From: an uncultured Elusimicrobiales bacterium | GTDB taxonomy: Bacteria > Elusimicrobiota > Elusimicrobia > Elusimicrobiales > Elusimicrobiaceae | NCBI GenBank assembly: GCA_944324115.1 | Contig: CALUVB010000004.1 | Location: 1 to 64,000, forward strand | Direction of reading: 5' to 3' | Length of the DNA stretch: 64,000 nt | In this document: in pieces, positions 1-64,000 of the stretch | How positions within the stretch are numbered: the stretch's first letter is position 1 | How the letters are laid out: each line of letters starts with the position of its first letter | Program-made: the position numbers and the translations under genes | The notes under the pieces: generated by a model | What the model saw: the letters and a program-made list of their open reading frames with translations, nothing else | The model's database searches: none | Told to the model about the DNA's origin: nothing

Positions 1-2
1 TT

Positions 3-539
3 CAAGATGTAAAAAAACCTGTAAAACGCGAATTTAGCGGTTTTACGCTGATTGAACTGTTGGTAGTGGTTCTGATTATCGGAATTTTGGCCGCCATTGC
101 ATTGCCGCACTATGAAAGAGCGGTAGAGAAAAGCCGTATGGCAGAGGCAAAAAGTAATTTGCGCAGTTTGGTTAATGCCGCTATAGTGTATGGCTTGGAG
201 ACGGGAGAATATCCTTGTAAAATATCTGATTTGAGTGTCAATTTAGCAGGCACTCCTTTTTCTCTGGGGGCTCCGTGCCAGAATAGTGAAGGGGTGCGTA
301 CTGATAATTTCGAATATTGGCTTGATGAAGCTGCTTGTGCAGCGGGAAAAGGAGCAAATCCGGGCGCATGTGTAATGTATTGTGCCACTCGTATTGGCAA
401 AGAATATGAGATATGTGCTGGCGGACCAAATTATAATTATATAGAGTTGGCCGAGGGAAAATTTTGGTGTTTTTCCAGCGCTGAAGTATGTATAGAAGCC
501 GGTGCGGTACAAGGCGAAGATGGAGAATATTTTTTCTAA
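3..539 (+). CDS. Type IV pilin-like protein (5' end outside window)
   Basis: The reading frame is open to the left edge, so the true start lies outside the window. The visible part begins with a basic leader ending in SGFTLIELLVVVLIIGILAA, the class III signal of type IV pilins. Prepilin peptidase would cut after the Gly, leave an N-methylated Phe, and the Glu at position +5 is present. The ~20-residue hydrophobic helix runs into an amphipathic helix (ERAVEKSRMAEAKSNLRSL) and a C-terminal head with about ten cysteines, unusually many, likely forming disulfides. It is a major or minor pilin or pseudopilin; which one cannot be told from sequence. A terminator follows 30 nt after the stop. Confidence 0.9.
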   Translation, partial: QDVKKPVKREFSGFTLIELLVVVLIIGILAAIALPHYERAVEKSRMAEAKSNLRSLVNAAIVYGLETGEYPCKISDLSVNLAGTPFSLGAPCQNSEGVRTDNFEYWLDEAACAAGKGANPGACVMYCATRIGKEYEICAGGPNYNYIELAEGKFWCFSSAEVCIEAGAVQGEDGEYFF

Positions 540-570
540 AACGCAAAAGATAGTATTTCAGTTGTTGTAT

Positions 571-603
571 GAAACCCCGCTCTTTGGAGCGGGGTTTCTT
601 CTT
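571..603 (+). terminator. Rho-independent terminator after the pilin gene
   Basis: A stem of about 12 bp (GAAACCCCGCTC / GAGCGGGGTTTC around a short loop) is followed by TTCTT. It sits between the pilin stop and the convergent lysS stop and may serve both. Confidence 0.8.
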
Positions 604-622
604 ACTAAACACAGAAACGGAA

Positions 623-2140
623 TTATTTTTCTTCCTGCGCTTTGAGCGTGGGGAAGAAAATAATTTCGCGTATGGAATCTTGTCCGGTCAGCAGCATAAT
701 CGTGCGGTCAATGCCGATGCCCATGCCGCCTGTCGGGGGCATGCCGGACTCCAGCGCTTCAATATAATCGCCGTCTAAAATATCCGCATTTTCTGCATCT
801 TCGCCTTGGGCTTTGGCTTTTTCAATGGCTTGGTCTTTGAGGCGTTGCAGCTGGTCGGCCGGGTCGTTGAGCTCCGTATAGGCGTTGGCTATTTCACTGC
901 CGTTCACGAACGCTTCAAAACGCTCCACAATCTCAGGATCGCCTGGTTTTGTTTTACTGAACGGGCTGACCGCGGTGGGGTAATCCAGCGCGATGACGGG
1001 GCAGTTGTATCCGGCGAGCAGTTTGGTTTCAAACAGTTCGTCAAAAAGTTTGCTGTCGGGGTCGTTGGCGGAGAAAGAAATCCCCTGCTCTTTGGCCAAT
1101 TTTGCCAATGGTTCGCGCTTGAATTGGCGGCCGTCTAACACGTCATGAATGTCCTGGCCGAATTTTTCTTTCCACGCTTCGGGGATATAGAGACGTTTGT
1201 ACGGGGGGACTAAATTGATTTCCTGCCCGCGATACATCACTTTTTCCACACCGATGGTTTTGGCGGCATTGCCCAGAATTTCTTCAAACAAATCTGCCAT
1301 GGTGTTTACATCGCCATAAGCTTGATAGAGTTCCATCATGGTAAATTCCGGGTTATGTGTTGTATCTATGCCTTCATTGCGGAACATATGGCCGATTTCG
1401 TAAATGCGGTCAAATCCTCCCACGATTAGGCGTTTGTGGTACAGTTCCAAGGCAATGCGCAAGCGCAAGGGCATTTTCAGCGCGTTGTGGTAGGTTTGGA
1501 ACGGACGGGCGACTGCACCGCCGCTGTCGGGCGTCAGTACGGGAGTTTCTACTTCCAAAAATCCTTTTTCGTCTAAAGTCTTGCGAATGGAAGAAATGAT
1601 TTTGGCGCGTTTGACAAAAATGTCTTTTACTTCTTCATTGGCAATTAAATCCAAATGGCGTTTGCGAAAACGCACCTCCGTATCTTGCAATCCGTGGAAT
1701 TTTTCCGGCATGGGGCGAATGGCTTTGGAAATTAAGTTCAGTTTGGTTGCTTTAATAGTACGTTCACCGGTTTTTGTTACAAACATATGACCGGTGACGG
1801 ATACAAAGTCGCCCACTGCCATATGCTTTTTAAAGAAAGCGTAAGGTTCATCTCCTAAGTTGTCTTTAGCGATATATAACTGCACTTTGCCGGAAAAATC
1901 GCGCAGGTGGGCAAAAGCGGCTTTGCCCATTAAGCGCAGCTGCACCAACCGCCCGGCTGTGCAGACTTCTGCGTCGTCGGGGGAGTTTTTAGCCTCAGAG
2001 CAGGTCTGTTTTTTCTCACAGCGGTTGGGATAGGGGTTTATGCCGGCGGCTTTTAGTTCGTTGGCTTCGGCGTAGCGCTGGGCGATGATTTCGTCTAACG
2101 CGTTGTTGTGTTTTTCTGCGGATTTGGCGGTATTTTCCAT
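623..2140 (-). CDS. lysS: Lysyl-tRNA synthetase, class II
   Basis: Charges tRNA-Lys with lysine in the cytoplasm. At 505 residues it is normal for bacterial class II LysRS. After a short N-terminal helix comes an OB-fold anticodon-binding domain (about residues 60-160). The class II catalytic core follows: motif 1 near RKTLDEKGFLEVETPVL, motif 2 with FRNEGIDTTHNPEFTMMELY, and motif 3 with GMGIGIDRTIMLLTG near the C-terminus. The segment around residues 40-60 has extra cysteines (CEKKQTCSEAK, VC) not typical of the family. It lies downstream of tRNA-Gln on the same strand but behind that tRNA's terminator, so it is probably transcribed on its own. Confidence 0.97.
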   Translation of the reverse strand: MENTAKSAEKHNNALDEIIAQRYAEANELKAAGINPYPNRCEKKQTCSEAKNSPDDAEVCTAGRLVQLRLMGKAAFAHLRDFSGKVQLYIAKDNLGDEPYAFFKKHMAVGDFVSVTGHMFVTKTGERTIKATKLNLISKAIRPMPEKFHGLQDTEVRFRKRHLDLIANEEVKDIFVKRAKIISSIRKTLDEKGFLEVETPVLTPDSGGAVARPFQTYHNALKMPLRLRIALELYHKRLIVGGFDRIYEIGHMFRNEGIDTTHNPEFTMMELYQAYGDVNTMADLFEEILGNAAKTIGVEKVMYRGQEINLVPPYKRLYIPEAWKEKFGQDIHDVLDGRQFKREPLAKLAKEQGISFSANDPDSKLFDELFETKLLAGYNCPVIALDYPTAVSPFSKTKPGDPEIVERFEAFVNGSEIANAYTELNDPADQLQRLKDQAIEKAKAQGEDAENADILDGDYIEALESGMPPTGGMGIGIDRTIMLLTGQDSIREIIFFPTLKAQEEK

Positions 2141-2158
2141 AATAGCCTCTAAAAGAAA

Positions 2159-2187
2159 CAGCCGCCGCCTTATGCCGGCGGCGGCCT
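2159..2187 (-). terminator. Terminator of tRNA-Gln
   Basis: A 9-bp GC-only stem (GCCGCCGCC / GGCGGCGGC) at 2161-2185 is followed, reading the minus strand, by TGTTTCTTTT. It lies 11 nt past the tRNA-Gln CCA end and before the lysS start. Confidence 0.7.
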
Positions 2188-2196
2188 GAATAAATC

Positions 2197-2270
2197 TGGT
2201 TCCGGGACTAGGACTCGAACCTAGAATTAATGCTCCAGAGGCATCCGTGTTACCATTACACCATCCCGGA
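2197..2270 (-). tRNA. tRNA-Gln (anticodon CTG)
   Basis: The minus strand folds as a complete cloverleaf: acceptor TCCGGGA/TCCCGGA, a D-arm with AATGGTAA, anticodon stem GATGC/GCATT with loop CTCTGGA (anticodon CTG), and a T-arm with GGTTCGAGTCC. The 3' ACCA is encoded. gatB in this window suggests that Gln-tRNA may be made by transamidation of Glu-tRNA(Gln). Confidence 0.9.
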
Positions 2271-2561
2271 TCAATATTTATATTTTAGCATTTGCGCGTG
2301 CGCGGCGCAAGAGCGCCCTGTATGGCGGCCGGCGAAGCGTTGTAAAGCTAGCGGGCTTGAGACGCAAGCCATATCATGGCCCGCTGCGCGCCGTTTGGAT
2401 ATGTGCAGATGCGTATGAATGCTCTAGACGCCTTTTCCTTGCTAAGAAATGCGTGTTTGTGCTGCACGGGGAAACTGGAGCATATATGTCATTTCTCCGT
2501 TTAGTAATTGCGCTCAAGTCCGGCCGCGGGCCAAGCAGTTGGCCCGCTTGGGCATAAAAAA
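2271..2561. other. Gene-free spacer between two tRNAs
   Basis: No credible ORF. It holds two hairpins: a nested one at about 2349-2386 (AGCGGGC...GCCCGCT enclosing GGCTTG...CAAGCC) and a perfect 9-bp stem at 2527-2548 (GCGGGCCAA/TTGGCCCGC). The latter lies just downstream of the CAT tRNA on the minus strand and could act in its 3' processing or termination, although it lacks a trailing T-run. Confidence 0.6.
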
Positions 2562-2635
2562 TGCGCCCACCAGGACTTGAACCTGGAACCCACCGATTAT
2601 GAGTCGGTTGCTCTAACCAATTGAGCTATAGGCGC
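2562..2635 (-). tRNA. tRNA with CAT anticodon (elongator Met or lysidine-type Ile2)
   Basis: Cloverleaf on the minus strand: acceptor GCGCCTA/TGGGCGC, D-loop with AATTGGTTAGAGC, anticodon stem ACCGA/TCGGT with loop CTCATAA (anticodon CAT), T-arm GGTTCAAGTCC, discriminator A. CCA is not encoded. It is not the initiator, which is at 6108-6181. The GACTCATAATCG core resembles E. coli tRNA-Ile2, whose C34 is changed to lysidine, but elongator tRNA-Met also has a CTCATAA loop, so identity is open. Confidence 0.9.
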
Positions 2636-2720
2636 TAAACTACTTCTTTATTATAACAAATTCGCGCCCGTTGCGTCAGACTCGTTTGTTATGTTAATGC
2701 TGTTAAACAAAGCCCTAAAT

Positions 2721-2729
2721 TGCTACAAT
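2721..2729 (+). promoter_or_regulatory. Extended -10 promoter of tRNA-Pro
   Basis: TGC followed by TACAAT ends 7 nt before the first tRNA base, the expected distance to a transcription start. The -35 region (TGTTAA, 2701-2706) is weak, which fits an extended -10 promoter. Confidence 0.65.
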
Positions 2730-2736
2730 AAAAATA

Positions 2737-2808
2737 CGGGGCATGGCCCAATGGTAGGGCGTCCGCTTTGGGAGCGGAAGGTTCCCGGTTCGAGTCCGGG
2801 TGCCCCGA
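2737..2808 (+). tRNA. tRNA-Pro (anticodon TGG)
   Basis: Acceptor CGGGGCA/TGCCCCG, D-arm with AATGGTAGG, anticodon stem TCCGC/GCGGA with loop TTTGGGA (anticodon TGG), T-arm GGTTCGAGTCC, discriminator A, no encoded CCA. It ends only 7 nt before the next CDS, so the two may share a primary transcript. Confidence 0.95.
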
Positions 2809-2815
2809 TTTTTTT

Positions 2816-3775
2816 ATGGAATCTGCACAATCTAAACTGCCTTATTTAACCTTTTTCCATCGCCCGTGCCGGGGATATGCATTTGACGGAGATGGAGAAA
2901 CGCATACCATCGTTTCGCCTGTTTTTGAAACGTCGGTGGATTTTTCTTCTCTTGTTTTGTCAGTTGTTTGCCGCGCCGCCGCTACAGGCTGGCTGATGAC
3001 GGAAGTGCAAATACGCCAAAACGGCACTTGGACTGATTTTTTGAAACTGGCTTTATATTCGCCGAAAACAAATCATAGTTTTGAGCCATATGAAGACGCT
3101 TCGGTATCTGTATCGGTAGATGTTCTGCAGGCGAAAATACCCGCCCAAGCGTATCGTTTTCGGTTGACGCTGCAGGGAGAAATGAACATGCCTGATGTGT
3201 TCATTACACTGACCGACGCGGCGGCTGTCTATGACGAATGTGCCGCCATATTGCCCGCCGGCCGGCGCAAGATTGCGGTTTCTGCCATTTCCCAAATGCG
3301 TTTAGATGTATCGCCCACCGATCAATTAAGGCTGTGCAGCCCCACTTCTCTTACAATGGCTCTCAACGCGTTGGGATATGCGGCCCAGCCGCTTCAAACG
3401 GCAGCAGCGGTATATGATGACCGGGCGCGTATTTACGGGAATTGGACATTTAACACAGCCTATGCGGCGCGCTGCGGGTTTGAGGCTTTTGTGGCGCGGT
3501 TTCATCGGTTGGCTCAGTTGGAAGAATTTCTAACGCCGCACAGTCTGGTGTTGGCAACGCTTGCCTATGAACGCGGGGAATTGACGGGGGCGGCAGTAGC
3601 GCATACGCCAGGACATTTGGTGCTGCTGTGCGGCTGGGAAAATGGTAAAATACGAGTGGCCGATCCGGCCGCCGATACCAAGGGGGAGGTAGTGCGGCTA
3701 TATGATGCGGCTGAATTTGCCCGCGCTTGGCTTAGAAATAAACGAGGGGCTGCTTATTTAGTGAGGAAATTATGA
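2816..3775 (+). CDS. C39-like cysteine peptidase-domain protein
   Basis: 319 residues from the ATG at 2816; the in-frame GTG upstream lies inside tRNA-Pro and is not credible. Residues 1-150 look like a beta-rich binding domain. Residues 165-319 resemble the papain-like C39 (Peptidase_C39_2) fold: Cys174 in RLCSPTSLTMAL, His267 in TPGHLVLLCGW, and Asp283 in ADPAAD form a plausible triad. No signal peptide is obvious, and the start has no Shine-Dalgarno, only a T-run. The stop overlaps the following transport lipoprotein gene by 4 nt, implying coupled translation and perhaps joint work on peptides. No bacteriocin transporter is nearby, so it is not a leader peptidase by context. Confidence 0.75.
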   Translation: MESAQSKLPYLTFFHRPCRGYAFDGDGETHTIVSPVFETSVDFSSLVLSVVCRAAATGWLMTEVQIRQNGTWTDFLKLALYSPKTNHSFEPYEDASVSVSVDVLQAKIPAQAYRFRLTLQGEMNMPDVFITLTDAAAVYDECAAILPAGRRKIAVSAISQMRLDVSPTDQLRLCSPTSLTMALNALGYAAQPLQTAAAVYDDRARIYGNWTFNTAYAARCGFEAFVARFHRLAQLEEFLTPHSLVLATLAYERGELTGAAVAHTPGHLVLLCGWENGKIRVADPAADTKGEVVRLYDAAEFARAWLRNKRGAAYLVRKL

Positions 3776-5517
3776 AAAAGATTATGGTTTTGTTGACAGG
3801 GTTGCTATTCTTGGCGGCAGGTTGCGCCAAAAAGCAGGATAATACTACTTTGGTAGTGGCGCATGGCGGAGAAATGCAGTCGTTGGACCCGGTTTATTCT
3901 TATGACGGGGTAACGCAGGGCATGATGATTAATGTCTATGATACATTGCTCAAGTTTAATGGCCAATCCATGACGGAGTTTTTGCCTTCTATTTCCACTC
4001 AGGTCCCCAGCCGGCAGAATGGGTTGGTGTCCAAAGACGGCTTGACGTATACGTTTCCCATTCGCAAAGGAGTGAAATTTCATGACGGTACGGAACTGAC
4101 GCCGGAAGATGTACGTTATTCCTTATTGCGTTTTATGCTTTCCGATGTATCCGGAGGGCCTTCTTCTTTGTTGTTGGAACCGATTTTGGGTTATACGTCT
4201 ACCCGAGATGACCAGGGAAATATTGTTGTGGATTTTAAACAAGCCGCCCAAGCTATTGAAGTAAAAGGCGACAATGTGGTGATTCATCTCAAAAAATCCT
4301 TTGCTCCTTTTTTGTCCGTATTGGCCCGGTGGGGTTATATCGTGCCTAAGGATTGGGTAGCCGGGCATGGCGGCTGGGACGGCACCGAAGAAACGTGGAA
4401 ACAATATAATAATTTTGAGAAACAATCTTCCTATCTGTTTAATCATATGAATGGTACCGGGCCGTTTAAGCTGGTCCGCTGGGACATCTCCGGCCGGCGG
4501 TTGCAGCTGGCGGCTAATGAAGATTATTTTGAAGGAGCGCCGATTATTAAAAATATTCATATGATGACGGTGACCGAGCAGAGCACGCTGCGTTTGTTGT
4601 TGGAAGGGGGAGATGCGGATATCGTAGAAATTTCTTCCCAATATGCGGACCAATTGCGGGGGAATGACAATGTGGTTGTGTATGATAATTTGCCCCGTTT
4701 GCGTACAGATCCGGTTATTTTCTTCACTTTAGATATTAATGCACAAGGCAACCCGGATATCGGGTCTGGCAAATTAGACGGCAAAGGAATTCCTCCGAAT
4801 TTCTTTTCCGATCCCGATGTGCGAAAAGGATTTGCCTATGCGTTTGATTATGAGGCTTTTTTAAAGGAGTCTTTGGGCGGGCGTGGTACGTTGGCTTATG
4901 GTCCCGCGCCGGAAGGCTTGGTTTTTTATGAAAAAGATGATCCTCATTATACGTTTGATTTAAAGAAAGCGGAGGAGCACTTCAAAAAAGCGTGGAATGG
5001 AGAAGTGTGGGAAAAAGGCTTTACGTTAACTATGACATATAATACGGGCGGATTTCCCCGCCAGATGGCGGCGGAAATGCTTAAACGCAATGTGGAGAGC
5101 CTAAATCCCAAGTTTAAGGTAGAAGTGCGTGGCGTTATGTGGTCTTCGTTCTTGGAAAAAACGGCAGCCCGTCAAATGCCGTTGTGGGTGCGCGGTTGGG
5201 TGGCGGATTATGCAGATGCGCATAATTTTTATTTTAATTTCATGCATAGTGATGGCCGTTATGCCTTATCCCAAGGATATAAAAATCCGAAAGCGGATAA
5301 GTTGATTATGAAAGCGGTGGCGGAAAGTAGCCCGGCCAAACGCGCTAAATATTATAAAGAGTTGCAAAAAATTGCTTATGAAGATGCTATGCAGATTTAT
5401 ACGGTACACCCTTCTGGCGTATGGGCCATGCGCAGCCGGGTAAAAGGTTTTTATGATAATCCTGTGTTTATGGGATTGTATTTTTACCCCATGTATAAAG
5501 TTCCCGAAAAGAAGTAA
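3772..5517 (+). CDS. Family 5 extracellular solute-binding lipoprotein (peptide ABC transporter)
   Basis: 581 residues. The signal sequence ends in the lipobox LAAGC, so the protein should be lipid-anchored at Cys18. The mature part follows the DppA/OppA pattern: MQSLDPVYSYDGVTQGMMIN near the start, FPIRKGVKFHDGTELTPEDV, NGTGPFKLVRWD, and a C-terminal lobe with DYADAHNFYFNF. It would bind oligopeptides or similar ligands outside the inner membrane. It overlaps the C39-like protease gene by 4 nt, but no ABC permease or ATPase gene is adjacent, so it is an orphan binding protein here. A terminator follows. Confidence 0.9.
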   Translation: MKKIMVLLTGLLFLAAGCAKKQDNTTLVVAHGGEMQSLDPVYSYDGVTQGMMINVYDTLLKFNGQSMTEFLPSISTQVPSRQNGLVSKDGLTYTFPIRKGVKFHDGTELTPEDVRYSLLRFMLSDVSGGPSSLLLEPILGYTSTRDDQGNIVVDFKQAAQAIEVKGDNVVIHLKKSFAPFLSVLARWGYIVPKDWVAGHGGWDGTEETWKQYNNFEKQSSYLFNHMNGTGPFKLVRWDISGRRLQLAANEDYFEGAPIIKNIHMMTVTEQSTLRLLLEGGDADIVEISSQYADQLRGNDNVVVYDNLPRLRTDPVIFFTLDINAQGNPDIGSGKLDGKGIPPNFFSDPDVRKGFAYAFDYEAFLKESLGGRGTLAYGPAPEGLVFYEKDDPHYTFDLKKAEEHFKKAWNGEVWEKGFTLTMTYNTGGFPRQMAAEMLKRNVESLNPKFKVEVRGVMWSSFLEKTAARQMPLWVRGWVADYADAHNFYFNFMHSDGRYALSQGYKNPKADKLIMKAVAESSPAKRAKYYKELQKIAYEDAMQIYTVHPSGVWAMRSRVKGFYDNPVFMGLYFYPMYKVPEKK

Positions 5518-5541
5518 ACAGCGAAAAAAGAGGCCTTTTTA

Positions 5542-5575
5542 AAACGCGCAGCCGTTGCAGCTGCGCGTTTGTTGT
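5542..5575 (+). terminator. Terminator after the solute-binding lipoprotein gene
   Basis: A 10-bp stem, AAACGCGCAG / CTGCGCGTTT, with a 9-nt loop and a following GTTGTTAT. The T-run is only moderate. Confidence 0.65.
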
Positions 5576-6073
5576 TATAGGCAGAAACCTGCAGAAAGTG
5601 TTAGGGAAAGCGTTTTTGTGTTATCGTGCTGTACATTTGTTGTGGGCAGACCCCTTGGCTGCGGCGGGATATTTATTGTATAGAAAGCTACGATTCTGCC
5701 AATGCCGGCTGGTACGGAAAAATAGATAGGGCGGTGGCCTGTTTCAAACAACCCGCAGGTGTAGGAGTGCCTTGGCGGAACAAGTTGGGCGTGCGTTATC
5801 CCCGGGAGCGTTTGAAGGGAACAAATTGCCGCAGGAGACAGGACAGCATTACGGCTGTGTTTTAAGAAATAAATAATCGCTGTGGCTGTGGCGTTCATTT
5901 GCAAGGCGGTTGAAGTAATGCCATGCGCGGGGATACCATGCCGCGGGTGCGCCCGTTTGTAATTTGCAAGTCGGCTTGGTTTTCTTTGTTCTCCGGTGGG
6001 GAATGGAAATATTTTTAAGCTGGGTATGGGGTGGATTTTGCCTATTTCCCTTAGAAATGGCGGGCGTAGCTGT
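5576..6073. other. Gene-free region upstream of tRNA-fMet
   Basis: About 500 bases with no ORF that has a ribosome-binding site or recognisable protein. One minus-strand frame stays open for 189 codons, but its product looks like random translation (many Pro, His, Arg, Ser; no hydrophobic core). It contains one copy (5864-5881) of a short repeat found again on the other side of the tRNA. Confidence 0.5.
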
Positions 6074-6102
6074 TTGCGCTTAGGACCTAAATTTGCTATA
6101 CT
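6074..6102 (+). promoter_or_regulatory. Promoter of tRNA-fMet
   Basis: A -35 of TTGCGC (6074-6079), a 17-nt spacer, and a -10 of TATACT (6097-6102) preceded by TGC. The predicted start coincides with the first tRNA base. Confidence 0.75.
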
Positions 6103-6107
6103 TATAT

Positions 6108-6181
6108 TGCGGGGTAGAGAAGCCTGGTATCTCGCAAGGCCCATAACCTTGAGATCACTGGTTCAAATCCAGTCCCCGCAA
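6108..6181 (+). tRNA. Initiator tRNA-fMet (CAT)
   Basis: Acceptor TGCGGGG/CCCCGCA, the initiator-type D-arm GAGAAGCCTGGTATCTC, anticodon loop CCCATAA, T-arm GGTTCAAATCC, discriminator A, no encoded CCA. The D-loop AGCCTGGTA is characteristic of bacterial initiators. Two features differ from E. coli: position 1-72 reads T-A, a weak pair rather than a C/A mismatch, and the anticodon stem has only two of the three usual G-C pairs next to the loop. Confidence 0.9.
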
Positions 6182-6191
6182 TAGATTTTGC

Positions 6192-6219
6192 AAACCGCCC
6201 GCTAGGGGCGGTTTTTTTG
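6192..6219 (+). terminator. Terminator of tRNA-fMet
   Basis: Stem AAACCGCCC / GGGCGGTTT, 5-nt loop, then TTTT, 11 nt after the tRNA. Confidence 0.85.
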
Positions 6220-6490
6220 TGTTATGATTCCAGGCTGAGCCGGGGAAAATAGCCATTGCACTGGCAGAGACTGGCAGTAAAAGATAGGGCGGGACCCTTG
6301 CCGTCAAGAAATAAATAAACGCTATATCAGTGCACCCGCTTGCCGGATAAGGTGCGGCCCCATATAGGTGGGGATTGGCCCGGCACGAGGTATCTGGGCG
6401 GAAGGAGCGCCTGTTATTTTGAGGTCCTGTTCGTTTTATGCTGGCCCAGACACAGCCTGCCGGCAATAGAAAAAAGAAGATGAACTTCCG
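6220..6490. other. Gene-free region downstream of tRNA-fMet
   Basis: No supported gene. Contains AAGAAATAAATAA followed by ACGCT (6306-6323), matching 17 of 18 bases at 5864-5881, and a CCGTCAAGAAAT word (6301-6312) seen again at 6488-6499. Confidence 0.5.
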
Positions 6491-6712
6491 TCAAGAAATG
6501 GCCGAGGCCTCTTTCATTTGAAATAGAATAGGCAAAAACAGGAGCAAAAACAAACAGAATACCGCCGGCCGCAGCGCTATATCCCATTTGCCGGCGTTGT
6601 GTTTGGGCGCAGCCTTGCACAGCAGTACGGCTGTCGCGGTGAGCAGAGCCAGCAGCACAGCAAAAAGTAATAGTACAAACAGCGGAGTGGTAAGAGCAAT
6701 TACCTATTCCAT
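6491..6712 (-). pseudogene. Possible remnant of a small two-TM membrane protein
   Basis: A minus-strand frame from 6703 to the TGA at 6491 encodes 70 residues with two strongly hydrophobic segments (VIALTTPLFVLLLFAVLLA and AVFCLFLLLFLPILF) separated by a polar loop with CKAAPKHNAGKWDIAL. The composition is far more protein-like than other frames in the surrounding gene-poor DNA. The frame has no normal start before its first hydrophobic stretch. An in-frame ATG-GAA is followed at once by TAG (6704-6706), and the first internal GTG would remove most of the first segment. Either the gene is broken by a nonsense change or the start is non-standard. The family is not recognised. Confidence 0.35.
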
Positions 6713-6818
6713 AGAAACGTTATATAAAAACCCATAGAGCGTCTATATTATGTACAATTTAAAAAACAAGTTAATATAAACAGGGTTGGGTCTTTCGGGC
6801 CCAAAGAAGGTGAGGTAT

Positions 6819-7820
6819 ATGAAAAGTATTGTATTTGTGGGTAATCATAAACATTTTTCCGGGTTGCGTTTGGGCGCCCGGCTGGCTCAGGTGATAACAG
6901 AAAATGGAGCTGAGGCGGTATTGGCCGGGCTAAAAGGCAAACTGCCTAAAAACAGCGGATTGAAAACATTGGAATTTTCCGCCGCCGCCAAGCCCAAAAG
7001 TTTGGCCGAAGCGTTTAAGAAAGAAGGAGCGGAACGGGTGATTGCGTTGGCCAGTCTGCCGGCCTGCGAAGCAGCTGCATTGGCGGGTATGCCGTATATC
7101 TATTGCGAGCCGGAAAACTTTAAAGAAGAAAAAGCAGTTAAAAACAAAAAAGCGCTCCTTAAAAAAGCCCAGAAAGTGGTTGTTATCGGCGTTTCGGATA
7201 AGCCGTTGGATAAAAAGATTTATTCTTCCAATGCAGTGCGTGTCGCCAATCCGGCGGTTTGGGTGGAACATTATAATTATGACAAACCGGCTTGCTTTAA
7301 AAAAGAAAACAATATTGTGGCTGCCGGCAAATTAACCAAAAACGGCGGTTTTGATGTTTTGCTGAAAACTTGGGCGCGCTTGGCCCCGGCGCATACCACT
7401 TGGCATTTGACTATTGTGGGAGACGGAATAAATAAAGCCGCTCTCAAAAAATTCATTACAAAGAATCATTTGGCAGACAGTACGGAAATCGTACCTGCCG
7501 AGAGCGACTTGTACAGTCTGCTGCGTAATGCTGATATTTATGTAAGTCCTGCCCGCGATGCGGAAGCCTTAGATGAGCTGCTTGACGCTATGGCCAGCAA
7601 GCTGCCGGTGGTGGCCACCGACGTGCCTGGAGCCGATGAACTGGTGGCCAATGCACTAAGCGGCCTGTTAGTCAATGCCGGGGAAGAAGAACCGCTGACA
7701 GTAGCCTTAGATGAACTAATGGTCAACTGGGGCAAACGCGTGGCAATGGCCATAGAAGCTTCCCGCATGAAGGAGCGGTTCCCGTTTGAAGCCTTCGCCG
7801 CTCTGTTTGAGGAAAAATAA
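6819..7820 (+). CDS. Glycosyltransferase family 4 protein
   Basis: 333 residues from the ATG at 6819, chosen because AAGGTGAGG lies 4 nt upstream; an earlier in-frame start lacks a site. The C-terminal half has the GT-B nucleotide-sugar-binding layout of GT4: AAGKLTKNGGFDVLLKTWA, HLTIVGDG, LLRNADIYVSPARDAEALDE (the E-x7-E-like region) and PVVATDVPGADELV. The N-terminal half begins IVFVGNHKHFSGLRLGARLA. It probably transfers a sugar to lipopolysaccharide core or another surface glycan in the cytoplasm; donor and acceptor are unknown. The next gene, 8 nt away, is another glycosyltransferase. A 7-bp hairpin (6785-6803) sits just before the ribosome-binding site. Confidence 0.85.
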   Translation: MKSIVFVGNHKHFSGLRLGARLAQVITENGAEAVLAGLKGKLPKNSGLKTLEFSAAAKPKSLAEAFKKEGAERVIALASLPACEAAALAGMPYIYCEPENFKEEKAVKNKKALLKKAQKVVVIGVSDKPLDKKIYSSNAVRVANPAVWVEHYNYDKPACFKKENNIVAAGKLTKNGGFDVLLKTWARLAPAHTTWHLTIVGDGINKAALKKFITKNHLADSTEIVPAESDLYSLLRNADIYVSPARDAEALDELLDAMASKLPVVATDVPGADELVANALSGLLVNAGEEEPLTVALDELMVNWGKRVAMAIEASRMKERFPFEAFAALFEEK

Positions 7821-7828
7821 AGCATTTC

Positions 7829-9043
7829 ATGAAATTAGACGACGATAAGACGCGGCTTTTGCTGGCTGCTTTGGCTAATCTGCCTCAAATGTATGGGCGG
7901 GATTGCCGCGTCGTTCGTTGGGCCTTTGCCTACCGACGTTTGCGCAATAAGCTTTGGTGGCAGAGCCGGCGTCGTTTCCTCTCTTACTTCAAAAAAGGCC
8001 CTCCCCGCGATAACCGCTTGCATGTGTTTTGGCATTTGCGCGGCGGGCTGGGGGACTGTGCCGTGGCCCGTTTGGCGGTATTGGCTATGCGCCAGCATCT
8101 GCCCCGGGCAGTTTTTTATCTGCATACGGACTCCCCTTATGCTGCTACGGCTCTGTTTGAACCGAATGAACAGACGGTTTTGCTGCCCCCAGGCCAGCCG
8201 CTTTGGTATAAATATGACGTGGCTTTTGAAACGTGCCAGTCTTTTAAAACCGTACACGCCAACCGCCGCCGTATTGCAGAAATAGAGCCCGATTTTTTGC
8301 CTCTTCTGGATAAAATGGCCCACCGGCAACAAGAGGTGGCCTGTTTCCTGCAAGATAATTACTTGCTGGAAGATTTGATGGGCCTTTTTTTGGTGCAGAA
8401 AGGTTTTGCGCGGGCGGATTGGTTGTCTTATTTGAGCGGGTTGGATTTTGATCCATCGCAAGCCCCCGCTTTGCCGGCCGGGCTGACTTCTTCGGTCCGT
8501 TTGGAGCGTTTTGGGCTGGCTGGCAAGAAATACATTACTTTACATGATGGCATTGACGCGACTTTTTCCTTGCACGGCTTGCGTCCGTTGAAATGTTGGC
8601 CTGTGGCGCAGTGGCGCAAGCTGGCCGCTTTGCTCAAAGCCCGTTATCCGGACATTTTATTGGTGCAAGTAGGCGGCAAAAACAGCGTCGTTTTTGATTT
8701 TGCAGATATCAGTCTGATAGGTAAAACACAGGTGGCGGATTTACCGGCATTGTTGCAGTCTTCTTTACTGCATATTGATGGAGAGAGCGGCTTGGTGCAG
8801 CTTTCGCGCGGACTAAAAACCCGTTGCGTTGTGTTATTCGGCCCGACGGATAAACGCTTTTTTGGATTGGAGAAAAATATCAATTTAAAGCAAGATGTCT
8901 GCGGCAGCTGTATGTGGCTGTTGGGTACGTCTTGGCATGTTCGCTGCGCTTTAGGATATCCTTCCTGCCGCAATTTAGACGCGTTGCATGCTGCGCAGGT
9001 ATTGGCGGCGGCCGAAGAAGCGCTCAGCGAGCGCTTAAAATAA
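7829..9043 (+). CDS. Glycosyltransferase family 9 (heptosyltransferase-like)
   Basis: 404 residues. HLRGGLGDCAVARLAVLA near residue 70 is the GT9 N-terminal motif. HIDGESGLVQLSRGL and CVVLFGPTDKRFFG correspond to the conserved C-terminal donor-binding region of LPS heptosyltransferases (the usual D-S-G-x-x-H-x-A segment is altered to DGESGLVQLS). A cluster of cysteines near the C-terminus (DVCGSCMW, RCALGYPSC) matches the variable Cys-rich end seen in some GT9 proteins. With the preceding GT4 gene it probably builds LPS core or a similar glycan. Its 3' end overlaps the convergent flippase gene by 9 nt. Confidence 0.85.
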   Translation: MKLDDDKTRLLLAALANLPQMYGRDCRVVRWAFAYRRLRNKLWWQSRRRFLSYFKKGPPRDNRLHVFWHLRGGLGDCAVARLAVLAMRQHLPRAVFYLHTDSPYAATALFEPNEQTVLLPPGQPLWYKYDVAFETCQSFKTVHANRRRIAEIEPDFLPLLDKMAHRQQEVACFLQDNYLLEDLMGLFLVQKGFARADWLSYLSGLDFDPSQAPALPAGLTSSVRLERFGLAGKKYITLHDGIDATFSLHGLRPLKCWPVAQWRKLAALLKARYPDILLVQVGGKNSVVFDFADISLIGKTQVADLPALLQSSLLHIDGESGLVQLSRGLKTRCVVLFGPTDKRFFGLEKNINLKQDVCGSCMWLLGTSWHVRCALGYPSCRNLDALHAAQVLAAAEEALSERLK

Positions 9044-10564
9044 CTTCTTTACAATGCGGGACACTTCCGTAGATTTCAGAAACAGCTGCAAATCCCGGCT
9101 TTTGTACGAAATAATCAGTAAGGCGGCTACATAAACCGACCCGCCGAATAATAGATTTAAAAAGCAGTCTTCTTCTGCCATAAACATACGCACCGCCGCT
9201 GCCGGCAATAAAGCAATAATATTGATGGCCAGCAGCCGCAGCAGCTCCCAAAAAGAACGGAAATAATTGACAAACGGGAAGTGCCTGCGGAACAGTAACG
9301 CGTTGACGCCAAAGCTGAAGATGAATCCGCCCAATACGATATAAGGATACCCATGCGCTCCCAAATAAGGCAGCAGCAGCCAGGCCGCCATACTGGTCAG
9401 CGAGGAAAGCAGCATATAAGGGAAGGCTTCTTTGACTTTTAGCCATGCTACGACGGTATTCCCCTGCAGATTGGAAGGTACAATGAGGATAATGGAAAAA
9501 ATCAGCGGCCTCAAAAATCCCACCGTATCCGCCGCGGCCTGTGCAGTAAATTTGCCTCTCTCAAAAAACAACCCCACAATATCTGCTGCAAAGTAGGAGG
9601 TGAACACCGCCACCGGCGTCAGAATAAACAGCAGCAAATGGTTGGTGGATAGGAAGTTTTTATTAAATACGTTTGTTTGTCCTCGCGCCGCATTTTCCGT
9701 TAATTCTATTTTGGAAATATTGGTCACGCGGTTGGTAATAATTTCAGTGGGTGAATCTGTCAGCTGCCGGCAGTAATTCAAGGCGCTGACGATGCCCGCC
9801 CCCATACCGCTGAGCAAATATAAGGGCAAAAGATTGTTTACAATGTCCAAAGCGGCCAGCGTCTGCCCGGTCAGCATATTTTGGCGGGCGCCGGTGCGTA
9901 TATTACAGGGGCGCGGCGTGAAATCCCAATGCAACTTGGTCTTTAACAGTATTATCAGCAGAATAATCTGAATGAAGTTGGCGCTCAGAAATCCGTATAC
10001 CATGCTGATGATACCGATTTGTTTCCCCAAAAACAACAGAAATAAGAGCGGACAGAGCGCGTTAAGAATGCCCAGCAGCGCTACTGAAAAAAATTTATGC
10101 ATTTCCGCCATAGCAGTCAGATAGTAAGTGACTAAATGGGTGGCAAAAAGAAAAAATGCGGCGCAGAGCAGCACTTGATTGTTTTTTAAAAGGGTAATGT
10201 CAAAACGGGAGACCGCCGCAATAATGCCGGCCGGGAAAGTTAACCCTAATACGCACAAAGCAAGGCCCAGCAGTACATAAAAATAAAATCCCATGGTCAG
10301 GAAGCGGCGGCTGTGGGCCGCATCTTGTTCCGCCAGGAACATGGCTTCCGGTATTAATACGGTGCTGTTGAGCCGCTGCATGAAAGTAATTCCAAAACCC
10401 ATCAGCATAATTAAATAAAAATAAACGTCTGTGCCAGCACCCGCGCCGAAATATAACGCGATTAAAATGCCGTTTAGAAAGGAAGTCAGTTTCCAAACAG
10501 CCGTGGCGGAAATAGCCAATGCGGCGCCGGTTTTGTAAGAAGTGGTCTTAAAAAGAGAAAACAT
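9035..10564 (-). CDS. MurJ/MviN-family lipid-linked oligosaccharide flippase
   Basis: 509 residues, almost all hydrophobic, with about 14 predicted membrane helices, the MOP-superfamily layout. The beginning (KLTSFLNGILIALYFGAGAG, TDVYFYLIMLMG) matches the MurJ N-terminus, where the protein escorts lipid II across the inner membrane. The middle region EIITNRVTNISKIELTENAA and FFERGKFTAQAA also fit MurJ (FxRGxFx). Lying tail-to-tail with two glycosyltransferases, it could instead flip a surface-glycan intermediate. The start is 36 nt from gatB, so the two share a divergent promoter region. Confidence 0.8.
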   Translation of the reverse strand: MFSLFKTTSYKTGAALAISATAVWKLTSFLNGILIALYFGAGAGTDVYFYLIMLMGFGITFMQRLNSTVLIPEAMFLAEQDAAHSRRFLTMGFYFYVLLGLALCVLGLTFPAGIIAAVSRFDITLLKNNQVLLCAAFFLFATHLVTYYLTAMAEMHKFFSVALLGILNALCPLLFLLFLGKQIGIISMVYGFLSANFIQIILLIILLKTKLHWDFTPRPCNIRTGARQNMLTGQTLAALDIVNNLLPLYLLSGMGAGIVSALNYCRQLTDSPTEIITNRVTNISKIELTENAARGQTNVFNKNFLSTNHLLLFILTPVAVFTSYFAADIVGLFFERGKFTAQAAADTVGFLRPLIFSIILIVPSNLQGNTVVAWLKVKEAFPYMLLSSLTSMAAWLLLPYLGAHGYPYIVLGGFIFSFGVNALLFRRHFPFVNYFRSFWELLRLLAINIIALLPAAAVRMFMAEEDCFLNLLFGGSVYVAALLIISYKSRDLQLFLKSTEVSRIVKKLF

Positions 10565-10573
10565 ATTTGATAT

Positions 10574-10579
10574 TATAAT
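10574..10579 (+). promoter_or_regulatory. -10 element of gatB
   Basis: TATAAT, 20 nt before the GTG start; AGGAGAG at 10585-10591 is the ribosome-binding site. No convincing -35. Confidence 0.5.
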
Positions 10580-10599
10580 ATTTTAGGAGAGAATAAAAA

Positions 10600-12045
10600 G
10601 TGACTACTCAATTTGAACCTGTTATCGGATTAGAAATCCATGTACAGCTGGCCAGCAAAACCAAAATGTTCTGTACCTGCCCCAACGGTATGGACGAGAG
10701 CGCCGGGCCTAATACGGAAATTTGCCCCCGCTGCAGCGGCCAGCCCGGCACTTTGCCCGTGATGAATGAAGGTGCTGTCCGTTTGGCGGTGCGCGCCGGA
10801 TTGGCGTTGGGTTGCAAGACGAATGAAGTGTCTTCTTTTGAGCGCAAACATTATTTTTATCCGGATTTGCCTAAAGGATATCAGATTACGCAAAATGCCC
10901 ACCCGGTGAACGGACGCGGAGAAATAGAAATTATCTTCGGGTCCAAAGACCATTTGCAAAAGAAAAAAATAGGCATTCATCACGCCCACTTGGAAGAAGA
11001 CGCGGCGAAATCTTCTCACTTTACGGATTATTCTTTGGTGGATTTTAACCGTTCCGGCTGTCCGCTGTTGGAAATCGTATCTATGCCGGATATGCGTTCG
11101 GCTGATGAAGCCTATGCGTATTTGACCGAAATAAAACGCTTGATGCAATGGGTAGGCGCTTCCAATTGCGATATGGAAAAGGGAGAGCTGCGCGTAGATG
11201 TAAATGTATCGTTGCGCCCGGTGGGCCAGGAAGCGTTCGGCACTCGTACGGAAATCAAAAATTTAAACTCTTTTAAAGCTGTAAGAGACGCTATCAATTA
11301 TGAAATAGACCGCCAAAGCAAACTGCTGAATGCCGGGGAAAAAGTAGTACAGCAGACCTTGCTTTGGGATAAAGAACAAAATTGCACCAAGGCTATGCGT
11401 TCTAAAGAAGATGCATTGGATTACCGCTATTTCCCGGAGCCGGATTTGCCGCCTTTGGTATTGCGTAAAGACCGATTGGAAGAAATCAAAGCGCATATGC
11501 CTCAGCTTCCGTCAGAGAAAGAAGCTAAATTTGTCGCATTGGGATTGTCTGATTATGACGCGGGCGTGCTGACCATTACGCGCCAAACAGCGGAGTATTT
11601 TGAAGCCGTGTTGTCTTGTGGCGTGCCCGCCAAAGCGGCTGCTAATTGGATTACCACCGATTTGATGGGGCTTTTGAATGCCGATAAGAAAGAAATTTCT
11701 GCCAGTCCAGTGGCGGCGGAGGATTTGGCGGAACTGATTAAACTGGTAGAGGGCGGCAAAATCTCCCGCAATCAAGCCAAAACCGTTTTTGAACAAATGT
11801 ACAAAACGGGGCAGAAAGCTGCTGCGCTGGTGGAAAAGCTGGGTCTTTCCCAAGTCAGTGATGAAGGACAGCTGGTGGCCTGGGCGCAGGAGGCGGTCAA
11901 TGAAAATCCCAAAGCGGTGGCCGACTTTAAGAAAGGCAACCGGGCTGCCGTGGGTGCACTGGTGGGAGCCGTTATGAAAAAGAGCAAAGGCAAGGCCAAC
12001 CCACGCCGCATGAATGAGATTTTGGTGGAGATTATGAGTAAATAA
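10600..12045 (+). CDS. gatB: Asp-tRNA(Asn)/Glu-tRNA(Gln) amidotransferase subunit B
   Basis: 481 residues, the standard length. GatB binds the mischarged tRNA and, with GatA and GatC, converts Glu-tRNA(Gln) or Asp-tRNA(Asn) to the amide form. Family signatures are clear: FEPVIGLEIHVQLASKTKMF at the N-terminus, the Zn-site cysteines CTCP and CPRC, ITQNAHPVNGRGEIEI, HLEEDAAKS, VDFNRSGCPLLEIVS and DYRYFPEPDLPPL. The C-terminal YqeY-like helical tail ends RRMNEILVEIMSK. Translation starts at GTG (10600) with AGGAGAG 8 nt upstream. gatA and gatC are not in the window. Confidence 0.97.
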   Translation: MTTQFEPVIGLEIHVQLASKTKMFCTCPNGMDESAGPNTEICPRCSGQPGTLPVMNEGAVRLAVRAGLALGCKTNEVSSFERKHYFYPDLPKGYQITQNAHPVNGRGEIEIIFGSKDHLQKKKIGIHHAHLEEDAAKSSHFTDYSLVDFNRSGCPLLEIVSMPDMRSADEAYAYLTEIKRLMQWVGASNCDMEKGELRVDVNVSLRPVGQEAFGTRTEIKNLNSFKAVRDAINYEIDRQSKLLNAGEKVVQQTLLWDKEQNCTKAMRSKEDALDYRYFPEPDLPPLVLRKDRLEEIKAHMPQLPSEKEAKFVALGLSDYDAGVLTITRQTAEYFEAVLSCGVPAKAAANWITTDLMGLLNADKKEISASPVAAEDLAELIKLVEGGKISRNQAKTVFEQMYKTGQKAAALVEKLGLSQVSDEGQLVAWAQEAVNENPKAVADFKKGNRAAVGALVGAVMKKSKGKANPRRMNEILVEIMSK

Positions 12046-12073
12046 CCCTAATCTCAACAGGTTAATCTTGCAG

Positions 12074-12105
12074 GCGGAGCAATCAGCAGATTGCTCCGCT
12101 TTTTT
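12074..12105 (+). terminator. Terminator after gatB
   Basis: Perfect 10-bp stem GCGGAGCAAT / ATTGCTCCGC, loop CAGCAG, then six T. Confidence 0.92.
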
Positions 12106-12716
12106 AAGACTTATTGACTGGGCCGGGGATTTGTTCCGTTTTAAAGAGCAAGCGCAGAGACAATCTTTTGACTCTTCCTCCAGCTGAAGCGGGAGTTTGT
12201 TCCGCGTGCTAAGCAGCAGCCGGGAGCGGAAAGATATGAGTTGTTTGGGGTCTTTGGGTTGCTCAGCTTAAACGCCTAAGGCTCTACGCGGGAACCTTTT
12301 GGGTTTTTATGTAAAAGCATAAAACCCTGTGGAGGCTATTTTCAGGTATTTAGATTATTATCATGGAGCTTAGGAGATGGCTTCTGCGCGGGGGCTGCGA
12401 TTGTGTGGGGATTGACGGACCGACTTATATGGGATTTTCTGTTAGGAGAATTTTAACTAAGAGGGAAAAGGAGAAAAGAACGAGTCGTTCCCGTCTTCGT
12501 GTAGCAATTGCTTTCTGCTTTGGCATTTGCCAGCTGATGGCGCCTGGCTGCTTTACTGCGGAGTGATGGTCCACTAAAAAACAACTTGGCTTGAACCCCC
12601 AAACACTATCTAATATAATAATCAAGTTGGCAGCCCACCGGCCAATGTCTTATAAATAAAGTAACACATAAATAAAGGGGGAGCCGTGACAGAAGGGATT
12701 CTGTGCTGTAAAGCGG
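12106..12716. other. Gene-free region between gatB and pal
   Basis: About 600 bases without a convincing gene; the only ORF over 60 codons (12363-12566) has no ribosome-binding site and a basic, Cys-rich, random-looking product. A near-perfect hairpin at 12301-12327 (GGGTTTTTATG / GCATAAAACCC) has no terminator tail. Two imperfect copies of a GGGA(T)TTGTTCCG word occur near 12126 and 12189. A small RNA could be here, but no known RNA family was recognised. Confidence 0.45.
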
Positions 12717-12746
12717 TTGACCGGAGCCCAAAAAGTCTGCTATTAT
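12717..12746 (+). promoter_or_regulatory. Promoter of the pal-cpoB-tolB operon
   Basis: TTGACC (12717-12722), an 18-nt spacer, and TATTAT (12741-12746) preceded by TGC. The predicted leader is about 35 nt, with a CGGAGA site near 12774. Confidence 0.7.
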
Positions 12747-12787
12747 TTATGTGTAGAATTAAATATATGTAACACGGAGACATACAC

Positions 12788-13303
12788 ATGAAGAACTTAT
12801 TGAAAGTAACGCTCGTGATTGCTTTGGCTGCTGGTTTGACGGCTTGCAAAAAGAACGTCAAAGATGATGCCAATGCCGATATGACCATGGCCGGTACCAC
12901 CACGGAAATGGTGCTGCAAGAAACCACAGTGACGGAAGAAGAAGTGGAAACGGTCCAAGCTTCTTTGGGCGTAGTTCACTTCGCGCTGGACAAATATAAT
13001 TTGTCCGCTGAAGCCCGCAAAATTGTGGAAGCCAACGCTAAAGCCATTAAGGCGCAGACCGCTGGCGCTCCTTACACTGTAGTGGTGGAAGGAAACTGTG
13101 ACTCCAGAGGCACCATCGCTTACAATATTGCCTTGGGCGAAAAGAGAGCCAATGAAGTGAAAGCTTATTATGTGCGCTTGGGTATCCCGGCCGCCAACAT
13201 CAGCACCGTGTCTTACGGTAAAGAAAAACCCATCTGCTATGAAAATACGCAGTCTTGCTGGGCTAAAAACCGCCGCGCTGACACGATCTTGACCATCAAC
13301 TAA
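12788..13303 (+). CDS. pal: Peptidoglycan-associated lipoprotein (OmpA-domain)
   Basis: 171 residues. The signal peptide ends in lipobox LTAC, so Cys20 is lipidated and sorted to the outer membrane. After a Thr/Glu-rich linker comes an OmpA-like domain: VVHFALDKYNLSAEARKIVE, VVVEGNCDSRGTIAYNIALG, KRANEVKAYYVRLGIPA, and VSYGKEKPICYEN...NRRADTIL. The Asp and Arg that grip diaminopimelate in peptidoglycan are present. Cys in GNCDSRG and two more (PICYENTQSC) are extra to E. coli Pal, with the last two spaced for a disulfide. It heads an operon with cpoB and tolB; the order differs from the usual tolB-pal-cpoB. Confidence 0.93.
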   Translation: MKNLLKVTLVIALAAGLTACKKNVKDDANADMTMAGTTTEMVLQETTVTEEEVETVQASLGVVHFALDKYNLSAEARKIVEANAKAIKAQTAGAPYTVVVEGNCDSRGTIAYNIALGEKRANEVKAYYVRLGIPAANISTVSYGKEKPICYENTQSCWAKNRRADTILTIN

Positions 13304-13332
13304 TTGTTTTAGGCAAGGAGGCCCGAACCGTT

Positions 13333-14016
13333 ATGAACAGGAAACTACAACTATTTTGTTTAGGCGGTTTGGGCCTTTTGTTGTCCGGCTGCTTAGCCAG
13401 CGAGCGTGATATGGGCACGCTCAAGCTGCAGCTTAGAGAGCTTAATGACACCATCGCCCTAATGCAGACCAATCAAGCGGAATTGGCCAGCAAAATGGAA
13501 GAGCTGAATCAAAATTTAGCTGTTTCCAATGAAAATCTTTCTCAATTAGACGCGCAAATTTTCAATCTTTCTTCCAAATTAGATGATATTAATGCCGCCG
13601 TACAGGGGGGGCAAGGCGCAGACGGACAAAGCGGCGCCGTGATGCTGCCGTCTGAGATTTTTAATGAAGCTAAAAATCATTTAAACAAACAATCTTATGA
13701 CTTGGCGGTAACCGGATTTAAGCTCTATATTGATAAATATCCAGACGGGGAAAATATTCAACAGGCGTACATCTTCTTAGGAGATGCGTACAGCGCCATG
13801 AATCAGTCTCGTCCGGCCGCCATCGCTTACGCGACTGTACTGCAAAAATTTCCAGACAGCAAAGTCATTCCTACCGCACGTTTAAAATATGCCCGCAGCA
13901 TTATTCCGTTGGGCAAGACGGAAGAAGCCAAACGTTATCTTAATTCCGTCGTGCAGGATTTTGCTCGGACTCCGGAAGCCCAACTGGCCAAAGAAGAATT
14001 GGCTAATTTAAAATAA
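13333..14016 (+). CDS. cpoB: CpoB/YbgF-like Tol-Pal lipoprotein
   Basis: 227 residues. Signal sequence ends LLSGC, a lipobox. Residues 25-90 form a coiled coil (repeated TLKLQLRELNDTIALMQTNQ pattern), which trimerises in E. coli CpoB. Residues 105-227 contain TPR units starting SEIFNEAKNHLNKQSYDLAV and ending in ARTPEAQLAKEELANLK. E. coli CpoB is soluble in the periplasm, where it links Tol energy state to PBP1B; here the lipobox predicts membrane anchoring. It lies 29 nt after pal and 5 nt before tolB. An AAGGAGG site sits 11 nt before the start. Confidence 0.88.
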   Translation: MNRKLQLFCLGGLGLLLSGCLASERDMGTLKLQLRELNDTIALMQTNQAELASKMEELNQNLAVSNENLSQLDAQIFNLSSKLDDINAAVQGGQGADGQSGAVMLPSEIFNEAKNHLNKQSYDLAVTGFKLYIDKYPDGENIQQAYIFLGDAYSAMNQSRPAAIAYATVLQKFPDSKVIPTARLKYARSIIPLGKTEEAKRYLNSVVQDFARTPEAQLAKEELANLK

Positions 14017-14021
14017 ATACC

Positions 14022-15317
14022 ATGAAGAAAATAGTAAAAATAGTGCCTGCCTTTTTGGCTATTATATGTTGCGCGGGGGCGGTGTTTGCGGCCCCCAAAA
14101 CAGATGTATATATCGGTATTACGTCTGCCGGGGCTAAACGTTTGCCTGTGATAGCCATGCCGGCCTTTGCCGCCGGAGCAGATGCTGCCCAGGCGGCCCA
14201 GCAAGTGCATGATACGCTGCGGGCGGATATTTTATATGGCCGGTATTTTGAAGTTTCTGAAGACGGCCCGGCTTATGACAGTAAAAACTTGCAGGCAACT
14301 CTTTCCGGTTGGGCCAAACAGCGGGCAGCTTATATGATTGGGGGGGATATTTCTTACCAAGCCCCTCATTATACGATTAAGATTTATGTGTATGATGTAA
14401 GTACGCAGGCGCCTGTCTTTGCCAAAGCATTTAAAGGGAATCAAGCCAGTCTGCGCCGTTTGGCGCATATAGCGGCAGACCAGATTATACAAACGCTTAC
14501 CGGTCGGCGCGGTATTGCGGATACGAAGATTGCTTTTTCCAATAATGCCACCCGACATAAAGAAATTTATGTGGTGGATTATGACGGACAAAATCTCAAA
14601 AAACTGACCAATGACCGCAGCATTTCTTTATTGCCGCGTTGGAGCAAAGACGGCCGGATTTACTATACGACCTATCGTTATAAAAACCCGGACATTTTTG
14701 CCATTGATTTGAAAGCAGGTAAAATAGCGCCGGTTGTTATCCGCAACGGTCTGTCTTTGATAGGGGGAGTATCTCCAGATGGGAAGGCCTTGGTGTTTAC
14801 CAGCTCCAAAGGTCCCAACCCCAGTATTTATATTTACAATTTAGAAAGCGGAGAGAAAAAACAAATTACCAACCGCCAGTCTGTAGACGGTTCTCCATCT
14901 TATTCTCCCGATGGCAAATATATTACTTTCGTATCTAACCGGGCCGGCAATCCTCAGATTTATGTAATGGAACTGGCCACCGGCCAAACCCGCCCGCTGA
15001 CCAAAACCTTCAACTGGTCTGACAGCCCCCAGTGGTCCCCCACCGGGGAATGGATTGTGTTTGCCGGGCGTGAGTCCCCGTATCACCCGTTTGATATTTT
15101 CCTAGTGGATTTGACGGGAACCCAGCTGCGCCGTCTGACGACGGACGCCGGCAGTAATGAGGACCCCACTTGGTCTGCTGACGGGAGGTTTATTGCTTTT
15201 ACCAGTACGCGTGACGGCGGCAAGCGGAAGCTGTATGTAATGGACGCTGACGGGAGCGCTCCGCATTTGGTGGCGGATTTGCCGGGGGAGAGTTTTACCC
15301 CGCATTGGTCTTTTTAA
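14022..15317 (+). CDS. tolB: Tol-Pal system periplasmic beta-propeller TolB
   Basis: 431 residues, normal for TolB. A signal peptide (to about AGAVFAA) precedes an N-terminal alpha/beta domain (DVYIGITSAGAKRLPVIAMP, then AADQIIQTLTGRRGIADTKI). Five or six propeller repeats follow, each with the SPDGKYITFVSNRAGNPQIY pattern. TolB binds Pal and relays the state of TolQRA at the division site. tolQ, tolR and tolA are not in this window. Two strong hairpins end the operon. Confidence 0.95.
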   Translation: MKKIVKIVPAFLAIICCAGAVFAAPKTDVYIGITSAGAKRLPVIAMPAFAAGADAAQAAQQVHDTLRADILYGRYFEVSEDGPAYDSKNLQATLSGWAKQRAAYMIGGDISYQAPHYTIKIYVYDVSTQAPVFAKAFKGNQASLRRLAHIAADQIIQTLTGRRGIADTKIAFSNNATRHKEIYVVDYDGQNLKKLTNDRSISLLPRWSKDGRIYYTTYRYKNPDIFAIDLKAGKIAPVVIRNGLSLIGGVSPDGKALVFTSSKGPNPSIYIYNLESGEKKQITNRQSVDGSPSYSPDGKYITFVSNRAGNPQIYVMELATGQTRPLTKTFNWSDSPQWSPTGEWIVFAGRESPYHPFDIFLVDLTGTQLRRLTTDAGSNEDPTWSADGRFIAFTSTRDGGKRKLYVMDADGSAPHLVADLPGESFTPHWSF

Positions 15318-15346
15318 TTCCACATTCCGTGCAATGTGTTTTATAT

Positions 15347-15380
15347 AAGCGGAGTCTCAAACCGGGGCTCCGCTTCTTTT
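15347..15380 (+). terminator. Terminator after tolB
   Basis: Stem AAGCGGAG / CTCCGCTT, 13-nt loop, then CTTTT. Confidence 0.8.
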
Positions 15381-15382
15381 AT

Positions 15383-15418
15383 GCCAAGTCCCCGGGTGAT
15401 GCCGAGGACTTGGCTTTT
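15383..15418. terminator. Second hairpin between convergent tolB and RDD genes
   Basis: Stem GCCAAGTCC / GGACTTGGC with TTTT on the plus side; reading minus it lies 10-45 nt after the RDD stop and may terminate that strand too. Confidence 0.65.
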
Positions 15419-15427
15419 CAAGAAAGA

Positions 15428-15967
15428 CTATTTGTTATTTTTTACTACACGCGTGCCGGCAATAAAATCATGCAGAGCGCATTTTTCCTTTGTCCAGCCC
15501 GCCATCATAAAGCCGATATATAAAATGACATAGGAAATGATTTTGGCAAAAGTCCGCCCCGTTGCCCGGCCAAACGAGATGCGTTGCCCATATTCATCTG
15601 TCACATGCAGCTCCAGGAGCTGTTTGCCCCAAGAAGCTTGTTTGGCGGAGCTTTCCAGTATTGCATAATAGAGCCAGAACAGAAGCAAAGAAAATATTTG
15701 TACCAACAAAATGATGAACCCAAACAGAGACATGGCCGCCGCCATTTCCGGAGAGACGGTTTGTGTCCTGTTAAATTCGTCTATATAAGGCATAAGGTGG
15801 AAAAAACCGTATCCAAACAAAGGAATAGATAAAAGGGTGGCGGGAATAGATATAATAACAGAATCTATTATAAATGCCACCGCCCGAATCCAAAATCCGG
15901 CGTAAACAGGGGGCGTGTCAGTAACGGCTACTGTCTTTTTTTCTATATCGGTAAATGCTTGGCTCAT
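15428..15967 (-). CDS. RDD family membrane protein
   Basis: 179 residues from the ATG at 15967, chosen because AAGGAG lies 8 nt upstream and the start overlaps the tdk stop as ATGA. Three hydrophobic segments (about residues 28-50, 85-108, 140-160) and the RDD pattern are visible: YAGFWIRAVAFIIDSVIISI, SWGKQLLELHVTDEYGQRIS with RATGRTFAKIISY, and a closing KEKCALHDFIAGTRVV. RDD proteins are inner-membrane proteins; some act in Na+/H+ or solute transport, but the role here is not known. Last gene of the long minus-strand run that starts at tpiA. Confidence 0.88.
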   Translation of the reverse strand: MSQAFTDIEKKTVAVTDTPPVYAGFWIRAVAFIIDSVIISIPATLLSIPLFGYGFFHLMPYIDEFNRTQTVSPEMAAAMSLFGFIILLVQIFSLLLFWLYYAILESSAKQASWGKQLLELHVTDEYGQRISFGRATGRTFAKIISYVILYIGFMMAGWTKEKCALHDFIAGTRVVKNNK

Positions 15968-16542
15968 TTTGTTTTCTCCTTGGGTTTGCGGTAACAGCGG
16001 CGGCACCGTGCTTGATAAGCGTCAGTGGTGCCTACCACAATACGTCTGGTGTCTTTGGTCATGCGTTGGGTAAAACTGGCCGGATTGCCGCATTTTGTGC
16101 AAACAGCCAAATTTTTTGTTACATACTCAGCCTTCGCCAACAGGGCGGCCGTCACTTCAAAGGGCTCGGCGCGATAATCCGTATCCAGCCCGGCCACAAT
16201 GACGCGTTTGCCCATATTGGCTAATTTCTCACAAACTTCCACAATGCCTTTATCAAAAAAATTCACTTCATCTATAGCAATTACCTGGGTATCTTTTTCC
16301 ACTAAAGGCAAGATTTCCGACGAGTTTTTGACGCAGGCGGCATCTACTTTGTTTTGATTGTGGCTTATAATGCTGCCAATGCCGTAACGGGTATCTAATT
16401 TGGAATTAAACAACTGCACTTTTTGTTTGGCAATCAGCGCGGTGCGTACGCGGCGGATCAGTTCTTCCGTTTTGCCGGAAAACATACAGCCGCAGATTAC
16501 TTCTATCCAACCCTGCTTTTTGAACATCAAGTTCGGAGTCAT
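15964..16542 (-). CDS. tdk: Thymidine kinase
   Basis: 192 residues. Phosphorylates thymidine (and deoxyuridine) with ATP for nucleotide salvage. Type II TK features: P-loop GCMFSGKTEELIRRV, Walker B VIAIDEVNFF, lasso and substrate region VIVAGLDTDYRAEPF, and a structural Zn site from CTKCG and CRRC. deoC in the same run also belongs to deoxynucleoside salvage. A GAGGA site precedes the start at 16542; MFKK five codons later is an alternative. Overlaps the RDD gene by 4 nt. Confidence 0.96.
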   Translation of the reverse strand: MTPNLMFKKQGWIEVICGCMFSGKTEELIRRVRTALIAKQKVQLFNSKLDTRYGIGSIISHNQNKVDAACVKNSSEILPLVEKDTQVIAIDEVNFFDKGIVEVCEKLANMGKRVIVAGLDTDYRAEPFEVTAALLAKAEYVTKNLAVCTKCGNPASFTQRMTKDTRRIVVGTTDAYQARCRRCYRKPKEKTK

Positions 16543-16590
16543 AATTTTTTCCTCTCTTTGCGATCCTCAAAATCTTTTTACATCTTGTGT

Positions 16591-18768
16591 TTACATGTCA
16601 CGCAAATCATTGCCGCTGCGCCATGGGTACCAATATTGGTCTTGGTTTTGCATGTGGGCCTGTTTTTCTTTGGCGTCATTGCCGCACAAAATATTAATGC
16701 GGAAGGCAAACGATAAGTTTTCGTTGCGGTCGCGTACAGTTAATTCTACTATAGCGTCGTGGAATCGTTTGGAAAAACGTGCCAATTTGTTAAACGCCCA
16801 CCAACTGCCGCTTTGCAGCTGAATATCCGTTCCTAAATCTAGGCTCCAAGTCGCATCGGGCAGGCGCAGCCCAAAATAGGTGGTAAAGGTGTAGCGGTTG
16901 GAATAGGTGCGGTAAAGTGAATAGGGGTCTTGGTCTGTATCATAATTGGTTACCCCAATGCCCAGCTGTTGGCCTTTAATCGTAAAATTGGTTTGGGCGA
17001 CCAAAGCTTGGTTTTTGTCAATCAAATCGTACAAATTTTGCACAAACAAATTGACTTTCCCGTCAGAAGATGTATAACCGGCTTCTATCAAAATAGGATC
17101 TATGCGGTATTTTAAATGGTCCCAAGAGCCGGCTATGCCGTCATAATTGACTAAACTAAATCCTGTGCCCAAGCGTACATAGGTGTTGAAGGAAGGGCGG
17201 AAATAATTTTCCAAATAGAGCCGGTTGCGTTCTTCGCCATGATCCCAAGAAGAAGTGTCGGTGGAGAGCGTGCCGGTGGAAAGGCGTTTGGTGTATTGGT
17301 AGCCAAAATCCAGCGTGCCCAGCGGGGTGTCGGTCTGCAAATTTAAATCGGTACCAATGCGGCCCACCCAAGCGGTCTTGCCGTTGTAATCTTCGTCTTC
17401 CAGCGTGACGTGCTGATCGTAGAATACGCTGGGCAGAAAGGTCAAATTGCGTGCCAAGCGGATAGATTTTTCTGTGGTCCAGCGGGCATTCCCTTCTTTT
17501 TTCCACTCTTCTTCCATTAAGGAAGTATTGTTGAAACTGACTTCCATGTGGTGGCTTAATCCCAAAAGAGGATCCGTAAACGGCATCAGCGTATATTCCA
17601 GCTGGGGCAGGTTGCGCTCTTTGGCGATGAATTCCCCGCGCTGCCAGGCAAAAATATCCTGCTGCAAATAGCTTAGGCGCAGTGTGGAACGGCGGCTCTG
17701 GCGGGAGAGCGAAAAATTGGTCTCTTGGTCAGGAGTAAAAATGTACGGATTTCCACGGAAGAAAGAATCGTTAAAATACGGGTCTGACACCATGCGGAAC
17801 TGAGTTTGAAACTGGTACAGAGCGCCGGTAGGGTTGTTAAAATGGTCAGAACTGTCGTACATCTCCCACCAATATCCGCCGCGTATGCCCCAGCGTTTGG
17901 TATCTTGGAGTTGGAAGGGGTGTCCGTCAACTGTATAATCTTCGTCTTTGTCGGAATGGTCATTAATATAGTAAGCCTCTGCCGTACCGCGCAGCGTTTC
18001 CGTTTCTACCGCCATCAGCTCCAACCCCATGCCTATGCCGGATTCTGTATAAAAATCTAAATTTACTTTAGGGCGAAATCCCAGCACTTCGTCAAAAACA
18101 GTGGAAGTCAGCAGGCCAAAACCGGTATCGTTGCTTTGAGTGAAGTCAACATAGGTGGTCCACGGTTTTTGGCTTTGCAGCGAACGCCAATAAATAGGCA
18201 GCCATAATATGGGCACACCTTCTAAGCGAAAGAGAGCATTGGTGCCAAAAAGCCGTTTTTGGGGAGACACTTTTAAGCTTCCTAACGTGATGGTGTAATG
18301 CGGGGGTTCCAGATTGCAGCATGTCAATACGGCTTTTTTTAGACGTTGCGTGCCGTCTTGGGAAGAAAGCTGCTGCGCGGAAATGACCCGCAGCGGCGGA
18401 TATACGGTGGAAGTGTTTTCCGCATAGAAATCTTGGGTTTGATAATTGACGGATAAATTCTCTCCGTGCAATTCTCCTCCTTCCGCCCGTACAGTCATGG
18501 GGCCGCTGGAGGAAACGGTGGTATTCTGTTGGTCTAGGGTGATATCCTCTCCGCTGGCTACCCGGGTCTGCCCGTCTTGGGTTTGCTGCGTGATGGTAAC
18601 ATCTCCCTGCAAGTTGACTTTCTTTGCAGCCGGATCAGCCGAGGCTTCCTGCGCAGAGAAATAAATAGTTCCTTCTTCACTTTGAGGCGGCGGAAGTACA
18701 TTATCGGCCGCGCGTGCGGGCACGATGGCTATACTAAACAGCAAAGGAAGAAGCAATCGTTTGATCAT
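16591..18768 (-). CDS. lptD: LPS-assembly outer membrane protein LptD
   Basis: 725 residues with a signal peptide ending PARAA. The N-terminal part is an LptA/OstA-like beta-jellyroll (KVNLQGDVTITQQTQDGQTR, then GEDITLDQQNTTVSSSGPM). RLEGVPILWLPIYWRS is the conserved start of the LptD C-terminal domain, followed by a long beta-barrel of alternating aromatic strands. LptD with lipoprotein LptE inserts LPS into the outer leaflet. Cysteines are few (a CC pair in VLTCCNLEPP), so the E. coli disulfide scheme may not apply. lptE is not seen nearby. Overlaps the ROK kinase gene by 4 nt. Confidence 0.9.
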   Translation of the reverse strand: MIKRLLLPLLFSIAIVPARAADNVLPPPQSEEGTIYFSAQEASADPAAKKVNLQGDVTITQQTQDGQTRVASGEDITLDQQNTTVSSSGPMTVRAEGGELHGENLSVNYQTQDFYAENTSTVYPPLRVISAQQLSSQDGTQRLKKAVLTCCNLEPPHYTITLGSLKVSPQKRLFGTNALFRLEGVPILWLPIYWRSLQSQKPWTTYVDFTQSNDTGFGLLTSTVFDEVLGFRPKVNLDFYTESGIGMGLELMAVETETLRGTAEAYYINDHSDKDEDYTVDGHPFQLQDTKRWGIRGGYWWEMYDSSDHFNNPTGALYQFQTQFRMVSDPYFNDSFFRGNPYIFTPDQETNFSLSRQSRRSTLRLSYLQQDIFAWQRGEFIAKERNLPQLEYTLMPFTDPLLGLSHHMEVSFNNTSLMEEEWKKEGNARWTTEKSIRLARNLTFLPSVFYDQHVTLEDEDYNGKTAWVGRIGTDLNLQTDTPLGTLDFGYQYTKRLSTGTLSTDTSSWDHGEERNRLYLENYFRPSFNTYVRLGTGFSLVNYDGIAGSWDHLKYRIDPILIEAGYTSSDGKVNLFVQNLYDLIDKNQALVAQTNFTIKGQQLGIGVTNYDTDQDPYSLYRTYSNRYTFTTYFGLRLPDATWSLDLGTDIQLQSGSWWAFNKLARFSKRFHDAIVELTVRDRNENLSFAFRINILCGNDAKEKQAHMQNQDQYWYPWRSGNDLRDM

Positions 18769-19730
18769 TTCGTTTTAGACTCTTGGTGTATGGCATACAT
18801 AGCGGCGCCCACGCCGCCAATATTGGGATTTTGCGATACCAGCAATTTCAATTTTTTAAAGGGTGTTTGTATCTGTTGGTGGTGCAGAATGTTTTCCACC
18901 GCAGGCAAGAAATATTTAGCCGCACCGGATACGCCGCCAGTTAATACGACGGTATCTACATCTAATACTAAGCATACGTTCGCTATGCCGATGCCCAGGA
19001 AAAATCCGGTATCTTCCCAAATCTTTAATGCCAGCGGACAGCCTTGTTCCGCTGCGCGCGAAACGAGCTCTATCTTAAAATCCTGTTCTTTTTGCACCAT
19101 TTTAGCCAAGATAGATTGCGGGTGTTCCAAAATGCCTTCCATTACGCGCCGGCGTATGCCGATAGTGCCTACAAAAGATTCCAAGCAGCCGCGCGCCCCA
19201 CAACCGCATTGGGGGCCGGTCTTGGTGCTGGCTATTTTGGCATGGCCGATTTCACCCGAAGTGCCATTGGAGCCCTGATAGAGTTCCCGGTTTAAAATTA
19301 ATCCGCCGCCTACGCCGGTGCCCAGCGTAATGACCAGCACGTTGGTTCCTTGACGTTTCAATACGCTCTCATATACACCCCAAGCGGCCAGCGTAGCGTC
19401 ATTGGCTACATAAGGCCGTATGCCGGTATGTTTTTCTAAAATATCTGCCAGCGGCCAGTCATCAACATCTTTAAATTTTAAGTTGGGATTGTAACGCAGC
19501 ACACCCCGCTGGTTATCTACGTCTCCGGGGGCGCCTACGCCGACGGTGATTTTTTGGTCCGGAAATTGATTTTTTATTTGGTTTATAAAATCGGCTATTT
19601 GCTTTAAAAACGCTTCCGGCCCGTTTTCATAATTGGTTTCCGCTTTTTCTTTGCGGAGAATCTCTGCGCGTTCATTCATGACGTAGAGTTTTACAAATGT
19701 TCCGCCAATATCCACCCCGATTCCAATCAT
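18765..19730 (-). CDS. ROK-family sugar kinase (glucokinase-like)
   Basis: 321 residues. The N-terminal phosphate-binding motif is GIGVDIGGTFVKLYVMN. Sugar-binding ENDATLAA is replaced by VANDATLAAWG, and GEIGHAKI holds the conserved Glu and His. The ROK zinc motif CGCGARGCLES is intact, which separates an active kinase from degenerate ROK repressors. There is no N-terminal HTH, so it is an enzyme, probably glucokinase or N-acetylsugar kinase; the substrate cannot be fixed by eye. Overlaps the Xer recombinase upstream and lptD downstream by 4 nt each. Confidence 0.92.
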   Translation of the reverse strand: MIGIGVDIGGTFVKLYVMNERAEILRKEKAETNYENGPEAFLKQIADFINQIKNQFPDQKITVGVGAPGDVDNQRGVLRYNPNLKFKDVDDWPLADILEKHTGIRPYVANDATLAAWGVYESVLKRQGTNVLVITLGTGVGGGLILNRELYQGSNGTSGEIGHAKIASTKTGPQCGCGARGCLESFVGTIGIRRRVMEGILEHPQSILAKMVQKEQDFKIELVSRAAEQGCPLALKIWEDTGFFLGIGIANVCLVLDVDTVVLTGGVSGAAKYFLPAVENILHHQQIQTPFKKLKLLVSQNPNIGGVGAAMYAIHQESKTK

Positions 19731-20614
19731 ACTTCCGGCTCCTTATTTTTCGGATGAGCGTGCTGATACACGCTTTTGAGTTTTTCCAGCGACACATGGG
19801 TATATACTTGTGTGGCTGCCAGACTTTTATGCCCCAGCATTTCCTGCAGGCTGCGCAAATCGCACCCGTTGTTGAGCAAGTGCGTGGCAAATGAATGGCG
19901 CAGGCTATGGGGGCTGATTTTGCGCGCGATACCCGATTGTATAGCTAAATTCTTAAAAATATAAGCCAAACCGTCTCCGCTCAGCGGGGTACCGTTTTTG
20001 TTTAAAAACAAAGCATCTTGTCCTTGTGGGTGTGGACGCGTGGCCAAATAGTCTTTGATTGCTTTTAGTGCTGTGTCCGTTACGGGGACAAAGCGTTCTT
20101 TGTTGCCTTTGCCCAATACTTTTACTACTCCGTTAAAGAAATCCACATCGGCTATTTTCAGTCCAGTTACTTCGCTGCGGCGCAGCCCGCTGGAATAAAT
20201 CAACTCAAACAGAGCCCGGTTGCGCGCGGCGTAGCGGCCTTTTTCTGCGGCAGTATCTATCAGCCGGTCTGCTTCGTCGGCAGTTAAAAATTTGGGCAGC
20301 AGCCGTTCCCGTTTGGGTGCAGGAAGCAGTTTAAACGGATCTTGGGTAATATGGCCCTGTTCTACTAAATAATGCGTAAAACTGCGCAACGCCGCTATTT
20401 TGCGCAATATGGTGTTGCGTGCCGGATGTTTGGCGGAGAGCGATGCTAAAAAAGAACGTACCAAAGCCGGACTAAATCCGGCGGATATATCGGCTTTGCG
20501 TTGAGCACAGAAAGCGGCGAACTCATGTAAATCTTCCCCGTATCCTTGCCATGTATGGGGGGAGAAATTTTTATTCTGCAAATGCAACAAGAACGCCTCT
20601 GTCCATTTTTCCAC
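19727..20614 (-). CDS. Tyrosine recombinase, XerC/XerD type
   Basis: 295 residues, the full Xer length. An N-terminal SAM-like core-binding domain (1-90) precedes the catalytic domain. All catalytic residues are visible: Arg145 (GLRRSEV), Lys172 (GKGNKERFVP), His236 and Arg239 (SPHSLRHSFATHLL), His262 (LGHKSLAATQ) and nucleophile Tyr271 (QVYTH). Xer enzymes resolve chromosome dimers at dif during division. Position after topA resembles the codV/xerC place of other bacteria and argues against a phage integrase. Whether it is XerC, XerD or a single Xer is undecided. Confidence 0.92.
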   Translation of the reverse strand: MEKWTEAFLLHLQNKNFSPHTWQGYGEDLHEFAAFCAQRKADISAGFSPALVRSFLASLSAKHPARNTILRKIAALRSFTHYLVEQGHITQDPFKLLPAPKRERLLPKFLTADEADRLIDTAAEKGRYAARNRALFELIYSSGLRRSEVTGLKIADVDFFNGVVKVLGKGNKERFVPVTDTALKAIKDYLATRPHPQGQDALFLNKNGTPLSGDGLAYIFKNLAIQSGIARKISPHSLRHSFATHLLNNGCDLRSLQEMLGHKSLAATQVYTHVSLEKLKSVYQHAHPKNKEPEV

Positions 20615-20627
20615 GTCTGGACTCCAT

Positions 20628-22895
20628 TTAGCCTGCTTTTTGTTCGTGCTGGGCTTTTATTTTGGCTATTTCGTCATCAGAAATAGTGACGATATTGCGG
20701 CATTTGGGATATCCCGAACACCCCAGGAAATAACCCCGCTTAGAGCTGCGCAGCACCATCTTTTTGCCGCATTTGTCACATATATGTTCTGTCAGTATCG
20801 GCCCGGCAGAAACAATTTTATTCCCTTCTGCGTCTATGGAATAAGTGTTTTTGCAATTCGGATAGGCGGAGCATGCCATAAATTTACCGCGCCGACCCGT
20901 GCGGATTACCATGGGCGCCCCGCATTTGTCGCAAATTTCGTTGGTGGTTTGCGGCGCTATTTTTTCGCCTTCTTTGTCTAAATTGATTTTGCCTTTGCAG
21001 GCCGGCGCGTCAGAACAGACTAAATATTGCCCAAAGCGGCTGGTTTTAAGCAGCATGGGTTTGCCGCAAAGCGGACATTTTTCTTCAGTTTGTTTGGCGG
21101 CGGGGCGATGCATTTGTTTGTCTGCTTGTTCCAGTTCCCGCTGGAATGGAATATAAAAATCACGCAGCAAATCCACCCATTGTTGGGCTCCTTCAGCCAC
21201 TTCGTCTAATTTTTCTTCTACACCGGCTGTGTAGGAAAGATCCATAATTTCCTTAAAAAATTCTTTTAAGCTTTCTGTTACCGTAATGCCCAGCTCCGTA
21301 GCTACCAATTTGTTGCTTTTGGGCTGGCGGGCAATATATTTTCGGTCCAGAATCGTTTTTATGGTAGGAGCATAGGTGGAAGGGCGCCCAATGCCATGTT
21401 TTTCCAAGGTTTTAATCAAGCTGGCCTCGTTATAATACGGTGGAGGCGTGGTTTTATGGTCTTTTGTAGCTATTTCTTTTAAAGTCAGCACGTCGGCTTC
21501 CGCCAGCTCGGGCAGCAGGGCCGTATCTTCATTTTCTTCTTCATCGTCATCTTTATAAACTGACAAATATCCCGGGAATTTTACAGTTCTGCCGCCTGCG
21601 CGCAGCAGGCAGTCGGCGTTCTGACCGGCTTGAATATCCACAGTTACGGTATTAAACACCGCCTCCGCCATCTGACTGGCCACAAAGCGCAGCCAAATGA
21701 GTTCATACAGTTTATACTGGTCTGCGGTCAAATATTGTTTTATACTTTGGGGGGTGCGGCGCACGTCAGTGGGGTGGATAGACTCGTGCGCTTCTTGTGC
21801 GCCTTTTACTTTGCTCTTGTATACCGGAGCATGCGCGGGTGCAAATTCAGCCCCGTATTTCTCCGTGATAAATTGGTGAGTCTGCTCCTGCAACAGCTTA
21901 GAGACGTTGAACGAGTCCGTTCTCATATAGGTAATCAACCCCACCGTTTGCCCGGAGATCTCTATACCTTCGTAGAGGTGTTGGGCCGTCATCATTGTTT
22001 TTTGGGAAGGGAAACCCAGCTTGTTATATGCATCTTGCTGCATAGAACTGGTGATAAAAGGCGGTTTGGGTTTTTGTTTAACGGCTTTTCTCTCCACTTT
22101 TACTACAGTGCACGGGCCTTGGCGCAGCAGGGCGCTGACTGGGGCCAATGTCTCCGGTTTGTCAAAAACAGTGTTTTTTACTTTATAATCTTCCGCAAAC
22201 AGGTGATAAGTTTTTGTCTGTTCTACGTTTTTCCCCTGCCATTTTAAAAGCCGCGCCCAAAACAGCGGCTGGGCGCCCGGTTTTTCAAATTGGGCCTTGA
22301 GCGACCAATAGGGTTGTTCTTTAAATTGGGCAATTTCTTTGGCGCGTTCGCTCAGCAGGCGTACTGCGACGGACTGCACCCGTCCGGCAGAAAGGCCGGA
22401 GGTAATTTTTTTCCACAGCAGCGGAGAAAGTTTGTACCCTACAATACGGTCCAAGATGCGCCGCGCCTGCTGCGCATTGACCAAATTGTCATCAATTTTA
22501 CGCGCATGGGAAAAAGACTCTTTAATAGCAGCCGGCGTGATTTCATGGAAATAGATGCGCTGGTAGCGCTCTTTGGGCAGCTTTAACAGCTCTACCAAAT
22601 GCCAGGCAATCGCTTCTCCTTCGCGGTCAGGGTCTGTAGCCAGGTAAATTTCCGGTGCGTTTTTTGCGGCGGCTTCCAACTCTTTGATGAGTTTTTTGGC
22701 CCGTTCTACAGGCTGGTAGGTGGGTTTAAATCCGTTGGCAATATCCACGCCCATATCATGAGAGGGCAAATCCCGCACATGGCCAAAAGAACTGCGCACC
22801 AAATAGTCTGCGCCTAAGATTTTGCTAATGGTCTTTTGTTTCGTGGGGGATTCTACGATAACGAGTTTTTTGCCTTTAATGTTATTGGTAGCCAT
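20628..22895 (-). CDS. topA: DNA topoisomerase I (type IA)
   Basis: 755 residues. TOPRIM domain at the start (KKLVIVESPTKQKTISKILG and YLATDPDREGEAIAWHL, with the acidic DxDxE triad). The catalytic Tyr323 lies in LITYMRTDSFNVS. Three C-terminal four-cysteine zinc ribbons follow (CPLCG...CSDAPAC, CDKCG...CSAYPNC, CDKCG...CSGYPKC), which bind single-stranded DNA. It relaxes negative supercoils behind RNA polymerase. An acidic patch (DDDEEENED) interrupts the middle. Lies 19 nt after dprA and 13 nt before the Xer gene, an arrangement known from other bacteria. Confidence 0.97.
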   Translation of the reverse strand: MATNNIKGKKLVIVESPTKQKTISKILGADYLVRSSFGHVRDLPSHDMGVDIANGFKPTYQPVERAKKLIKELEAAAKNAPEIYLATDPDREGEAIAWHLVELLKLPKERYQRIYFHEITPAAIKESFSHARKIDDNLVNAQQARRILDRIVGYKLSPLLWKKITSGLSAGRVQSVAVRLLSERAKEIAQFKEQPYWSLKAQFEKPGAQPLFWARLLKWQGKNVEQTKTYHLFAEDYKVKNTVFDKPETLAPVSALLRQGPCTVVKVERKAVKQKPKPPFITSSMQQDAYNKLGFPSQKTMMTAQHLYEGIEISGQTVGLITYMRTDSFNVSKLLQEQTHQFITEKYGAEFAPAHAPVYKSKVKGAQEAHESIHPTDVRRTPQSIKQYLTADQYKLYELIWLRFVASQMAEAVFNTVTVDIQAGQNADCLLRAGGRTVKFPGYLSVYKDDDEEENEDTALLPELAEADVLTLKEIATKDHKTTPPPYYNEASLIKTLEKHGIGRPSTYAPTIKTILDRKYIARQPKSNKLVATELGITVTESLKEFFKEIMDLSYTAGVEEKLDEVAEGAQQWVDLLRDFYIPFQRELEQADKQMHRPAAKQTEEKCPLCGKPMLLKTSRFGQYLVCSDAPACKGKINLDKEGEKIAPQTTNEICDKCGAPMVIRTGRRGKFMACSAYPNCKNTYSIDAEGNKIVSAGPILTEHICDKCGKKMVLRSSKRGYFLGCSGYPKCRNIVTISDDEIAKIKAQHEQKAG

Positions 22896-22914
22896 AAGTA
22901 TCCTTCAGATAAAA

Positions 22915-24036
22915 TTAAAATTTATTTTTGCTGTATAATCCTGCCCGGCTGGTCAAAAATCCCTGTACTTCCAGCTCAAATAATACGCTTGCTGCTTCCG
23001 GTACGCTCAATCCCAGTGCTTCTACCAACTGGTCAGCGCTGACTTCTTGGGAGCCAATATACTCCAGTACGCGTTTTTGCGTATCCGGCAAGTCTTGCGC
23101 CGTCTGTTGAACCTCTTTGTCTGTGCTGGGGGTCTGTAAATCAAACAGTTCCGGCTCCGGTATATAGTCTATTATATCTTTTACGCATGTGACAACGCCT
23201 GCCCCATCTCGTATCAGATTATTTGGCCCGGCGCTTTGGGGACTGTCTATCGGCCCCGGTACGGCTAATACGTCTTTGCCCATTTCCAGAGCCAGCTTGG
23301 CTGTAATCAATGCACCGGATTTTGCTTCTCCTTCCACGACCACTACTAGCTCCGAAAGCGCCGCAATAATGCGGTTCCTGCGTGGGAAATGGAAGGCGTT
23401 GGGCGGTTTATTAAATGGCAATTCCGATATGATTGCGCCGCCATGCTGCAAGATGGCGCGGGCTAATTCGCGGTTTTCTGCTGGATAGCAACGGCCAATA
23501 CCCGTGCCGATAACCGCTAGGGTGGGCTTTGCCTTTCTTACCGCCGCCGCATGGCAGTAACTGTCCACTCCGCGCGCCAGCCCGCTGACGATAACTGCTC
23601 CGGCCTCCGCCAATCCTTCTGCCAGCGTGGTGGCGGCCCGTCTGCCGTAAGGGGTAATTTTGCGTGTGCCTACCATGCCAATACAGGCCTGGTGTTTGCT
23701 GGGCAGCTGCCCCAGCACATACAAAGCCACAGGGGCTTCTTTAATACTGCGCAGTGCTTGCGGATAAGCTTCATCTTCCGGGATTAAAATCCGCCCGCCG
23801 TATTTTTCCGTTTTTTCCAATTCTTCCTGCGGATCTATGGCAAACGCATCACGCAAAAAATGGGCGGCGGTGGAAGGATTCATCTGGGCTTGTTGGGCCA
23901 AAGTTTCCGCATTTTGTTTGAGAATTTCTTCAGCGGAACCAAAAATATCAATCAACCGGGCCAACCAGTCCGCCCGTAAATATAGAAAAGCATTGATGCG
24001 TATGCGCGCCAAACGCTCCTGCATGGAAACGCTCAT
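22915..24036 (-). CDS. dprA: DNA processing protein DprA
   Basis: 373 residues. DprA protects incoming single-stranded DNA and loads RecA during natural transformation. The N-terminal HhH/SAM-like region precedes the Rossmann-type DprA core: VGTRKITPYGRRAATTLAEG, VSGLARGVDSYCHAAA, AVIGTGIGRCYPAENREL, FPRRNRIIAALSELVVVVEG and GKDVLAVPGPIDSPQSAGPN. The C-terminal winged helix (DML1-like, about 310-373) is present. It overlaps comM by 4 nt; the two competence genes together with type IV pilin genes suggest natural transformation. Confidence 0.95.
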   Translation of the reverse strand: MSVSMQERLARIRINAFLYLRADWLARLIDIFGSAEEILKQNAETLAQQAQMNPSTAAHFLRDAFAIDPQEELEKTEKYGGRILIPEDEAYPQALRSIKEAPVALYVLGQLPSKHQACIGMVGTRKITPYGRRAATTLAEGLAEAGAVIVSGLARGVDSYCHAAAVRKAKPTLAVIGTGIGRCYPAENRELARAILQHGGAIISELPFNKPPNAFHFPRRNRIIAALSELVVVVEGEAKSGALITAKLALEMGKDVLAVPGPIDSPQSAGPNNLIRDGAGVVTCVKDIIDYIPEPELFDLQTPSTDKEVQQTAQDLPDTQKRVLEYIGSQEVSADQLVEALGLSVPEAASVLFELEVQGFLTSRAGLYSKNKF

Positions 24037-25574
24037 AAATCCGGCACCCCCTTGCGGTCCAGCGGGCGGTATTGCAATACTTCCATAAGATGCGTATTTT
24101 CTATTTGTTCTTTGCCCTCCAAATCGGCAATTGTGCGGGCTGTTTTAAGCACTTTATCCAAGCTGCGCGCGCTAAGCCCGAATTTACGCATCGCCGCCTC
24201 TAAAATGGCATCGGCTCCTGCCGGCAGAGGGCAGAATTGTTTAATTTGCTGGGTCGTCATGAACGCATTTGCCGTGGTGTCCGTACCTTTAAAGCGTTTC
24301 TGCTGCCGCTGCCGCGCCGCCAAAACGCGCGCGGCAATTTGGGCGGAAGTATCCCCTTCAGCGGCCTTATTCCAGTCGCTGTAAGCTACGGGGTTTAGAT
24401 TGACCGTTAAATCAATGCGGTCCAGCAACGGGCCGGATATTTTAGATTGGTAGCGGCTGATTTGTACCGGGGAACAAGTACAGGTTTTATGTGGGTGGCC
24501 CAAATTGCCGCACGGGCAGGGGTTCATGGCCGCAATCAGTGTAAAGCGGGCCGGATAGGTGACTGTTTCTTTGGCGCGGGAGATTGTGACGCTGCCGTTT
24601 TCCAGCGGCTGGCGCAGAACTTCCAGCGTGGAGCGGGAAAATTCCGCAAATTCATCTAGAAACAGCACGCCGTTATGTGCCAAAGACACTTCTCCTGGGC
24701 GCGGATTGCTTCCGCCGCCTATTAAAGCCGCCTCCGAAATAGTATGGTGCGGATCCCGAAAGGGACGTTCATGCAGGCGCCGGGTCATTTTACCCAATAA
24801 ATTGCAGACAGAATAAATTTTTGTTATTTCCAGGCTTTCTTCTTCAGAAAGAGGCGGCAATATGCCGGCAAAACGTTTCGCCAGCATGCTTTTGCCTGTG
24901 CCAGGCAGCCCAATCAGCAGTACATTGTGTCCGCCTGCGGCGGCAATTTCCAGCGCGCGCTTGGCTACGGCTTGGCCTTTTACATCGGAAAAATCCAATT
25001 TGTTTTCCGGAGTGGGGTCTGTTTCCGGCATATAGGCGATTTGTACGCTTTCCGTAGGAAGTTTTCCTTCCAGCCAATCAGCCAAGTCACGCAGCGTACG
25101 CGGTGTAATGAACGCGTTGCCGGCGCTTTGTCCTTCCATAAAGTTGCCTGGCGGAATGACGGCCATGCCTCCTTGGGGTTTGACGGAAATCAGCATAGGC
25201 AATACCCCTGCGCAAGGCCGCAAGGAGCCGTCTAGAGCCAATTCGCCCAGCAAGAGGAGAGAGCCCAGTTTTGCCACGGCCTCTTTGGATAATGCTCCCG
25301 ACGCCGCCAAAATGCCGGCTGCAATAGGCAAGTCAAACTGGGTGCCGCTTTTGCGCCGTTCGGCCGGGCTTAAATTGACGGTAATGCGTTTGAGGGGAAA
25401 GTCAAAACCGCTGTTGCGTATGGCGGCAATGACGCGTTCCTTGCTTTCTTTGACTTCCGCATCTGGTAATCCTACGACGGAGAAGGTGGGCATTCCCGAA
25501 GAAATGTCCACCTCTGTCTGTACTTCAAAACCGTCTATTCCGCGCAGGGCGCAGCTACGGACACTGGCAAGCAT
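24033..25574 (-). CDS. comM: YifB/ComM-family AAA+ ATPase
   Basis: 513 residues. Begins with the ComM N-terminal chaperone-like domain (LRGIDGFEVQTEVDISSGMP, FSVVGLPDAEVKESKERV). The Mg-chelatase-like AAA+ core follows: Walker A LIGLPGTGKSMLAKR, Walker B GVLFLDEFAEF, and the zinc-like insert CPCGNLGHPHKTC. ComM is a hexameric helicase that drives branch migration when transformed DNA is integrated. Directly precedes dprA with a 4-nt overlap, fitting a DNA-uptake unit. Confidence 0.94.
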   Translation of the reverse strand: MLASVRSCALRGIDGFEVQTEVDISSGMPTFSVVGLPDAEVKESKERVIAAIRNSGFDFPLKRITVNLSPAERRKSGTQFDLPIAAGILAASGALSKEAVAKLGSLLLLGELALDGSLRPCAGVLPMLISVKPQGGMAVIPPGNFMEGQSAGNAFITPRTLRDLADWLEGKLPTESVQIAYMPETDPTPENKLDFSDVKGQAVAKRALEIAAAGGHNVLLIGLPGTGKSMLAKRFAGILPPLSEEESLEITKIYSVCNLLGKMTRRLHERPFRDPHHTISEAALIGGGSNPRPGEVSLAHNGVLFLDEFAEFSRSTLEVLRQPLENGSVTISRAKETVTYPARFTLIAAMNPCPCGNLGHPHKTCTCSPVQISRYQSKISGPLLDRIDLTVNLNPVAYSDWNKAAEGDTSAQIAARVLAARQRQQKRFKGTDTTANAFMTTQQIKQFCPLPAGADAILEAAMRKFGLSARSLDKVLKTARTIADLEGKEQIENTHLMEVLQYRPLDRKGVPDL

Positions 25575-25575
25575 A

Positions 25576-26682
25576 TCAAATAAAGTTTAATACAATTTGC
25601 TGGGGTGAAATACCCATTACCGTAAAGTTCACATTATAACTGCGGATAATTTTGGCCGTCAATTCCTCTCCGGAGGAGATATTGGCCTCAATTTCAAAGT
25701 ATGCGTCTGAATTCGTGTATTTTACCAAGTTGAAATCTTCTATTTCACGCATTTCTTTGAAGATATCCTGTATTTGTTTTAGCCGTTCAATGCTTTTTAC
25801 ATTTTGTACCACCACGTTGAATTTATTGGCGGAATTAATGGCGGCATTGATAGGCTCGATGAGCTGCTTGGCGGCGGATTCACAGGCGGCAGAAATAGAT
25901 TTCTGCGCGGCGATGTCTTCCATCGGGTCTAAACCGCTGACTTGGTCGGCTCCTTCGGCAACGATTTGATAATTTTTTGTGGAAGCCACTTTTAAATTGG
26001 CCCGGGCGCGGTATGTTTTAAACGGAGAAGAAATGCCCGGCAAGGCTTGCAGTGGAGCCGTGCTGACGTCTGCCATGATAATAAAACGCGCCCCGTCTAA
26101 ACGGGCTTGGTCTATAACCGGGGTGGAATTTTCTAAGTTATTTTGGCTTAAATTATCTCCGTTTACCAGAGCGTAAGGCTGGTCTTTCAGCGCCCGGTAA
26201 ATGGCTTGTTTACAGTCCTGTTTTAAGGAAACGTCTTCTCCCACAGTTTCACGGGAAGTAATTAAAATGGTAGTGCGTTTGGCAAAGGCATCGGCGTCAG
26301 ATTCTTTAATAATGTCGCTGATATCTTTGACCAATACCATGACGCGTACGCGGGTGTACCATTGGTCGCCTTTGCGGTATGCTTTTTGCACATATCCGCG
26401 GCGGATAAATCCGGCGGATTTGGAAGTGATTTTATCTTCTATCAGCTGGGCCTGTTCCACAGTGGTGGAAGAAGATATAAAGATGCCGGCCACTTTTTCC
26501 ACTGCGGCGCGCTGGGCGGCCAGTTCCCCTTCTTTTTTCATGGCGGAAATATTGTTTTCATCATAAGGAACCAGGGACTCCGCCACCACATATTCACCTT
26601 CTCCTTTTGGGCCGATATGCAGGCCGCGGCAGGCAGATAGTGCCAGTATGCCAATACAGGCGATAAATAAAAGCTTCTTCAT
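25576..26682 (-). CDS. Lipoprotein with LPP20/FlgT-N-like region
   Basis: 368 residues; lipobox LSAC makes Cys18 the anchor. Residues 45-130 (EGELAAQRAAVEKVAGIFIS through GDQWYTRVRVMVLV) look like the N-terminal fold shared by FlgT and LPP20 lipoproteins. The rest holds a ~100-residue alpha/beta region with RFIIMADVSTAPLQALPG and a C-terminal segment with MREIEDFNLVKYTNSDAYFE, which resembles repeated FlgT-type secretin-like modules. No flagellar genes are seen, so flagellar work is unlikely. The start base coincides with the last base of the previous lipoprotein gene, so both are translated together after the giant DnaA-like protein. Function unknown. Confidence 0.8.
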   Translation of the reverse strand: MKKLLFIACIGILALSACRGLHIGPKGEGEYVVAESLVPYDENNISAMKKEGELAAQRAAVEKVAGIFISSSTTVEQAQLIEDKITSKSAGFIRRGYVQKAYRKGDQWYTRVRVMVLVKDISDIIKESDADAFAKRTTILITSRETVGEDVSLKQDCKQAIYRALKDQPYALVNGDNLSQNNLENSTPVIDQARLDGARFIIMADVSTAPLQALPGISSPFKTYRARANLKVASTKNYQIVAEGADQVSGLDPMEDIAAQKSISAACESAAKQLIEPINAAINSANKFNVVVQNVKSIERLKQIQDIFKEMREIEDFNLVKYTNSDAYFEIEANISSGEELTAKIIRSYNVNFTVMGISPQQIVLNFI

Positions 26683-27137
26683 TAGTTTGTCTCCTGCGCA
26701 GAGGGATTATACCCGGCTGCCTGCAGTTTTTCCCGCGAAATACGCATAATTACCGTGCAGCCGCCGTCGTCTAAATATTCCGTAGACACCAATTCCATAT
26801 CATTTAAAACGCCGCTGGCGGAAGTATGTATGGTAGAGCCTTCCGATACGGCATCTACAATTTGCACATTACTTTCCAAATTGGCCCCATAAATAACTTC
26901 CGTGGCCCGTTGATAAGCATGGGCGATGGCCGCTTCCCGCGATAAAATGCGCCGCTGGGAATCGCTTTGATGTGCCGGGTTAGCTGCGCCAAAACCGCGC
27001 ACCCACAGGTATTCATCGTCAGTCAGCGTGTCGGCAAACTGGGGGGCAATAGTGCCATTTTTTACTGCACTTTTCATATGGGCTGAACAAGCCCCTAAAC
27101 AAAAAAGTCCAATTAATAAAACAGCTATTTTTCTCAT
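26682..27137 (-). CDS. LPP20-like lipoprotein
   Basis: 151 residues. Signal peptide ends LGAC (Cys16). The mature protein has the LPP20 pattern: YLWVRGFGAANPAHQSDSQR, SREAAIAHAYQRATEVIYGA, then a strand-rich tail with CTVIMRISREKLQAAGYNP. Such small lipoproteins often sit at the outer membrane and precede larger partners with the same fold, as here. Overlaps the AAA+ gene by 4 nt and the next lipoprotein by 1 nt. Specific role unknown. Confidence 0.8.
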   Translation of the reverse strand: MRKIAVLLIGLFCLGACSAHMKSAVKNGTIAPQFADTLTDDEYLWVRGFGAANPAHQSDSQRRILSREAAIAHAYQRATEVIYGANLESNVQIVDAVSEGSTIHTSASGVLNDMELVSTEYLDDGGCTVIMRISREKLQAAGYNPSAQETN

Positions 27138-30100
27138 CTTAAAAGCTCCGATAATATCTTAACATAGGTGCTGGGGGCGCTGACGTCTTCATAATTAATC
27201 ACGCCGCAGCGGATTAACATGATTTCCAGCATATGAGTCAGAATATCATAAAAATTCTCTCTGACTGAAGGCTCGCAGTTTTCCGTTTCCGGGCCCAATA
27301 TGACGGCCCCTTTCAGCTTTTTATTGTCGCACAAGTTGGCAATTTTAAAAGCAGAGGAGATGATGTTTTCCGTAGAATACGAAGAACGCACCGCCAGTTC
27401 CGGCCCGCCGGGAATACCCAGCTCTTTGGCCCGCTGCTGCAAGGCAAACACCAGCCAGTTCATCATATTGGAATGATTCTGCGGGTAAAAGAACCCGATG
27501 CGGCCCCATTCCCCGTTGCCAGATACCGGGGCAGAGTTTACTTCGTCTGGATATTTTTGGGCAATTAAGCTGTGTTGGTCTTCCCCCGTGGTGGCCAGCA
27601 ACTGCTCAAAAATAGCCGTGGTGGAACGCTGCTCTTGGGCTTCATTGGGGAAAATCAATTTTTCCAATACACGCACCCGGCGTATTGCGCGCGACACGGT
27701 GCCTAAGGACATGTTCGGGTGGCCAAAAAAGCGGGCAATATCTTCGTTCGTGATATCAATGCCGTTGCTGGTAAGCATTTTTTGAATAATGCGTGTACGG
27801 GCCGGCCCGGAGGCGGGCTTTAAGTCCGATATCCACCCTGAATCCAACTTGAAGTTTAATAATTCTTCCAGCTTTGCCAAACTTTCCGGCGGATATTTGG
27901 ACGTAATTACAATTTGCTTCTGTTGTTTGCGGAAGTCGTTGAGCAATTTAGAAAGATGTGCCCGGTTCTGCTCGTTAATGGCAATCAAATGAATGTCGTC
28001 AATAAGCAAAGCTTTGACCGAATTGACAAAACTTTCAAATTTATCTATGTTGCCTTCCATGACGTAGCGCTGGATTCCGCGTGAAAGGCGTACTCCGTTG
28101 GTAATGAAAATATTTTCTTGGCCATATTTGTTGGACAAAGCATAACCGATGGCATGCAGGAAATGGGTCTTGCCTGTGCCGCTGGCGCCATGCAATACAA
28201 GCGGATTGTAGAGCTTGCCCGGATTGTCAATTACAGAGATAGCTGTAGCGTGGGCGAAGCGGTTGACGGAAATCGTCATATTTTCCAAGGTATAGGTGGG
28301 CACCAAGGGCACTTCCAACGGCCAATTATGTTTTTTCAACTCGGACAAGGGCAATTCAATGGAGTGGTCTATTGTCCGGGTTTTTTCCAAAAAAGTACCA
28401 CTGGGCCGTGTGCGGCGGCGCAGAATAGTAGTGCCATGTTTTTCTTCTTGTGGTTGGGGCACGCTTTCTGCTGCAGTCTGCGGCGTTTGAGGCGCGGCAG
28501 CCTGCGGCGCTATGGGCTGATGGGCTGTATCCGGAGCTGCCGGTTGCGGCGGTTGCGGAGCCTGGGGTGCCGCGGGCGCCTGAGGTTGAGGTTTACGTTT
28601 TATACGGAAAATTGGCTTTTTCTCCCCATTGTTTTCTGACATTTTCTTCTCCATTATCGGTGTTGGCGGCGGGACAACCCTGTTTTCCCGTTGCTCTTGA
28701 GGTTTTGATGTGGCCGAAGCCTCCGGTACGGACTCTTCGGCGGGGGCCGCTGACAAGCGGTCTTTTGTTTTGTTCGGCTGCTGCAGAGGTGCTTGTTGTA
28801 AAATGGGTTGGTTGTCCTGTGCAGGCTGCGGTATTTCTTGTTCAGCAGATACCGGTTGCGCCACCGCCGCCGCAGGCGGCATAGGTGTACTGGTCTGAGA
28901 GGGGGAAGCGGCTTCTTCCGTTTGATTAGATACTGTGCCGGCGGGGGCTGCGTCTTTAATAAATACGGAAGAAGATTTTGCTTGCTCTTCAGACGGCAAA
29001 GAGGATTGCGTTACGGCAGATTCCGTTTGCGGTTCAACTGGTATATGCTGGGGGGCCGCTTTCGCTTTCCCTTCTTTGATATGAGAAGCGGCCAGCATTT
29101 GTTCAAAAGGATCCATTACATCTTGGTCTTCTTCGTTTGTTTTTTCAAACCGCCCCACACTTGACGGAAGCGGCATATAGGCCCGGGTTTTATCTATTTC
29201 TTCCGTCGGCTGCGCGGCGGCTGGCTGAGACGTTTGCTTTTCCTCGGCGGCGGCCGGCATTTGGGCATGTTTAAGAAAACTTAAATCTTTTTGTGTGATG
29301 CGTTCTGTAATATTTTTAACATCTTCTAAATCAATAAAATTTGTCTGATCTTTAATCTTTTGGTCAAAAATATTAAAAGACGCATCTTCTTTTTCAGTTT
29401 CGCCAGTATCGGCCGGCTCCTCTTGCGAAGCGAAACGAAGCGGTTCTTCTGTTTTTGTTTCTGGTATGTTGCCTTCGGGTGCCGGCGCCTGCGCAGCGGC
29501 TGTTTGGACCTTGTTTTTGGAGGTGGGTATTTTCTCCAAATCTACAAACATATCATATTTCGTCTCCGCATCTAAAATATTATCAAGAGACTGGTCCAGC
29601 AAGGTTCCTTCCATATCCTTAATAAGCATATCTTTATCGCTTAAAGGCAAATCAGAAGAAGGGGCAGCTTGATGGGGCGTTTGTTGTTCAGCCGGAGACT
29701 GATTTTCCGGGTCAGAAATATCTGGAGCGGCTATAGCCTGCACCTGCATGTCTATATCAGGCCCCGTGGATTCCGAAGCTCCCATTTCACCGGGATAAAT
29801 AGTATGGGTAATTTCCGAAACGGGCGGTTTATCCGACCAAAATTCATCTGATTCCACGGATGTCAATACATCTGCCTGTTCGGGTTCCGTTTCTGGTAAA
29901 GGAGCGTGCTCAGCCTGCGGCTGTACAGTCCCCGTCTGCAACGAGGGAGAGGTGCGCAACGAATGCTCTATTTCTCTCTCAATAGAGAAAGCATCTTTTA
30001 CCATCTGCTCGGCATCTTCCGTTTCCGAGTGGGCAGGCTTTTTGCGGAAAGAAATAAAATTGCTCTTTGTCTTATGGAAAGAGTCTGACGGTATATCCGG

Positions 30101-30661
30101 CTTTGCCGGCGGGGTGGGCTCTCCTACCGGGTCTGAACGGTAGCCGGCGTTATCTATTTCTTCTAATGTTTTGGCGATTTGCGGTATTTCTTCTTCCGGT
30201 TCCGGATCTGTTAAATCAATTTGTTTTTGTTCAAAATCACTTATCTCTATAGAAGCCGGTGCGGCGGCAGGTTCCTCCGTATGCCGGCCCGCACGAAAAA
30301 AACTTTCCGACGGATCTAACGTAATAAAGGTAGGAAAATTTTTATCTTCTTGTGTTACATCGGTATGAAACAGCGGACTGCCCAATGAGCCGCCGGGAAT
30401 GAATTCGTTTACTTTTTTGGCTTGTTCAATCCCTTCCCGTACAGCCACGCGGATTTGCTCCAGTGTATCTTCATCTAAATCTTCCGGCAAAGGAAAACGA
30501 TAGACATATGGGGCCAGTGCAGGCTGAGGGGCCTGCACATAGCCTTGTAATTTTTTGGCAATAAGACGCGCATCATGCTCCGTTCCGTCAATAAGCAAGG
30601 AATAGAGAATGGCATTGTCTTTGGAGCGAATACTGGAGATAATGTCCCAATGGGTAATCAT
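27134..30661 (-). CDS. Giant DnaA-like AAA+ protein with disordered middle and novel C-terminal domain
   Basis: 1175 residues. Residues 1-95 form a small folded-looking domain ([20 protein letters not shown], then [20 protein letters not shown]). About 100-760 is Pro/Gln/Ala/Glu/Ser-rich and surely disordered. Residues 770-1010 match the DnaA/Hda AAA+ module: [20 protein letters not shown] (Walker A from 825), LLIDDIH (Walker B, 885-891), [19 protein letters not shown], then [17 protein letters not shown]. The DnaA arginine finger region SRFEWG reads NFKLDSGW. DnaA domain IV, which binds DnaA boxes, is absent. The last ~150 residues ([39 protein letters not shown]) are unrecognised. It overlaps deoC and the LPP20 gene by 4 nt each. 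It is not the replication initiator; its role is unknown. Confidence 0.85.
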
Positions 30662-31302
30662 TTGGCCTCTATAATTTTTACTCCGGCGCTGGCACCAATA
30701 CGGGTGGCTCCCGCAGCGACCATCGCGTCAAAATCTTCCCGGGTGCGAACACCGCCGGAAGCTTTTACCTGAACATGCGGCGGCACATGAGCCCGCATAA
30801 GGCGCACGTCTTGCGCCGTGGCACCGCCTCCGGTAAAACCGGTAGAGGTTTTTACAAAATCGGCTCCGGCTTGCGCGGCAAGCTGGCAAGCTTTTATTTT
30901 TTCGGCTTCAGTCAGCACGGAAGTCTCAATAATGACTTTTAAAGTAAAGTTTGTTCCAGCCTGGCGTACGGCTTCGATATCTTTAAGCACTGTGTCATAA
31001 TCGGCACTTTTTAACGCACCGATATTGATCACCATATCCAACTCATCGGCGCCATTTTGCAAGGCGTCTTTGGCTTCAAAAACCTTGCTGGCAGTAGTGT
31101 TTGCTCCCAAAGGAAAACCGATTACGGTGCACACTTTAACGTCGCTGCCTTTAAGTTGTTCTTTGCATAAAGCCACCCAGTAAGGGTTTACGCATACGCT
31201 GAAGAACCCGTATTGGCGGGCTTCTGCGCATAATGTTTTAATGGAGGCTTCATCAGCCTGGGGTTTCAGTAGGGTATGATCAATATATTTGGCCAGTTCC
31301 AT
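30658..31302 (-). CDS. deoC: Deoxyribose-phosphate aldolase
   Basis: 214 residues. Splits 2-deoxyribose 5-phosphate into glyceraldehyde 3-phosphate and acetaldehyde. The Schiff-base Lys151 lies in [14 protein letters not shown]; the other signatures [31 protein letters not shown] and [20 protein letters not shown] are intact. Its product glyceraldehyde 3-phosphate feeds triosephosphate isomerase, encoded 10 nt upstream. Overlaps the giant AAA+ gene by 4 nt. Confidence 0.97.
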
Positions 31303-31312
31303 AGATATTTCC

Positions 31313-32068
31313 TTAATTGAAATTAATAATCCGGGTGAACTTTTCAGCGATTAAAGCCTGTCCGCCCACCAAGGCCCCATCTACATCAGGCTGGGCCATG
31401 ATTTCATCAACATTGCTGTCTTTTACGCTGCCGCCGTAAAGAATGCGGGTGGCATTGGCAAAATCTGCACCGTATTTATTGGCCAAGAATTTGCGAATGG
31501 CGGCATGCACTTCTTGGGCTTGGTCCGGCGTGGCTGTTTTGCCCGTGCCGATAGCCCATACCGGTTCGTAAGCAATAATCAAACCGGTTAATTGTTCTGC
31601 CGTAAAACCCTTCAATCCGTTTTCCAATTGGCCGTCAATGATAGAAATCGTTTCATTGGCTTCCCGCTGGGCCAAAGTTTCCCCTACGCAAAAAATAATA
31701 GTTAAGTGGTGGCGTAAAGCGGCGGCTACTTTTTTATTCAAAATTTCATCTGTATCTCCGAATACGCTGCGGCGTTCGCTGTGGCCCAAAATCGTGTGGG
31801 TGGCGCCGGCGTCTTTGGCCTGTACGGGGGAAACCGCGCTGGTAAAGGCGCCTTTGTCTTCCCAATGTATGTCTTGGGCTGCCACTTCCAAGAAGGAACC
31901 CTTGGCCAGTTTTGCCACTTCAGCCAAGGAGGTAAAAGAGGGGGCTACAATTACTTCAGCCTGGTTTTTATTGTCTGCTTTTTTTAATGCTTCAACAAGT
32001 GCGGCTGATTCCGCCAATGTGTTATTCATTTTCCAGTTTCCGGCAATGATAGGAGTTCTTTTGGTCAT
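31313..32068 (-). CDS. tpiA: Triosephosphate isomerase
   Basis: 251 residues, a standard TIM barrel. Interconverts dihydroxyacetone phosphate and glyceraldehyde 3-phosphate. Catalytic Lys in [10 protein letters not shown], His in [14 protein letters not shown], and Glu in [16 protein letters not shown] are present, as is the phosphate loop [13 protein letters not shown]. First gene of the long minus-strand run; an AGAGGAAAAA site precedes the start. Confidence 0.98.
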
Positions 32069-32346
32069 GACTTTTTCCTCTTAATATAAAATGAAATATG
32101 TTTGTCGTCTTTCACCAAGACGGCCTATATAGATACTATCATAAAAAATTAGGTTTTTAAAGAGGGAAACGGGCTTTTCTCTTTTTCGGGGCTGCGGCTT
32201 CTGCTTGGCTTATGGGACTTAGTTAAAAAACATTCCGGCTGGATTTTATTGCAACGGGTTGGAAAAGGCTGCGTATTTTGGGTATGTGTCGTACTTTTAG
32301 GACATGAGCGCATGGACTCAGGTTGGAGGGGAAAATCTGTATAAAT
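32069..32346. other. Upstream region of tpiA
   Basis: Probably carries the promoter of the tpiA run. An 8-bp hairpin (GCCGTCTT/AAGACGAC on the minus strand, about 32104-32124) lies in the likely 5' leader. The rest (32160-32340) shows no gene or known RNA. Confidence 0.45.
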
Positions 32347-32375
32347 AAAAAACCCCGCTCGGAGCGGGGTTTTTA
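32347..32375 (-). terminator. Terminator of the POT transporter gene
   Basis: Symmetric AAAAACCCCGC / GCGGGGTTTTT stem with a TCGGA-type loop, 15 nt after the stop at 32389; could act on both strands. Confidence 0.85.
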
Positions 32376-32388
32376 AGTCAAATTAGGC

Positions 32389-33702
32389 TTATTGTATGCC
32401 GTTCATCCATTTAATGACAAACTTCTTAATGGACAGCAAGAGGAGTCCTCCACACATCGGCATAACCACCAGCCAGGTGAAGAACTGAATATTGCTGATT
32501 TGGCCAAAGTAACCGGAGTAGAAACCGGCCGTGAAGTTAGCCAAGGCGTTTGCCAAGAACCACGTACCCATCAGCAGAGACGCAAAGCGCAGAGGCGCCA
32601 GTTTGGTCACCAAAGATAAGCCGACTGGCGATAAACATAACTCACCGGTCGTGTGGAACATGTATGCAAAGATCAGCCAGAAAATACCCACTTTCATGCC
32701 AGTCGTTTGCAATACATAAGAAGCGGCCACTAAAATCAAGAAACCAAAGGCCAGGGACATAAAGGCCCATACGAATTTGGCCGGGGTGGAAGGTTCCAGC
32801 CCCTTTTTGGCTAATTGCAGCCATAACTTGGAAAAAAGCGGTGCAAACAAGATGATGAACATCGGGTTGACGCTTTGGAACCAAGAAGTAGGCATTTCCC
32901 AACCGAAGATGACGCGGTTGGTAAATTTTTCCGCAAATATGGTCAAAGAAGCACCCGCCTGTTCAAAAGCCGACCAGAAGAAAATGCTGAAGAAGGCCAT
33001 AATAAAGATAACTGCAATACGCTGTTTTTCTTCCGTTGTCAGCGGGGTGTTGGGGTGCTGCAATTTTTCTTCTTTGGTCAATTTTTTGGGTTTTTTGCCC
33101 TGTCCTTGCAGGTGCTTGTCTTTTCCCCAAATAAAAATAGCCAAACCGAGAATCATACCAAATCCAGCGGCAGCAAACCCCCAGCTGAAACCTACTTTTT
33201 CCGCTAAGGTGCCCGCTACGAAGTTGCAGATAAACGCACCCAGGTTGATGCCCATATAGAAAATGGTAAAGCCAGCATCGCGGCGGGGATCGTTCTTTTC
33301 ATACAATTCGCCGACGATAGTGGAAATGTTTGGTTTAAATAGACCATTTCCCAGCACCAGCAGGAATAATCCTGCATATAAGAAAGAAAGCGTCGGGTTA
33401 GCTGCGATGGCAAACTGTCCCAAGGCGATCAAAATGCCGCCTACGATAATGGCGCGTCTTTGGCCCCAAAAACGATCGGCGATATAACCGCCAATTAAAG
33501 GGCTGAGGTATATTAAGCTGGTTACTGCGCCATACAGTTTGCTGGCATTGGTGTCGGAGAACTGCATTACTTTGATTAAATACAGTACCAGAATACCGCG
33601 CATGGCGTAGTAACTGAAGCGTTCCCACATTTCAGTCAAAAATAAAACATACAGACCGGTGGGTTGCTTTTCGGTTTTCACAGTTACTGCTTCTGATGTC
33701 AT
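32389..33702 (-). CDS. POT-family proton-dependent oligopeptide transporter
   Basis: 437 residues and about 12 membrane helices, though shorter than the ~490 of E. coli DtpA. The POT signature TEMWERFSYYAMRGILVLYL (ExxERFxYY) opens helix 1, which couples protons and binds peptide. ADRFWGQRRAIIVGGI follows, then NGLFKPNISTIVGELYE, FTIFYMGINLGAF (PTR2 signature) and GELCLSPVGLSLVTKLAP. It imports di- and tripeptides. AAGGAG lies 8 nt before the start. Confidence 0.95.
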   Translation of the reverse strand: MTSEAVTVKTEKQPTGLYVLFLTEMWERFSYYAMRGILVLYLIKVMQFSDTNASKLYGAVTSLIYLSPLIGGYIADRFWGQRRAIIVGGILIALGQFAIAANPTLSFLYAGLFLLVLGNGLFKPNISTIVGELYEKNDPRRDAGFTIFYMGINLGAFICNFVAGTLAEKVGFSWGFAAAGFGMILGLAIFIWGKDKHLQGQGKKPKKLTKEEKLQHPNTPLTTEEKQRIAVIFIMAFFSIFFWSAFEQAGASLTIFAEKFTNRVIFGWEMPTSWFQSVNPMFIILFAPLFSKLWLQLAKKGLEPSTPAKFVWAFMSLAFGFLILVAASYVLQTTGMKVGIFWLIFAYMFHTTGELCLSPVGLSLVTKLAPLRFASLLMGTWFLANALANFTAGFYSGYFGQISNIQFFTWLVVMPMCGGLLLLSIKKFVIKWMNGIQ

Positions 33703-33776
33703 TTTTTATTACTCCTTGCGAGTTTCAATCAAATTACTCTTTATTGTACAAAATATGACGGAGATAAGGGGAAAAA

Positions 33777-34082
33777 TCAAAATCCGCCGCCCAGCATTAG
33801 GCTGGCGGCATCTTGTATGGAGAGATAAAGATGATAACAAACAACTACAAAATAAATGCCTACCGCTAATAATAAAATAGTATAAATCCACTTGGCCAAA
33901 GGGCTGATGATTTTGGATATCCATACCAGCGGCAGCGCAAAGGGCCCCAACACCAAAGCCAGCAGAATAATGCCTGTGTGGGAAAACAAAAAACCTCTGC
34001 CGGGCTGCAACGCCTTTCCGCAACGGCGGCAGTAACAATCCGTTTGTTCTATGGGCTGGCCGCAGCGCGGGCAAGAAAGCAT
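33777..34082 (-). CDS. Zinc-ribbon small membrane protein
   Basis: 101 residues. An N-terminal zinc ribbon (CPRCGQPIEQTDCYCRRCG, four or five cysteines) is followed by a basic stretch and two hydrophobic helices (about 34-54 and 62-85). The zinc ribbon would face the cytoplasm. Start overlaps the RSH stop by 1 nt, so it is translated with the stringent-response gene. Family not recognised beyond the generic zinc-ribbon type; function unknown. Confidence 0.8.
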   Translation of the reverse strand: MLSCPRCGQPIEQTDCYCRRCGKALQPGRGFLFSHTGIILLALVLGPFALPLVWISKIISPLAKWIYTILLLAVGIYFVVVCYHLYLSIQDAASLMLGGGF

Positions 34083-35524
34083 TAGATGTCCTCCCCTTTG
34101 CTGCGCAGCGCCCGTTTGATGCGGCTGCGGGCGTTGGCGGTTTTAGCAAACTCCAACCAGTCGCGTTTTGGGGCGGCATTTTTTTTGGTAATTACTTCAC
34201 AGACGTCGCCGGTTTTAAATACATAATCCATGCTTACCATGCGGTTGTTTACTTTTGCTCCCATATAATGATCGCCGATGTCTGTGTGAATGGCGTAAGC
34301 AAAGTCAATGGGGGTGGAACCTTCCGGCAGGGGTTTTACGTCGGCTTGCGGAGTAAATACAAATACTTGCTGGAGGTTGATGTCGGTTTTGAACCCCTCC
34401 AAAAATTCCCGTGGGGCCGTTAAGTCGCGCTGCCATTCAATCCATTGGCGTATCCAGTTTATCTTCTCATCAAAATTTTTGTCTTTTTTTCCGGCGCCCA
34501 ATTTATATCTCCAGTGGGCAGCGATGCCGTATTCACAGGTGCGGTGCATTTCTTCGGTGCGGATTTGTATCTCCACAATATCTCCCGTAGGCACCAACAC
34601 GGTGGTGTGTATGCTTTGATACATATTAGATTTGGGAGTAGCAATATAATCGGTAAATGTGCCCGCCAGCGGCTTAAAACGGGAGTGCACCACTCCCAGC
34701 GCTTTATAACAGTCGGATAAATTTTTGGTAATAATCCGCACACCTAAAGAATCTTGTATTTCGGCAAAAGTCAAATGCTGTTTTTGCATTTTGCGGTAAA
34801 TGGAGTAATAGTTTTTTGCACGGGAGAGCAGGCGGTAATCAATGCCTTCTTCTTTTAAGGCCGGTTCCAGCAGATTTTTGAAGGCGGTTAATGTGGCCTC
34901 CCGGTCGGCGGTGCGTTTTTCTACTTGTTTTACCAAGTCGGCATATTCTTCCGGGTGAAGGTATTTGAATGCCAAATCTTCCAATTCTGTTTTGATGGTA
35001 AACATGCCCAGCCGTTGGGCCAAGGGCGCATACAATGTGATGGTTTCGTAAGATTTAAACTGTTGTTTTTCCGGTGGCATGACGTCCATTGTGCGCATAT
35101 TATGGGTGCGGTCTGCCAATTTGATTAAAATTACGCGCACATCTTCTGCCACCGCCACCAGCATTTTGCGCCAATTTTCCACCGTTTCTTCATCTGTAGA
35201 AGAAAACTTCAAATCACTGATTTTGGTGACTCCCTGCACCATATGGGCAATGTCTTTGTTGAAATCTCTTTTTAACTCTTCTGCGGTAACGCCCGTATCT
35301 TCCACTGTGTCATGCAAAAGGCCGGCGCAAATCGTTTCTTCGTCCATTTTAAAGTCCAGCAAAATTTGTGCCACGGCACAGCAATGGTTGAAATAGGGTT
35401 CGTCGGTTTCGCGCTTCTGGTCTTTGTGTGCGTTTTGGGCAAAGCGGTAGGCCTTCTCCAACATCGTGGTATCGGCGTTGGGGTTATATTCTTTAAATTG
35501 GGCTACCAGTTCGCTCAGTTGCAT
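34082..35524 (-). CDS. RelA/SpoT homologue without ACT domain
   Basis: 480 residues. N-terminal HD hydrolase with His71-Asp72 (AGLLHDTVEDTG) and IKLADRTHNMRTM; synthetase domain with RAKNYYSIYRKM, DSLGVRIIT, ATPKSNMYQSIHTTV and EIQIRTEEMH; TGS domain near 385-445 (VFVFTPQADVKPLPEGSTPI). Both ppGpp synthesis and hydrolysis look intact. The protein stops after TGS, about 220-250 residues short of typical Rel, so the helical, zinc-finger and ACT domains that sense the ribosome or amino acids are missing. The downstream frame holds an unrelated zinc-ribbon gene, so this is not a frameshift within reach. Fourth-but-last in the Gfo/Idh-lpxB operon. Confidence 0.94.
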   Translation of the reverse strand: MQLSELVAQFKEYNPNADTTMLEKAYRFAQNAHKDQKRETDEPYFNHCCAVAQILLDFKMDEETICAGLLHDTVEDTGVTAEELKRDFNKDIAHMVQGVTKISDLKFSSTDEETVENWRKMLVAVAEDVRVILIKLADRTHNMRTMDVMPPEKQQFKSYETITLYAPLAQRLGMFTIKTELEDLAFKYLHPEEYADLVKQVEKRTADREATLTAFKNLLEPALKEEGIDYRLLSRAKNYYSIYRKMQKQHLTFAEIQDSLGVRIITKNLSDCYKALGVVHSRFKPLAGTFTDYIATPKSNMYQSIHTTVLVPTGDIVEIQIRTEEMHRTCEYGIAAHWRYKLGAGKKDKNFDEKINWIRQWIEWQRDLTAPREFLEGFKTDINLQQVFVFTPQADVKPLPEGSTPIDFAYAIHTDIGDHYMGAKVNNRMVSMDYVFKTGDVCEVITKKNAAPKRDWLEFAKTANARSRIKRALRSKGEDI

Positions 35525-35535
35525 AGACGTTTATG

Positions 35536-36690
35536 TTATTTTTTAACAATATCGGCCAAAATTTCTTGTGCGGCACGCGCGGCGACTCCTTTTTCTCCTA
35601 AAGAAGAACGCAGCTGCAGCAGTTCGCTGCGTTGCGCAGCCAGGCGCGCCGGGTTTTGAAACATGGCCATTGCTTCCGCCGCTAAAGCACGCGCTGTGGC
35701 ATCACCCTGTATCAATTCTTTGACCAAGGGCTTTCCCGCCAGTAAATTGACCAAAGAAATGTAAGGTACTTTAATGACCATTTTTGCAATTTGATATGTA
35801 GGCCAGAATAATTTGTAAGCCACCACCATAGGTATCCCTAACAGCGCATTTTCTAAGGTGGCCGTGCCGGAACAAGCCAACAAAAAGTCCATTTGGCTTC
35901 TTATCTCATAATTTTTATCTTTGACGATGTGAAAATGCGGGTGGGGAGGCTCTCCTAACAGGTCCAAAATCATTTTCTCGTCTCGGTCCGGCAGCAGAAA
36001 CAAATAAGCCTGCGTGTTCGGAAATTCTTTGAGAACTTGTTTGAATGCCTGGTAGAATACCGGCGTTAGGCGTTTGATTTCCCCCATGCGGCTGCCAGGC
36101 AGCAGGCCCAATTTCCATGTTTTATTTTTATCCGCCTTTGTGTCTTCTTCATGCGGGCGCGGGGCAGGCATAATGTCCAAAAGAGGATTACCCAGAAAAA
36201 CGGCGTTTCCTCCGAATTGTTTGTGAAATTGCGTTTCAAAAGGATAGATGACAAACATTTTTCTGGTCAGGCGCGCCAGCTGTTTGGCTCGGTATTGGCG
36301 GCTGGCCCATACTTGAGGCGTTACATAATAATACGCCGGAATACCCCGGTGCGCCGCCATGCCTAATACTTGATGATTGAATCCATAAAAATCCACCACA
36401 ATCAGTGCGGAAGGATTTTGTGTTTCCATATAAGCGCGGATTTTTTTCATCAGTTCCAGCCACAGCGGCATCTTTTTAAGCGGTTCAATAAATCCGCTGG
36501 CCCCTTGGGAAGCCAGATCATATAAAAATACGTCTGCTTCTTTTTCCATCAGTTTTCCGCCCACGGCGGTTACACGCACGTCAGGATCTGCCTTTTTGAG
36601 TTCGCGGATTAATCCGGAAGCGTGCAAATCGCCCGAGACGTCTCCGGCGACGATGAGGATATTTTTAATAAGGGGGGTAATAGTCGGCAT
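35536..36690 (-). CDS. lpxB: Lipid-A-disaccharide synthase
   Basis: 384 residues. Joins UDP-2,3-diacylglucosamine and lipid X to make the lipid A disaccharide (GT19). Signatures: ILIVAGDVSGDLHASGLIRE, VVDFYGFNHQVLGMAAHRGI, YYVTPQVWASRQYRAKQLAR, KMFVIYPFETQFHKQFGG, GLLPGSRMGEIKRLTPVFY and LLACSGTATLENALLGIPMV. Unlike the common fabZ-lpxA-lpxB order it sits apart from lpxA, 2 nt after a Gfo/Idh oxidoreductase gene and 11 nt before the RSH gene. Confidence 0.97.
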   Translation of the reverse strand: MPTITPLIKNILIVAGDVSGDLHASGLIRELKKADPDVRVTAVGGKLMEKEADVFLYDLASQGASGFIEPLKKMPLWLELMKKIRAYMETQNPSALIVVDFYGFNHQVLGMAAHRGIPAYYYVTPQVWASRQYRAKQLARLTRKMFVIYPFETQFHKQFGGNAVFLGNPLLDIMPAPRPHEEDTKADKNKTWKLGLLPGSRMGEIKRLTPVFYQAFKQVLKEFPNTQAYLFLLPDRDEKMILDLLGEPPHPHFHIVKDKNYEIRSQMDFLLACSGTATLENALLGIPMVVAYKLFWPTYQIAKMVIKVPYISLVNLLAGKPLVKELIQGDATARALAAEAMAMFQNPARLAAQRSELLQLRSSLGEKGVAARAAQEILADIVKK

Positions 36691-36692
36691 GA

Positions 36693-37754
36693 TTATTTGT
36701 CCTGTTTGAATTGCCCCAGCGTTTCATCTAACATGATTTGGGCCGCTTTGGCTACGTCATGCACCACTTGAAACGGCTTAGGCGTATGCAAATGACCGGT
36801 TTTGGGGATATCATAGCGGTTGATTTTATCCGTAATTTTTAATGCCAGCTCCAACGCTTTGCTTCCTTTCTCTCCGCTGGGAGCCGGGGTTTTGTTTGTT
36901 TTGATGCAGTCAATAAAATGCAGAATTTCAGCCGTGATGGGCAGCTGCTTCTGTACGGGGGGGTAGATGACCGTCAAATCCTGCATGGATTCAATAACCG
37001 GTTTCTCTTTTTTATAAATTTTTACCCGCGCATTCATAAAATCTACAGAGATGTATGCGTCTTGCTGAAACAAGTGCATAAAACGGGCCCGTTCAAAGCT
37101 GGCACGGCTGGCGGTCAAATCGGCCAAAGCGCCGTTGGCAAAGCGAATGCGTACATTGGCGATATCTTCATGGGCGGAAAATACACTCAGCCCGGTGGCG
37201 TCAATGCTTTCCACTTCACTGTCAACAAGCGTCAGCAATAAATCAATGTCGTGTATCATCAAGTCCAATACAACCCCAATATTAGACATGCGCGCATCGT
37301 AGGGCCCCAGGCGGTTCATGGTTAGAAATTTAGGGTTTTCAATATATTTAACAGCTTCTACTACGGCGGGATTGAAGCGTTCCACATGTCCCACTTGCAG
37401 CACTAAGTTATGCAATTTGGCGGTGCGTATTAAATCGCGCGCTTGGTCTAGGGTAGTGGCAATCGGTTTTTCCACCAGGGTGTGTACGCCGTGTTCCAGG
37501 CAATACATGCCGATTTGATGATGCAAATGGGTGGGCGCCGCTACAATGACTGCATCTACCTGCCCGACTAATTCTTCCATTTTGGAATAGGGTGTGGCAT
37601 TATATTGCCAAGCCAGTTTTTGTGCACGCATTAAGTCCGGATCACAGACGCCAATCAAGGATACGCCTTTCATCTTGGACAAGGTACGCGTGTGAAATGT
37701 GCCAATTTTGCCAGCGCCGATTACGCCGAATTTTAGGGTATTTTGCTCTGCCAT
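36693..37754 (-). CDS. Gfo/Idh/MocA-family NAD(P)-dependent oxidoreductase
   Basis: 353 residues. Rossmann fold starts KFGVIGAGKIGTFHTRTLS; VDAVIVAAPTHLHHQIGM and VEKPIATTLDQARDLI carry the conserved E-K-P lysine; DLMIHDIDLLLTLV holds the catalytic-region His-Asp. The family oxidises or reduces a sugar carbon. It is 2 nt upstream of lpxB, so a nucleotide-sugar substrate for the envelope is likely. In Leptospira and Acidithiobacillus the relative GnnA oxidises UDP-GlcNAc at C3 for amino-linked lipid A, but its partner aminotransferase GnnB is not adjacent here. Substrate not determined. Confidence 0.88.
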   Translation of the reverse strand: MAEQNTLKFGVIGAGKIGTFHTRTLSKMKGVSLIGVCDPDLMRAQKLAWQYNATPYSKMEELVGQVDAVIVAAPTHLHHQIGMYCLEHGVHTLVEKPIATTLDQARDLIRTAKLHNLVLQVGHVERFNPAVVEAVKYIENPKFLTMNRLGPYDARMSNIGVVLDLMIHDIDLLLTLVDSEVESIDATGLSVFSAHEDIANVRIRFANGALADLTASRASFERARFMHLFQQDAYISVDFMNARVKIYKKEKPVIESMQDLTVIYPPVQKQLPITAEILHFIDCIKTNKTPAPSGEKGSKALELALKITDKINRYDIPKTGHLHTPKPFQVVHDVAKAAQIMLDETLGQFKQDK

Positions 37755-37834
37755 AGTAGGGTACCTCTCTATATATGTTTTATTATATCATATAGGCGCG
37801 GCCGCATACGCGGCGGTTTGGGCGGTTTTTAAGG

Positions 37835-37840
37835 TATAAT
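37835..37840 (+). promoter_or_regulatory. -10 element upstream of ndk
   Basis: TATAAT, about 30 nt before the ndk start, in the divergent gap with the Gfo/Idh gene. Confidence 0.5.
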
Positions 37841-37870
37841 ATCCCTATACGTTTGCATAAAGGAAAAAAT

Positions 37871-38317
37871 ATGGAACGAACTCTCATTTTAATTAAGCCA
37901 GATGCTATTGAAAAACGCTTGACGGGTTTAGTGCTGTCCCGCTTTGAGGCGTTGGGGTTGGAAATTGCGGGCGCCAAAGTGGTGCGTGCTACGGAAGAAT
38001 TGTTGCGCCAGCATTACGATAATTTAAAGGGGACCCCCTTTGTAGACGAAGTGGTGAAATTTATGATGGGCGATTATAATAATTTGCCGGATCACCGTAT
38101 TTATGCTTTTGTGTTGCGCGGAGAAAATGCCGTGGCGCGCGTACGCGCCGCCTTAGGCGCCACTAACCCGGAAAAGGCGGAACCTTGGACTTTGCGCGGT
38201 CAATTCGGCTGCATTAAAAACGGCGTCATGCAAAACGCGGTGCATGCTTCCGGCACGCCGCAGGAAGCGGAACGGGAAATTGCTTTGTGGTTTAAAACGG
38301 AAGAAGTGTTGCCATGA
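37871..38317 (+). CDS. ndk: Nucleoside diphosphate kinase
   Basis: 148 residues from the ATG at 37871, picked because AAAGGAA precedes it; an ATG 18 nt earlier lacks a site. Makes NTPs from NDPs. ERTLILIKPDAIEKRLTGLV, HYDNLKGTPFVDEVVKFMM and RAALGATNPEKAEPWTLRGQ are typical. Phospho-acceptor His125 lies in QNAVHASGTPQEAEREIALW. The usual NxxHGSD reads NAVHASG, so the Asp after the catalytic loop is Gly here, an uncommon change. Overlaps the alpha/beta-hydrolase-like gene by 4 nt. Confidence 0.96.
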   Translation: MERTLILIKPDAIEKRLTGLVLSRFEALGLEIAGAKVVRATEELLRQHYDNLKGTPFVDEVVKFMMGDYNNLPDHRIYAFVLRGENAVARVRAALGATNPEKAEPWTLRGQFGCIKNGVMQNAVHASGTPQEAEREIALWFKTEEVLP

Positions 38318-39159
38318 AAAAAGTTATTTTGTGCGGAGCAGTGATGTGGGGGCTGCTGCAGGCGCTGCCTGCACAGGCCAAGGCGAGTGCCGTGTCTTTC
38401 CAGACCCAAGACGGCTGGAATATCGCGGCGTTGTATCAGCCGGCCCAAGCAGATAAAAAGACGGTGATTTTGCTGCATGATATCGGCAAAAATAAAGAAG
38501 AATTTACTACGTTTTGTAGCAAGCTGGAAGATGATGAAATAGGTTTTTTGGCTTTAGATTTGCGCGGACATGGGCAAAGCCAAAATAAAGGAATCTACGA
38601 GGACTTTGCAAAAGAAGGGGTAGATAATGATTACAATAAAATGGCGCGCGATGTGGAGGCTGCCGTCAACTTTTTGCAGAAGAAAGGTGTAGCGGAAGAG
38701 GACATGGTGTTGGTCGGGGCGGGCTTGGGAGCGAATGTGGCTGCCAAGGCTGCCAGTATGTATCCGGGGGTGGGAGGCATCGCCTTAATTACGCCTGTAA
38801 CCAACTTCCGCGATGTACTGTCCATTCCGGCGTTGCGCGTATATAAAGGCCAAGTGTTTATTGCGGCGGCGGCAGACGATAAGAAAACGTTTTTGGAAGC
38901 CAGCTTGTTGCGTAATGTGGCGTTCTTGAGCTCTGGGGAAGGGCAGGTGGTGTTTGCCACGGCCTATGACCAATCCGGACATGACTTGCTGGACCGGTGG
39001 GTAACGCCGGAGCTGATTCAGTGGTTGCTTACGCCGCAGCGGCCGGAAATTAAACCTGATATTGTCCTGGAGCAGACGGCTATGGATCCCTATGGCGCAT
39101 ATGACCCGGTGCCTCCGTCGGCTACAGAAGACGCATTAGTTCCTTCAGTACTTTATTAG
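38314..39159 (+). CDS. Exported alpha/beta-hydrolase-fold protein lacking the Ser nucleophile
   Basis: 281 residues with a signal peptide ending AQA. The alpha/beta-hydrolase core is clear: TVILLHDIGKNKEEFTTF, FLALDLRGHGQSQ, and the nucleophile elbow VLVGAGLGANVAAKAAS. The usual G-x-S-x-G here reads G-A-G-L-G, with Gly137 (codon GGC) where serine should be. An acid (AAADDKKTF) and a His (YDQSGHDLLDRWV) remain in place. It is therefore probably not a classic serine hydrolase and may bind rather than cut its ligand. Translationally coupled to ndk (4-nt overlap) and followed by another enzyme-like protein with a damaged active site. Confidence 0.85.
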   Translation: MKKVILCGAVMWGLLQALPAQAKASAVSFQTQDGWNIAALYQPAQADKKTVILLHDIGKNKEEFTTFCSKLEDDEIGFLALDLRGHGQSQNKGIYEDFAKEGVDNDYNKMARDVEAAVNFLQKKGVAEEDMVLVGAGLGANVAAKAASMYPGVGGIALITPVTNFRDVLSIPALRVYKGQVFIAAAADDKKTFLEASLLRNVAFLSSGEGQVVFATAYDQSGHDLLDRWVTPELIQWLLTPQRPEIKPDIVLEQTAMDPYGAYDPVPPSATEDALVPSVLY

Positions 39160-39191
39160 CCAGTTTATTGGCTGGTGCGTTAGGAGCAAAT

Positions 39192-40145
39192 ATGAAACCT
39201 TCGCGTATAGTTTTCCCAGGTTTTTGGTTTGGTACCAGTGAGCTTTCTGCCGCCAAAGCCGCTGCCGCGCGCGGCGTAGGCGGCTTTTGTGTTTATGGTG
39301 GAACGGCGGAGCAAATTACGCATTTCACGGAAGTTGTGAGAGAGGCTTCCCCATATGACCATTTGCTCATTTGCGCGGATATAGAAGAAGATTTAGCGGA
39401 AGTAATCCAAGATGCGCCTGCCCTGCCTTCCAATGCGGAGCTAGGCGCTTGCAATAATACAGAAGGCGCCTACCGCAAAGGATTAATCAGCGCGCGTATG
39501 GCCCGCAGCGTGGGGATTGACTGGTTGCTGTGCCCTGTGGTGGATATCGGTTATCAAAGCCCGGCTTTCTGCGAAGGCCCCATGGCAGTGGCGCGGCTGG
39601 CGGGGGATTATGTGGCCGGCGTGTCCAACGGGGGGGCTTTAAACTGCGTCAAATATTTCCCCGGTGTAAGCGGTATTCTAAAGACTTTGGCTCAAATGGA
39701 AGATGCGGAATTTGTACCCTATAAACATATGTTCCGCCGCTGTGACGCCATTATGCCATCAGATATGGTGTTTGCCAATATAGACCCGGCCAACCGGGCG
39801 ATGATGTCTGAAAACATAGTAAAGGGGTTGCTGAAAAAGCGGCTTAATTATAAGGGGTGCGTCATTGGGGCCCCTTTATTTAAGAGCCATATTAAAAATG
39901 AAGCTTCCGCGGCTTTAAAAATGATAAACTGCGGCGTAGAAATGATTTTGGCTCCGCAAGATACGCAAGCGGTATTAGATGCGGTGGAAAAAGAATTTGA
40001 CAAGGGAAATATTACCGAAGAAGTAATACACAGTATTTCCAACCATGAGTTATTTACCAGTAAAGTGATTACTGCCACGGCACCGCTTTTTAAGACGGAA
40101 GAAGTTTTTGCTATGGCCAAAGATTTTCAAAAATCCCGGGTATAA
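39192..40145 (+). CDS. NagZ-like GH3 protein with degenerate active site
   Basis: 317 residues from the ATG at 39192 (TAGGAGC 7 nt upstream); a start 24 nt earlier has no site. It aligns along its length with NagZ beta-N-acetylglucosaminidases, which cut GlcNAc-anhydroMurNAc: ARGVGGFCVYGGTAEQITHF, SVGIDWLLCPVVDIG, LDAIMP-like CDAIMPSDMVFANIDP. The catalytic loop KHFPGHG reads KYFPGVS (154-160), losing both His, and the nucleophile motif FSDDLSM reads IGAPLFK, with Ala227 at the nucleophile. Hydrolysis by the NagZ mechanism looks impossible. It may be a muropeptide-binding or regulatory protein. No signal peptide. Confidence 0.83.
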   Translation: MKPSRIVFPGFWFGTSELSAAKAAAARGVGGFCVYGGTAEQITHFTEVVREASPYDHLLICADIEEDLAEVIQDAPALPSNAELGACNNTEGAYRKGLISARMARSVGIDWLLCPVVDIGYQSPAFCEGPMAVARLAGDYVAGVSNGGALNCVKYFPGVSGILKTLAQMEDAEFVPYKHMFRRCDAIMPSDMVFANIDPANRAMMSENIVKGLLKKRLNYKGCVIGAPLFKSHIKNEASAALKMINCGVEMILAPQDTQAVLDAVEKEFDKGNITEEVIHSISNHELFTSKVITATAPLFKTEEVFAMAKDFQKSRV

Positions 40146-40171
40146 CAGGCCCCATGACTCCGGCCCCCGTA

Positions 40172-40999
40172 TTAGAGTGCCAGCAGGCAGATGTTTTGTT
40201 TGTCAACCAAAGAAACCACTTCTTCCAAATCCAATACCAGCGTTTTCCCCGCTTCAAAAGCCAATACATTTAAACCGGCGTCTTGTAAGGCTTGTATGGT
40301 GCCTTTGCCAATAACCGGCAAATCAAAGCGGTCGTCTTGATTGGGGCGGGCCACTTTCACTACGGCTACGCAATGTTGTTTCTCAGCTGATTTTTTATAC
40401 AATTCTCCTGCTCTGCGTATGCAGGCATCGGTTCCTTCCATACCTTCTACAGCTATGACGGCGTTTTGCCCTACTACGCAGGTAAGGCCTATGTCCAAGG
40501 CTGCAATGGATTTGGCTATTTTGAAGCCATAGTCAATGGTACGCTGTTCTTCTTCCGTGGGGTGCCGGCGGCTGAGCACGCCGGCTGGCGGCATAAAATG
40601 TTCCAAATACATGGCGGAGTGGACAAATTCTATGCCTTCTTTTTTGAATTCTTCAATAACGCGTGATAAAATGTACTTGGTCTGCATGGATTTGAGCGAG
40701 GCCAAAAATTTGGCCCCGCACAAATCCGGCATTAAATTGGAAAACACAGACGTATGCTGTACGCGCCCCGCCATCAGCAGGCGGGTGACGCCGTGTTCTT
40801 TAAAGAAATGTATTCCTTTGCCCATTTGGCCCAGGCGCATTTCTTTATAAACACAAGCCACGCCGCGGAAATCTTCTTCCCGCGCGTTTCCTTTTAGCCC
40901 GGCCACAACCACTTCTACACCTTTTTGGGCGGCCTGCCGGGCAATATAGACGGGCATTTTGCCTTCGCCGGCAATAATGCCCAGTTTCTCACTCGTCAT
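40172..40999 (-). CDS. lpxI: UDP-2,3-diacylglucosamine pyrophosphatase LpxI
   Basis: 275 residues. Cleaves UDP-2,3-diacylglucosamine to lipid X and UMP; LpxI replaces LpxH in alphaproteobacteria and several phyla. The family signature is clear: KLGIIAGEGKMPVYIARQAA, VCVYKEMRLGQMGKGIHFF, VTRLLMAGRVQH, QNAVIAVEGMEGTDACIRRA and ARPNQDDRFDLPVIGKGTI, with the catalytic-region Asp in DDRFDLP. Overlaps lpxA by 11 nt as the last gene of the bamA-lpx operon. Confidence 0.95.
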   Translation of the reverse strand: MTSEKLGIIAGEGKMPVYIARQAAQKGVEVVVAGLKGNAREEDFRGVACVYKEMRLGQMGKGIHFFKEHGVTRLLMAGRVQHTSVFSNLMPDLCGAKFLASLKSMQTKYILSRVIEEFKKEGIEFVHSAMYLEHFMPPAGVLSRRHPTEEEQRTIDYGFKIAKSIAALDIGLTCVVGQNAVIAVEGMEGTDACIRRAGELYKKSAEKQHCVAVVKVARPNQDDRFDLPVIGKGTIQALQDAGLNVLAFEAGKTLVLDLEEVVSLVDKQNICLLAL

Positions 41000-41795
41000 C
41001 GGCTTGATTGATTTTGCGTTTGGCTGCGGTGACGCCGCGTTTCGTATTTTTGCAGAAATCTAACATTTCCTGCACGGCGGCAATCGGGTGTTCCGCTTCC
41101 AGCTGGGCAATGGCGTCATTGAGCAGCATTTTAGAACGGAACAACACCTTAAACGCGCGTTTTACGGCCATGATTTCATCGCGTTTCATTCCCGCCCGAC
41201 GCATGCCTACCACATTTAGGCCTACCAGCCGGGCACGTTCTCCTTGGGCGGTGCAGAACGGAGGCACGTCTAAGGGTACCATGGCCCCGCCGGAGAGCAT
41301 AGCCAGCTTGCCAATGCGTACAAACTGATGTACGCCCACCATGCCGGAGGTAATGACGCGGTCGGCCAAATGGACATGCCCCGCAATGCCGGTGCTATTG
41401 GCCAAAATAATATGGCTGCCCAAATGGCAATCATGCGCCACATGGGAGTTGGCCATCAGCAGACAGCCGTCACCCAACCGGGTGGGGTTATCTATGCTGG
41501 TGGAGCGATGAATGGTCACGCATTCGCGGATTTTGTTTCCGTTTCCCATAATGACCATGCTGGGCACGCCGTCATAGGACAAGTCCTGCGGTTTAACGCC
41601 TATAGACGCGTGTGCAATCACTTCATTATCATCACCCATAACCGTATTTTCAATAATGCAGAAAGGCCCGATGTGGTTGTTTTTGCCCATCGTCACGTTG
41701 GGTCCGATAACAGTGTAGGGCCCAATAACGGTGGACGGATCAATCTTGGCACTCGGGTCTATGATCGCGGTGGGGTGAATGTGGGTGTCAGACAT
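40989..41795 (-). CDS. lpxA: UDP-N-acetylglucosamine acyltransferase
   Basis: 268 residues. First step of lipid A synthesis: moves a 3-hydroxyacyl chain from ACP to UDP-GlcNAc. The left-handed beta-helix is seen as hexapeptide repeats (THIHPTAIIDPSAKIDPSTV onward), with MANSHVAHDCHLGSHI carrying the catalytic His pair, and a C-terminal helical domain. Overlaps fabZ by 8 nt upstream and lpxI by 11 nt downstream. If the Gfo/Idh enzyme beside lpxB is GnnA-like, this enzyme might use an amino sugar; the sequence alone does not show it. Confidence 0.97.
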   Translation of the reverse strand: MSDTHIHPTAIIDPSAKIDPSTVIGPYTVIGPNVTMGKNNHIGPFCIIENTVMGDDNEVIAHASIGVKPQDLSYDGVPSMVIMGNGNKIRECVTIHRSTSIDNPTRLGDGCLLMANSHVAHDCHLGSHIILANSTGIAGHVHLADRVITSGMVGVHQFVRIGKLAMLSGGAMVPLDVPPFCTAQGERARLVGLNVVGMRRAGMKRDEIMAVKRAFKVLFRSKMLLNDAIAQLEAEHPIAAVQEMLDFCKNTKRGVTAAKRKINQADDE

Positions 41796-42276
41796 TAAGG
41801 TTCTCTCCTAATATGAACGTCAGGTACGCCTGCGTGCAGAGTTTGCCATTGACATACGCTTCCGCGTAAATGCGTGAAAGCTTGCCAAGGCGCAGAATTT
41901 GCACGGGCATTTGCAAAGTGTCCCCCGGTACAACCATTCCTCTGAATTTGGCGCTTTCAATCCCTAAAAAAAGAGGCAGTCCTTTCCCGCCGCTGACGCG
42001 GTCCATAATCGCTCCGCCGAATGCTTGGGATATACTTTCCAATATCAGTACTCCCGGCATAATGGGTTTTTGGGGAAAATGCCCCTTGAAAAAATATTCT
42101 TCCCCGGTTACTTTTTTTATTCCTACGCAAGTTTTTCCGTCTTCAATAATACGTACTTCATCTACCAACAAAAACGGATCCCGATGGGGAATATTGCGTT
42201 TAATTTCTTCTTGGTCCATGACTTTAACAGGCGTTTGTTCCAACAACGCCGCCAAGGACGGGTGCTTCTCGTTCAT
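41788..42276 (-). CDS. fabZ: 3-hydroxyacyl-ACP dehydratase FabZ
   Basis: 162 residues. Dehydrates 3-hydroxyacyl-ACP in fatty acid elongation and so competes with LpxA for its donor. Catalytic His in NIPHRDPFLLVDEV and Glu in GHFPQKPIMPGVLILESISQ are present; EYFFKGHFP and KFRGMVVPGDTL complete the hot-dog fold. Its start overlaps the lpxC stop by 4 nt and its end overlaps lpxA by 8 nt. Some lineages carry an lpxC-fabZ fusion; here the genes are separate but coupled. Confidence 0.97.
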   Translation of the reverse strand: MNEKHPSLAALLEQTPVKVMDQEEIKRNIPHRDPFLLVDEVRIIEDGKTCVGIKKVTGEEYFFKGHFPQKPIMPGVLILESISQAFGGAIMDRVSGGKGLPLFLGIESAKFRGMVVPGDTLQMPVQILRLGKLSRIYAEAYVNGKLCTQAYLTFILGENLNV

Positions 42277-43097
42277 TTCTCCTCCGAATTTGCCACTAAC
42301 AGACGCGCGAAAAGCACATTGTGCTTGTGCCCGCCCATGTGACAGGTGATTTTTAGATTACCCAGACGTTTGCCCGTTAAGCTGAAATCACCCACTAAGT
42401 CTAAAATCTTATGCCGCACCAATTCGTCGCTGTAGCGCAGCTCGTTTAGAAATTTTTCTTTTCCTACTACGACGGCATTTTCCAAGCTGCCGCCTTTGGC
42501 CAAGCCGTGTGCTTTTAAGAACGCCAATTCTTCTTCAAAGCCAAACGTGCGCGCGCGGGAAATTTGTTCCAAATAATTGTCCGTATTGAATTCTACGGTA
42601 TATTCCTGCCGTCCCACCAGCGGGTGTTTGTGCTCGTAAATGAAGGTAATCGTCGGTTTGGCTGCCGGCTCCGCTTGGTAGGTAATGGAGCCAAAACTGT
42701 AGGAAACGGGTTGTTTGAGAGTCAAAAGCGGCAAATCTCCTTCCAATTCACGCAGGCCAGCCTGTTGTAAATGTTGGGCATAAACGGAAGCGGAGCCGTC
42801 TGTTACGGGGGGTTCCGGGCCGTTCATTTCCACCATTACATCAGTAATACCTAGGGCGCTTAAAGCGGAGAGCACATGTTCCACAGTCCATACTTCGGCG
42901 GTGTCGTTTTTTAGGTTGGTGCCGCGCAGCGTGGAGCCTACATGACTGAGGTCTGCTTTAATAGGCAGCGAACCGGGGATATCCGTGCGGATAAAATGAA
43001 TGCCGTCTTCGGCCGGTTTAAACGTCATCTCAGACGCTACACCCGTATGCAGGCCTACGCCTTGGACACAAACCGGTTTCTGAATGGTTTTTCGCAT
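42273..43097 (-). CDS. lpxC: UDP-3-O-acyl-N-acetylglucosamine deacetylase
   Basis: 274 residues, slightly shorter than E. coli LpxC (305). Commits the pathway to lipid A by Zn-dependent deacetylation. Zn ligands are visible: His in VWTVEHVLSALSALGI, and His and Asp in ELVRHKILDLVGDFSLTG. The general acid-base His is in CHMGGHKHN; VCVQGVGLHTGVASEMTFKP opens domain I. Lies 1 nt after lpxD. Confidence 0.97.
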   Translation of the reverse strand: MRKTIQKPVCVQGVGLHTGVASEMTFKPAEDGIHFIRTDIPGSLPIKADLSHVGSTLRGTNLKNDTAEVWTVEHVLSALSALGITDVMVEMNGPEPPVTDGSASVYAQHLQQAGLRELEGDLPLLTLKQPVSYSFGSITYQAEPAAKPTITFIYEHKHPLVGRQEYTVEFNTDNYLEQISRARTFGFEEELAFLKAHGLAKGGSLENAVVVGKEKFLNELRYSDELVRHKILDLVGDFSLTGKRLGNLKITCHMGGHKHNVLFARLLVANSEEK

Positions 43098-43098
43098 A

Positions 43099-44124
43099 TT
43101 ATTTTTCCACGGCCTTTTTAATCAGTTTCAATTCTTTATAAATCTCCGGCAATTTGCCTTGTACGGCCAAAATGCGCAGCATTTCTTTCATGGGTTTGGC
43201 TGGTGTACCAAAATAAGGCACACCATCGGGAATATCGCATGTTACGCCGGATTGGGCAGCTATTTGCACCCCATTCCCGATATGCAAATGCCCGATAATT
43301 CCCACCTGTCCGGCGGCAATTACGCCGTTGCCCAGCGTAGTGGTGCCTGCAATGCCGACTTGGGAGCACATAATACAGCCTTGTCCTACTTTTACATTAT
43401 GCGCAATTTGTACCAAGTTGTCTACTTTGGTATTGGCTCCTACTACGGTATGCGCCAGTTTGGCGCGGTCTACACAGGAGTTGGCTTGTATTTCCACATC
43501 GTCTTCAATAATCACATTGCCAATTTGCGGTATTTTATGATGGCGGCCTTCGTGAAAGATAAAGCCAAATCCGTCGTTGCCGATTTTGGCCCCCGGTTGT
43601 AAAATTACATGATTCTTAATTACGCAGTCTTCCCGCACAACTACTTGGGGATATAAAATACAATCGTTTCCAATATGGGTGCGCTTGCCGATATAAACTT
43701 GCGGGAAGATGACGGTGTTGTCTCCGATAACCGCACCGTCTTCTATGACGCTGTAAGCCCCAACAGACACATTTTTGCCCAGCTGGGCCAACGGGCTAAT
43801 GACGGCGGTGGGGTGTATACCCGGCGTATGCTTGGGGGTTTGTGCGTCCCAATATTGCACTAAGAGCGTAAAAGCCCACTCGGGGTTTGATGCGTAAAGA
43901 AAATTGGTTTTAAGCGGCAGCTGCTGTTTTTTTGCGGCTAAGGGAAGTATCACGGCTCCTGCAGCAAAGCCGGGAGGGACGGTGATGTTTTCTATATGGC
44001 TTAAATAACAAATCCCATCTGGCCGTGGTTCAGCCAAATCACAAATATGTTTAATAACAAAATTTTCATCTCCGGCCAATTCTGCGCCGGTAATTTCGGT
44101 CACTTTTTTTAGCGTCAGTTCCAT
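43099..44124 (-). CDS. lpxD: UDP-3-O-(3-hydroxyacyl)glucosamine N-acyltransferase
   Basis: 341 residues. Adds the second acyl chain in lipid A synthesis. N-terminal uridine-binding domain (TLKKVTEITGAELAGDENFV), then a left-handed beta-helix of hexapeptides, with GNDGFGFIFHEGRHHKIPQI holding the catalytic His region and a C-terminal helix. Lies between skp and lpxC, 12 nt after skp. Confidence 0.97.
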   Translation of the reverse strand: MELTLKKVTEITGAELAGDENFVIKHICDLAEPRPDGICYLSHIENITVPPGFAAGAVILPLAAKKQQLPLKTNFLYASNPEWAFTLLVQYWDAQTPKHTPGIHPTAVISPLAQLGKNVSVGAYSVIEDGAVIGDNTVIFPQVYIGKRTHIGNDCILYPQVVVREDCVIKNHVILQPGAKIGNDGFGFIFHEGRHHKIPQIGNVIIEDDVEIQANSCVDRAKLAHTVVGANTKVDNLVQIAHNVKVGQGCIMCSQVGIAGTTTLGNGVIAAGQVGIIGHLHIGNGVQIAAQSGVTCDIPDGVPYFGTPAKPMKEMLRILAVQGKLPEIYKELKLIKKAVEK

Positions 44125-44136
44125 AGGTTCCTCCGG

Positions 44137-45246
44137 TTATTTCTTTTTCCGGTATTTTTTGGATTTCTTGAGCGTGCTCACGAAATCTTTGGTTACGTTG
44201 ACGGGTTGCTGTCCATATAAAATCTCGTCTTTACGTACCACCGCGCCAATATTGCGTTTTTTTGCGAAGGATTTAATTTCCGTATAAATATCCTGCAAAA
44301 TATTTTTTACTTCCTCTTTTTCCAGGGTTAGAATTTCTTCCCGGGTCTGATACTTATAATTATCAATAAAAAAGTTGCGTTCTGCAATAATTTTTTTATT
44401 TGCTCCTATACGTTCCGTCACATCATCAAGCCGTGCCGGCGAATTGAGCGGCGAGGTGCTGATGATTTCGCAGCCGGAAAAAGTCAGCCGGTTTAACACA
44501 TTTCCCAGTTCCAGCATGTCGGCGCTTTCCGGTACGCGCGGCAAAAGCTCCTGGTCTGTTACGATACGTTCATAAAACGGTTTAAGCTCTGCCAGCTGGC
44601 GGGAGAGCAGTTTGTTCTCTGCTTCCAAGGCGGCAATAATATCTTTGGCGTTTTCCACTTCCCGTTCTTTAGCCTTTATTTTGACGTCTATTTGTTGTTT
44701 GACGGCCTGTGTGCGCGGGTGTTCATTAAATGCAATATCTATATCTATAAAAGCTACAGTAAGACATTCTTTCAGTTCTTTTTCTTCCTTTGCCTTTGTT
44801 TCCGGCTGTTCGGCCGGGAATACGGGTGCTGCGGTGGCTGCGTTTACTTCTTCTGTTCCTTCCGCCGAAGCTTGCGACAGCGCAGCGGTTTGGGCCGGAG
44901 TATCGGAGACGACAGGTGCGTCTTTGGTCTCATGGCCTAATGTTCCATTCGGTTCCTGTTCCGTTTGTTTTTGTGCTTCCCAGGCTTGTTGCTTGGTTTG
45001 TTCGGACAGCGTAATATCACCGCTTTCTGCAGCTTTTTCCGCCACCGATGGAGGCGCCTGCATGGGGGCAGCTTGGGAAGAAGGGGCGGCGGCCGCCGCG
45101 GTTTCTTCCGCCGTTTGGTTTTGCGCTTTGATGGCTTGTACAACAGCCAACTCTTGTGCCGTCAATTCTTCCACGGCAGCTTCCTGCGCCGCACCCGTAA
45201 GGGCGGCGCCAAACAGTAAAGCGGACAAGCAACAAACATAGCGCAT
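44137..45246 (-). CDS. Skp/OmpH-like periplasmic chaperone with long N-terminal extension
   Basis: 369 residues, about twice the usual Skp length. After a signal peptide ending TGAAQ, residues 25-158 are Ala/Gln/Glu/Pro-rich and look disordered. From about 160 the OmpH pattern begins (CLTVAFIDIDIAFNEHPRTQ), followed by a long coiled-coil hairpin (KIKAKEREVENAKDIIAALE) and a basic C-terminus. Skp holds unfolded outer-membrane proteins on their way to BamA, and the gene sits 9 nt after bamA as in many Gram-negatives. The tail ends SKKYRKKK, strongly basic, suited to membrane or substrate contact. Confidence 0.78.
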   Translation of the reverse strand: MRYVCCLSALLFGAALTGAAQEAAVEELTAQELAVVQAIKAQNQTAEETAAAAAPSSQAAPMQAPPSVAEKAAESGDITLSEQTKQQAWEAQKQTEQEPNGTLGHETKDAPVVSDTPAQTAALSQASAEGTEEVNAATAAPVFPAEQPETKAKEEKELKECLTVAFIDIDIAFNEHPRTQAVKQQIDVKIKAKEREVENAKDIIAALEAENKLLSRQLAELKPFYERIVTDQELLPRVPESADMLELGNVLNRLTFSGCEIISTSPLNSPARLDDVTERIGANKKIIAERNFFIDNYKYQTREEILTLEKEEVKNILQDIYTEIKSFAKKRNIGAVVRKDEILYGQQPVNVTKDFVSTLKKSKKYRKKK

Positions 45247-45255
45247 AAATATATC

Positions 45256-47619
45256 CTACATCATATTGGAAACGTTGAAGTAGAAATGCGAGCGGTCCTC
45301 ATTACTCTTATGGTTCAAGCCGTAGCCCCAGTCAATGCGGATAGGCAGCGACGGCGTGGTTAAACGCAAGCCCACCCCCACGCCGGCCTTGAACTGATTT
45401 TCGTCTGGGCCGAGCGAGAAGTTTACATCATCAAAATGATTCCATGAATTCCCTAAGTCAAAGAACAAAGCAAATTGAGCCATCGTGCGCCGCCCTTCGC
45501 GCGCCAGCGGGAAGCGCAGCTCCGCATTCATTACATAGTAGGTGGTGCCGCCGTATTCGGGGCCCACTTCTCCGGCGCGGTCATAGCCGCGTACGGTGTC
45601 GGCGCCGCCTAAGAAGAATTTTTCATACGGAGGCACTTCATCGGTGCGGCCATAAGCGCGCACGGCGCCTATTTTGTTGGACAGCACAAACACAATAGGG
45701 TAATTGCCGCCTACGTTCCACACGGTATAGTTAAAACTGGAGGCGGCATTTAAATACCACAAATCCAAATCTCCGCCAATCGGTCCGCCGGCCAAAGAAA
45801 GCCCCAGTGAATTACGCCAGCCGCTGGTCGGGTCCCAAATATTGTCGCGGGTATCTATGGCAAAGTCTGCCCCCAAGGTGGACATATAAGTGTCTCCTTC
45901 AGGAATACAGGCATAAGAGGGCACGTCGGGACCGCATTGGAAGCGTTCTTCAATATCGTAAATATCAATATTTTCAAAGGCATAGCTGAAGCTTAACTGG
46001 TAGATATCGTCATTAAAACGCGGGCCTACGCGCACACGCCCACCGATACGTTTCTCCGTATAAGCCTGGTTGTCATCGGCAAAAGAACGGTAGCGGCGGG
46101 TATTAAACAAATCCACCCCCAAAGAGGTAGGTTTGTCATAGATCCACGGGGTTGTCCAGCTGACGGTATAATCCAAAATTTCTTTACCGAACATGGTGCG
46201 TAAAGACAAACGTTGCGCCCGTCCAAAAAGATTCATATGGTTAATAGACACTTCCCCATACAACCCATCTAACGAACTCATTGCCAAGCCGGCCGTAAAC
46301 ATGCCAGGGCGGCCTTCTACAATATTAAAGCCCAAATCCACTTTCTGCGGGTCTGCGGTAGGCTGTATGTCCACTTGTACGTCATTGACGAAGCCTAAAT
46401 TTAAAATTTTGGACTGGCTGCGCTGTATTTTTTGGGAATCGTATAAGTCTCCGGGTTTAATGGAAATTTCCCGCGTAAAGACATATTTTTTTGTTTTTTC
46501 ATACCCGGTCACGTCTACATGGTCTATATAGAAGATATTCCCTTCGGAAATATCATAATTTACGTTTAAACGGCCGTCTTCTATAGTAGTTTGTGGGTCT
46601 ATGCGCACTTGCAGATAGCCCCGGTTGGCATATTGTTGCTGGATAGCGGAAATGGTATCATCAAAATCTTTTTGGTTATATAATTTGCCTTCCCGCAGAT
46701 AGACATATTTGTCCAGTTCTTGGGTGGAGAAAACATTGTTCCCTTCAAAAGAGACAGTCCCAAAGTCCACTTTTGGGCTTTCCGTGGCGGTGTAAGAAAT
46801 GGAGACTTCCGTTTTCTCGTCATTTAAGTCAATTTGCGGCTGGCTTAAATTGAACTCGGCATAGCCTTCATTGCGTGCATATAAAATCATTTTTACCCAA
46901 TCGCGCTGCAGATTTTGGGGTTTGAATACTTTGTCGGGGCGGTTGGAGGCTTTTTTGCGTATTTTTTCCAGCGGCAAGGGAGTATCTTCCGGCAGGCCGT
47001 TTAAATTCAGCGCCGCTACGCGCACGCGCGGGCCTTCATTTATAATTATTTTGACGGTAACCGTATTGGTTTTTTCATCGGGGATTACTTCGTAATTTAC
47101 TTCTGCGCTGATATAGCCTTTTTCGGCGTATTTGGCTTTGATTCGTTCCAAGTCGCTTGCCAGCTTGGCTTCATTGAACGGGTCTTTTACTTTCAATGTC
47201 ATCGCGGAAGCAATGGCGCTTTTCCCTAATTTTTTGCGGCCTTCATAGATAATGCGGTCAAAAATCGGTTTTTCTTCTACGATATAAGTAATGCGGTGGC
47301 AGGGCAACGCTTGGCCGCTTTCATCTTTGCGGGTGCCTTTCATGCGGGACACGTCTACTTGTACACTGTCAAAATTGCCCAGCGCCGATACGTCCATAAT
47401 GTCTTCATTGACGCTGTAGCGTTCATATAATTTGCCTTTTTCGGCATGGGCCGCTTTGGTGACGGTGCGTTTGCTTATATTTTTCAGCCCGTCAACAGCC
47501 ACATCACAAACCATCCAGGGGCCGTTGGGATCAATATCGTCGGCTGCGTCTTGAGCGCAGAGCGTAACAGGTAAAATAAGAGCCGCCAGCCAAAAGGCCC
47601 ATTTAGTAGAAAGAGAAAT
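45256..47619 (-). CDS. bamA: Outer membrane protein assembly factor BamA (probable ATT start)
   Basis: Inserts beta-barrel proteins into the outer membrane. POTRA domains occupy about residues 30-430 (VDGLKNISKRTVTKAA, RIIYEGRKKLGKSAIASAMT, FGTVSFEGNNVFSTQELD, HVDVTGYEKTKKYVFTREIS). The barrel follows, with the Omp85 motif FFLGGADTVRGYDRAG and a C-terminal strand ending FYFNVSNMM. The first ATG (47514) would omit a signal peptide. The same frame continues upstream for 35 codons, encoding STKWAFWLAALILPVTLCAQ, an excellent signal peptide. It holds no ATG, GTG or TTG before a stop. ATT at 47617-47619, 4-6 nt after GAGGGGTG, is the best start. 787 residues with that start. Confidence 0.9.
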   Translation of the reverse strand: MSLSTKWAFWLAALILPVTLCAQDAADDIDPNGPWMVCDVAVDGLKNISKRTVTKAAHAEKGKLYERYSVNEDIMDVSALGNFDSVQVDVSRMKGTRKDESGQALPCHRITYIVEEKPIFDRIIYEGRKKLGKSAIASAMTLKVKDPFNEAKLASDLERIKAKYAEKGYISAEVNYEVIPDEKTNTVTVKIIINEGPRVRVAALNLNGLPEDTPLPLEKIRKKASNRPDKVFKPQNLQRDWVKMILYARNEGYAEFNLSQPQIDLNDEKTEVSISYTATESPKVDFGTVSFEGNNVFSTQELDKYVYLREGKLYNQKDFDDTISAIQQQYANRGYLQVRIDPQTTIEDGRLNVNYDISEGNIFYIDHVDVTGYEKTKKYVFTREISIKPGDLYDSQKIQRSQSKILNLGFVNDVQVDIQPTADPQKVDLGFNIVEGRPGMFTAGLAMSSLDGLYGEVSINHMNLFGRAQRLSLRTMFGKEILDYTVSWTTPWIYDKPTSLGVDLFNTRRYRSFADDNQAYTEKRIGGRVRVGPRFNDDIYQLSFSYAFENIDIYDIEERFQCGPDVPSYACIPEGDTYMSTLGADFAIDTRDNIWDPTSGWRNSLGLSLAGGPIGGDLDLWYLNAASSFNYTVWNVGGNYPIVFVLSNKIGAVRAYGRTDEVPPYEKFFLGGADTVRGYDRAGEVGPEYGGTTYYVMNAELRFPLAREGRRTMAQFALFFDLGNSWNHFDDVNFSLGPDENQFKAGVGVGLRLTTPSLPIRIDWGYGLNHKSNEDRSHFYFNVSNMM

Positions 47620-47644
47620 AACCCACCCCTCTGATTATATTCAA

Positions 47645-47678
47645 TAAAAAGCCCGCGCAGCAGCTGCAGCGCGGGCTG
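47645..47678 (-). terminator. Terminator of rpmB
   Basis: Stem AGCCCGCGC / GCGCGGGCT with a 10-nt loop and TTTTTATT on the minus strand. Its end is only about 26 nt from the proposed bamA start. Confidence 0.88.
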
Positions 47679-47711
47679 ACGTCAGAAAACAAAAACGGCG
47701 CGGGACCGAAC

Positions 47712-47906
47712 TTATTTGGCCGGTCTTTTGGCCAGTCCGCTTTTAATGCAGTTGGTGCACACGTAGGCCGTCTGCGTTTTGCCTTCTAAAACCACTTTCT
47801 GCTTTTGCAGGTTGGGGCTGAAGGTGCGTTTCGTTCTGAGGTTAGAGTGGCTGTAAGAACCGCCGGATACGGGGCCTTTGCCACAGATTGCACATTTATA
47901 CGCCAT
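47712..47906 (-). CDS. rpmB: 50S ribosomal protein L28
   Basis: 64 residues. MAYKCAICGKGPVSGGSYSH, NLRTKRTFSPNLQKQKV and VCTNCIKSGLAKRP are typical of the C+ (zinc-binding) form of L28, with Cys pairs CAIC and CTNC. A structural protein of the large subunit. Single-gene unit with its own terminator. Confidence 0.97.
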   Translation of the reverse strand: MAYKCAICGKGPVSGGSYSHSNLRTKRTFSPNLQKQKVVLEGKTQTAYVCTNCIKSGLAKRPAK

Positions 47907-47975
47907 AAATTCCTTCCTTATACAATGAATTAAATTGGGTTCTTATATTCTAGTAAATATTCAAGCTTTTGTCTA

Positions 47976-48917
47976 TCAGCGGGCGGTCTCTTTGGGTGGG
48001 AACACCTTACTGGCTAAAATAGACAACGCCAATATCGCCACGATAACACCTAAAGAGAGCGGCACCGGAATTTTGACGTAGTGGGAAACGATCATTTTTA
48101 CTCCCACAAAGAACAAAATAATGGAAATGCCGTATTTGAGATATGGGAAACGCCCCGCCATGCCGGAGAGCAGAAAGTACAAAGAGCGCAGCCCGATAAT
48201 GGCGAAAATATTGGACGAATAGACCAAAAACGTATCGCGCGTGATTCCCAGCACGGCAGGAATGGAATCCACCGCAAAAATTACATCGGACATTTCAATC
48301 ACCAAGAGTGCGGCAAATAGCGGCGTGGCAAACCATTTGGCATTTTCTTTAACGAAGAAGTTTTCGCCATGGTAATCAGTCTTAATAGGCATAATCCTTT
48401 TAAATACGCGTAAGATAAACGATTTGCCAGGGTCCATTTGTTCGTCTTCTTTTTGCAGCAGCATTTTGGCTGCGGTAAAGATAAGCAAAGCGCCGAAGAC
48501 GTAAATCATCCATGCAAAGGCGGAAATGAGCTGTACGCCTACAAAAATAAAGATAAAACGCATGACCACCGCCCCCAAAATACCCCATAAAAGCACTTTG
48601 GGTTGCAAGTCGTGCGGTACGGCGAAATACCCAAAAATCATAATGAACACGAACATGTTGTCTATGGAAAGCGAATATTCCAAGATATAGCCCGTGTAAA
48701 ATTCCAACGCGTGGCGCGGCCCTTCAAAAAGCCAAATCGCTCCGCCGAACAATGCGGCCAAAGACACCCAGGCCGTCACCATAAGAGCGGCTTCTTTTAT
48801 AGATACATGGCCTTTGTGTTTGTTAAGGACTGCCAAATCAATAAATAAAGCGGCCAATACAACTATCCAAAATGCAACCCACATCGCTACCGATACGGTG
48901 GTGGTGACAGGTTCCAT
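47976..48917 (-). CDS. TerC/Alx-family integral membrane protein
   Basis: 313 residues from the ATG at 48917 (GGAGAG 5 nt upstream); a longer frame would run back into the tRNA-Thr. About 8-9 helices. Conserved acidic motifs inside membrane segments are present: EYSLSIDNMFVFIMIFGYFA and EMSDVIFAVDSIPAVLGITR. These are the TerC family marks, and members such as Alx and TerC act in Mn2+ export or loading of exported metalloproteins. The 40-nt leader is too short for the Mn-sensing yybP-ykoY riboswitch often found before such genes. Confidence 0.93.
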   Translation of the reverse strand: MEPVTTTVSVAMWVAFWIVVLAALFIDLAVLNKHKGHVSIKEAALMVTAWVSLAALFGGAIWLFEGPRHALEFYTGYILEYSLSIDNMFVFIMIFGYFAVPHDLQPKVLLWGILGAVVMRFIFIFVGVQLISAFAWMIYVFGALLIFTAAKMLLQKEDEQMDPGKSFILRVFKRIMPIKTDYHGENFFVKENAKWFATPLFAALLVIEMSDVIFAVDSIPAVLGITRDTFLVYSSNIFAIIGLRSLYFLLSGMAGRFPYLKYGISIILFFVGVKMIVSHYVKIPVPLSLGVIVAILALSILASKVFPPKETAR

Positions 48918-48956
48918 AATCTCTCCAAAAATGAAATTAAAACGGAAGGCGAAGAA

Positions 48957-49029
48957 AGCCGAGAATGGGACTTGAACCCACAACCTTTCGCTTACAAGGC
49001 GAGTGCTCTACCAGTTGAGCTATCTCGGC
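48957..49029 (-). tRNA. tRNA-Thr (anticodon TGT)
   Basis: Minus-strand cloverleaf: acceptor GCCGAGA/TCTCGGC, D-arm GCTCAACTGGTAGAGC, anticodon stem CTCGC/GCGAA with loop CTTGTAA (anticodon TGT), T-arm GGTTCAAGTCC, discriminator T, no encoded CCA. Just upstream of the TerC gene on the same strand. Confidence 0.94.
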
Positions 49030-49094
49030 GTTATTCGGCTGTTTTATTTTATCAAATTTGACGCTTGTTCTACAAACGGGGTTTTAAATAATTG

Positions 49095-49103
49095 TGCTAC
49101 AAT
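49095..49103 (+). promoter_or_regulatory. Extended -10 promoter of the tldD-like gene
   Basis: TGC then TACAAT, identical to the tRNA-Pro promoter element, 31 nt before the start codon. Confidence 0.6.
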
Positions 49104-49134
49104 AAACATATATATTTTGAAGAGGGAGCCTAGT

Positions 49135-50832
49135 ATGAAGAAAATTTCTATGCTGCTGGCCTTATTGGCTGTGGGGGTATGGGGTGCGGCGGAACCGTGT
49201 GATATGGCGCAGCAGACGCCTTTGCGTTTAATGGAACAGGAATTGAAGCGCAGTTTTAAAGTATTAAAAAAGCAAAAACCGCCTATTTACTATTTGTCTT
49301 ATACTTATACGCAAGGGCAGCAACAGTCTTTGGGTGTGGCCTATAACGGAGTGGCTTTTCAAGAAGAAAAAGAAGTATCCGTGGCGGAGGTAATGGCTCG
49401 GGCCGGCAGCCCGCAGCTGGACAATACCCATGCTTTACGCGCAGAGAGGGAAAACTGGACAATTCCCAATTCACAGACGCCTTTGCCGGATCCTTCGGAT
49501 ACGAAAGGTTTTTTGTCTGAGTGGTGGGCGCTTACGCAGCAAGCGGCGGAAAGAGCCCAGCAGGATTTGAGCCGGGTGGAGTCTAATGTGCGTTCCATGG
49601 CCTACACGCGGGACCAATCGGCCGATTTTGTATTTCCTGCAAAGCAAGATTATTGTCATACGCAGCCCTTGCAGCAGGTAGATTTAAAACGTTTTGAGGA
49701 ACGGTTGTTGGCGGCGTCTAAGTTAACATTAGGCAAGCCATTCGTTTTGTCTGCTTCCTTTATCATGACGGTAAGCCAGGGGCACCGCTATTTCGTAGAC
49801 AGCCGCGGCACGCGTCTGAAAACGCCTTATTCTTTCCTTCGTCTGATTTATCAGTTGGAAGGGCGCAGCCCAGATGGGTTGGAAATAAGCCGCGACGGTA
49901 TTTATGATGTGGCATCGCCCGAGCAGTTCCCTTCCCGGGAAAAATTATTGGCAGATGTGGAGAAATCATTGGCAGAGTTGCAAGAGCTTTCCCAAGCGCC
50001 GGAAGGCACCCCGTATAATGCGCCGACCATTTTGAAAGGCCGCGCGGCGGCGGTATTTGTGCATGAAGTGATGGGACACCGGCTGGAAGGCTATCGCTTG
50101 AAAAATGCCGATGACGGACAAACCTTCTCCGGTAAAGTCGGCCAGCAAGTTATTTCTCCGCTGATTACCATCACGGCAGACCCGACGATGACGGAATTTA
50201 ACGGAGAGCCCTTGCGCGGACATTATGAATATGATGATGAAGGAGTAAAAGCCCGTTCGGTTACTTTGATAGAAAATGGCGTGCTGAAAAACTTTTTAAT
50301 GCAGAGCAGTCCTATTGAGGGATTTGCTTTTTCCAATGGGCATGGCCGCAAACAAATCGGCCGCCGGCCGGAGGCGCGTATGAGCGTTATCCGTGCTACC
50401 GCTTCCGAAACAGTGCCCTATGAACGTTTGGAAGAAATGCTTATTGAACAAATCAACAAACAGGGCAAACAATACGGATTTATTGTGGAAGATTTGAGCG
50501 GCGGATATACATTAACCGGCACCAGCCTGCCGCAAAGTTTTAAATTGCAGACTAAGCGGGTATTTAAAGTGTATCCAGACGGGCATAAAGAAGTCGTGCG
50601 CGGCTTAGACGTGGTAGGTACGCCGCTGGTAAGCTTCAATAAAATTATAGCCGCCGCAGATGATGATACCTTATTCAACGGCACCTGTGGGGCTTCTTCG
50701 GGTAATGTGCCGCAAAGCAATATTGCTCCCAGCCTTTTGTTTGAAAATCTGGAAATGGAAAAAACCCGCAAAAATGATTTTAAGCTGCCCGTTTTGCCTG
50801 CGCCGGATAGGGAAGGGGGAAAGACGAAATGA
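49135..50832 (+). CDS. Exported TldD-like metalloprotease
   Basis: 565 residues from the ATG at 49135 (GAGGGAG upstream). Unlike cytoplasmic TldD it begins with a signal peptide (KKISMLLALLAVGVWGAAEP). The TldD active site is intact: H310-E-V-M-G-H315 in AAVFVHEVMGHRLEG, the HExxxH zinc motif, and a Cys in NGTCGASSGNVPQSN matching the third ligand. TldD/TldE heterodimers degrade or trim unfolded peptides, as in microcin B17 maturation. Residues 20-240 are a longer N-terminal region than in E. coli TldD. Overlaps the TldE-like gene by 4 nt, so the pair probably assembles outside the cytoplasm. Confidence 0.85.
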   Translation: MKKISMLLALLAVGVWGAAEPCDMAQQTPLRLMEQELKRSFKVLKKQKPPIYYLSYTYTQGQQQSLGVAYNGVAFQEEKEVSVAEVMARAGSPQLDNTHALRAERENWTIPNSQTPLPDPSDTKGFLSEWWALTQQAAERAQQDLSRVESNVRSMAYTRDQSADFVFPAKQDYCHTQPLQQVDLKRFEERLLAASKLTLGKPFVLSASFIMTVSQGHRYFVDSRGTRLKTPYSFLRLIYQLEGRSPDGLEISRDGIYDVASPEQFPSREKLLADVEKSLAELQELSQAPEGTPYNAPTILKGRAAAVFVHEVMGHRLEGYRLKNADDGQTFSGKVGQQVISPLITITADPTMTEFNGEPLRGHYEYDDEGVKARSVTLIENGVLKNFLMQSSPIEGFAFSNGHGRKQIGRRPEARMSVIRATASETVPYERLEEMLIEQINKQGKQYGFIVEDLSGGYTLTGTSLPQSFKLQTKRVFKVYPDGHKEVVRGLDVVGTPLVSFNKIIAAADDDTLFNGTCGASSGNVPQSNIAPSLLFENLEMEKTRKNDFKLPVLPAPDREGGKTK

Positions 50833-52475
50833 AGAAATATATTTGGTTGTTGCTGCTTATAGCCTTGTGCCCGTTGAAGGCGGCCCAGCTGCCTGATAAT
50901 ATGTATTTTCGGGCGATGCAAGATGAAATGCACCGTACCCAAAAAGAGCTCCGCTCTCCCGGCAGTCCCCGGCCTTTTTTTACGGCCTATAAAGTGATAG
51001 AAAACAGCACCCAAAGTTTTGAGGCTCAATTTGGAACGGCGGTGATTACGGTTCCTCATGTTTTTACGAATGTGACGGCGCAGGTATATGTGTATGCCGG
51101 AACGGACAAGAAGAACAGCTCCGGTTTTAGAAATGACGCCTATTCCTATGCTCCGGAAATTTCCACTGCCGTGCCACAAAGTTATGAAGGGTTGCGGCGC
51201 GTATTGTGGCGTTTGACGGACAGCGCATATGTCGCGGCGGCCAATACCTATGAGAAAAAAGAAGCTTATAACCGCCAGAAAAATATAACAGATGTCTTGC
51301 CGGATTTTACCTCGGCGCCTAAAGCCGCCTATGTGGGGGCAATGGTCCCATTTCCGCAGGTCAATGAGAAAGCGTATCAAGATTTGGTCAATCAGCTGTC
51401 CGCTTTGGGCAAAGAGTTGCCTTATTTGGAATCTTTCTCTGTCCTGTTGACCCGGAACAAACGGGATATTTACTTTTTAGACAGCGAGGGAGACTTTTAC
51501 CAATACAGCCAGCCCTCCGTTACAGTGGATTTGTTTGCTTCTCTGCGCAATAAAGAAGGATACAAAAGGCAATTTACAGAGCAAATCTCCCTGCCGTGGG
51601 ACCAAAACCCGGACCGCGATGCATTGGAGAAAAAGACGCAGGCATTTTTAGACCAACTGGCCGCCGCCTATCAAGCCCGCAAAGCAGAGCCCTATTTGGG
51701 GCCGGTGCTGTTGGAGCCGGAAGCAGCGGGTGGATTTTTTAACCAATTATTTATTCCCAATGCCAATAATCCCAGACCGGTTCCGTCTTCTTTTTGGGAA
51801 ACAGACCCTATGGCCGGGCAGTTTAAAGATAAGCTGGGTATGCGGGTGGTCAGCCATTTGTTAGACGTCTATGACCGGCCCTATGTGCGGGAATATGAAG
51901 GCAAGATGTTGCAAGGCTTTATGCCGGTAGATGACGAAGGCGTGGAAGCGCAGCAGCTGCAGCTGGTACAGAGCGGCAAGCTGCTGGCACTGCCCTTATC
52001 GCGCAGTGTTATGAAAGGGCAAAAACACAGTAATGGACATGCGCGCATGAGTAACTGGAGCTATCCCCGGGCTATGTTGACTAATGTGTTTGTGGTGCCT
52101 AAAAATCCACTGCCGCGGGAGCAATTGGAACAGCAGCTGCTGCAGCGTTGCCAAGAGCTGGGCTTGGAATATGGTTATATTTTCCCGCGTTTTCCGTCTG
52201 TTTATGATGAAGATCAAGAAGTGGCTTTTGCCTGGCGTATTTATGTTTCCGACGGGCACAAAGAGCCCGTATATGGATTGCATTTGCCGGGAATTACCAC
52301 CCGCAGCCTGCGCGATATTTTAGCCGCTGGGAATGATGCGGAAGTTTCCCATTTTTCCGAAAAAAATGTTTTTGTCCCTTTTTCCGTTATTGTTCCCTCG
52401 TTGTTGGTAGATGAAATGGAAATCTTGCCTACCCAGCTTAAACCGGAGCGCAAGCCTTTTGTTCCGTTGCCTTAA
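50829..52475 (+). CDS. Exported TldE/PmbA-like partner protein
   Basis: 548 residues with a signal peptide (YIWLLLLIALCPLKAA). It has the same architecture as the preceding TldD-like protein, including a shared C-terminal pattern (YEGKMLQGFMPVDDEGVEAQ, HSNGHARMSNWSYPRAMLTN). The zinc motif position reads EAAGGFFNQLF, with no His-Glu, as in TldE/PmbA, the non-catalytic partner. Together the genes encode a secreted version of the TldD-TldE peptidase. No clear terminator follows; the next gene starts 108 nt later. Confidence 0.8.
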   Translation: MKKYIWLLLLIALCPLKAAQLPDNMYFRAMQDEMHRTQKELRSPGSPRPFFTAYKVIENSTQSFEAQFGTAVITVPHVFTNVTAQVYVYAGTDKKNSSGFRNDAYSYAPEISTAVPQSYEGLRRVLWRLTDSAYVAAANTYEKKEAYNRQKNITDVLPDFTSAPKAAYVGAMVPFPQVNEKAYQDLVNQLSALGKELPYLESFSVLLTRNKRDIYFLDSEGDFYQYSQPSVTVDLFASLRNKEGYKRQFTEQISLPWDQNPDRDALEKKTQAFLDQLAAAYQARKAEPYLGPVLLEPEAAGGFFNQLFIPNANNPRPVPSSFWETDPMAGQFKDKLGMRVVSHLLDVYDRPYVREYEGKMLQGFMPVDDEGVEAQQLQLVQSGKLLALPLSRSVMKGQKHSNGHARMSNWSYPRAMLTNVFVVPKNPLPREQLEQQLLQRCQELGLEYGYIFPRFPSVYDEDQEVAFAWRIYVSDGHKEPVYGLHLPGITTRSLRDILAAGNDAEVSHFSEKNVFVPFSVIVPSLLVDEMEILPTQLKPERKPFVPLP

Positions 52476-52583
52476 TTCTCTTTGGCGCGTTGAAATTAAA
52501 CGGCTAGGATAGGTCTTTCGGTCCAAGGGAAAATGGGCCTTTTGTCTCTAGTAAAAAATAGGGAGTTTTGATAGGCTATAGCT

Positions 52584-53795
52584 ATGAAACACGTAACTGT
52601 GTTTTATAAAGCTGTTAGTTGCCTGCTTTCTGTCATGTTAGTAGGCACTTCTGTTATGGCGCAGGATATAAACAGCAAGTTACTGCAAGCCCGTAACCGC
52701 CAGCAGGCAGATGTTGATTGTATTCTGTCTCAGATTCAATCAACCTCTTTTGCTGGCCAAGATGGTGAAGAATATGAGGTAGATGTAGCAAAAGCACTGA
52801 AGATGCTGGCTTGGACAGCCTCAGCCGGTTTTGCTGCTGTGGCGGCGAAACATATGGTGAAAGCTTGGAAACAGGGCTTTTTTGATACAGGATTTAACTA
52901 CCATGCTTTAAATGATAAGGCTTGGCAGCAAATAAAAGCCGTCAAGCTTGCGGAAATACGGCAGTTGGAACAGCAGATAAAAGAAGATGCTTTGAAACGG
53001 TATCATAGCCGTTTTTCTCTTTCTGAGTTGGGAGAAGATAACCTGCGTTTTCTAAATGAAGTGATGCGCCGCAATGTGGAAGAAGTGGGGATTCCGCTTC
53101 CTCAGATTTACTATGAAAAACCACAACTCAGTTTATCCGCATATCTAGAAAATAGAGGGAAAGAAGCAATAAAAATATTTATTGTCAAACCGGAAAAAGA
53201 AATGGAGTTTGGACGAAAAGTGCTCAGCCAGTTGAAAAGATATAAAAGATTTTCTTATATAAAGACGCTGCCTCTTGGTGAAAGCGTGCTGGAATACGTA
53301 AGTCCGCTTGGCATTAGCAAAAGACTCTCGCAGGAAATATACTATGATATGCTATGTGACAATATTTTTAGAGATTGTATAGAGGAGATTTCCGCTGAAC
53401 AAGCGTATAAGAAGATGACCTTTAATGGCCGTTATATCGTGGTAGGCAAATATTTTTTGTCTATAAGAAATGTGGTCTCCATTGTGGCGGCGGGGGCTTT
53501 GCTGGGGGCTATGTCTTGGACAAACAAATTGTCTGAACAAGAAATCATGGCCCGGGTAGAAGAAAACCCCGCTTTATTTTTTAATCTTTCTGATGAAGAT
53601 TTGAAGCGCATAGAAAAATCAGAAAAATTGACTAATAAATATATGGAATTCTGCGATCATATTCATGAGATAGCTTCTTTGTCCTCTGACGATTTGCACA
53701 ATATGTTTCAGCAAAGTCACCATATGCTGCAGCAGGAAAAAGCATTGGCAAAGCAGCATATAATTCGGGAAATAGAAGCAGCCATTGCCCGTTAA
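52584..53795 (+). CDS. Unknown exported protein
   Basis: 403 residues. A signal peptide ends TSVMAQ. The rest is mostly helical and charged (QIKAVKLAEIRQLEQQIKED, LKRYHSRFSLSELGEDN), with a hydrophobic stretch VVSIVAAGALLGAMSW at about 305-320 that could be a membrane segment, then more helix to HIIREIEAAIAR. The DNA is richer in A+T than its neighbours and codon choice is less GC-leaning, which may mark acquired DNA. I do not recognise the family. A strong terminator ends the gene. Confidence 0.75.
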   Translation: MKHVTVFYKAVSCLLSVMLVGTSVMAQDINSKLLQARNRQQADVDCILSQIQSTSFAGQDGEEYEVDVAKALKMLAWTASAGFAAVAAKHMVKAWKQGFFDTGFNYHALNDKAWQQIKAVKLAEIRQLEQQIKEDALKRYHSRFSLSELGEDNLRFLNEVMRRNVEEVGIPLPQIYYEKPQLSLSAYLENRGKEAIKIFIVKPEKEMEFGRKVLSQLKRYKRFSYIKTLPLGESVLEYVSPLGISKRLSQEIYYDMLCDNIFRDCIEEISAEQAYKKMTFNGRYIVVGKYFLSIRNVVSIVAAGALLGAMSWTNKLSEQEIMARVEENPALFFNLSDEDLKRIEKSEKLTNKYMEFCDHIHEIASLSSDDLHNMFQQSHHMLQQEKALAKQHIIREIEAAIAR

Positions 53796-53810
53796 CATTA
53801 TTGGCATATA

Positions 53811-53840
53811 AAAAAGGACCCGTGAAGGGTCCTTTTTTTT
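53811..53840 (+). terminator. Terminator after the unknown exported protein gene
   Basis: AAAAAGGACCC, loop GTGAA, GGGTCC and eight T. Confidence 0.93.
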
Positions 53841-53919
53841 GGTATTGGGCCCCATCTAAGCCGGGGTGGGAACGGGACAAGATCTTTGTGTGTTTGGCTG
53901 AAACGGTTTAAAAAATAGA

Positions 53920-54885
53920 TTAAGGCTGTTGAAGCAATTTTTGGGCTATACGGTGAGCAAGAGACTCTCTGTCTAGCTCATCGATTTTTTCTAATTGTTC
54001 TCGTGCTTGAGAGGTGAGGCCTTGTTTTCGTAAGTTTAAATAATTCATAAATAAGGCCAACTCATTATCTGGATTTTTTTTCAGCAGTTGCTGGGTGCGC
54101 TGCATAGAACGTTTATATTGTTTCGCCTGATAGAGCCACATGGCGCCAAGAGCTTGTATATCTTCCCGCTGCGGAGCCAAAATGGAGGCCGCTTCCAAGT
54201 CTGCCAAAGCGTCTTGCATGAGGCCCAGCCCTTTATAGGCGCTTGCGCTGAGGAGCCAATAATTGGGGTCTTTCGGATTTTCCAACTTGGCCATAGTGAT
54301 ATTAATAAACGCGTTCGGATAGTCCCGCTGGCGCAAAAAGGTAAACGCGTAGCGGGCGCGGTTGACGGGAGGCGCCTGCGGATTAAGCTGGAAAAACACA
54401 TCGTAATATTGCCGCGCTTTAGAATAAAATCCCATTTCAATATAGTTTTCCGCCTGGCCGGAAAGGGCTTCTAAATTATCCGGTTCCAATTGTAAGACTT
54501 GGTTATAAAGCTCTATGGAGCGGTCCGTTAAACCGGTCCGTTGATATAAAGCCGCGGCCGCTAAAAGCAGGGGTATGTTTTTATGATGGAATTCCAACGC
54601 TTCCTGGTATACTTCCAAGGCTTTTTCCGGGTAGCCCAGTTGTTCGTAAGCCAAGCCCAACAAACGGTAAGCGCGCGCTTCGCGCCGTTTGATATTGCGG
54701 GTTTTGTAGATGTAGCGGCTGAGATCGATGATGGCCTGCTGGTAATCACCGCTGTCAAAAGTTTCCCGGGCTTGTACGAACTCTTGGCGGTCTTTTGAAC
54801 TGATGCCAAAAAGACCCGCCTGCACGGGCAGCGCGCAGCAAAGCAAAGTGATGGTAAAATAAAACAGTTTAGTTTTGTAAAACAT
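53920..54885 (-). CDS. Exported TPR-repeat protein
   Basis: 321 residues. Signal peptide ends PVQAG. Seven or more tetratricopeptide repeats fill residues 35-310 (ARETFDSGDYQQAIIDLSRY, RLLGLAYEQLGYPEKALEVY, IELYNQVLQLEPDNLEALSG). Such periplasmic TPR proteins are scaffolds for envelope complexes. It is the last gene of the six-gene minus-strand run; its start overlaps the patatin stop by 17 nt. Partner unknown; the operon suggests an envelope complex with TolC and the patatin. Confidence 0.85.
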   Translation of the reverse strand: MFYKTKLFYFTITLLCCALPVQAGLFGISSKDRQEFVQARETFDSGDYQQAIIDLSRYIYKTRNIKRREARAYRLLGLAYEQLGYPEKALEVYQEALEFHHKNIPLLLAAAALYQRTGLTDRSIELYNQVLQLEPDNLEALSGQAENYIEMGFYSKARQYYDVFFQLNPQAPPVNRARYAFTFLRQRDYPNAFINITMAKLENPKDPNYWLLSASAYKGLGLMQDALADLEAASILAPQREDIQALGAMWLYQAKQYKRSMQRTQQLLKKNPDNELALFMNYLNLRKQGLTSQAREQLEKIDELDRESLAHRIAQKLLQQP

Positions 54886-55828
54886 CTTCTATCGCAAAAA
54901 GAATAATATCTTCTTCAAGCGCCTCTAAATTTTCATTGGCTGAACGGATACCTACTTCTCCCGCTTGGTGTAATTTATCTAATTCTAATGTGCTGACTCC
55001 TAAAACGCGGTTTTGAATGACAAAATTGGCTTTTTGTGAAGACTCCTCTATCATCGCAGCTCCCCGCACATCTCCTACGCGAAGCAAATACGCGGCTACA
55101 GTTTGGGGCACTTGGGAAGAAAAATCCGGTGGGGTGACAGAGGCAATAATATAATCGGCGCCCTTTTGTTTGACTAAATTTACGGGCAAGTAATTGACCA
55201 CAGCGCCATCTACCAAGTAGCGGTGCCGATAGGATACCGGGTCAAATATGCCGGGCAAGTTCATGCTGGCGCGTACGGCAATATCCACTGGGCCGGAGTC
55301 AAATATCACTTGTTCCCCGGTTTTGACGTCCATAGCGGCGGTGGCAAAAGGAATCACCAAATCCTCAAAACGCATATGCCCTATTTGTTTGTTGAAAAAT
55401 TGCTGAAGATTTTGTGATGAAGGAAGCTTTTGCAGAAAAAGCAGTTTAAACAGACCAATTAAATTGAAATCGGGGGTAATGGTATCCATTTTTATATGGT
55501 TTCCGATTTCCCATAATTGTTCTGTAGGCAGCCCTGCCGCATACAGCGAACCCACCACCGCCCCCATAGATGTGCCCGCCATCATGTCTATCGGCACGCC
55601 GGCATTATGAAGCACTTCCAGTACGCCCACATGAGCAAACCCCCGCACGCCTCCGGCGGAAAGGGCTAAGCCGATTTTAGGCCGTTTGTGCTCGGGCAAA
55701 GAAATAAATTCTTCCCATAAAAAATTGCGCAAAATGCCGTCTTCTGTCACTTGGGGCAGCGCATGCAGCGGTGCGGAAAACGCTGCCAGCAAGAACGGCA
55801 CTAAGAGTGCTAGTCGTATCTGTTTCAT
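54869..55828 (-). CDS. Exported patatin-like phospholipase
   Basis: 319 residues with a signal peptide ending PLHA. Patatin catalytic parts are complete: oxyanion loop SAGGVRGFAHVGV, nucleophile Ser87 in AGTSMGAVVGSLYAAG, and Asp207 in YLVDGAVVNYLPVN. It should hydrolyse acyl chains of lipids in the periplasm or outside. The RssA/NTE-type core has no C-terminal barrel, unlike PlpD. Genes for an outer-membrane beta-barrel and TolC lie in the same operon. 21 nt after the tolC stop. Confidence 0.9.
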   Translation of the reverse strand: MKQIRLALLVPFLLAAFSAPLHALPQVTEDGILRNFLWEEFISLPEHKRPKIGLALSAGGVRGFAHVGVLEVLHNAGVPIDMMAGTSMGAVVGSLYAAGLPTEQLWEIGNHIKMDTITPDFNLIGLFKLLFLQKLPSSQNLQQFFNKQIGHMRFEDLVIPFATAAMDVKTGEQVIFDSGPVDIAVRASMNLPGIFDPVSYRHRYLVDGAVVNYLPVNLVKQKGADYIIASVTPPDFSSQVPQTVAAYLLRVGDVRGAAMIEESSQKANFVIQNRVLGVSTLELDKLHQAGEVGIRSANENLEALEEDIILFAIEDVLQN

Positions 55829-55849
55829 ACCCCCGCCTGCCGTTATAAA

Positions 55850-57151
55850 TTATAAATCTTGGCCGATGGCCCACTCCAGCCCGGCTTTGGCTGTCAAATT
55901 ATTGCGTACGGCTTCATAATAATTTCGTCCGGTTTGGTAATATGCGTCTAACGCTTCCAGCGCATGTATGTCCGGTTGGGCGTTGCGCTCGGCTTGAGTG
56001 AGCTGCTTTTGTACGTCTTGCCAAGCCTGCTGGCGGCTGAACACTTCAGCTTGCCAGAATACCAGCTCAGCATAATTTTCAGCTACTTGCACGCGGATTT
56101 TATCTTCAATGGCCGCGCGGTGCAAGGTGCTTTGTTTTTGTTCTGCTTTTCGCTGGGCGTTCTGTGCGGTGAACGTATAGTTAATGGGCAAACGCACAGC
56201 CAGAGAAATCTGTTTGTTTACATCGTTTAAATCGTCAAATCCCAGTTGTTCATAGCTGCCGGTTAAAATTAAATCCGGATAGCGGCGCGAAAGAGCCAAA
56301 TCAATAGCCAAATTATCCAACTCTAACGCATAAATGGCGGCTTTTAACTCCGGGCGAAACTCCATAGACCACAAATTGAGCTTAGGTAAATCCAGCTTTA
56401 CTTCAACAGGTTTGAAATCTCCCTTTACTTTAATTTGCGCATTCAGCTCTTTGTTCAATGCCACCAACATAGCCAGCTGTGCTTTTTGTAATTCGTTTTG
56501 GGCTTCATTTTTTAAGGAAGTCAAATGCGAATTCAAATAAAGCGCTTTTACCCGTTCCCAATTTCCGGCGCGTAAGGAACGCATGTAGCGGTTGGATTTC
56601 TCCTGTACATCTTGTGCCAGGGCCATCGTATGCTGGGCGTATAACAGACGAAAAAATGTCTTTTTGATATTGAGTACGGTGGCATTTTTTACCGCTTCAT
56701 ATTTACTCTGCACTTGTTTCAAATTGGCTTGTGCCATTTTTAACGCGCTGCGGAAGCGGCCCCCGGCATATAAATATTGGGTGGCAGTAACCCCTACACC
56801 AAAAAATTGGTGTTTCGTATCATCGGACATAGAATCATTGCTGGGAATGAAACGATTAGCCACTGAATCGGGCAATACCATGGGGTATTCCAAATCATAC
56901 CATGTGGCGGTGCCTTGTACGGCCAATTGCGGCAAGAATAAAAATTTAGCCTCTTTGACTTTTTGTTCCGCGATAATAATTTCTTGCTGAGCGGCCAAAA
57001 ATTCGCTGTTATTCTCCAGGCCCAGCCGAATGGCATTTTCTAAGGTCAGTTCCTCATTGATTAGGCTGGAAAAGCGCAGCCCGTATTCACTTTGCGTCGC
57101 CGCCGGCAGGGCCAAACATAGAGCCAAGCCTATCCAAAAAAGTTTTTTCAT
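55850..57151 (-). CDS. TolC-family outer membrane efflux protein
   Basis: 433 residues. Signal peptide ending PAATQ. Two internally similar OEP repeats: LTLENAIRLGLENNSEFLAA with YLYAGGRFRSALKMAQANLK, and later ALELDNLAIDLALSRRYPDL with PINYTFTAQNAQRKAEQKQS. TolC trimers form the outer-membrane exit duct of efflux pumps and type I secretion. No inner-membrane pump or adaptor gene is next to it; a HAMP protein gene overlaps it by 4 nt instead. Confidence 0.9.
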   Translation of the reverse strand: MKKLFWIGLALCLALPAATQSEYGLRFSSLINEELTLENAIRLGLENNSEFLAAQQEIIIAEQKVKEAKFLFLPQLAVQGTATWYDLEYPMVLPDSVANRFIPSNDSMSDDTKHQFFGVGVTATQYLYAGGRFRSALKMAQANLKQVQSKYEAVKNATVLNIKKTFFRLLYAQHTMALAQDVQEKSNRYMRSLRAGNWERVKALYLNSHLTSLKNEAQNELQKAQLAMLVALNKELNAQIKVKGDFKPVEVKLDLPKLNLWSMEFRPELKAAIYALELDNLAIDLALSRRYPDLILTGSYEQLGFDDLNDVNKQISLAVRLPINYTFTAQNAQRKAEQKQSTLHRAAIEDKIRVQVAENYAELVFWQAEVFSRQQAWQDVQKQLTQAERNAQPDIHALEALDAYYQTGRNYYEAVRNNLTAKAGLEWAIGQDL

Positions 57152-57612
57152 ACGCCCCCATTGTTTTTCTTTTTTATTTCTTCTTCTAAGCGGTCCATCA
57201 TTTTATTGAATTCGTCTTGCAAATCGGTCAGCTGGTCTCCTTTGCGCAAGTGTATGCGTTGGGAAAAATCTCCTTTGGCAATTGCTTTGCACGCCTGTTC
57301 AAAGCGATACACCGGCCCGGCCATTTTATGGGAAACGATGGCGGAGATTAAAACCACAAAAATCACATAGATGACAATTTTGTAGATAAAACCATAAGCG
57401 ATAGACGGGAAGTGATCATATATGGGCTGCAGCAGCACGGGATAATTGTCAAAAATGTCATTTAATGTAAATGTCAGCTCAAAAGCCATGATCAGTAAGC
57501 CGGCCAAAACACTCAAGATAATCAGCATCATGTAGCTGAATTGAAGCTTTTTCTTAATAAAAATAGTGCGTCTTTTAAATTGCGGGGCACCGGCCGCAGG
57601 CTGCTTGTTCAT
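57148..57612 (-). CDS. Inner-membrane protein with HAMP domain only
   Basis: 154 residues. A basic N-terminus, TM1 (about 28-50), a short periplasmic loop (ELTFTLNDIFDNYPVLLQPI), TM2 (about 75-95), then a HAMP domain (HKMAGPVYRFEQACKAIAKG, then LTDLQDEFNKMMDRLEEEIK). It ends there: no kinase, cyclase or methyl-accepting domain. Stand-alone HAMP proteins are rare. The HAMP region may transmit periplasmic state to a partner. Overlaps tolC by 4 nt and follows the barrel gene by 17 nt. Confidence 0.85.
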   Translation of the reverse strand: MNKQPAAGAPQFKRRTIFIKKKLQFSYMMLIILSVLAGLLIMAFELTFTLNDIFDNYPVLLQPIYDHFPSIAYGFIYKIVIYVIFVVLISAIVSHKMAGPVYRFEQACKAIAKGDFSQRIHLRKGDQLTDLQDEFNKMMDRLEEEIKKKNNGGV

Positions 57613-57629
57613 AAAACCTCTTTGTACTG

Positions 57630-58337
57630 TCAGAAATTAGTGACGTAGCGCAGTTGTAAAATGCGCTCATTTTCGTCTCCGCGCCCAATGCGCCGCGCCG
57701 CACCGGACAAAACCAGCGAAGGCGTAATATAAGCATGTGCCCCGATATTAAAGCGGGAATCGCGCATATTATTGATATTGTCCCATTCCGTGAGCAGAGA
57801 GAACCATTCGGTGAGTCTCCAGGACATGCCCAAAAAGAAATAAATGTCGTGGCGGTCAAAATCAGATAAATTGACCCCGGCGGAAGCATTTAAGCCGGGA
57901 GTAAAAATTTCCCGCGACATGGTAATATAGCCGCCTTTGCGGTCGTCCATATATTTTTTGGAGTCGTGATTATATCCGTAGCGGCGGCCGTCATATCCAA
58001 TGGCGATAGCCGGTAAATAAAGGCTGCCGTCAAACAGTTTCCATTTGACTTGAAAATCCGGATTCAAGATTTTGATATCGTCGGAGTTGCCTACAAATTC
58101 ATATACCGCCAGTGAGAATCCCAGATTGATTTGTGGAATAACACCAAAATCCAAACTTTCCATAATACTGCCGTTGGCGTACGCCCGGGTAAGGAAAGAC
58201 GCTTGGTATTTATCAAGTACATTGGCGGTGGGAACGTCAATAATCAATGTTTCCGGCGCATAGCCGTCATATTCTTGGGCTGTTGCACAGAATGGGAAGA
58301 GTAAGCCTGCAAGCAGAATAAAATATTTTTTCATCAT
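57630..58337 (-). CDS. Probable small outer-membrane beta-barrel protein
   Basis: 235 residues. Signal peptide ends FCATAQ. The mature part is made of alternating amphipathic strands with many aromatics (IPQINLGFSLAVYEFVG, GYITMSREIFTPGLNASAG, SLVLSGAARRIGRGDENE) and ends in a strand closing with Phe (LQLRYVTNF), the mark of BamA substrates. Predicted 8-12 strands. Start is either of two adjacent Met codons. Family not recognised. Confidence 0.75.
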   Translation of the reverse strand: MMKKYFILLAGLLFPFCATAQEYDGYAPETLIIDVPTANVLDKYQASFLTRAYANGSIMESLDFGVIPQINLGFSLAVYEFVGNSDDIKILNPDFQVKWKLFDGSLYLPAIAIGYDGRRYGYNHDSKKYMDDRKGGYITMSREIFTPGLNASAGVNLSDFDRHDIYFFLGMSWRLTEWFSLLTEWDNINNMRDSRFNIGAHAYITPSLVLSGAARRIGRGDENERILQLRYVTNF

Positions 58338-58358
58338 ATATGTTGGAGCTCCTGTCTT

Positions 58359-58916
58359 TTATAACCAAATGCGAGGCTCTTTTTGTTCAGGTTTTTGTAT
58401 GTAACGTATATTGTGTACAAAGATAAATTCGCGCGAGGCCATAAAGTCGTTTTTATCCCGGGGGAACTCTAATTCCACCACGCCTTCTTCCATGCGGGAA
58501 GTGTCATAGACTACAGCTCGGTTCCAGCGGTCCAGCTGGGCGGTGTCCTTGTCTAAGGAACGCGGGTTCCAGTAATTTCGCAGCACCACTTCTCCTTTGA
58601 GCAACTGCCCGCCGGATACGGGAGAGGTCTTTTCTATTACGTCGGTAGTAAAAATTGTTTTCCCTTCGCAGGGGCCGTTTATAAACGTCACTTTATAGCG
58701 CGGTTCGCATTCCGTAGGTTTACTGTTCAAGCGGGCCAGGGAATAGGTGGCGTAAGGTTTCCCTTCATATAAACAGGCAGCGAAAACATTGCTGCTGAAA
58801 TTGCGCTCATATGTGTCTGCGGTAAAAGGGCGGTTGTAAGCGGTGGGCTCTTTCTCTTGATGGCAGCCCGCCAGGAATACGAATAAAAAGAAAAACGGAA
58901 GAAGTAGTTTTTTCAT
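58359..58916 (-). CDS. Unknown lipoprotein
   Basis: 185 residues. Lipobox LAGC makes Cys18 the anchor. The mature part has three or four cysteines (ACLYEG, TECEPRYK, GPCEGK) and a beta-rich feel with VTFINGPCEGKTIFTTDVIE and VVELEFPRDKNDF. First gene of the six-gene envelope operon, 21 nt before the barrel gene. Not recognised. Confidence 0.75.
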   Translation of the reverse strand: MKKLLLPFFFLFVFLAGCHQEKEPTAYNRPFTADTYERNFSSNVFAACLYEGKPYATYSLARLNSKPTECEPRYKVTFINGPCEGKTIFTTDVIEKTSPVSGGQLLKGEVVLRNYWNPRSLDKDTAQLDRWNRAVVYDTSRMEEGVVELEFPRDKNDFMASREFIFVHNIRYIQKPEQKEPRIWL

Positions 58917-59312
58917 AACATCTCCATATAATCAAATGAAAAATCCGGGAATGAAACCCTTATCCCCAGTATAGCTGTTTTTGGAAGCTATTTACAAGGG
59001 AAAAATTACTGCCATGAATATTCCAACGTGCATTTGCCCGCACGAGCGGGGCGGCGGTTTTCCGTCTGAGCGGTTATAAGAGCGCTGACAGGAAGTGGAC
59101 ATGGCGTGCAAAGAAGTCATGGCGGCGTGAGCGAAGGAAAAGGGGACTTCTAAATTATGGTACGCAGCATTTGCTTGGCGACCTGTGGAATAGGCGGGGA
59201 TAAGTTGGGTAAAGATACGCCGGCATTGGCGGGATATTAGTGCGGCCAGGCGCAGCAGTTTACTTACAGAGGCTTATTATATTGTCTGTGCCGGCTATGT
59301 ATTGCGGTTTGG
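58917..59312. other. Gene-free region upstream of the envelope operon
   Basis: About 400 bases with no credible ORF. Should include the promoter of the lipoprotein-to-TPR operon near 58920-58975. The rest resembles other gene-poor stretches of the window and shows no recognised RNA. Confidence 0.45.
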
Positions 59313-59345
59313 AGCAAAAAAAACGCCCGCTTGAGCGGGCGTTTT
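59313..59345 (-). terminator. Terminator of the coiled-coil membrane protein gene
   Basis: Stem AAAACGCCCGC / GCGGGCGTTTT, loop TCAA, and a run of eight T on the minus strand, 16 nt after the stop. Confidence 0.92.
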
Positions 59346-59360
59346 GCAAAAGGAAGCCTT

Positions 59361-61328
59361 TTACTGGGGAGAGTTGGCGCGGAGTCTTTCCCATTCTTTT
59401 TTCATCTCTTCCCATTTTTTGTTTGCTTCTTCCATCTTTTCTTCCAATACGCCGTCTAATCTCATGCGGGCCAAGGTGCTTTCCAATTCTTTCATTTCGT
59501 TTTGAAGTTCTTTGACCCGGGTAACTACTTGTGCCGCCAGCACTTCGCCCTGTTGGGCGGAAGAAAGCGAAGAATCTGCGTTGAGGGCTTGGTTATTTTT
59601 ATCATAGAAGACCATAGCCGGCATACGGGCATCTTCTATAAATGAGCTGGCGTTTGGCGCCGTGGGGGTAATGAAGATGCTGGGTTTTACTTGTACTTGC
59701 GCTTCCTGCTGGCCTTCCTGCGGGCGGTGGGCCGGCGGCTGCAACTGCTGCCATTGCGCCGTGTTATAAGCTGTATATGCCGGAGACAGACTGTCCAGTT
59801 GTTGCTGTAATATTTGTATTTCTTCTTCGCTCTGTTCAGCCTCTTTGGCTTGTTTTAATTTATATTCTTTAAATGTTTGCAAACTGTTTTGGGCCACCCC
59901 TAATGGGTCCGGGTAAAGTTCGCCTCCCATCGCAGTGACCAACGCTTCGGCGTCTTTGCCGGCGCCGATCCAATAGCAGTCTCCTTCGGGGCATTTAGAG
60001 TCCGTAAGATAGGCGTAGTATTCCTTGGTCAATCCTTCTGCATCGGGGAAAGCCATTGCGTCGGATTCGGGCTGGTATTGGGCTTTTTCTTTCCCTAACA
60101 CCAAGATTACATTCAGCGGGGGCGGCGCAAAACCCAATGCCTCTGTTAAGTTTTGTATGGAGCGTTGCCCGGCTTGACGGGCTTGCTGCATTTCTTGTTC
60201 TTGCTGCAACCGTTTTTCTTCTTCCGTCAAAGAAGGGCACTGAGTACTGGCAGATGTTTGGTAAGAAGACATGGAATCTCCGGAGCAAGAAGAAAAGGTG
60301 TTGAAAATGCTGGCGCTTTGCTGGCCGGCGGCGTCTTCTTGGATTTGTTTCACCCGTTGTTGGCGGAATTGGTTTTGTTTGCGGGCAATGACCCGTAAAG
60401 CTGCTTCGTAACGTTTCTTGTCGGCTGGGGAAAGGGTTTGCCCTTTTTCGGGGGAATACCAGCGGTTCTCCAGTTCTTTAAGACGTTCTAAGGCTTGGCT
60501 CGGGTCTAAAATATCAGACCAAGTCATACCCGCAGGCGTATCAGCCGCAGCCGCGGCATTATCCGGCCCGGAAGAAGTATTTTTTCCCATATTTAATGAG
60601 CCGGAGGCAAAACGTTCTGTAGGGCGGCGCCGGGAGTAATCTATCCCTTCTGAAGAAGCCAACGCCCACGCTTGTGCGTCATGCAGCGGGCGCGTTTGTG
60701 CAGCGGAAGGGGTTTCTATACCAAAAAAGCTCTTAATCGGGTTAAACAAGCGGGCCCATTTGGAATCGGGTATAGCGGGTTGTTTGGGAGCGGGGCCGGC
60801 TGTATATTTGGCGGCCCGTTCCAAACGGACTAATTTGTCATAGGCGGAATCCGAGGCGTTGATGTCATGCATACCGCGCTGGGCTGCTTCCGGAGCGGTT
60901 TGCTGAACCAATACCCATTCGCCTTCCTCATTAATAAAGCGGGCATCATCATAATCATAATTTTCCGGAAAATATGACGTGGTGGTAGATGACGGGTCTG
61001 CTTGCTCGGCGGGCAAATACTCGGTGCCGGCATAACGTATTTCCGTGCTCTCTTGCTCGGGGGGATATATTTCCCCTTCGGCATAAAGAGCGGGCGGCGT
61101 TTCTTTGGGCTGTTTTTGTTTCCCTGCAAACAAAGAATATACCTTGCGCACTAATTCACTCAAGGGATTAGAAGTAAAAATTTGGGGAGAGGCTTTTTTG
61201 CCTTGTTCAGAGGAAACGGCGGGAGCCGACGTTTCTAAAAAGGGCAGCAATAAAAAGAAAACAATTGCTGCACAAAGCAATACGACTACACATTTCCCGA
61301 CGGTTTTAGCCTTGTTGCTTTTAGACAT
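59361..61328 (-). CDS. Unknown membrane-anchored protein with C-terminal coiled coil
   Basis: 655 residues from the ATG at 61328 (AAGGAG 6 nt upstream); an upstream in-frame start lacks a site. One N-terminal membrane helix (CVVVLLCAAIVFFLLLPFLE, about 14-34) places the rest in the periplasm. The bulk is low-complexity and rich in Ala, Gln, Ser, Pro and Glu. Segments that look folded include PLNVILVLGKEKAQYQ and SKCPEGDCYWIGAGKDAEAL, with two cysteines. The last ~55 residues are a coiled coil (MKELESTLARMRLDGVLEEK). Family and function unknown. Confidence 0.75.
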   Translation of the reverse strand: MSKSNKAKTVGKCVVVLLCAAIVFFLLLPFLETSAPAVSSEQGKKASPQIFTSNPLSELVRKVYSLFAGKQKQPKETPPALYAEGEIYPPEQESTEIRYAGTEYLPAEQADPSSTTTSYFPENYDYDDARFINEEGEWVLVQQTAPEAAQRGMHDINASDSAYDKLVRLERAAKYTAGPAPKQPAIPDSKWARLFNPIKSFFGIETPSAAQTRPLHDAQAWALASSEGIDYSRRRPTERFASGSLNMGKNTSSGPDNAAAAADTPAGMTWSDILDPSQALERLKELENRWYSPEKGQTLSPADKKRYEAALRVIARKQNQFRQQRVKQIQEDAAGQQSASIFNTFSSCSGDSMSSYQTSASTQCPSLTEEEKRLQQEQEMQQARQAGQRSIQNLTEALGFAPPPLNVILVLGKEKAQYQPESDAMAFPDAEGLTKEYYAYLTDSKCPEGDCYWIGAGKDAEALVTAMGGELYPDPLGVAQNSLQTFKEYKLKQAKEAEQSEEEIQILQQQLDSLSPAYTAYNTAQWQQLQPPAHRPQEGQQEAQVQVKPSIFITPTAPNASSFIEDARMPAMVFYDKNNQALNADSSLSSAQQGEVLAAQVVTRVKELQNEMKELESTLARMRLDGVLEEKMEEANKKWEEMKKEWERLRANSPQ

Positions 61329-61421
61329 AAGGACTCCTTCAATACAAAATAAGGTAATTATAGTGTACCCGTTTGGCGGAGCTTTTTCAAGGACTCTTTT
61401 CCTTATAAAACACAAACAAAG

Positions 61422-62186
61422 TTATTGGAACATGCGGCTAAAGAGCCGCTTGGTAATTTGCCAAGATTTATTTAGATGGGCTTGTACTTTATCCCAGAAG
61501 CCTTGTTCTGTTTGTACGGCGGAAGCGGAAACAGCCGGCGGCAGAGGCGGATAATATCCGTTTGTATGGAGCAATTGGGAAAGGTAATTGGAGGGAACGG
61601 AGAAGTTTAAATTTTGGTTTCCTTCCCCTTGATAGGTGGAGAATGCTATGGAAATAACTTGGCCTTGTTCATTAAAAACGGGGCTTCCGCTGGAACTGGG
61701 GGAAATGGGGGCGCTGATTTGGTGCCAAATAGTCCCGTCACTTTTGCGGCGTACCTGACTGATGAGCCCGGAAGTGACCGTATTATGCAAACGGCGCGGA
61801 TTGCCTATGACGGTAATTTCTTGTCCTGGCAGCACATAATCTGAGTCCCCTAAGGTTACCGTAGGCAGATGGCGGGCGTTTATTTTGACAATAGCCAAGT
61901 CTACTGTGGGGGAGAATGCAAGCAGTTGGGCCTGGCCGGAAATGGCGCCTGTATTAAAAGTAATATTGACAAACATGGCGTCTTGTACGACGTGTCTGCT
62001 GGTGGCGATAACGCCGTCTTCAGTTACCACAAAACCCGTACCGGTAAAGGTGGTGCCGTCTTTTTTCAATACATTAACCGCCACAATGGAGGGGGAGTTT
62101 TCTTCCGCTATTTCCACGCGGGTTTTAGCCGGGGCGGCTGTTGACAGGCCCAATAGTAAAAAAAAGCACACCAGGAGACGTTGCAT
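61422..62186 (-). CDS. Exported trypsin-like (S1C/Deg-type) serine protease without PDZ
   Basis: 254 residues from the ATG at 62186, which opens a signal peptide (QRLLVCFFLLLGLSTAAPA). Triad visible: His65 (ATSRHVVQD), Asp96 (TVDLAIVKI), Ser166 (SPSSSGSPVFNEQG, where DegP has GNSGGP). After the protease domain only a short helical tail follows; there is no PDZ domain. It should act in the periplasm. The -10 element TATAAT ends 7 nt before the ATG and there is no Shine-Dalgarno, so the mRNA may be leaderless. Divergent from greA. Confidence 0.88.
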   Translation of the reverse strand: MQRLLVCFFLLLGLSTAAPAKTRVEIAEENSPSIVAVNVLKKDGTTFTGTGFVVTEDGVIATSRHVVQDAMFVNITFNTGAISGQAQLLAFSPTVDLAIVKINARHLPTVTLGDSDYVLPGQEITVIGNPRRLHNTVTSGLISQVRRKSDGTIWHQISAPISPSSSGSPVFNEQGQVISIAFSTYQGEGNQNLNFSVPSNYLSQLLHTNGYYPPLPPAVSASAVQTEQGFWDKVQAHLNKSWQITKRLFSRMFQ

Positions 62187-62193
62187 GTAACAG

Positions 62194-62199
62194 ATTATA
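62194..62199 (-). promoter_or_regulatory. -10 element placed for a leaderless protease mRNA
   Basis: TATAAT on the minus strand, 7 nt before the ATG at 62186. An ATGCCA 17 nt further up is a weak -35. Confidence 0.5.
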
Positions 62200-62244
62200 T
62201 AAATTTCGGGCTTTTTTGGCATGAAAGCGGGGGAAAACGTATAT

Positions 62245-62273
62245 TTGCCAAGGAGTTGTATAAATTGTACACT
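62245..62273 (+). promoter_or_regulatory. Promoter of greA
   Basis: TTGCCA (62245-62250), 17-nt spacer, TACACT (62268-62273). Confidence 0.7.
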
Positions 62274-62311
62274 TGTAGATAGTAGCTGTGCCGTTTAGGA
62301 GTGTAAGTTCT

Positions 62312-62782
62312 ATGGAAAAAGTGTACATTAGCCGTAAAAAATATGAATCCCTAATGGGAGAACTTAAAAATTTAAAAGATACCAAAGCGCAACTGTCCCA
62401 GGAAATCGGAGAAGCCGCCGCTCAGGGTGATTTAAAGGAAAACGCCGAATACCATGCCGCTAAAGAAAAACAGGCTGAAACGCTGATTCGTATTCAAGAA
62501 TTGGAGAATACATTGCGTAATGCTGAAATTACCGATAATTTAGACGTGGACCGCAGCGAAGCGCGCATTGGCGCTACCGTAACGATTTTGGATTTGGAAG
62601 CGGACCTAGAGTTTACTTATACGCTGGTGGGCTCTATGGAGTCCAACCCAGACAAGGGGCTTCTCTCTGTCAAAAGCCCGTTGGCTTCCGGCGTATTGGG
62701 GCATAAAGAAGGAGAAGAATTTGAAGCCCAGCTGCCCAAAGGACCGCGCAAATATAAATTAGTAAAACTGGAATACAAATAG
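62312..62782 (+). CDS. greA: Transcription elongation factor GreA
   Basis: 156 residues from the ATG at 62312; TAGGAGTG lies 8-9 nt upstream. Rescues backtracked RNA polymerase by stimulating transcript cleavage. The N-terminal coiled coil has the acidic tip ENAEY (GDLKENAEYHAAKEKQAETL); the C-terminal FKBP-like domain reads GATVTILDLEADLEFTYTLV and ends YKLVKLEYK. Followed by a terminator. Confidence 0.97.
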   Translation: MEKVYISRKKYESLMGELKNLKDTKAQLSQEIGEAAAQGDLKENAEYHAAKEKQAETLIRIQELENTLRNAEITDNLDVDRSEARIGATVTILDLEADLEFTYTLVGSMESNPDKGLLSVKSPLASGVLGHKEGEEFEAQLPKGPRKYKLVKLEYK

Positions 62783-62804
62783 CTTGCTCTTCTGTGAAAC
62801 GGAT

Positions 62805-62830
62805 AAACCCCGCCTAGAGGCGGGGTTTTT
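62805..62830 (+). terminator. Terminator of greA
   Basis: AAACCCCGCC, loop TAGA, GGCGGGGTTT and further T. Confidence 0.92.
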
Positions 62831-62917
62831 GCGTTTTAAAAACACCGTCTGGAGCGATTGGGGCAAAGGCGGATTAGCCGGCAGGAAAAAGCTGTTAACG
62901 CCCAAAGGCGCTTGCTA

Positions 62918-62948
62918 GCAAAAGGCCTATTTGTGGGGTAGGCCTTTA
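62918..62948 (+). other. Hairpin upstream of the C11 peptidase gene
   Basis: AAAGGCCTA / TAGGCCTTT stem with loop TTTGTGGGG at about 62921-62948; no T-run. Could be in the 5' leader of the next gene or a remnant terminator. Confidence 0.4.
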
Positions 62949-63023
62949 AGCCGAAAGAACTGGGTCTAAGGGCTCTTGTTGCAGAGGCTGTTCTTTATTT
63001 TAATAAGAGTAATAGGAGAAAAT

Positions 63024-64000
63024 ATGAAAAAAATAGGTCTTTTTTTATTAGTTTTCTTGTGCTGGCAACCGGTTTTTGCTCAATCTAAAGTAATTTATGC
63101 CAATGAGCGGAATTTTCGTACAGAGCTGGGGGCTTTGTTCCATCGTTCTGAGCGGGCTATATGGGGTATGCGGCAACTTGCGGAAGATAGAAACACCCCG
63201 CAGCAAAGAGCTGCTTTTATACGCAGAGGCCAACAGTTGGCCGGACAAAATCCGGATTCTGCTTGGGCAGATGATAGAGAAACTTTGGCAAAAATTGATA
63301 AGGTGATGCAGGAAATTGAAGCCAAACAGAGGCAGCAAGAATTCCGCGGCCGGCGCAAACAATGGCAAGTGGCGTTTTTAACCATGGATTCCCTTGCCAA
63401 AACGGCTTTATATCGTTTGCAGAATAAAGTGGAAGAAGGAATCATAGCCCGGGGTGCCTTTTTAGTATGGGAAGAAAAAGACGAAATTGATGAAACGGGG
63501 TTAAGTTTGTGGGAGATCTTGGAAAAAACGGAAAGCCAGCAACTGCATGGCACCTTGTATATGGTGTATCCTTCCTCCAAAGGAGCTGTAACAGAAGAAC
63601 TTCATTTTTCATGTAAGCCGGAAATAAGCGATGTGTCGGAATTGTTGTTGAAAAACTTAAGTGCACATAATGATGCGTTCTATACCGCCTTAGTTATGTT
63701 TGCTCATGGAGACAGAGAAAATATGTATGATGGGAAAATGATATTTTCCTACGACATAGAAGATTTTTTTGACACGATAGAGAAATTAGATTTTCATATA
63801 GATGTGTTGGATATGGTGTCTTGTTATATGGGGTCGTTGCGTACGGTGTATTTAATGGCTAAAGGCAATTTGGTGGATTACAGTATTTTTTCTTCTGATT
63901 ATGCCGTATCCGGCGCTTCAAAAAGGGTAAGCCATTTCCTGCGCTTTCTGGGAAGTAATGTGGAGAATTCTATAAAAGACAGCGTATCTTCTAATCCGCA
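63024..64000 (+). CDS. Exported C11/clostripain-like cysteine peptidase (3' end outside window)
   Basis: 325 residues are visible and the frame runs off the right edge. AATAGGAGAA precedes the ATG. A signal peptide (KKIGLFLLVFLCWQPVFAQ) exports it. Residues 22-140 are helical and charged. From about 140 the caspase-like fold of clostripain is visible: a strand (TLYMVYPSS), VMFAHGDRENMYDG with His228, and VLDMVSCYMGSLRTVYLMA with Cys267 following the D-x-x-x-C-x-M-G pattern. The DYSIFSSDYAVSGAS stretch resembles the region after the nucleophile in C11 enzymes. His/Cys dyad peptidases of this family cut after Arg or Lys and often self-activate; specificity here is unknown. Confidence 0.78.
   Translation, partial: MKKIGLFLLVFLCWQPVFAQSKVIYANERNFRTELGALFHRSERAIWGMRQLAEDRNTPQQRAAFIRRGQQLAGQNPDSAWADDRETLAKIDKVMQEIEAKQRQQEFRGRRKQWQVAFLTMDSLAKTALYRLQNKVEEGIIARGAFLVWEEKDEIDETGLSLWEILEKTESQQLHGTLYMVYPSSKGAVTEELHFSCKPEISDVSELLLKNLSAHNDAFYTALVMFAHGDRENMYDGKMIFSYDIEDFFDTIEKLDFHIDVLDMVSCYMGSLRTVYLMAKGNLVDYSIFSSDYAVSGASKRVSHFLRFLGSNVENSIKDSVSSNP

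What the first reader, a model, noticed from the sequence alone, without database searches (positions are those of the whole stretch)
47511..47640. bamA signal peptide reachable only from an AUU start codon
The frame upstream of the first bamA ATG encodes a textbook signal peptide (STKWAFWLAALILPVTLCAQ) that BamA needs. Between the upstream stop TAA and this peptide there is no ATG, GTG or TTG. ATT at 47617-47619 has GAGGGGTG 4-6 nt before it. AUU starts are known for infC and pcnB, where they allow control by initiation factor levels. A TATAAT at 47634-47639 would give a leader of only ~8 nt, and the rpmB terminator lies just behind. An essential gene starting at AUU would be a notable control point.
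Basis: partly seen in the sequence, partly recalled or inferred. Interest (0 to 1): 0.62.

Follow-up and report, generated by a model that had tools for sequence, protein, structure and literature searches.

The report
Essential bamA gene starting at AUU
In this gut bacterium and its closest relatives the gene for the essential outer-membrane assembly protein BamA seems to start at AUU instead of a normal start signal, and other species of the same genus use ACG, TTG, GTG or ATG there, which points to a weak, adjustable start for an essential gene.

Summary
In the window, bamA (minus strand) has an in-frame TAA at 47635-47637, then no ATG, GTG or TTG until beyond the signal peptide. ATT at 47617-47619 is the only codon one base away from ATG before the hydrophobic core, and a ribosome-binding site lies 4 nt upstream. 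It is not a base error: all nine genomes (ten rows) of the window's clade in Candidatus Avelusimicrobium have ATT here. Across the genus, 19 of 65 junctions (18 of 64 genomes) have no canonical start: 14 with ATT, 5 with ACG. The others use ATG (18), TTG/GTG (27) or ACG/GTG (1). Neighbouring genes always have a canonical start, and in a survey of 298 own-genome genes bamA was the only clear case. In 65 of 65 junctions the bamA start lies 13-36 nt behind the rpmB terminator. A promoter-like site is conserved upstream of rpmB (33 of 33 loci tested) but not of bamA (2 of 33). Most likely bamA is made by terminator read-through and throttled by a weak start. Regulation by IF3 is untested. The proposed TATAAT promoter is not supported. 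Precedents exist (infC, pcnB, sigR, cvfC1); none for bamA was found in the searches made.

The parts
47617..47619 (-). ATT, the proposed start codon of bamA
   Evidence: Only near-cognate codon between the in-frame stop and the hydrophobic core; identical in 10 of 10 rows of the clade; TTATT columns invariant in the 9 aligned sequences
45256..47619 (-). bamA coding region from the ATT to the stop codon (787 codons plus stop)
   Evidence: Pfam Omp85 and POTRA; frame read; listed from the internal ATG at 47514
47554..47619 (-). signal peptide, up to LCA|Q (judged by eye)
   Evidence: translation; no signal-peptide program was available
47624..47631 (-). Shine-Dalgarno sequence GAGGGGTG, 4 nt before ATT
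   Evidence: sequence; predicted pairing with the anti-SD -11.6 kcal/mol; the 16S tail GGCTGGATCACCTCCTT is found in 16 of 66 genomes including G068 of this clade, not in G000 itself
47635..47637 (-). in-frame TAA that closes the bamA frame upstream
47646..47676 (-). rpmB intrinsic terminator: hairpin 47676-47651 and T-run 47650-47646
   Evidence: sequence; fold -22.7 kcal/mol; a 3' arm with T-run at this place in 65 of 65 junctions by pattern; terminator activity not tested
47712..47906 (-). rpmB, ribosomal protein L28, upstream gene
   Evidence: Pfam Ribosomal_L28; ATG at the start in 58 of 58 loci
47947..47975 (-). promoter-like site TAGACA-17-TAGAAT upstream of rpmB, the proposed source of bamA mRNA
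   Evidence: 1 found, 1.6 expected in shuffles, so weak alone; a site of at least 9 of 12 at this place in 33 of 33 loci

Best explanation
bamA in this genome is translated from the AUU at 47619-47617. The gene has no promoter of its own: transcripts from the conserved promoter upstream of rpmB that read through the rpmB terminator carry bamA, whose ribosome-binding site begins about 15 nt behind the T-run. A strong Shine-Dalgarno sequence then directs initiation at a weak codon, so BamA output is kept far below that of ribosomal protein L28. Across the genus the start codon has moved among ATG, GTG, TTG, ATT and ACG, which fits a tunable set-point. Shown here: the sequence facts, their conservation and the absence of a canonical start. 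Inferred: that AUU initiates, that read-through supplies the mRNA, and that the weak start is selected for lowering output. Dependence on IF3 is expected from other bacteria and was not tested.
For: Closed frame with SD, ATT and signal peptide. ATT in 10 of 10 rows of the window's clade, branch support 99, although silent sites of bamA in these genomes agree with the window in only 48-62% of cases. 19 of 65 junctions without a canonical start (corrected); the label needs 7 changes on the tree against a minimum of 11 in 500 shuffles. Neighbours always canonical: rpmB 58/58, terC 55/55, skp 22/22, lpxD 59/59. bamA the only clear case among 298 surveyed genes. Start 13-36 nt behind the T-run in 65 of 65; promoter-like site before rpmB in 33 of 33 loci, before bamA in 2 of 33. 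Precedent: conserved AUU and AUA starts with an extended SD in S. aureus (PMC13009471, passages).
Against: No translation or transcription data. Within the clade 4 of 27 conserved Ile columns of BamA are also uniformly ATT, so the unchanged third base alone is weak evidence. In G075, G083 and G084 the ACG that follows ATT lies at a better SD distance and may be the start. 18 of 65 rows keep ATG, so a weak start is not required in the genus. SD strength differs between ATG and weak starts (p 0.005) but only 2-3 independent pairs exist on the tree. infC of this genome has ATG, so no IF3 feedback through an infC AUU is evident.
Confidence: 0.72

Rival explanations
1. AUU does initiate, but the weak codon is only tolerated. 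With a strong SD and an abundant rpmB transcript, selection on the start codon is relaxed and it drifts among near-cognates without regulatory meaning.
For: Five different codons at one site within a genus; strong SD at weak starts; ATG kept in 18 of 65 rows.
Against: ATT unchanged in all 9 genomes of the clade while silent sites are strongly diverged; no such drift in four neighbouring genes, including rpmB on the same presumed transcript.
Confidence: 0.3
2. The AUU is a sensor: IF3 represses it, so BamA synthesis follows initiation-factor activity, as for infC and sigR.
For: IF3 represses non-canonical starts in E. coli and Streptomyces (PMC5472188, passages).
Against: Many species of the genus use canonical codons at the same site; infC here has ATG; no expression data.
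Confidence: 0.2
3. Translation starts elsewhere: at the internal ATG 47514, at CTG within the signal peptide, or by a frameshift from an upstream frame.
For: ATG 47514 is the first canonical codon; in many relatives the frame is open upstream towards rpmB.
Against: Starting at 47514 removes the signal peptide; a hydrophobic signal peptide is kept in every junction read. The window and G034 have in-frame stops a few codons upstream with the SD in between. CTG lies inside the hydrophobic segment without an SD at the right distance.
Confidence: 0.06
4. Base error or decayed gene in this assembly.
For: The window comes from a genome of 25 contigs; reads were not available.
Against: The same codon in nine genomes of the clade from several assembly projects; the BamA frame has no inner stop in them.
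Confidence: 0.02
5. One reading: own promoter TATAAT 47634-47639 with an ~8 nt leader.
For: The hexamer is a perfect -10 match.
Against: Absent in relatives; no -35 reported there; it would start the RNA within the SD.
Confidence: 0.03

Closest known systems
infC (IF3): AUU start in E. coli, ATC in Streptomyces, AUA in S. aureus (PMC5472188, PMC13009471, passages)
   Same: Near-cognate start codon in an essential gene; conserved
   Different: infC encodes the factor that discriminates against its own start; BamA has no such role, and infC in this genome has ATG
pcnB of E. coli (AUU start; named in PMC9410913, passage)
   Same: AUU start that limits output, no autoregulatory logic known to me
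   Different: Nonessential gene; one species group; no terminator link known to me
sigR of Streptomyces (GTC start repressed by IF3; PMC5472188, passages)
   Same: Weak start lowers a protein relative to its operon partner; conserved in a genus
   Different: GTC, a sigma factor, and proven by experiment; here rpmB and bamA encode unrelated functions
cvfC1 (AUU) and ccpN (AUA) of S. aureus (PMC13009471, passages)
   Same: Conserved near-cognate start paired with a strong SD
   Different: Small or regulatory proteins; nothing on terminator read-through or ACG in the passages seen

Membership tests
Genes with AUU or other near-cognate starts (infC/pcnB/sigR kind) | No ATG, GTG or TTG that could start the conserved protein | tested here: met
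   closed frame in the window; 19 of 65 junctions
Genes with AUU or other near-cognate starts (infC/pcnB/sigR kind) | Near-cognate codon at SD distance | tested here: met
   GAGGGGTG 4 nt before ATT
Genes with AUU or other near-cognate starts (infC/pcnB/sigR kind) | Conserved among relatives | tested here: met
   10 of 10 rows in the clade; not in the whole genus
Genes with AUU or other near-cognate starts (infC/pcnB/sigR kind) | Initiation at the codon shown by mutation, N-terminal peptide or profiling | not testable with these tools
   no expression data
Genes with AUU or other near-cognate starts (infC/pcnB/sigR kind) | Repression by IF3 | not testable with these tools
   no expression data
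BamA (Omp85) | POTRA repeats and Omp85 barrel | tested here: met
   4 POTRA stretches, Omp85 463-785
BamA (Omp85) | Sec signal peptide | tested here: inconclusive
   clear by eye; no predictor available
Intrinsic terminator after rpmB | GC-rich hairpin followed by a T-run | tested here: met
   one search lists a partial stem at this place
Intrinsic terminator after rpmB | Terminates transcription, with read-through into bamA | not testable with these tools
   no RNA data

The most novel reading that the evidence does not exclude
The bamA start codon of Avelusimicrobium is an evolvable dial: the genus feeds bamA from a ribosomal-protein promoter through a leaky terminator and sets BamA output by swapping the start among ATG, GTG, TTG, ATT and ACG while adjusting the SD. 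In the near-cognate species this makes outer-membrane assembly sensitive to initiation fidelity, and it includes natural ACG starts of an essential bacterial gene.
Probability: 0.28. Interest if true: 0.8.

Novelty: new variant of a known kind. Interest (0 to 1): 0.6.

Why it matters
Few bacterial genes with near-cognate starts have been characterised (the sigR paper says so), and gene callers limited to ATG, GTG and TTG cannot see them. Here an essential envelope protein would lose its signal peptide in such an annotation, in at least 18 genomes. The genus offers a natural series of five start codons at one site, so the link between start codon, SD strength and output of an essential protein can be tested directly with reporters.

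Tried and rejected
Sequencing error: contradicted by nine genomes with ATT. TATAAT promoter with an 8 nt leader: not conserved; on the bamA side a promoter-like site of at least 9 of 12 is found in 2 of 33 loci.

General relaxation of start codons: 298 genes compared with G068. 74 were flagged with 6 or more aligned residues before the first canonical codon. By eye only bamA and one other ORF (o1605) lacked a canonical codon at the aligned start of a convincing gene; o1605 proved to have an ATG in another frame, so it looks frameshifted. Several flagged short ORFs look like shadow frames and were not resolved one by one.

Known RNA element: Rfam gave only hits below the gathering scores at the junction. 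A regulatory fold between the terminator and the TACGCGCGCGCG motif of other species: folds of 24 junctions gave no consistent alternative structure, and the window's bamA lacks the motif. SD strength as compensation for a weak start: Mann-Whitney p 0.005 for ATG against ATT/ACG, but only 2-3 independent pairs. A long 16S tail pattern found 0 of 66, a shorter one 16 of 66. The SD energies used a wrong ATG for G009, G017 and G069; one search corrects them.

Literature: bamA with non-AUG and start codon, 2 papers, unrelated by title and abstract start; non-canonical or ATT start codon with outer membrane, 18 papers, none on bamA by title and abstract start; Avelusimicrobium 2 papers (listing only); Elusimicrobium minutum with start codon 2 papers (listing only). 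Only open-licence papers are held, so absence in print is not shown.

Full report
What is there. On the minus strand the window carries rpmB (47906-47712), a GC-rich hairpin with T-run (47676-47646), then bamA. The bamA frame is closed by TAA at 47637-47635 and reads TCA GAG GGG TGG GTT ATT TCT CTT TCT ACT AAA TGG..., a signal peptide ending in LCA|Q, before the first ATG at 47514. The protein from ATT is BamA by Pfam and the only BamA match in the own genome. Between the stop and the hydrophobic core ATT is the only codon one base from ATG.

Which organism. The named relatives are MAGs of Elusimicrobiales or Elusimicrobiaceae, many from gut, rumen or faeces by their titles, one titled Candidatus Avelusimicrobium excrementipullorum. 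The genus holds 66 genomes in the collection, all with BamA. Junctions could be read in 65 rows from 64 genomes: in G001 the gene's 5' end is lost at a contig end, and G020 has only the C-terminal part. G010 contributes two rows and is probably a mixed bin.

The comparison. Labels assigned by eye: ATG 18, GTG 5, TTG 22, ATT 14, ACG 6 (G031 also has GTG two codons later, so 5 are ACG only). A mechanical count found 20 of 65 rows without ATG, GTG or TTG between the terminator or last in-frame stop and the hydrophobic core. One of these, G002, is a false call because its TTG was taken as core, leaving 19 rows (18 genomes). In a tree of 61 BamA proteins built without the signal peptide, the window's clade (10 rows, 9 genomes) is all ATT with support 99. 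ATT recurs in G028 and in G075, G083 and G084; in the last three the ACG that follows ATT lies at a better SD distance and may be the start. ACG-only rows lie scattered in a third region of the tree; G022 is not in it, for lack of a full gene. The canonical/non-canonical labels need 7 changes, against a minimum of 11 in 500 shuffles. The sister genus g12 has rpmB, terminator and bamA in the same order with ATG (2 of 2 read). One of these is a single contig of 1,643,562 bases, the size I recall for Elusimicrobium minutum.

Controls. In 61 loci given, rpmB (58 of 58 found), terC (55 of 55), skp (22 of 22) and lpxD (59 of 59) have a canonical codon within 10 codons of the aligned start; the gene names skp, lpxD and terC are mine from context. 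In 371,096 bases of the own genome (of 1,527,951), 298 genes with a relative in 800 kb of G068 were examined; bamA was the only clear case of conserved coding sequence reaching past every canonical start (limits in Tried and rejected). infC of this genome has an ATG. So this is a property of bamA, not of the organism's genes in general. A point against over-reading: within the clade 4 of 27 conserved Ile columns of BamA are also uniformly ATT, so the unchanged third base alone is weak evidence. The strength lies in the closed frame, the SD, the signal peptide and the recurrence.

Expression anatomy. In 65 of 65 rows the start follows the terminator T-run by 13-36 nt, which leaves no room for a sigma-70 promoter wholly after the terminator. 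A promoter-like site about 45 nt upstream of rpmB is present in 33 of 33 loci tested (33 chosen from those held; a few are duplicates of one species), but on the bamA side in only 2 of 33. The TATAAT of the window is absent in relatives. I infer that bamA mRNA is rpmB mRNA that passed the terminator. The predicted SD pairing is stronger at weak starts (mean ATT -10.7, ACG -10.2, TTG -10.2, GTG -9.6) than at ATG (-7.9 kcal/mol). The difference is significant by rank test but not on the tree, where only 2-3 independent pairs exist.

Mechanism. Most likely a strong ribosomal-protein promoter, cut down by a terminator and again by a weak start, sets a low BamA level. Shown: sequence, conservation, controls. 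Inferred: initiation at AUU, read-through, selection for low output. IF3 repression of non-canonical starts is described for E. coli infC and Streptomyces sigR (PMC5472188, passages). In S. aureus, conserved AUU and AUA starts pair with an extended SD, and a passage reports approximately 10% of the AUG reporter expression (PMC13009471, passages). In E. coli only infC and pcnB are said to start at AUU (PMC9410913, passage). The Avelusimicrobium case would work like these; whether IF3 acts on it is open.

Novelty. The kind is known. New here is an essential outer-membrane assembly gene (essential in other bacteria, by general knowledge), a genus-wide turnover among five start codons including ACG, and the tie to a ribosomal-protein terminator. 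My literature searches found no report on bamA, in an open-licence library only.

Noticed in passing
bamA signal-peptide end in other species of the genus, e.g. L017, L031, L024; not in the window's own bamA: In 41 rows with the residues Y-A-R-A the codons are TAC GCG CGC GCG in 40, although GCG is not the commonest Ala codon and none of 16 other conserved Ala columns is invariant in 39 species. With a TCN codon before it the motif occurs mostly once per genome, usually in bamA. A constraint on DNA or RNA seems likely; an alternating pyrimidine-purine run could favour Z-DNA. Unexplained.
   Followed up: partly
L114:1650-1980 (own genome C1, minus strand): A secreted-protein gene whose ATG lies in another frame than the rest of the gene, as if frameshifted near the signal peptide: a real mutation or an assembly error.
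   Followed up: partly
L002:1501-1525 (own genome C1:21645-21669): An intergenic 25-base stretch 96% identical to the end of the bamA signal-peptide coding region, near a gene that looks like tgt by eye.
   Followed up: no
G010 (L006 and L033): Two different BamA genes with two rpmB copies in one bin, one nearly identical to that of G034: probably a mixed bin.
   Followed up: no
L172-L188 (genus g15 of the family): In this genus rpmB keeps a terminator but is followed by other sequence, often a sigma-factor-like gene (by eye), not bamA, so the rpmB-bamA order is not kept across the family.
   Followed up: no

What the first reader, a model, noticed from the sequence alone, without database searches (positions are those of the whole stretch)
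49135..52475. A TldD/TldE peptidase pair carrying signal peptides
TldD and TldE are known as cytoplasmic partners. Here both begin with clear signal peptides, TldD keeps HEVMGH and the Cys ligand, and TldE lacks the zinc site as usual. Both have enlarged N-terminal regions. This implies an extracytoplasmic TldD/E protease, perhaps for peptide nutrition or for cutting exported substrates.
Basis: partly seen in the sequence, partly recalled or inferred. Interest (0 to 1): 0.62.

Follow-up and report, generated by a model that had tools for sequence, protein, structure and literature searches.

The report
Exported TldD/TldE zinc-protease pair
Two neighbouring genes of a gut-type Elusimicrobia bacterium encode the two halves of a protease known from inside cells, but here both halves carry export signals; the same exported pair occurs in many bacterial phyla, forms its own protein lineage, and I found no paper that describes it.

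Summary
TldD (49135-50832) and TldE (50829-52475) overlap by ATGA and each starts with a Sec-type signal peptide. TldD keeps H310-E311-xxx-H315 and Cys518; TldE has lost them. AlphaFold models match E. coli TldD/E from right after the signal peptide to the end. It is not a local oddity: all 37 genomes searched in the genus and all 24 in the sister family match the pair, and a scan of 85,000 species confirmed at least 578 relatives in many phyla. In loci inspected, 119 of 122 TldD are directly followed by TldE and nearly all of both start with signal peptides; in one locus they are fused behind a single signal peptide. The genus has lost the ordinary cytosolic pair and kept only the exported one. 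Trees put exported D and exported E together, apart from cytosolic D and E; grouping D with D and E with E is rejected, so the inactive partner probably arose separately here. Best reading: an extracytoplasmic heterodimeric zinc peptidase that cuts unfolded peptides in the envelope. Export, dimer and activity are inferred; the substrate is unknown. New variant of a known kind.

The parts
49135..50832 (+). Exported TldD (catalytic subunit), 565 aa
   Evidence: PF19289 2e-27; fold match to E. coli TldD Z 37.5; conserved in 61 of 61 relatives
49135..49191 (+). Signal peptide of TldD (residues 1-19, cleavage site inferred)
   Evidence: Sequence; conserved pattern in relatives; simple rule
49198..49200 (+). 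Cys22, genus-specific cysteine just after the signal peptide (possible disulfide with Cys174)
   Evidence: Co-occurs with Cys174 in all 32 loci of the genus group, both absent together outside
49654..49656 (+). Cys174, possible disulfide partner of Cys22
   Evidence: distance not measured
50062..50079 (+). HEVMGH: metal ligands H310 and H315, catalytic E311
   Evidence: Invariant in 22 exported TldD; aligned with E. coli H262/E263/H267
50686..50688 (+). Cys518, third metal ligand (equivalent of E. coli Cys454 in GxCG)
   Evidence: Invariant; ungapped motif comparison
50829..52475 (+). Exported TldE (non-catalytic partner), 548 aa
   Evidence: PF19289 1.7e-18; fold match Z 25.2 to PmbA; no HExxxH
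50829..50882 (+). Signal peptide of TldE (residues 1-18, cleavage site inferred)
   Evidence: Sequence; conserved pattern in relatives; simple rule

Best explanation
The two genes make an exported TldD/E heterodimer. Both chains cross the inner membrane by the Sec route and form the known hollow TldD/E shell in the periplasm (or further out). TldD holds a metal ion through H310, H315 and C518, with E311 as catalytic base; TldE closes the chamber and has no active site. Unfolded peptides enter and are cut without sequence preference, so the likely job is to break down or trim peptides in the cell envelope: food peptides or debris of exported proteins. Shown here: genes, motifs, predicted fold, conserved order and signal peptides, separate lineage. 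Inferred: export, dimer, metal, activity. Guessed: substrate.
For: Signal-peptide pattern on both partners in nearly all relatives and not in cytosolic paralogues. Invariant metal site in D only. Full-length fold match to the solved E. coli enzyme, which degrades unfolded peptides (PMC5810440). D directly followed by E in 119 of 122 loci. Natural D-E fusion with one signal peptide and no internal one. Genus keeps only this pair: 0 of 37 genomes have PF01523, 23 of 24 sister-family genomes do.
Against: No localisation or activity data. SignalP was not run; the simple rule cannot tell a signal peptide from a membrane anchor. Two clamp residues of E. coli TldD (D272, K456) are changed to His/Tyr and Ala, so substrate handling may differ. 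No gene neighbour supports a peptide role.
Confidence: 0.68

Rival explanations
1. The exported pair processes one specific exported substrate (a leader peptide of a modified peptide, or an envelope protein), as TldD/E does for microcin B17, rather than peptides in general.
For: Best-known TldD/E role is leader removal (PMC5810440, PMC10885120). Strong conservation in streamlined gut genomes fits a dedicated task.
Against: No modified-peptide cluster beside the pair in the window, and no recurrent partner family among 111 neighbours from other phyla. TldD/E genes often lie outside such clusters, so absence is weak evidence.
Confidence: 0.15
2. The pair is exported but acts on an amide or N-acetyl bond of a non-protein envelope compound, like TldD/E-related N-deacetylases of antibiotic pathways.
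For: The family includes N-deacetylases (title of a review cited in PMC10885120; review not held). The clamp residues differ from the E. coli peptidase. In some relatives a polysaccharide deacetylase gene follows TldE.
Against: Metal site, fold and heterodimer match the peptidase. The deacetylase neighbour is in a minority of one family.
Confidence: 0.1
3. The N-terminal hydrophobic stretches are not export signals and the proteins are cytosolic or anchored facing inwards.
For: No experiment; the simple rule also calls some membrane proteins and 4 of 23 cytosolic ones.
Against: Both partners share the pattern in dozens of genomes of many phyla; the fold begins right after it; the fusion protein dropped the second copy; cytosolic paralogues in the same order lack it.
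Confidence: 0.05

Closest known systems
E. coli TldD/TldE (PmbA) microcin-processing metalloprotease, MEROPS M103, PDB 5NJ5-5NJF
   Same: Whole-chain fold (Z 37.5 for TldD), HExxxH plus Cys metal site in D only, inactive E partner, D and E needed as a pair (by analogy)
   Different: E. coli pair is cytosolic, encoded at two distant places, about 20% identical; D272 and K456 are His/Tyr and Ala here; exported D and E group together in trees, apart from cytosolic D and E
Cytosolic TldD/TldE pairs of the sister family in the same order (L153-L172)
   Same: Adjacent pair, HExxxH in D
   Different: No signal peptide, PF01523 present, HESVGHxxELD motif and no GxCG cysteine motif; lost in the window's genus
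TldE/PmbA structures 3QTD, 1VL4, 1VPB, 3TV9, 6J6A
   Same: Fold of the window TldE (Z about 24-25)
   Different: About 13-16% identity; described as cytosolic-type proteins; belong to the other D/E lineage by inference from the tree

Membership tests
TldD/TldE protease family (M103) | PmbA/TldD C-terminal domain PF19289 | tested here: met
   96.3 and 67 bits against a cut-off of 22
TldD/TldE protease family (M103) | HExxxH plus remote Cys metal site in TldD only | tested here: met
   H310, E311, H315, C518 invariant in D, absent in E
TldD/TldE protease family (M103) | Overall TldD/E fold | tested here: met
   Foldseek and VIA-align 2, whole chain after the signal peptide
TldD/TldE protease family (M103) | Heterodimer needed for activity | not testable with these tools
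   Indirect support only: conserved adjacency and a natural fusion
Classical (cytosolic, orthologous) TldD and TldE subfamilies | N-terminal domain PF01523 and NCBI equivalog cut-offs for TldD/PmbA | tested here: not met
   No PF01523 hit; best NCBIfam 66.7 bits against a cut-off of 635
Classical (cytosolic, orthologous) TldD and TldE subfamilies | Exported D groups with cytosolic D, exported E with cytosolic E | tested here: not met
   Rejected, 174 log units, p-AU 4e-7; robust in most subsets, p 0.013 for the C-terminal part alone
Sec-exported proteins | Cleavable N-terminal signal peptide | tested here: inconclusive
   Sequence pattern met in both and conserved; SignalP and experiment not available

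The most novel reading that the evidence does not exclude
The exported pair is an old sister lineage of cytosolic TldD/E in which an inactive partner subunit evolved from the active one a second time, independently of cytosolic TldE, giving a separate class of periplasmic chambered metallopeptidase found across many phyla.
Probability: 0.5. Interest if true: 0.75.

Novelty: new variant of a known kind. Interest (0 to 1): 0.6.

Why it matters
TldD/E is reported in about 60% of bacterial genomes (PMC10885120) and is treated as a cytosolic enzyme. A widespread exported class would mean that a chambered peptidase works in the envelope of many poorly studied bacteria. Its own D/E split would be a natural repeat of how an enzyme acquires a dead partner.

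Tried and rejected
Misread start codons: rejected by relatives and ribosome sites. Lipoprotein: no lipobox before Cys22. Extra N-terminal domain: rejected, the fold match starts right after the signal peptide. A second, cytosolic pair in this genome: none found. A modified-peptide or other cluster around the pair: none seen; the most frequent families among 111 neighbours from other phyla occur in only 3-4 of them. A constant third gene: the 403-aa ORF downstream has a relative only in the nearest genome. VKOR for disulfides: no hit; one weak DsbA-like hit. Papers on exported TldD/E: none found in the seven TldD searches that ran, but the library lacks most subscription papers, including the main family review. 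A chance HExxxH or GxCG in a few TldE lies elsewhere in the chain. One multiple alignment put E. coli Cys454 two columns off; the ungapped motif comparison was used instead.

Full report
What is there. Two plus-strand genes fill 49135-52475. The first encodes a 565-residue TldD, the second a 548-residue TldE whose ATG overlaps the TldD stop. Pfam finds the PmbA/TldD C-terminal domain in both (2e-27, 1.7e-18) but not the N-terminal domain PF01523; NCBI's TldD and PmbA models score far below their cut-offs. Upstream lie a leftward tRNA and TerC gene; downstream an orphan ORF and leftward TPR, patatin and TolC-like genes.

Signal peptides. Both proteins begin with a lysine pair, a hydrophobic core and small residues at a plausible cleavage site. 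SignalP was not available, so I used a simple rule and calibrated it: 5 of 5 exported and 4 of 23 cytosolic E. coli proteins were called, and the two window proteins have stronger cores (3.1, 3.5) than any cytosolic one tested (at most 2.25). The rule does not separate signal peptides from membrane anchors. Conservation is the stronger argument: 40 of 40 TldD and 39 of 40 TldE in relatives of the order start this way, usually behind a ribosome site, while none of 19 cytosolic TldD from the sister family does, at any of its first six possible starts.

Active site and fold. In 22 exported TldD the residues H310, E311, H315 and C518 are invariant. They correspond to E. coli H262, E263, H267 and C454, the metal site and base of the solved enzyme (PMC5810440). 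Exported TldE has lost them. AlphaFold2 models are good (pLDDT 88 and 90). Foldseek finds only TldD/TldE structures above noise. VIA-align 2 gives Z 37.5 for TldD against E. coli TldD (450 residues, 3.6 A) and Z 25.2 for TldE against P. aeruginosa PmbA (423 residues, 3.1 A), both starting at residue 22. The extra length is therefore insertions, not a new domain. Two E. coli residues that tie down the substrate clamp, D272 and K456, are His/Tyr and Ala in the exported class.

Who has it. All 37 genomes searched in the genus and all 24 in the sister family match. PF01523, which marks the cytosolic pair, is absent from all 37 genus genomes but present in 23 of 24 sister-family genomes. In the whole family 79 of 80 genomes have TldD-type C-terminal domains, nearly always exactly two; in the phylum 55 of 120 sampled genomes have the exported class. 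One carrier is a single contig of 1,643,562 bases, which from memory is the length of the cultured Elusimicrobium minutum Pei191 genome; its D and E both start with signal-peptide-like sequence. Titles of metagenome records may be wrong. Among the inspected loci TldE follows TldD directly in 119 of 122 cases; of the other three one is a D-E fusion, one ends at the contig edge and one has no match downstream. In the named records 78 of 81 D and 74 of 75 E have a signal-peptide-like start. In 18 of 24 genomes from other phyla the cytosolic family is present too, so the two classes often coexist.

A natural fusion. In a contig titled Candidatus Eisenbacteria (L124) D and E form one 1,121-residue protein: one signal peptide, full D, a short linker and mature E without its own signal. 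This supports both joint export and a heterodimer.

A separate lineage. Profile scores show that exported D and E resemble each other (about 190-360 bits across) more than either resembles cytosolic TldD/E (about 10-85 bits). Trees with cytosolic sequences from many phyla and E. coli group exported D with exported E. Forcing D with D and E with E costs 174 log-likelihood units (p-AU 4e-7). The rejection holds for the C-terminal part alone (p 0.013), the N-terminal part alone (2e-5), without catalytic columns, and with a mixture model. Either the dead partner evolved twice or gene conversion homogenised one pair; long-branch effects are not fully excluded.

Envelope chemistry. In the genus, TldD has a cysteine just after the signal peptide (Cys22) and one at 174. 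All 32 loci of the genus group have both (some loci are the same genome fetched twice, and the genus of a few named records is inferred from closeness); no protein outside has both. This fits a disulfide, but the distance was not measured. The genome has one weak DsbA-like match and no VKOR match.

Function. E. coli TldD/E degrades unfolded peptides without sequence preference (PMC5810440). The simplest reading is the same chemistry moved to the envelope: breakdown or trimming of peptides there. Neighbour families outside the order show no recurrent partner. In the sister family the pair often sits between molybdenum-hydroxylase genes on the same strand, an arrangement not seen in the gut genus. 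I put 0.68 on an exported, active heterodimeric peptidase; the substrate is open.

Noticed in passing
L058, L060-L070, L104, L106, L110, L113, L118, L125, L130: In much of the sister family the exported TldD/E genes sit between two sets of xanthine-dehydrogenase-type molybdenum hydroxylase genes and a CsgG-like gene, all on one strand.
   Followed up: partly
L153-L172: Cytosolic TldD of the sister family has HESVGH but no GxCG cysteine, so its third metal ligand must differ from E. coli Cys454.
   Followed up: no
window 52584-53795: A 403-aa ORF with a signal-peptide-like start and no Pfam match; its only relative found is 31% identical in the nearest genome.
   Followed up: partly
L120, L126, L139, L140, L143: Genes for exported-looking M16 (insulinase-type) peptidases lie within about 5 kb of the exported TldD/E in five records from other phyla.
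   Followed up: no
L148, L152: Two tandem copies of the exported D-E pair in gammaproteobacterial records.
   Followed up: no
genome G106 (same family, other genus): A 1.2 Mb genome, 92% complete, has no TldD-type domain at all, the only one of 80 in the family.
   Followed up: no

What the first reader, a model, noticed from the sequence alone, without database searches (positions are those of the whole stretch)
53920..58916. Six-gene envelope operon: lipoprotein, beta-barrel, HAMP-only protein, TolC, patatin, TPR
The genes are packed with 4-nt and 17-nt overlaps and gaps of about 20 nt. TolC has no pump or adaptor beside it, the HAMP protein has no output domain, and a periplasmic patatin lipase is included. 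The set spans inner membrane, periplasm and outer membrane, as expected of a lipid-remodelling or secretion machine. I know no described system with this composition.
Basis: inference. Interest (0 to 1): 0.6.

Follow-up and report, generated by a model that had tools for sequence, protein, structure and literature searches.

The report
Pumpless TolC paired with periplasmic phospholipase
Bacteria of one poorly studied phylum keep a three-gene set that pairs an outer-membrane channel, normally the exit pipe of pumps but here shortened at its pump-docking end, with a phospholipid-cutting enzyme, which suggests the channel was re-used to look after outer-membrane lipids.

Summary
The six genes are real, co-directional and tightly packed. 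The genome is an Elusimicrobiota, probably Ca. Avelusimicrobium. But six is not the unit. In 20 of 20 patatin regions from 15 other families the constant part is TolC-patatin-TPR, beside arginine genes. In five genomes chosen for lacking patatin, TolC and TPR are missing there too, argH running into lysA; two genomes of another genus also lack the trio. HAMP, barrel and lipoprotein are lineage additions.

The genome's other four TolC genes sit beside pumps. Cluster TolCs have a shortened first periplasmic hairpin in 69 of 69 cases, against 0 of 24 other TolCs. The patatin keeps its catalytic Ser and Asp in 15 of 15, and its best solved relative is PlpD, a periplasmic phospholipase of the outer membrane (PMC11116518). 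Best reading: an outer-membrane lipid-processing module on a TolC that no longer serves pumps. Function, contacts and spread beyond the phylum are untested.

The parts
58359..58916 (-). Lipoprotein, 185 aa, lipobox Cys18 (58863-58865); model with a tandem Tudor/SH3-like beta fold (pLDDT 74); seen only in some genera of family f1
57630..58337 (-). Outer-membrane beta-barrel, 235 aa, 12 predicted strands by my count, N-terminal leader; distant YjbH/KdgM/NanC/FapF resemblance
57148..57612 (-). HAMP-only inner-membrane protein, 154 aa: two hydrophobic stretches, short loop, HAMP 94-144, no sensor or output domain found
55850..57151 (-). TolC-family outer-membrane channel, 433 aa, with shortened periplasmic hairpin segments; CORE gene
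56543..56569 (-). First TolC hairpin segment (residues 195-203): 9 residues where 24 of 24 control TolCs have 16
55952..55990 (-). Second TolC hairpin segment (residues 388-400): 13 residues where 24 of 24 controls have 16
54869..55828 (-). Exported-looking PlpD-like patatin, 319 aa; CORE gene; catalytic Ser87 (55568-55570) and Asp207 (55208-55210)
53920..54885 (-). TPR protein with N-terminal leader, 321 aa, probable periplasmic scaffold; CORE gene
58968..58997 (-). Promoter-like TTGTAA-18-TATACT upstream of the first gene (consensus match only; the scan finds 9 sites against 8.6 in shuffles)
59320..59345 (-). Terminator-like hairpin (11 bp stem, T run) between the upstream gene and the operon
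53810..53838 (+). Terminator-like hairpin between the convergent gene 52584-53795 and the operon end

Best explanation
A TolC-patatin-TPR module for outer-membrane lipid upkeep. Shown: the three genes keep together and are missing together in the genomes examined; this TolC line has lost hairpin residues that the other TolCs compared keep; the patatin looks exported, has an intact catalytic dyad and has PlpD as its best solved relative. Inferred: the patatin acts in the periplasm at the inner leaflet of the outer membrane, cutting acyl chains from phospholipids; the TolC trimer is its outer-membrane platform and perhaps a passive vent for fatty acids or lysolipids, instead of a pump exit; the TPR protein is the periplasmic scaffold joining them. 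In Elusimicrobiaceae and their relatives a membrane HAMP protein (a signal converter without an output of its own) and a small barrel joined the gene cluster and may tune the module; the lipoprotein is confined to some f1 genera.
For: Block inheritance: TolC and TPR flank the patatin in 20 of 20 patatin regions from 15 families outside f1/f2/f7/f8. In five f17 genomes, chosen because they lack patatin, TolC and TPR are also missing between argH and lysA. In both g3 genomes the patatin profile finds nothing genome-wide and HAMP is followed by dapF. TolC hairpins: repeat 1 shorter in 69 of 69 cluster TolCs and repeat 2 in 68 of 69, against 0 of 24 controls; a weak but separate HMMER alignment (E 0.0028) shows a 7-residue gap against CmeC at the same place. 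The other four TolCs of the genome sit beside pumps. Patatin: Ser87 and Asp207 in 15 of 15; PlpD is the best solved relative at 3.6e-60, the next 9.8e-8. PMC11116518 (abstract, lipid section and discussion read): the PlpD patatin domain is periplasmic and a plpD deletion raises many phospholipids. MlaA was found in 0 of 12 and PldA in 2 of 12 genomes, so such a duty could be vacant. Animal-gut/rumen and groundwater assemblies both carry the trio (record titles, gene order), which speaks for housekeeping rather than a host effector.
Against: No direct evidence of interaction, localisation, substrate or activity. The module is dispensable: the five f17, the two g3 and a number of f10 genomes have no patatin match. 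PldA does not replace it neatly: of the 12 genomes tested, one of seven with the trio (G061) and one of five without it (G077) have PldA. MlaD was found in 11 of 12, so other lipid transport exists. Families f4 and f5 gave only weaker patatin matches (best E 1e-51 to 1e-64) and were not fetched; G157 has a short TolC-like piece (87 bits) but no patatin match, so a partial case is not excluded. Trio neighbours are amino-acid genes, which say nothing about lipids. No structure of the cluster TolC was predicted; the hairpin segment was defined on a control TolC, and that it is the docking tip rests on recalled TolC anatomy.
Confidence: 0.5

Rival explanations
1. Two-step secretion: Sec exports the patatin to the periplasm and the cluster TolC, helped by the TPR protein, passes it to the outside as an extracellular lipase.
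For: The patatin has an N-terminal hydrophobic leader and its gene lies next to a channel gene in every trio examined. That TolC can release some periplasmic intermediates is recalled, not looked up.
Against: The channel has lost residues where adaptors are held to dock and open TolC (PMC3391258, abstract and passages), and no energised partner was found among the flanking genes. The closest solved relative, PlpD, was reported periplasmic rather than secreted (PMC11116518). That a folded patatin would not fit a TolC pore is recalled.
Confidence: 0.15
2. Ordinary efflux: the TolC serves one of the pumps encoded elsewhere, and the patatin and TPR genes are only co-transcribed.
For: One TolC often serves several pumps (recalled). 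Pumps with adaptors are in the genome.
Against: Four other TolC genes each sit with their own pump. Hairpin shortening in 69 of 69. Joint presence and joint absence with patatin and TPR.
Confidence: 0.12
3. A regulated surface-polymer or envelope-stress operon: HAMP senses the envelope, the YjbH/KdgM-like barrel passes a glycan, and the patatin deacylates a lipid-linked carrier.
For: The barrel resembles YjbH (sub-threshold) and sugar-acid porins KdgM/NanC. In four f11 regions a HAMP relative is followed by a conserved ORF that in L161, the one scanned, is GAF-HD-GYP.
Against: Barrel and HAMP are not at the trio locus in the 20 regions from 15 other families. Among the ten genes scanned here no glycan enzyme is found. 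Fold resemblance does not show function.
Confidence: 0.13
4. No shared function: separate envelope genes kept together only because the arrangement is old.
For: The trio sits among amino-acid genes with which a shared function is hard to see, so conserved order alone proves little in this phylum. G157 may hold a TolC piece without patatin.
Against: The trio stays together where the arginine side is replaced (f2, f7, f8) and where both flanks have changed (genus g1), and it is missing as a block.
Confidence: 0.1

Closest known systems
PlpD / PL-Omp85 proteins (formerly type Vd autotransporters; P. aeruginosa PlpD, F. nucleatum FplA)
   Same: Closest solved relative of the patatin (5fqu, E 3.6e-60); patatin working with an outer-membrane beta-barrel; periplasmic patatin domain in PlpD (PMC11116518)
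   Different: PlpD fuses patatin to POTRA and a 16-strand Omp85 barrel in one chain (PMC11116518); here the patatin stands alone and the neighbouring channel is a TolC, with a TPR protein added
TolC-type outer-membrane factors of tripartite pumps and type I secretion
   Same: OEP family membership
   Different: No adaptor or pump found beside it; hairpin segments shortened
OMPLA/PldA and the Mla system
   Same: Proposed purpose: outer-membrane phospholipid control
   Different: No PldA or MlaA match in this genome, though it has one MlaD match; unrelated protein families
HAMP-containing sensor kinases and chemoreceptors
   Same: Two membrane stretches followed by HAMP
   Different: No sensor, kinase, methyl-accepting or cyclase domain found; the NCBIfam hits shown are far below cut-off
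RssA-type cytosolic patatins
   Same: RssA is the best NCBIfam model (114 bits)
   Different: Below its cut-off of 272 bits; an N-terminal hydrophobic leader is present here

Membership tests
Tripartite efflux pump / type I secretion outer-membrane factor | TolC/OEP family protein | tested here: met
   PF02321 4.8e-30; TolC chains matched with the family profile
Tripartite efflux pump / type I secretion outer-membrane factor | Adaptor and inner-membrane transporter encoded with it | tested here: not met
   None among the ten operon and flanking genes scanned; the four other TolC genes of the genome have transporters beside them, three with a Pfam-supported adaptor
Tripartite efflux pump / type I secretion outer-membrane factor | Full-length periplasmic hairpin segments, held to be the tips for adaptor docking | tested here: not met
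   9 and 13 residues against 16 and 16 in 24 of 24 controls; the equation with the docking tip is recalled anatomy
PL-Omp85 (PlpD, type Vd) | PlpD-type patatin domain with Ser-Asp dyad | tested here: met
PL-Omp85 (PlpD, type Vd) | POTRA and 16-strand Omp85 barrel in the same chain | tested here: not met
   The 319 aa protein has only the patatin Pfam domain above cut-off
PL-Omp85 (PlpD, type Vd) | Patatin located in the periplasm and acting on phospholipids | not testable with these tools
   Needs fractionation and enzyme assay
RssA cytosolic patatin | Score above the NCBIfam PRK10279 cut-off | tested here: not met
   114 bits against 272
OMPLA/PldA | PF02253 match | tested here: not met
   No PF02253 match anywhere in G000
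Two-component or chemoreceptor HAMP protein | HAMP plus output domain in one chain | tested here: not met
   Only HAMP is above a Pfam cut-off; the chain ends 10 residues after it
YjbH family barrel | PF06082 score above gathering cut-off | tested here: not met
   15.4 bits against 24

The most novel reading that the evidence does not exclude
A TolC-family trimer was converted, early in the Elusimicrobiota, from the exit duct of energised pumps into the outer-membrane platform of an unpowered phospholipid-processing machine: it shed the adaptor-docking hairpin tips and became the constant partner of a periplasmic PlpD-like phospholipase and a TPR scaffold. This would be a split counterpart of PL-Omp85 built on a different barrel, and a TolC with no inner-membrane pump.
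Probability: 0.35. Interest if true: 0.85.

Novelty: new variant of a known kind. Interest (0 to 1): 0.63.

Why it matters
TolC-family channels are understood as the end pieces of pumps. A line of TolC that shortens the docking end and is kept as a block with a phospholipase would be a role for TolC outside energised transport. It would also suggest how diderm bacteria in which I found no MlaA (0 of 12 genomes) and little PldA (2 of 12) control outer-membrane phospholipids, and it would make PlpD's role testable in a second, independently built arrangement.

Tried and rejected
Six-gene unit: rejected as the core. All 20 same-genus regions fetched (of 60 same-genus genomes) have all six, but the f2, f7 and f8 regions show no lipoprotein, two f1 regions (L154, L155) lack it too, one f1 region (L170) has no barrel, and the 20 regions from 15 other families have the trio without HAMP and barrel.

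HAMP as the diagnostic gene: rejected. The 155 of 198 genomes with a HAMP-profile match include distant, multi-copy HAMP proteins; in L158, L161-163 and L165-167 the HAMP gene lies away from the trio.

Named relatives: of 80 loci, 65 show barrel-HAMP-TolC-patatin-TPR in order (20 of them with the lipoprotein, 1 more with lipoprotein and a second TPR call), 2 (L115, L118) appear swapped because over-long ORF starts were used for sorting, 11 are cut by a contig or stretch end, and 2 (L136, L147) lack TolC and patatin.

TolC hairpin test, limits: the segment was defined on a control (L191). 24 of the 27 non-cluster TolC genes that I count in five genomes were used (one of G062 and two of G077 were not fetched); partners were checked only for the four of the own genome. 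Cluster rows needed a score above 150 and 350-520 aa, which drops L033 and L160. L036 has a masked stretch in repeat 2. One cluster TolC (L171) keeps 16 residues in repeat 2.

TolC in genomes without patatin: the A5 profile gives at most 60 bits in f17 and 103 bits in G062, while the trio's TolC of G120 scores only 108 and 104 in two pieces, so that profile alone does not prove absence in G062; the loss there rests on local gene order and on the genome-wide lack of a patatin match. TPR-model hits in the g3 regions lie apart from the barrel-HAMP genes and in much longer ORFs.

Barrel fold: KdgM/NanC (Z 16-18), FapF (Z 16.6) and many unrelated barrels score high; OMPLA also appears (Z 11.9), which I take only as common barrel shape. 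The lipoprotein's Tudor/SH3-like match is modest (Z 9.5; Foldseek best E 3.8e-3, none at 0.001); no function drawn.

Distribution outside Elusimicrobiota: not established. The one genome-contig scan returned records titled Elusimicrobia(les) or just bacterium; the plasmid search gave only patatins below 60% identity, whose neighbours I did not examine.

Literature: five searches listed 2, 7, 3, 1 and 0 papers; I saw listings and abstract starts, and passages of two papers: PMC4827864 (from; no 'patatin') and PMC11257099 on Endomicrobia (no 'patatin', no 'TolC'). The seven papers were not opened. Most subscription journals are not held.
Full report
Observation. A terminator-like hairpin stands upstream (59345-59320) and one downstream (53810-53838), and a promoter-like sequence precedes the first gene, though the promoter scan as a whole finds no more sites (9) than shuffled sequence (8.6). 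Codon comparisons with two congeners give dN/dS of 0.02-0.12 in the 11 of 12 comparisons where dS was not saturated. HAMP, OEP, patatin and TPR are above Pfam cut-offs; barrel and lipoprotein have no family.

Organism. The nearest named hits are uncultured Elusimicrobiales; the contig of G001, a same-genus genome, has the same length (49,497 bases) as a contig of Candidatus Avelusimicrobium excrementipullorum.

Conservation of the six. In the genus, 20 of 20 fetched regions (of 60 genomes) have lipoprotein-barrel-HAMP-TolC-patatin-TPR in order. In f2, 16 of 20 have barrel-HAMP-TolC-patatin-TPR; where the ORF between barrel and HAMP was resolved it is pfkA (Pfam-checked in L031 only), except in L049, where nothing stands between them. 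Of the other four f2 regions two are cut by contig ends (L035, L039) and two (L047, L050; genus g3) lack TolC and patatin. Of 20 further regions chosen by HAMP score, 13 carry HAMP-TolC-patatin and 7 HAMP alone.

The real core. A patatin profile matches 165 of 198 genomes of the phylum, 132 of 142 high-quality ones. I fetched 20 patatin regions from 15 families outside f1/f2/f7/f8. All 20 have TolC-patatin-TPR in that order, with argG or argH upstream of TolC and, in many, lysA, dapF and dapA downstream; I named these neighbours by eye, and by Pfam in one locus (L188). Families f4 and f5, with weaker patatin matches, were not fetched. In f2, and in L159, L164 and L168 of f7/f8, the dapF-dapA side is kept while the arginine side is replaced by response regulator, barrel, (aldolase), pfkA and HAMP; in L156 and L157 (f7) I did not see dapF-dapA after the TPR gene. 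In five f17 genomes, picked because they lack patatin, argH is followed directly by lysA in 5 of 5, with no TolC, patatin or TPR match in the stretches read. In G062 and G077 (g3) the patatin profile finds nothing genome-wide and HAMP is followed by dapF. The trio thus behaves as one unit in what I examined; whether f17 lost it or never had it I cannot say. A possible exception is G157, with a short TolC-like piece and no patatin match.

The TolC. The own genome has five TolC-family genes by my reading of the OEP hits. Four sit beside pumps: HlyD plus RND, HlyD plus MacB-type ABC, HlyD plus ABC-2, and RND (the presumed adaptor of the last had no Pfam hit at the threshold used). Aligned with these and 20 more TolC genes from four genomes, 24 of 24 controls have exactly 16 residues in a hairpin segment in each of the two repeats, and 66-67 residues in the window around it. 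The 69 cluster TolCs have 0-12 residues in repeat 1 (69 of 69 shorter) and 0-16 in repeat 2 (68 of 69 shorter). Shortening is strongest (0-5 and 0-2 residues) in 11 TolCs from families outside f1/f2/f7/f8. A separate, weak HMMER alignment with CmeC of known structure shows a seven-residue gap at the same place. That this segment is the periplasmic aperture tip is recalled TolC anatomy; that adaptors bind the TolC tip is from PMC3391258 (abstract and passages). I infer that this TolC line no longer docks a standard adaptor.

The patatin. It has an N-terminal hydrophobic leader, Ser87 in GTSMG and Asp207, both invariant in 15 of 15 sequences, and PlpD as by far the best solved relative. In PlpD the patatin domain resides in the periplasm and a plpD deletion raises many phospholipids, which its authors read as outer-membrane lipid homeostasis (PMC11116518: abstract, lipid section and discussion read). 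In 12 genomes tested, MlaD was found in 11, MlaA in 0 and PldA in 2. Against a simple replacement story, PldA is in one of the seven trio-bearing genomes (G061) and one of the five without the trio (G077).

Accessories. The HAMP protein has two hydrophobic stretches, a short loop and a HAMP domain; relatives in f2 carry a longer tail. In four f11 regions a HAMP relative is followed by a conserved 414-421 aa ORF, which in the one scanned (L161) is a GAF-HD-GYP protein, a hint that such HAMP proteins signal through separate partners. The barrel model (pLDDT 74) resembles KdgM, NanC and FapF. The lipoprotein model (pLDDT 74) looks like a tandem Tudor/SH3-like fold.

Mechanism. I favour a periplasmic phospholipase held at the outer membrane by a hairpin-shortened TolC and a TPR scaffold, for phospholipid turnover in the outer membrane, with TolC perhaps venting products. 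The linkage, the hairpin shortening and the PlpD kinship are shown; location, contact, substrate and direction of flow are inferred. Secretion of the patatin, service to a distant pump, a polymer-related role and mere co-residence are the rivals.

Novelty. Five literature searches listed no paper that I recognised as describing such a cluster (listings, most papers not opened). The parts are known families; the pairing of a pumpless TolC with a PlpD-like patatin is, as far as I could see, undescribed. Its spread outside Elusimicrobiota is unknown.

Noticed in passing
window 49003-50832 and 50829-52475 (+): A tandem pair of TldD/PmbA-like proteins with N-terminal hydrophobic leaders by eye (Pfam run on the second only, PmbA_TldD_3rd 1.7e-18), suggesting exported relatives of a normally cytosolic protease family; tblastn with the second gives two places beside the operon in 17 of 20 same-genus regions.
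   Followed up: no
window 59361-61415 (-) and 61422-62222 (-): A 684 aa protein with no Pfam family above cut-off and a trypsin-like HtrA-type protein lie upstream of the operon; tblastn finds both in 20 of 20 same-genus regions, the first at only 23-37% identity.
   Followed up: no
window 52584-53795 (+): A 403 aa protein without family and with a leader by eye, convergent with the operon, matched in only one of 20 same-genus regions (L052, 31%).
   Followed up: no
L161 6616-8471, also L162, L166, L167: In four f11 regions a HAMP-only relative is followed by a conserved ORF that in L161 is GAF-HD-GYP, a possible split receptor in which HAMP and output are separate genes.
   Followed up: partly
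12 Elusimicrobiota genomes: MlaD-type MCE protein in 11 of 12 but no MlaA match in any, so the outer-membrane end of this lipid pathway may differ in the phylum.
   Followed up: partly
L176, L179, L180, L182, L183, L186, L187, L190 (families f10, f15, f20, f22): TolC hairpin segments almost wholly gone (0-1 residues in repeat 1, 0-2 in repeat 2), the most extreme shortening seen.
   Followed up: no
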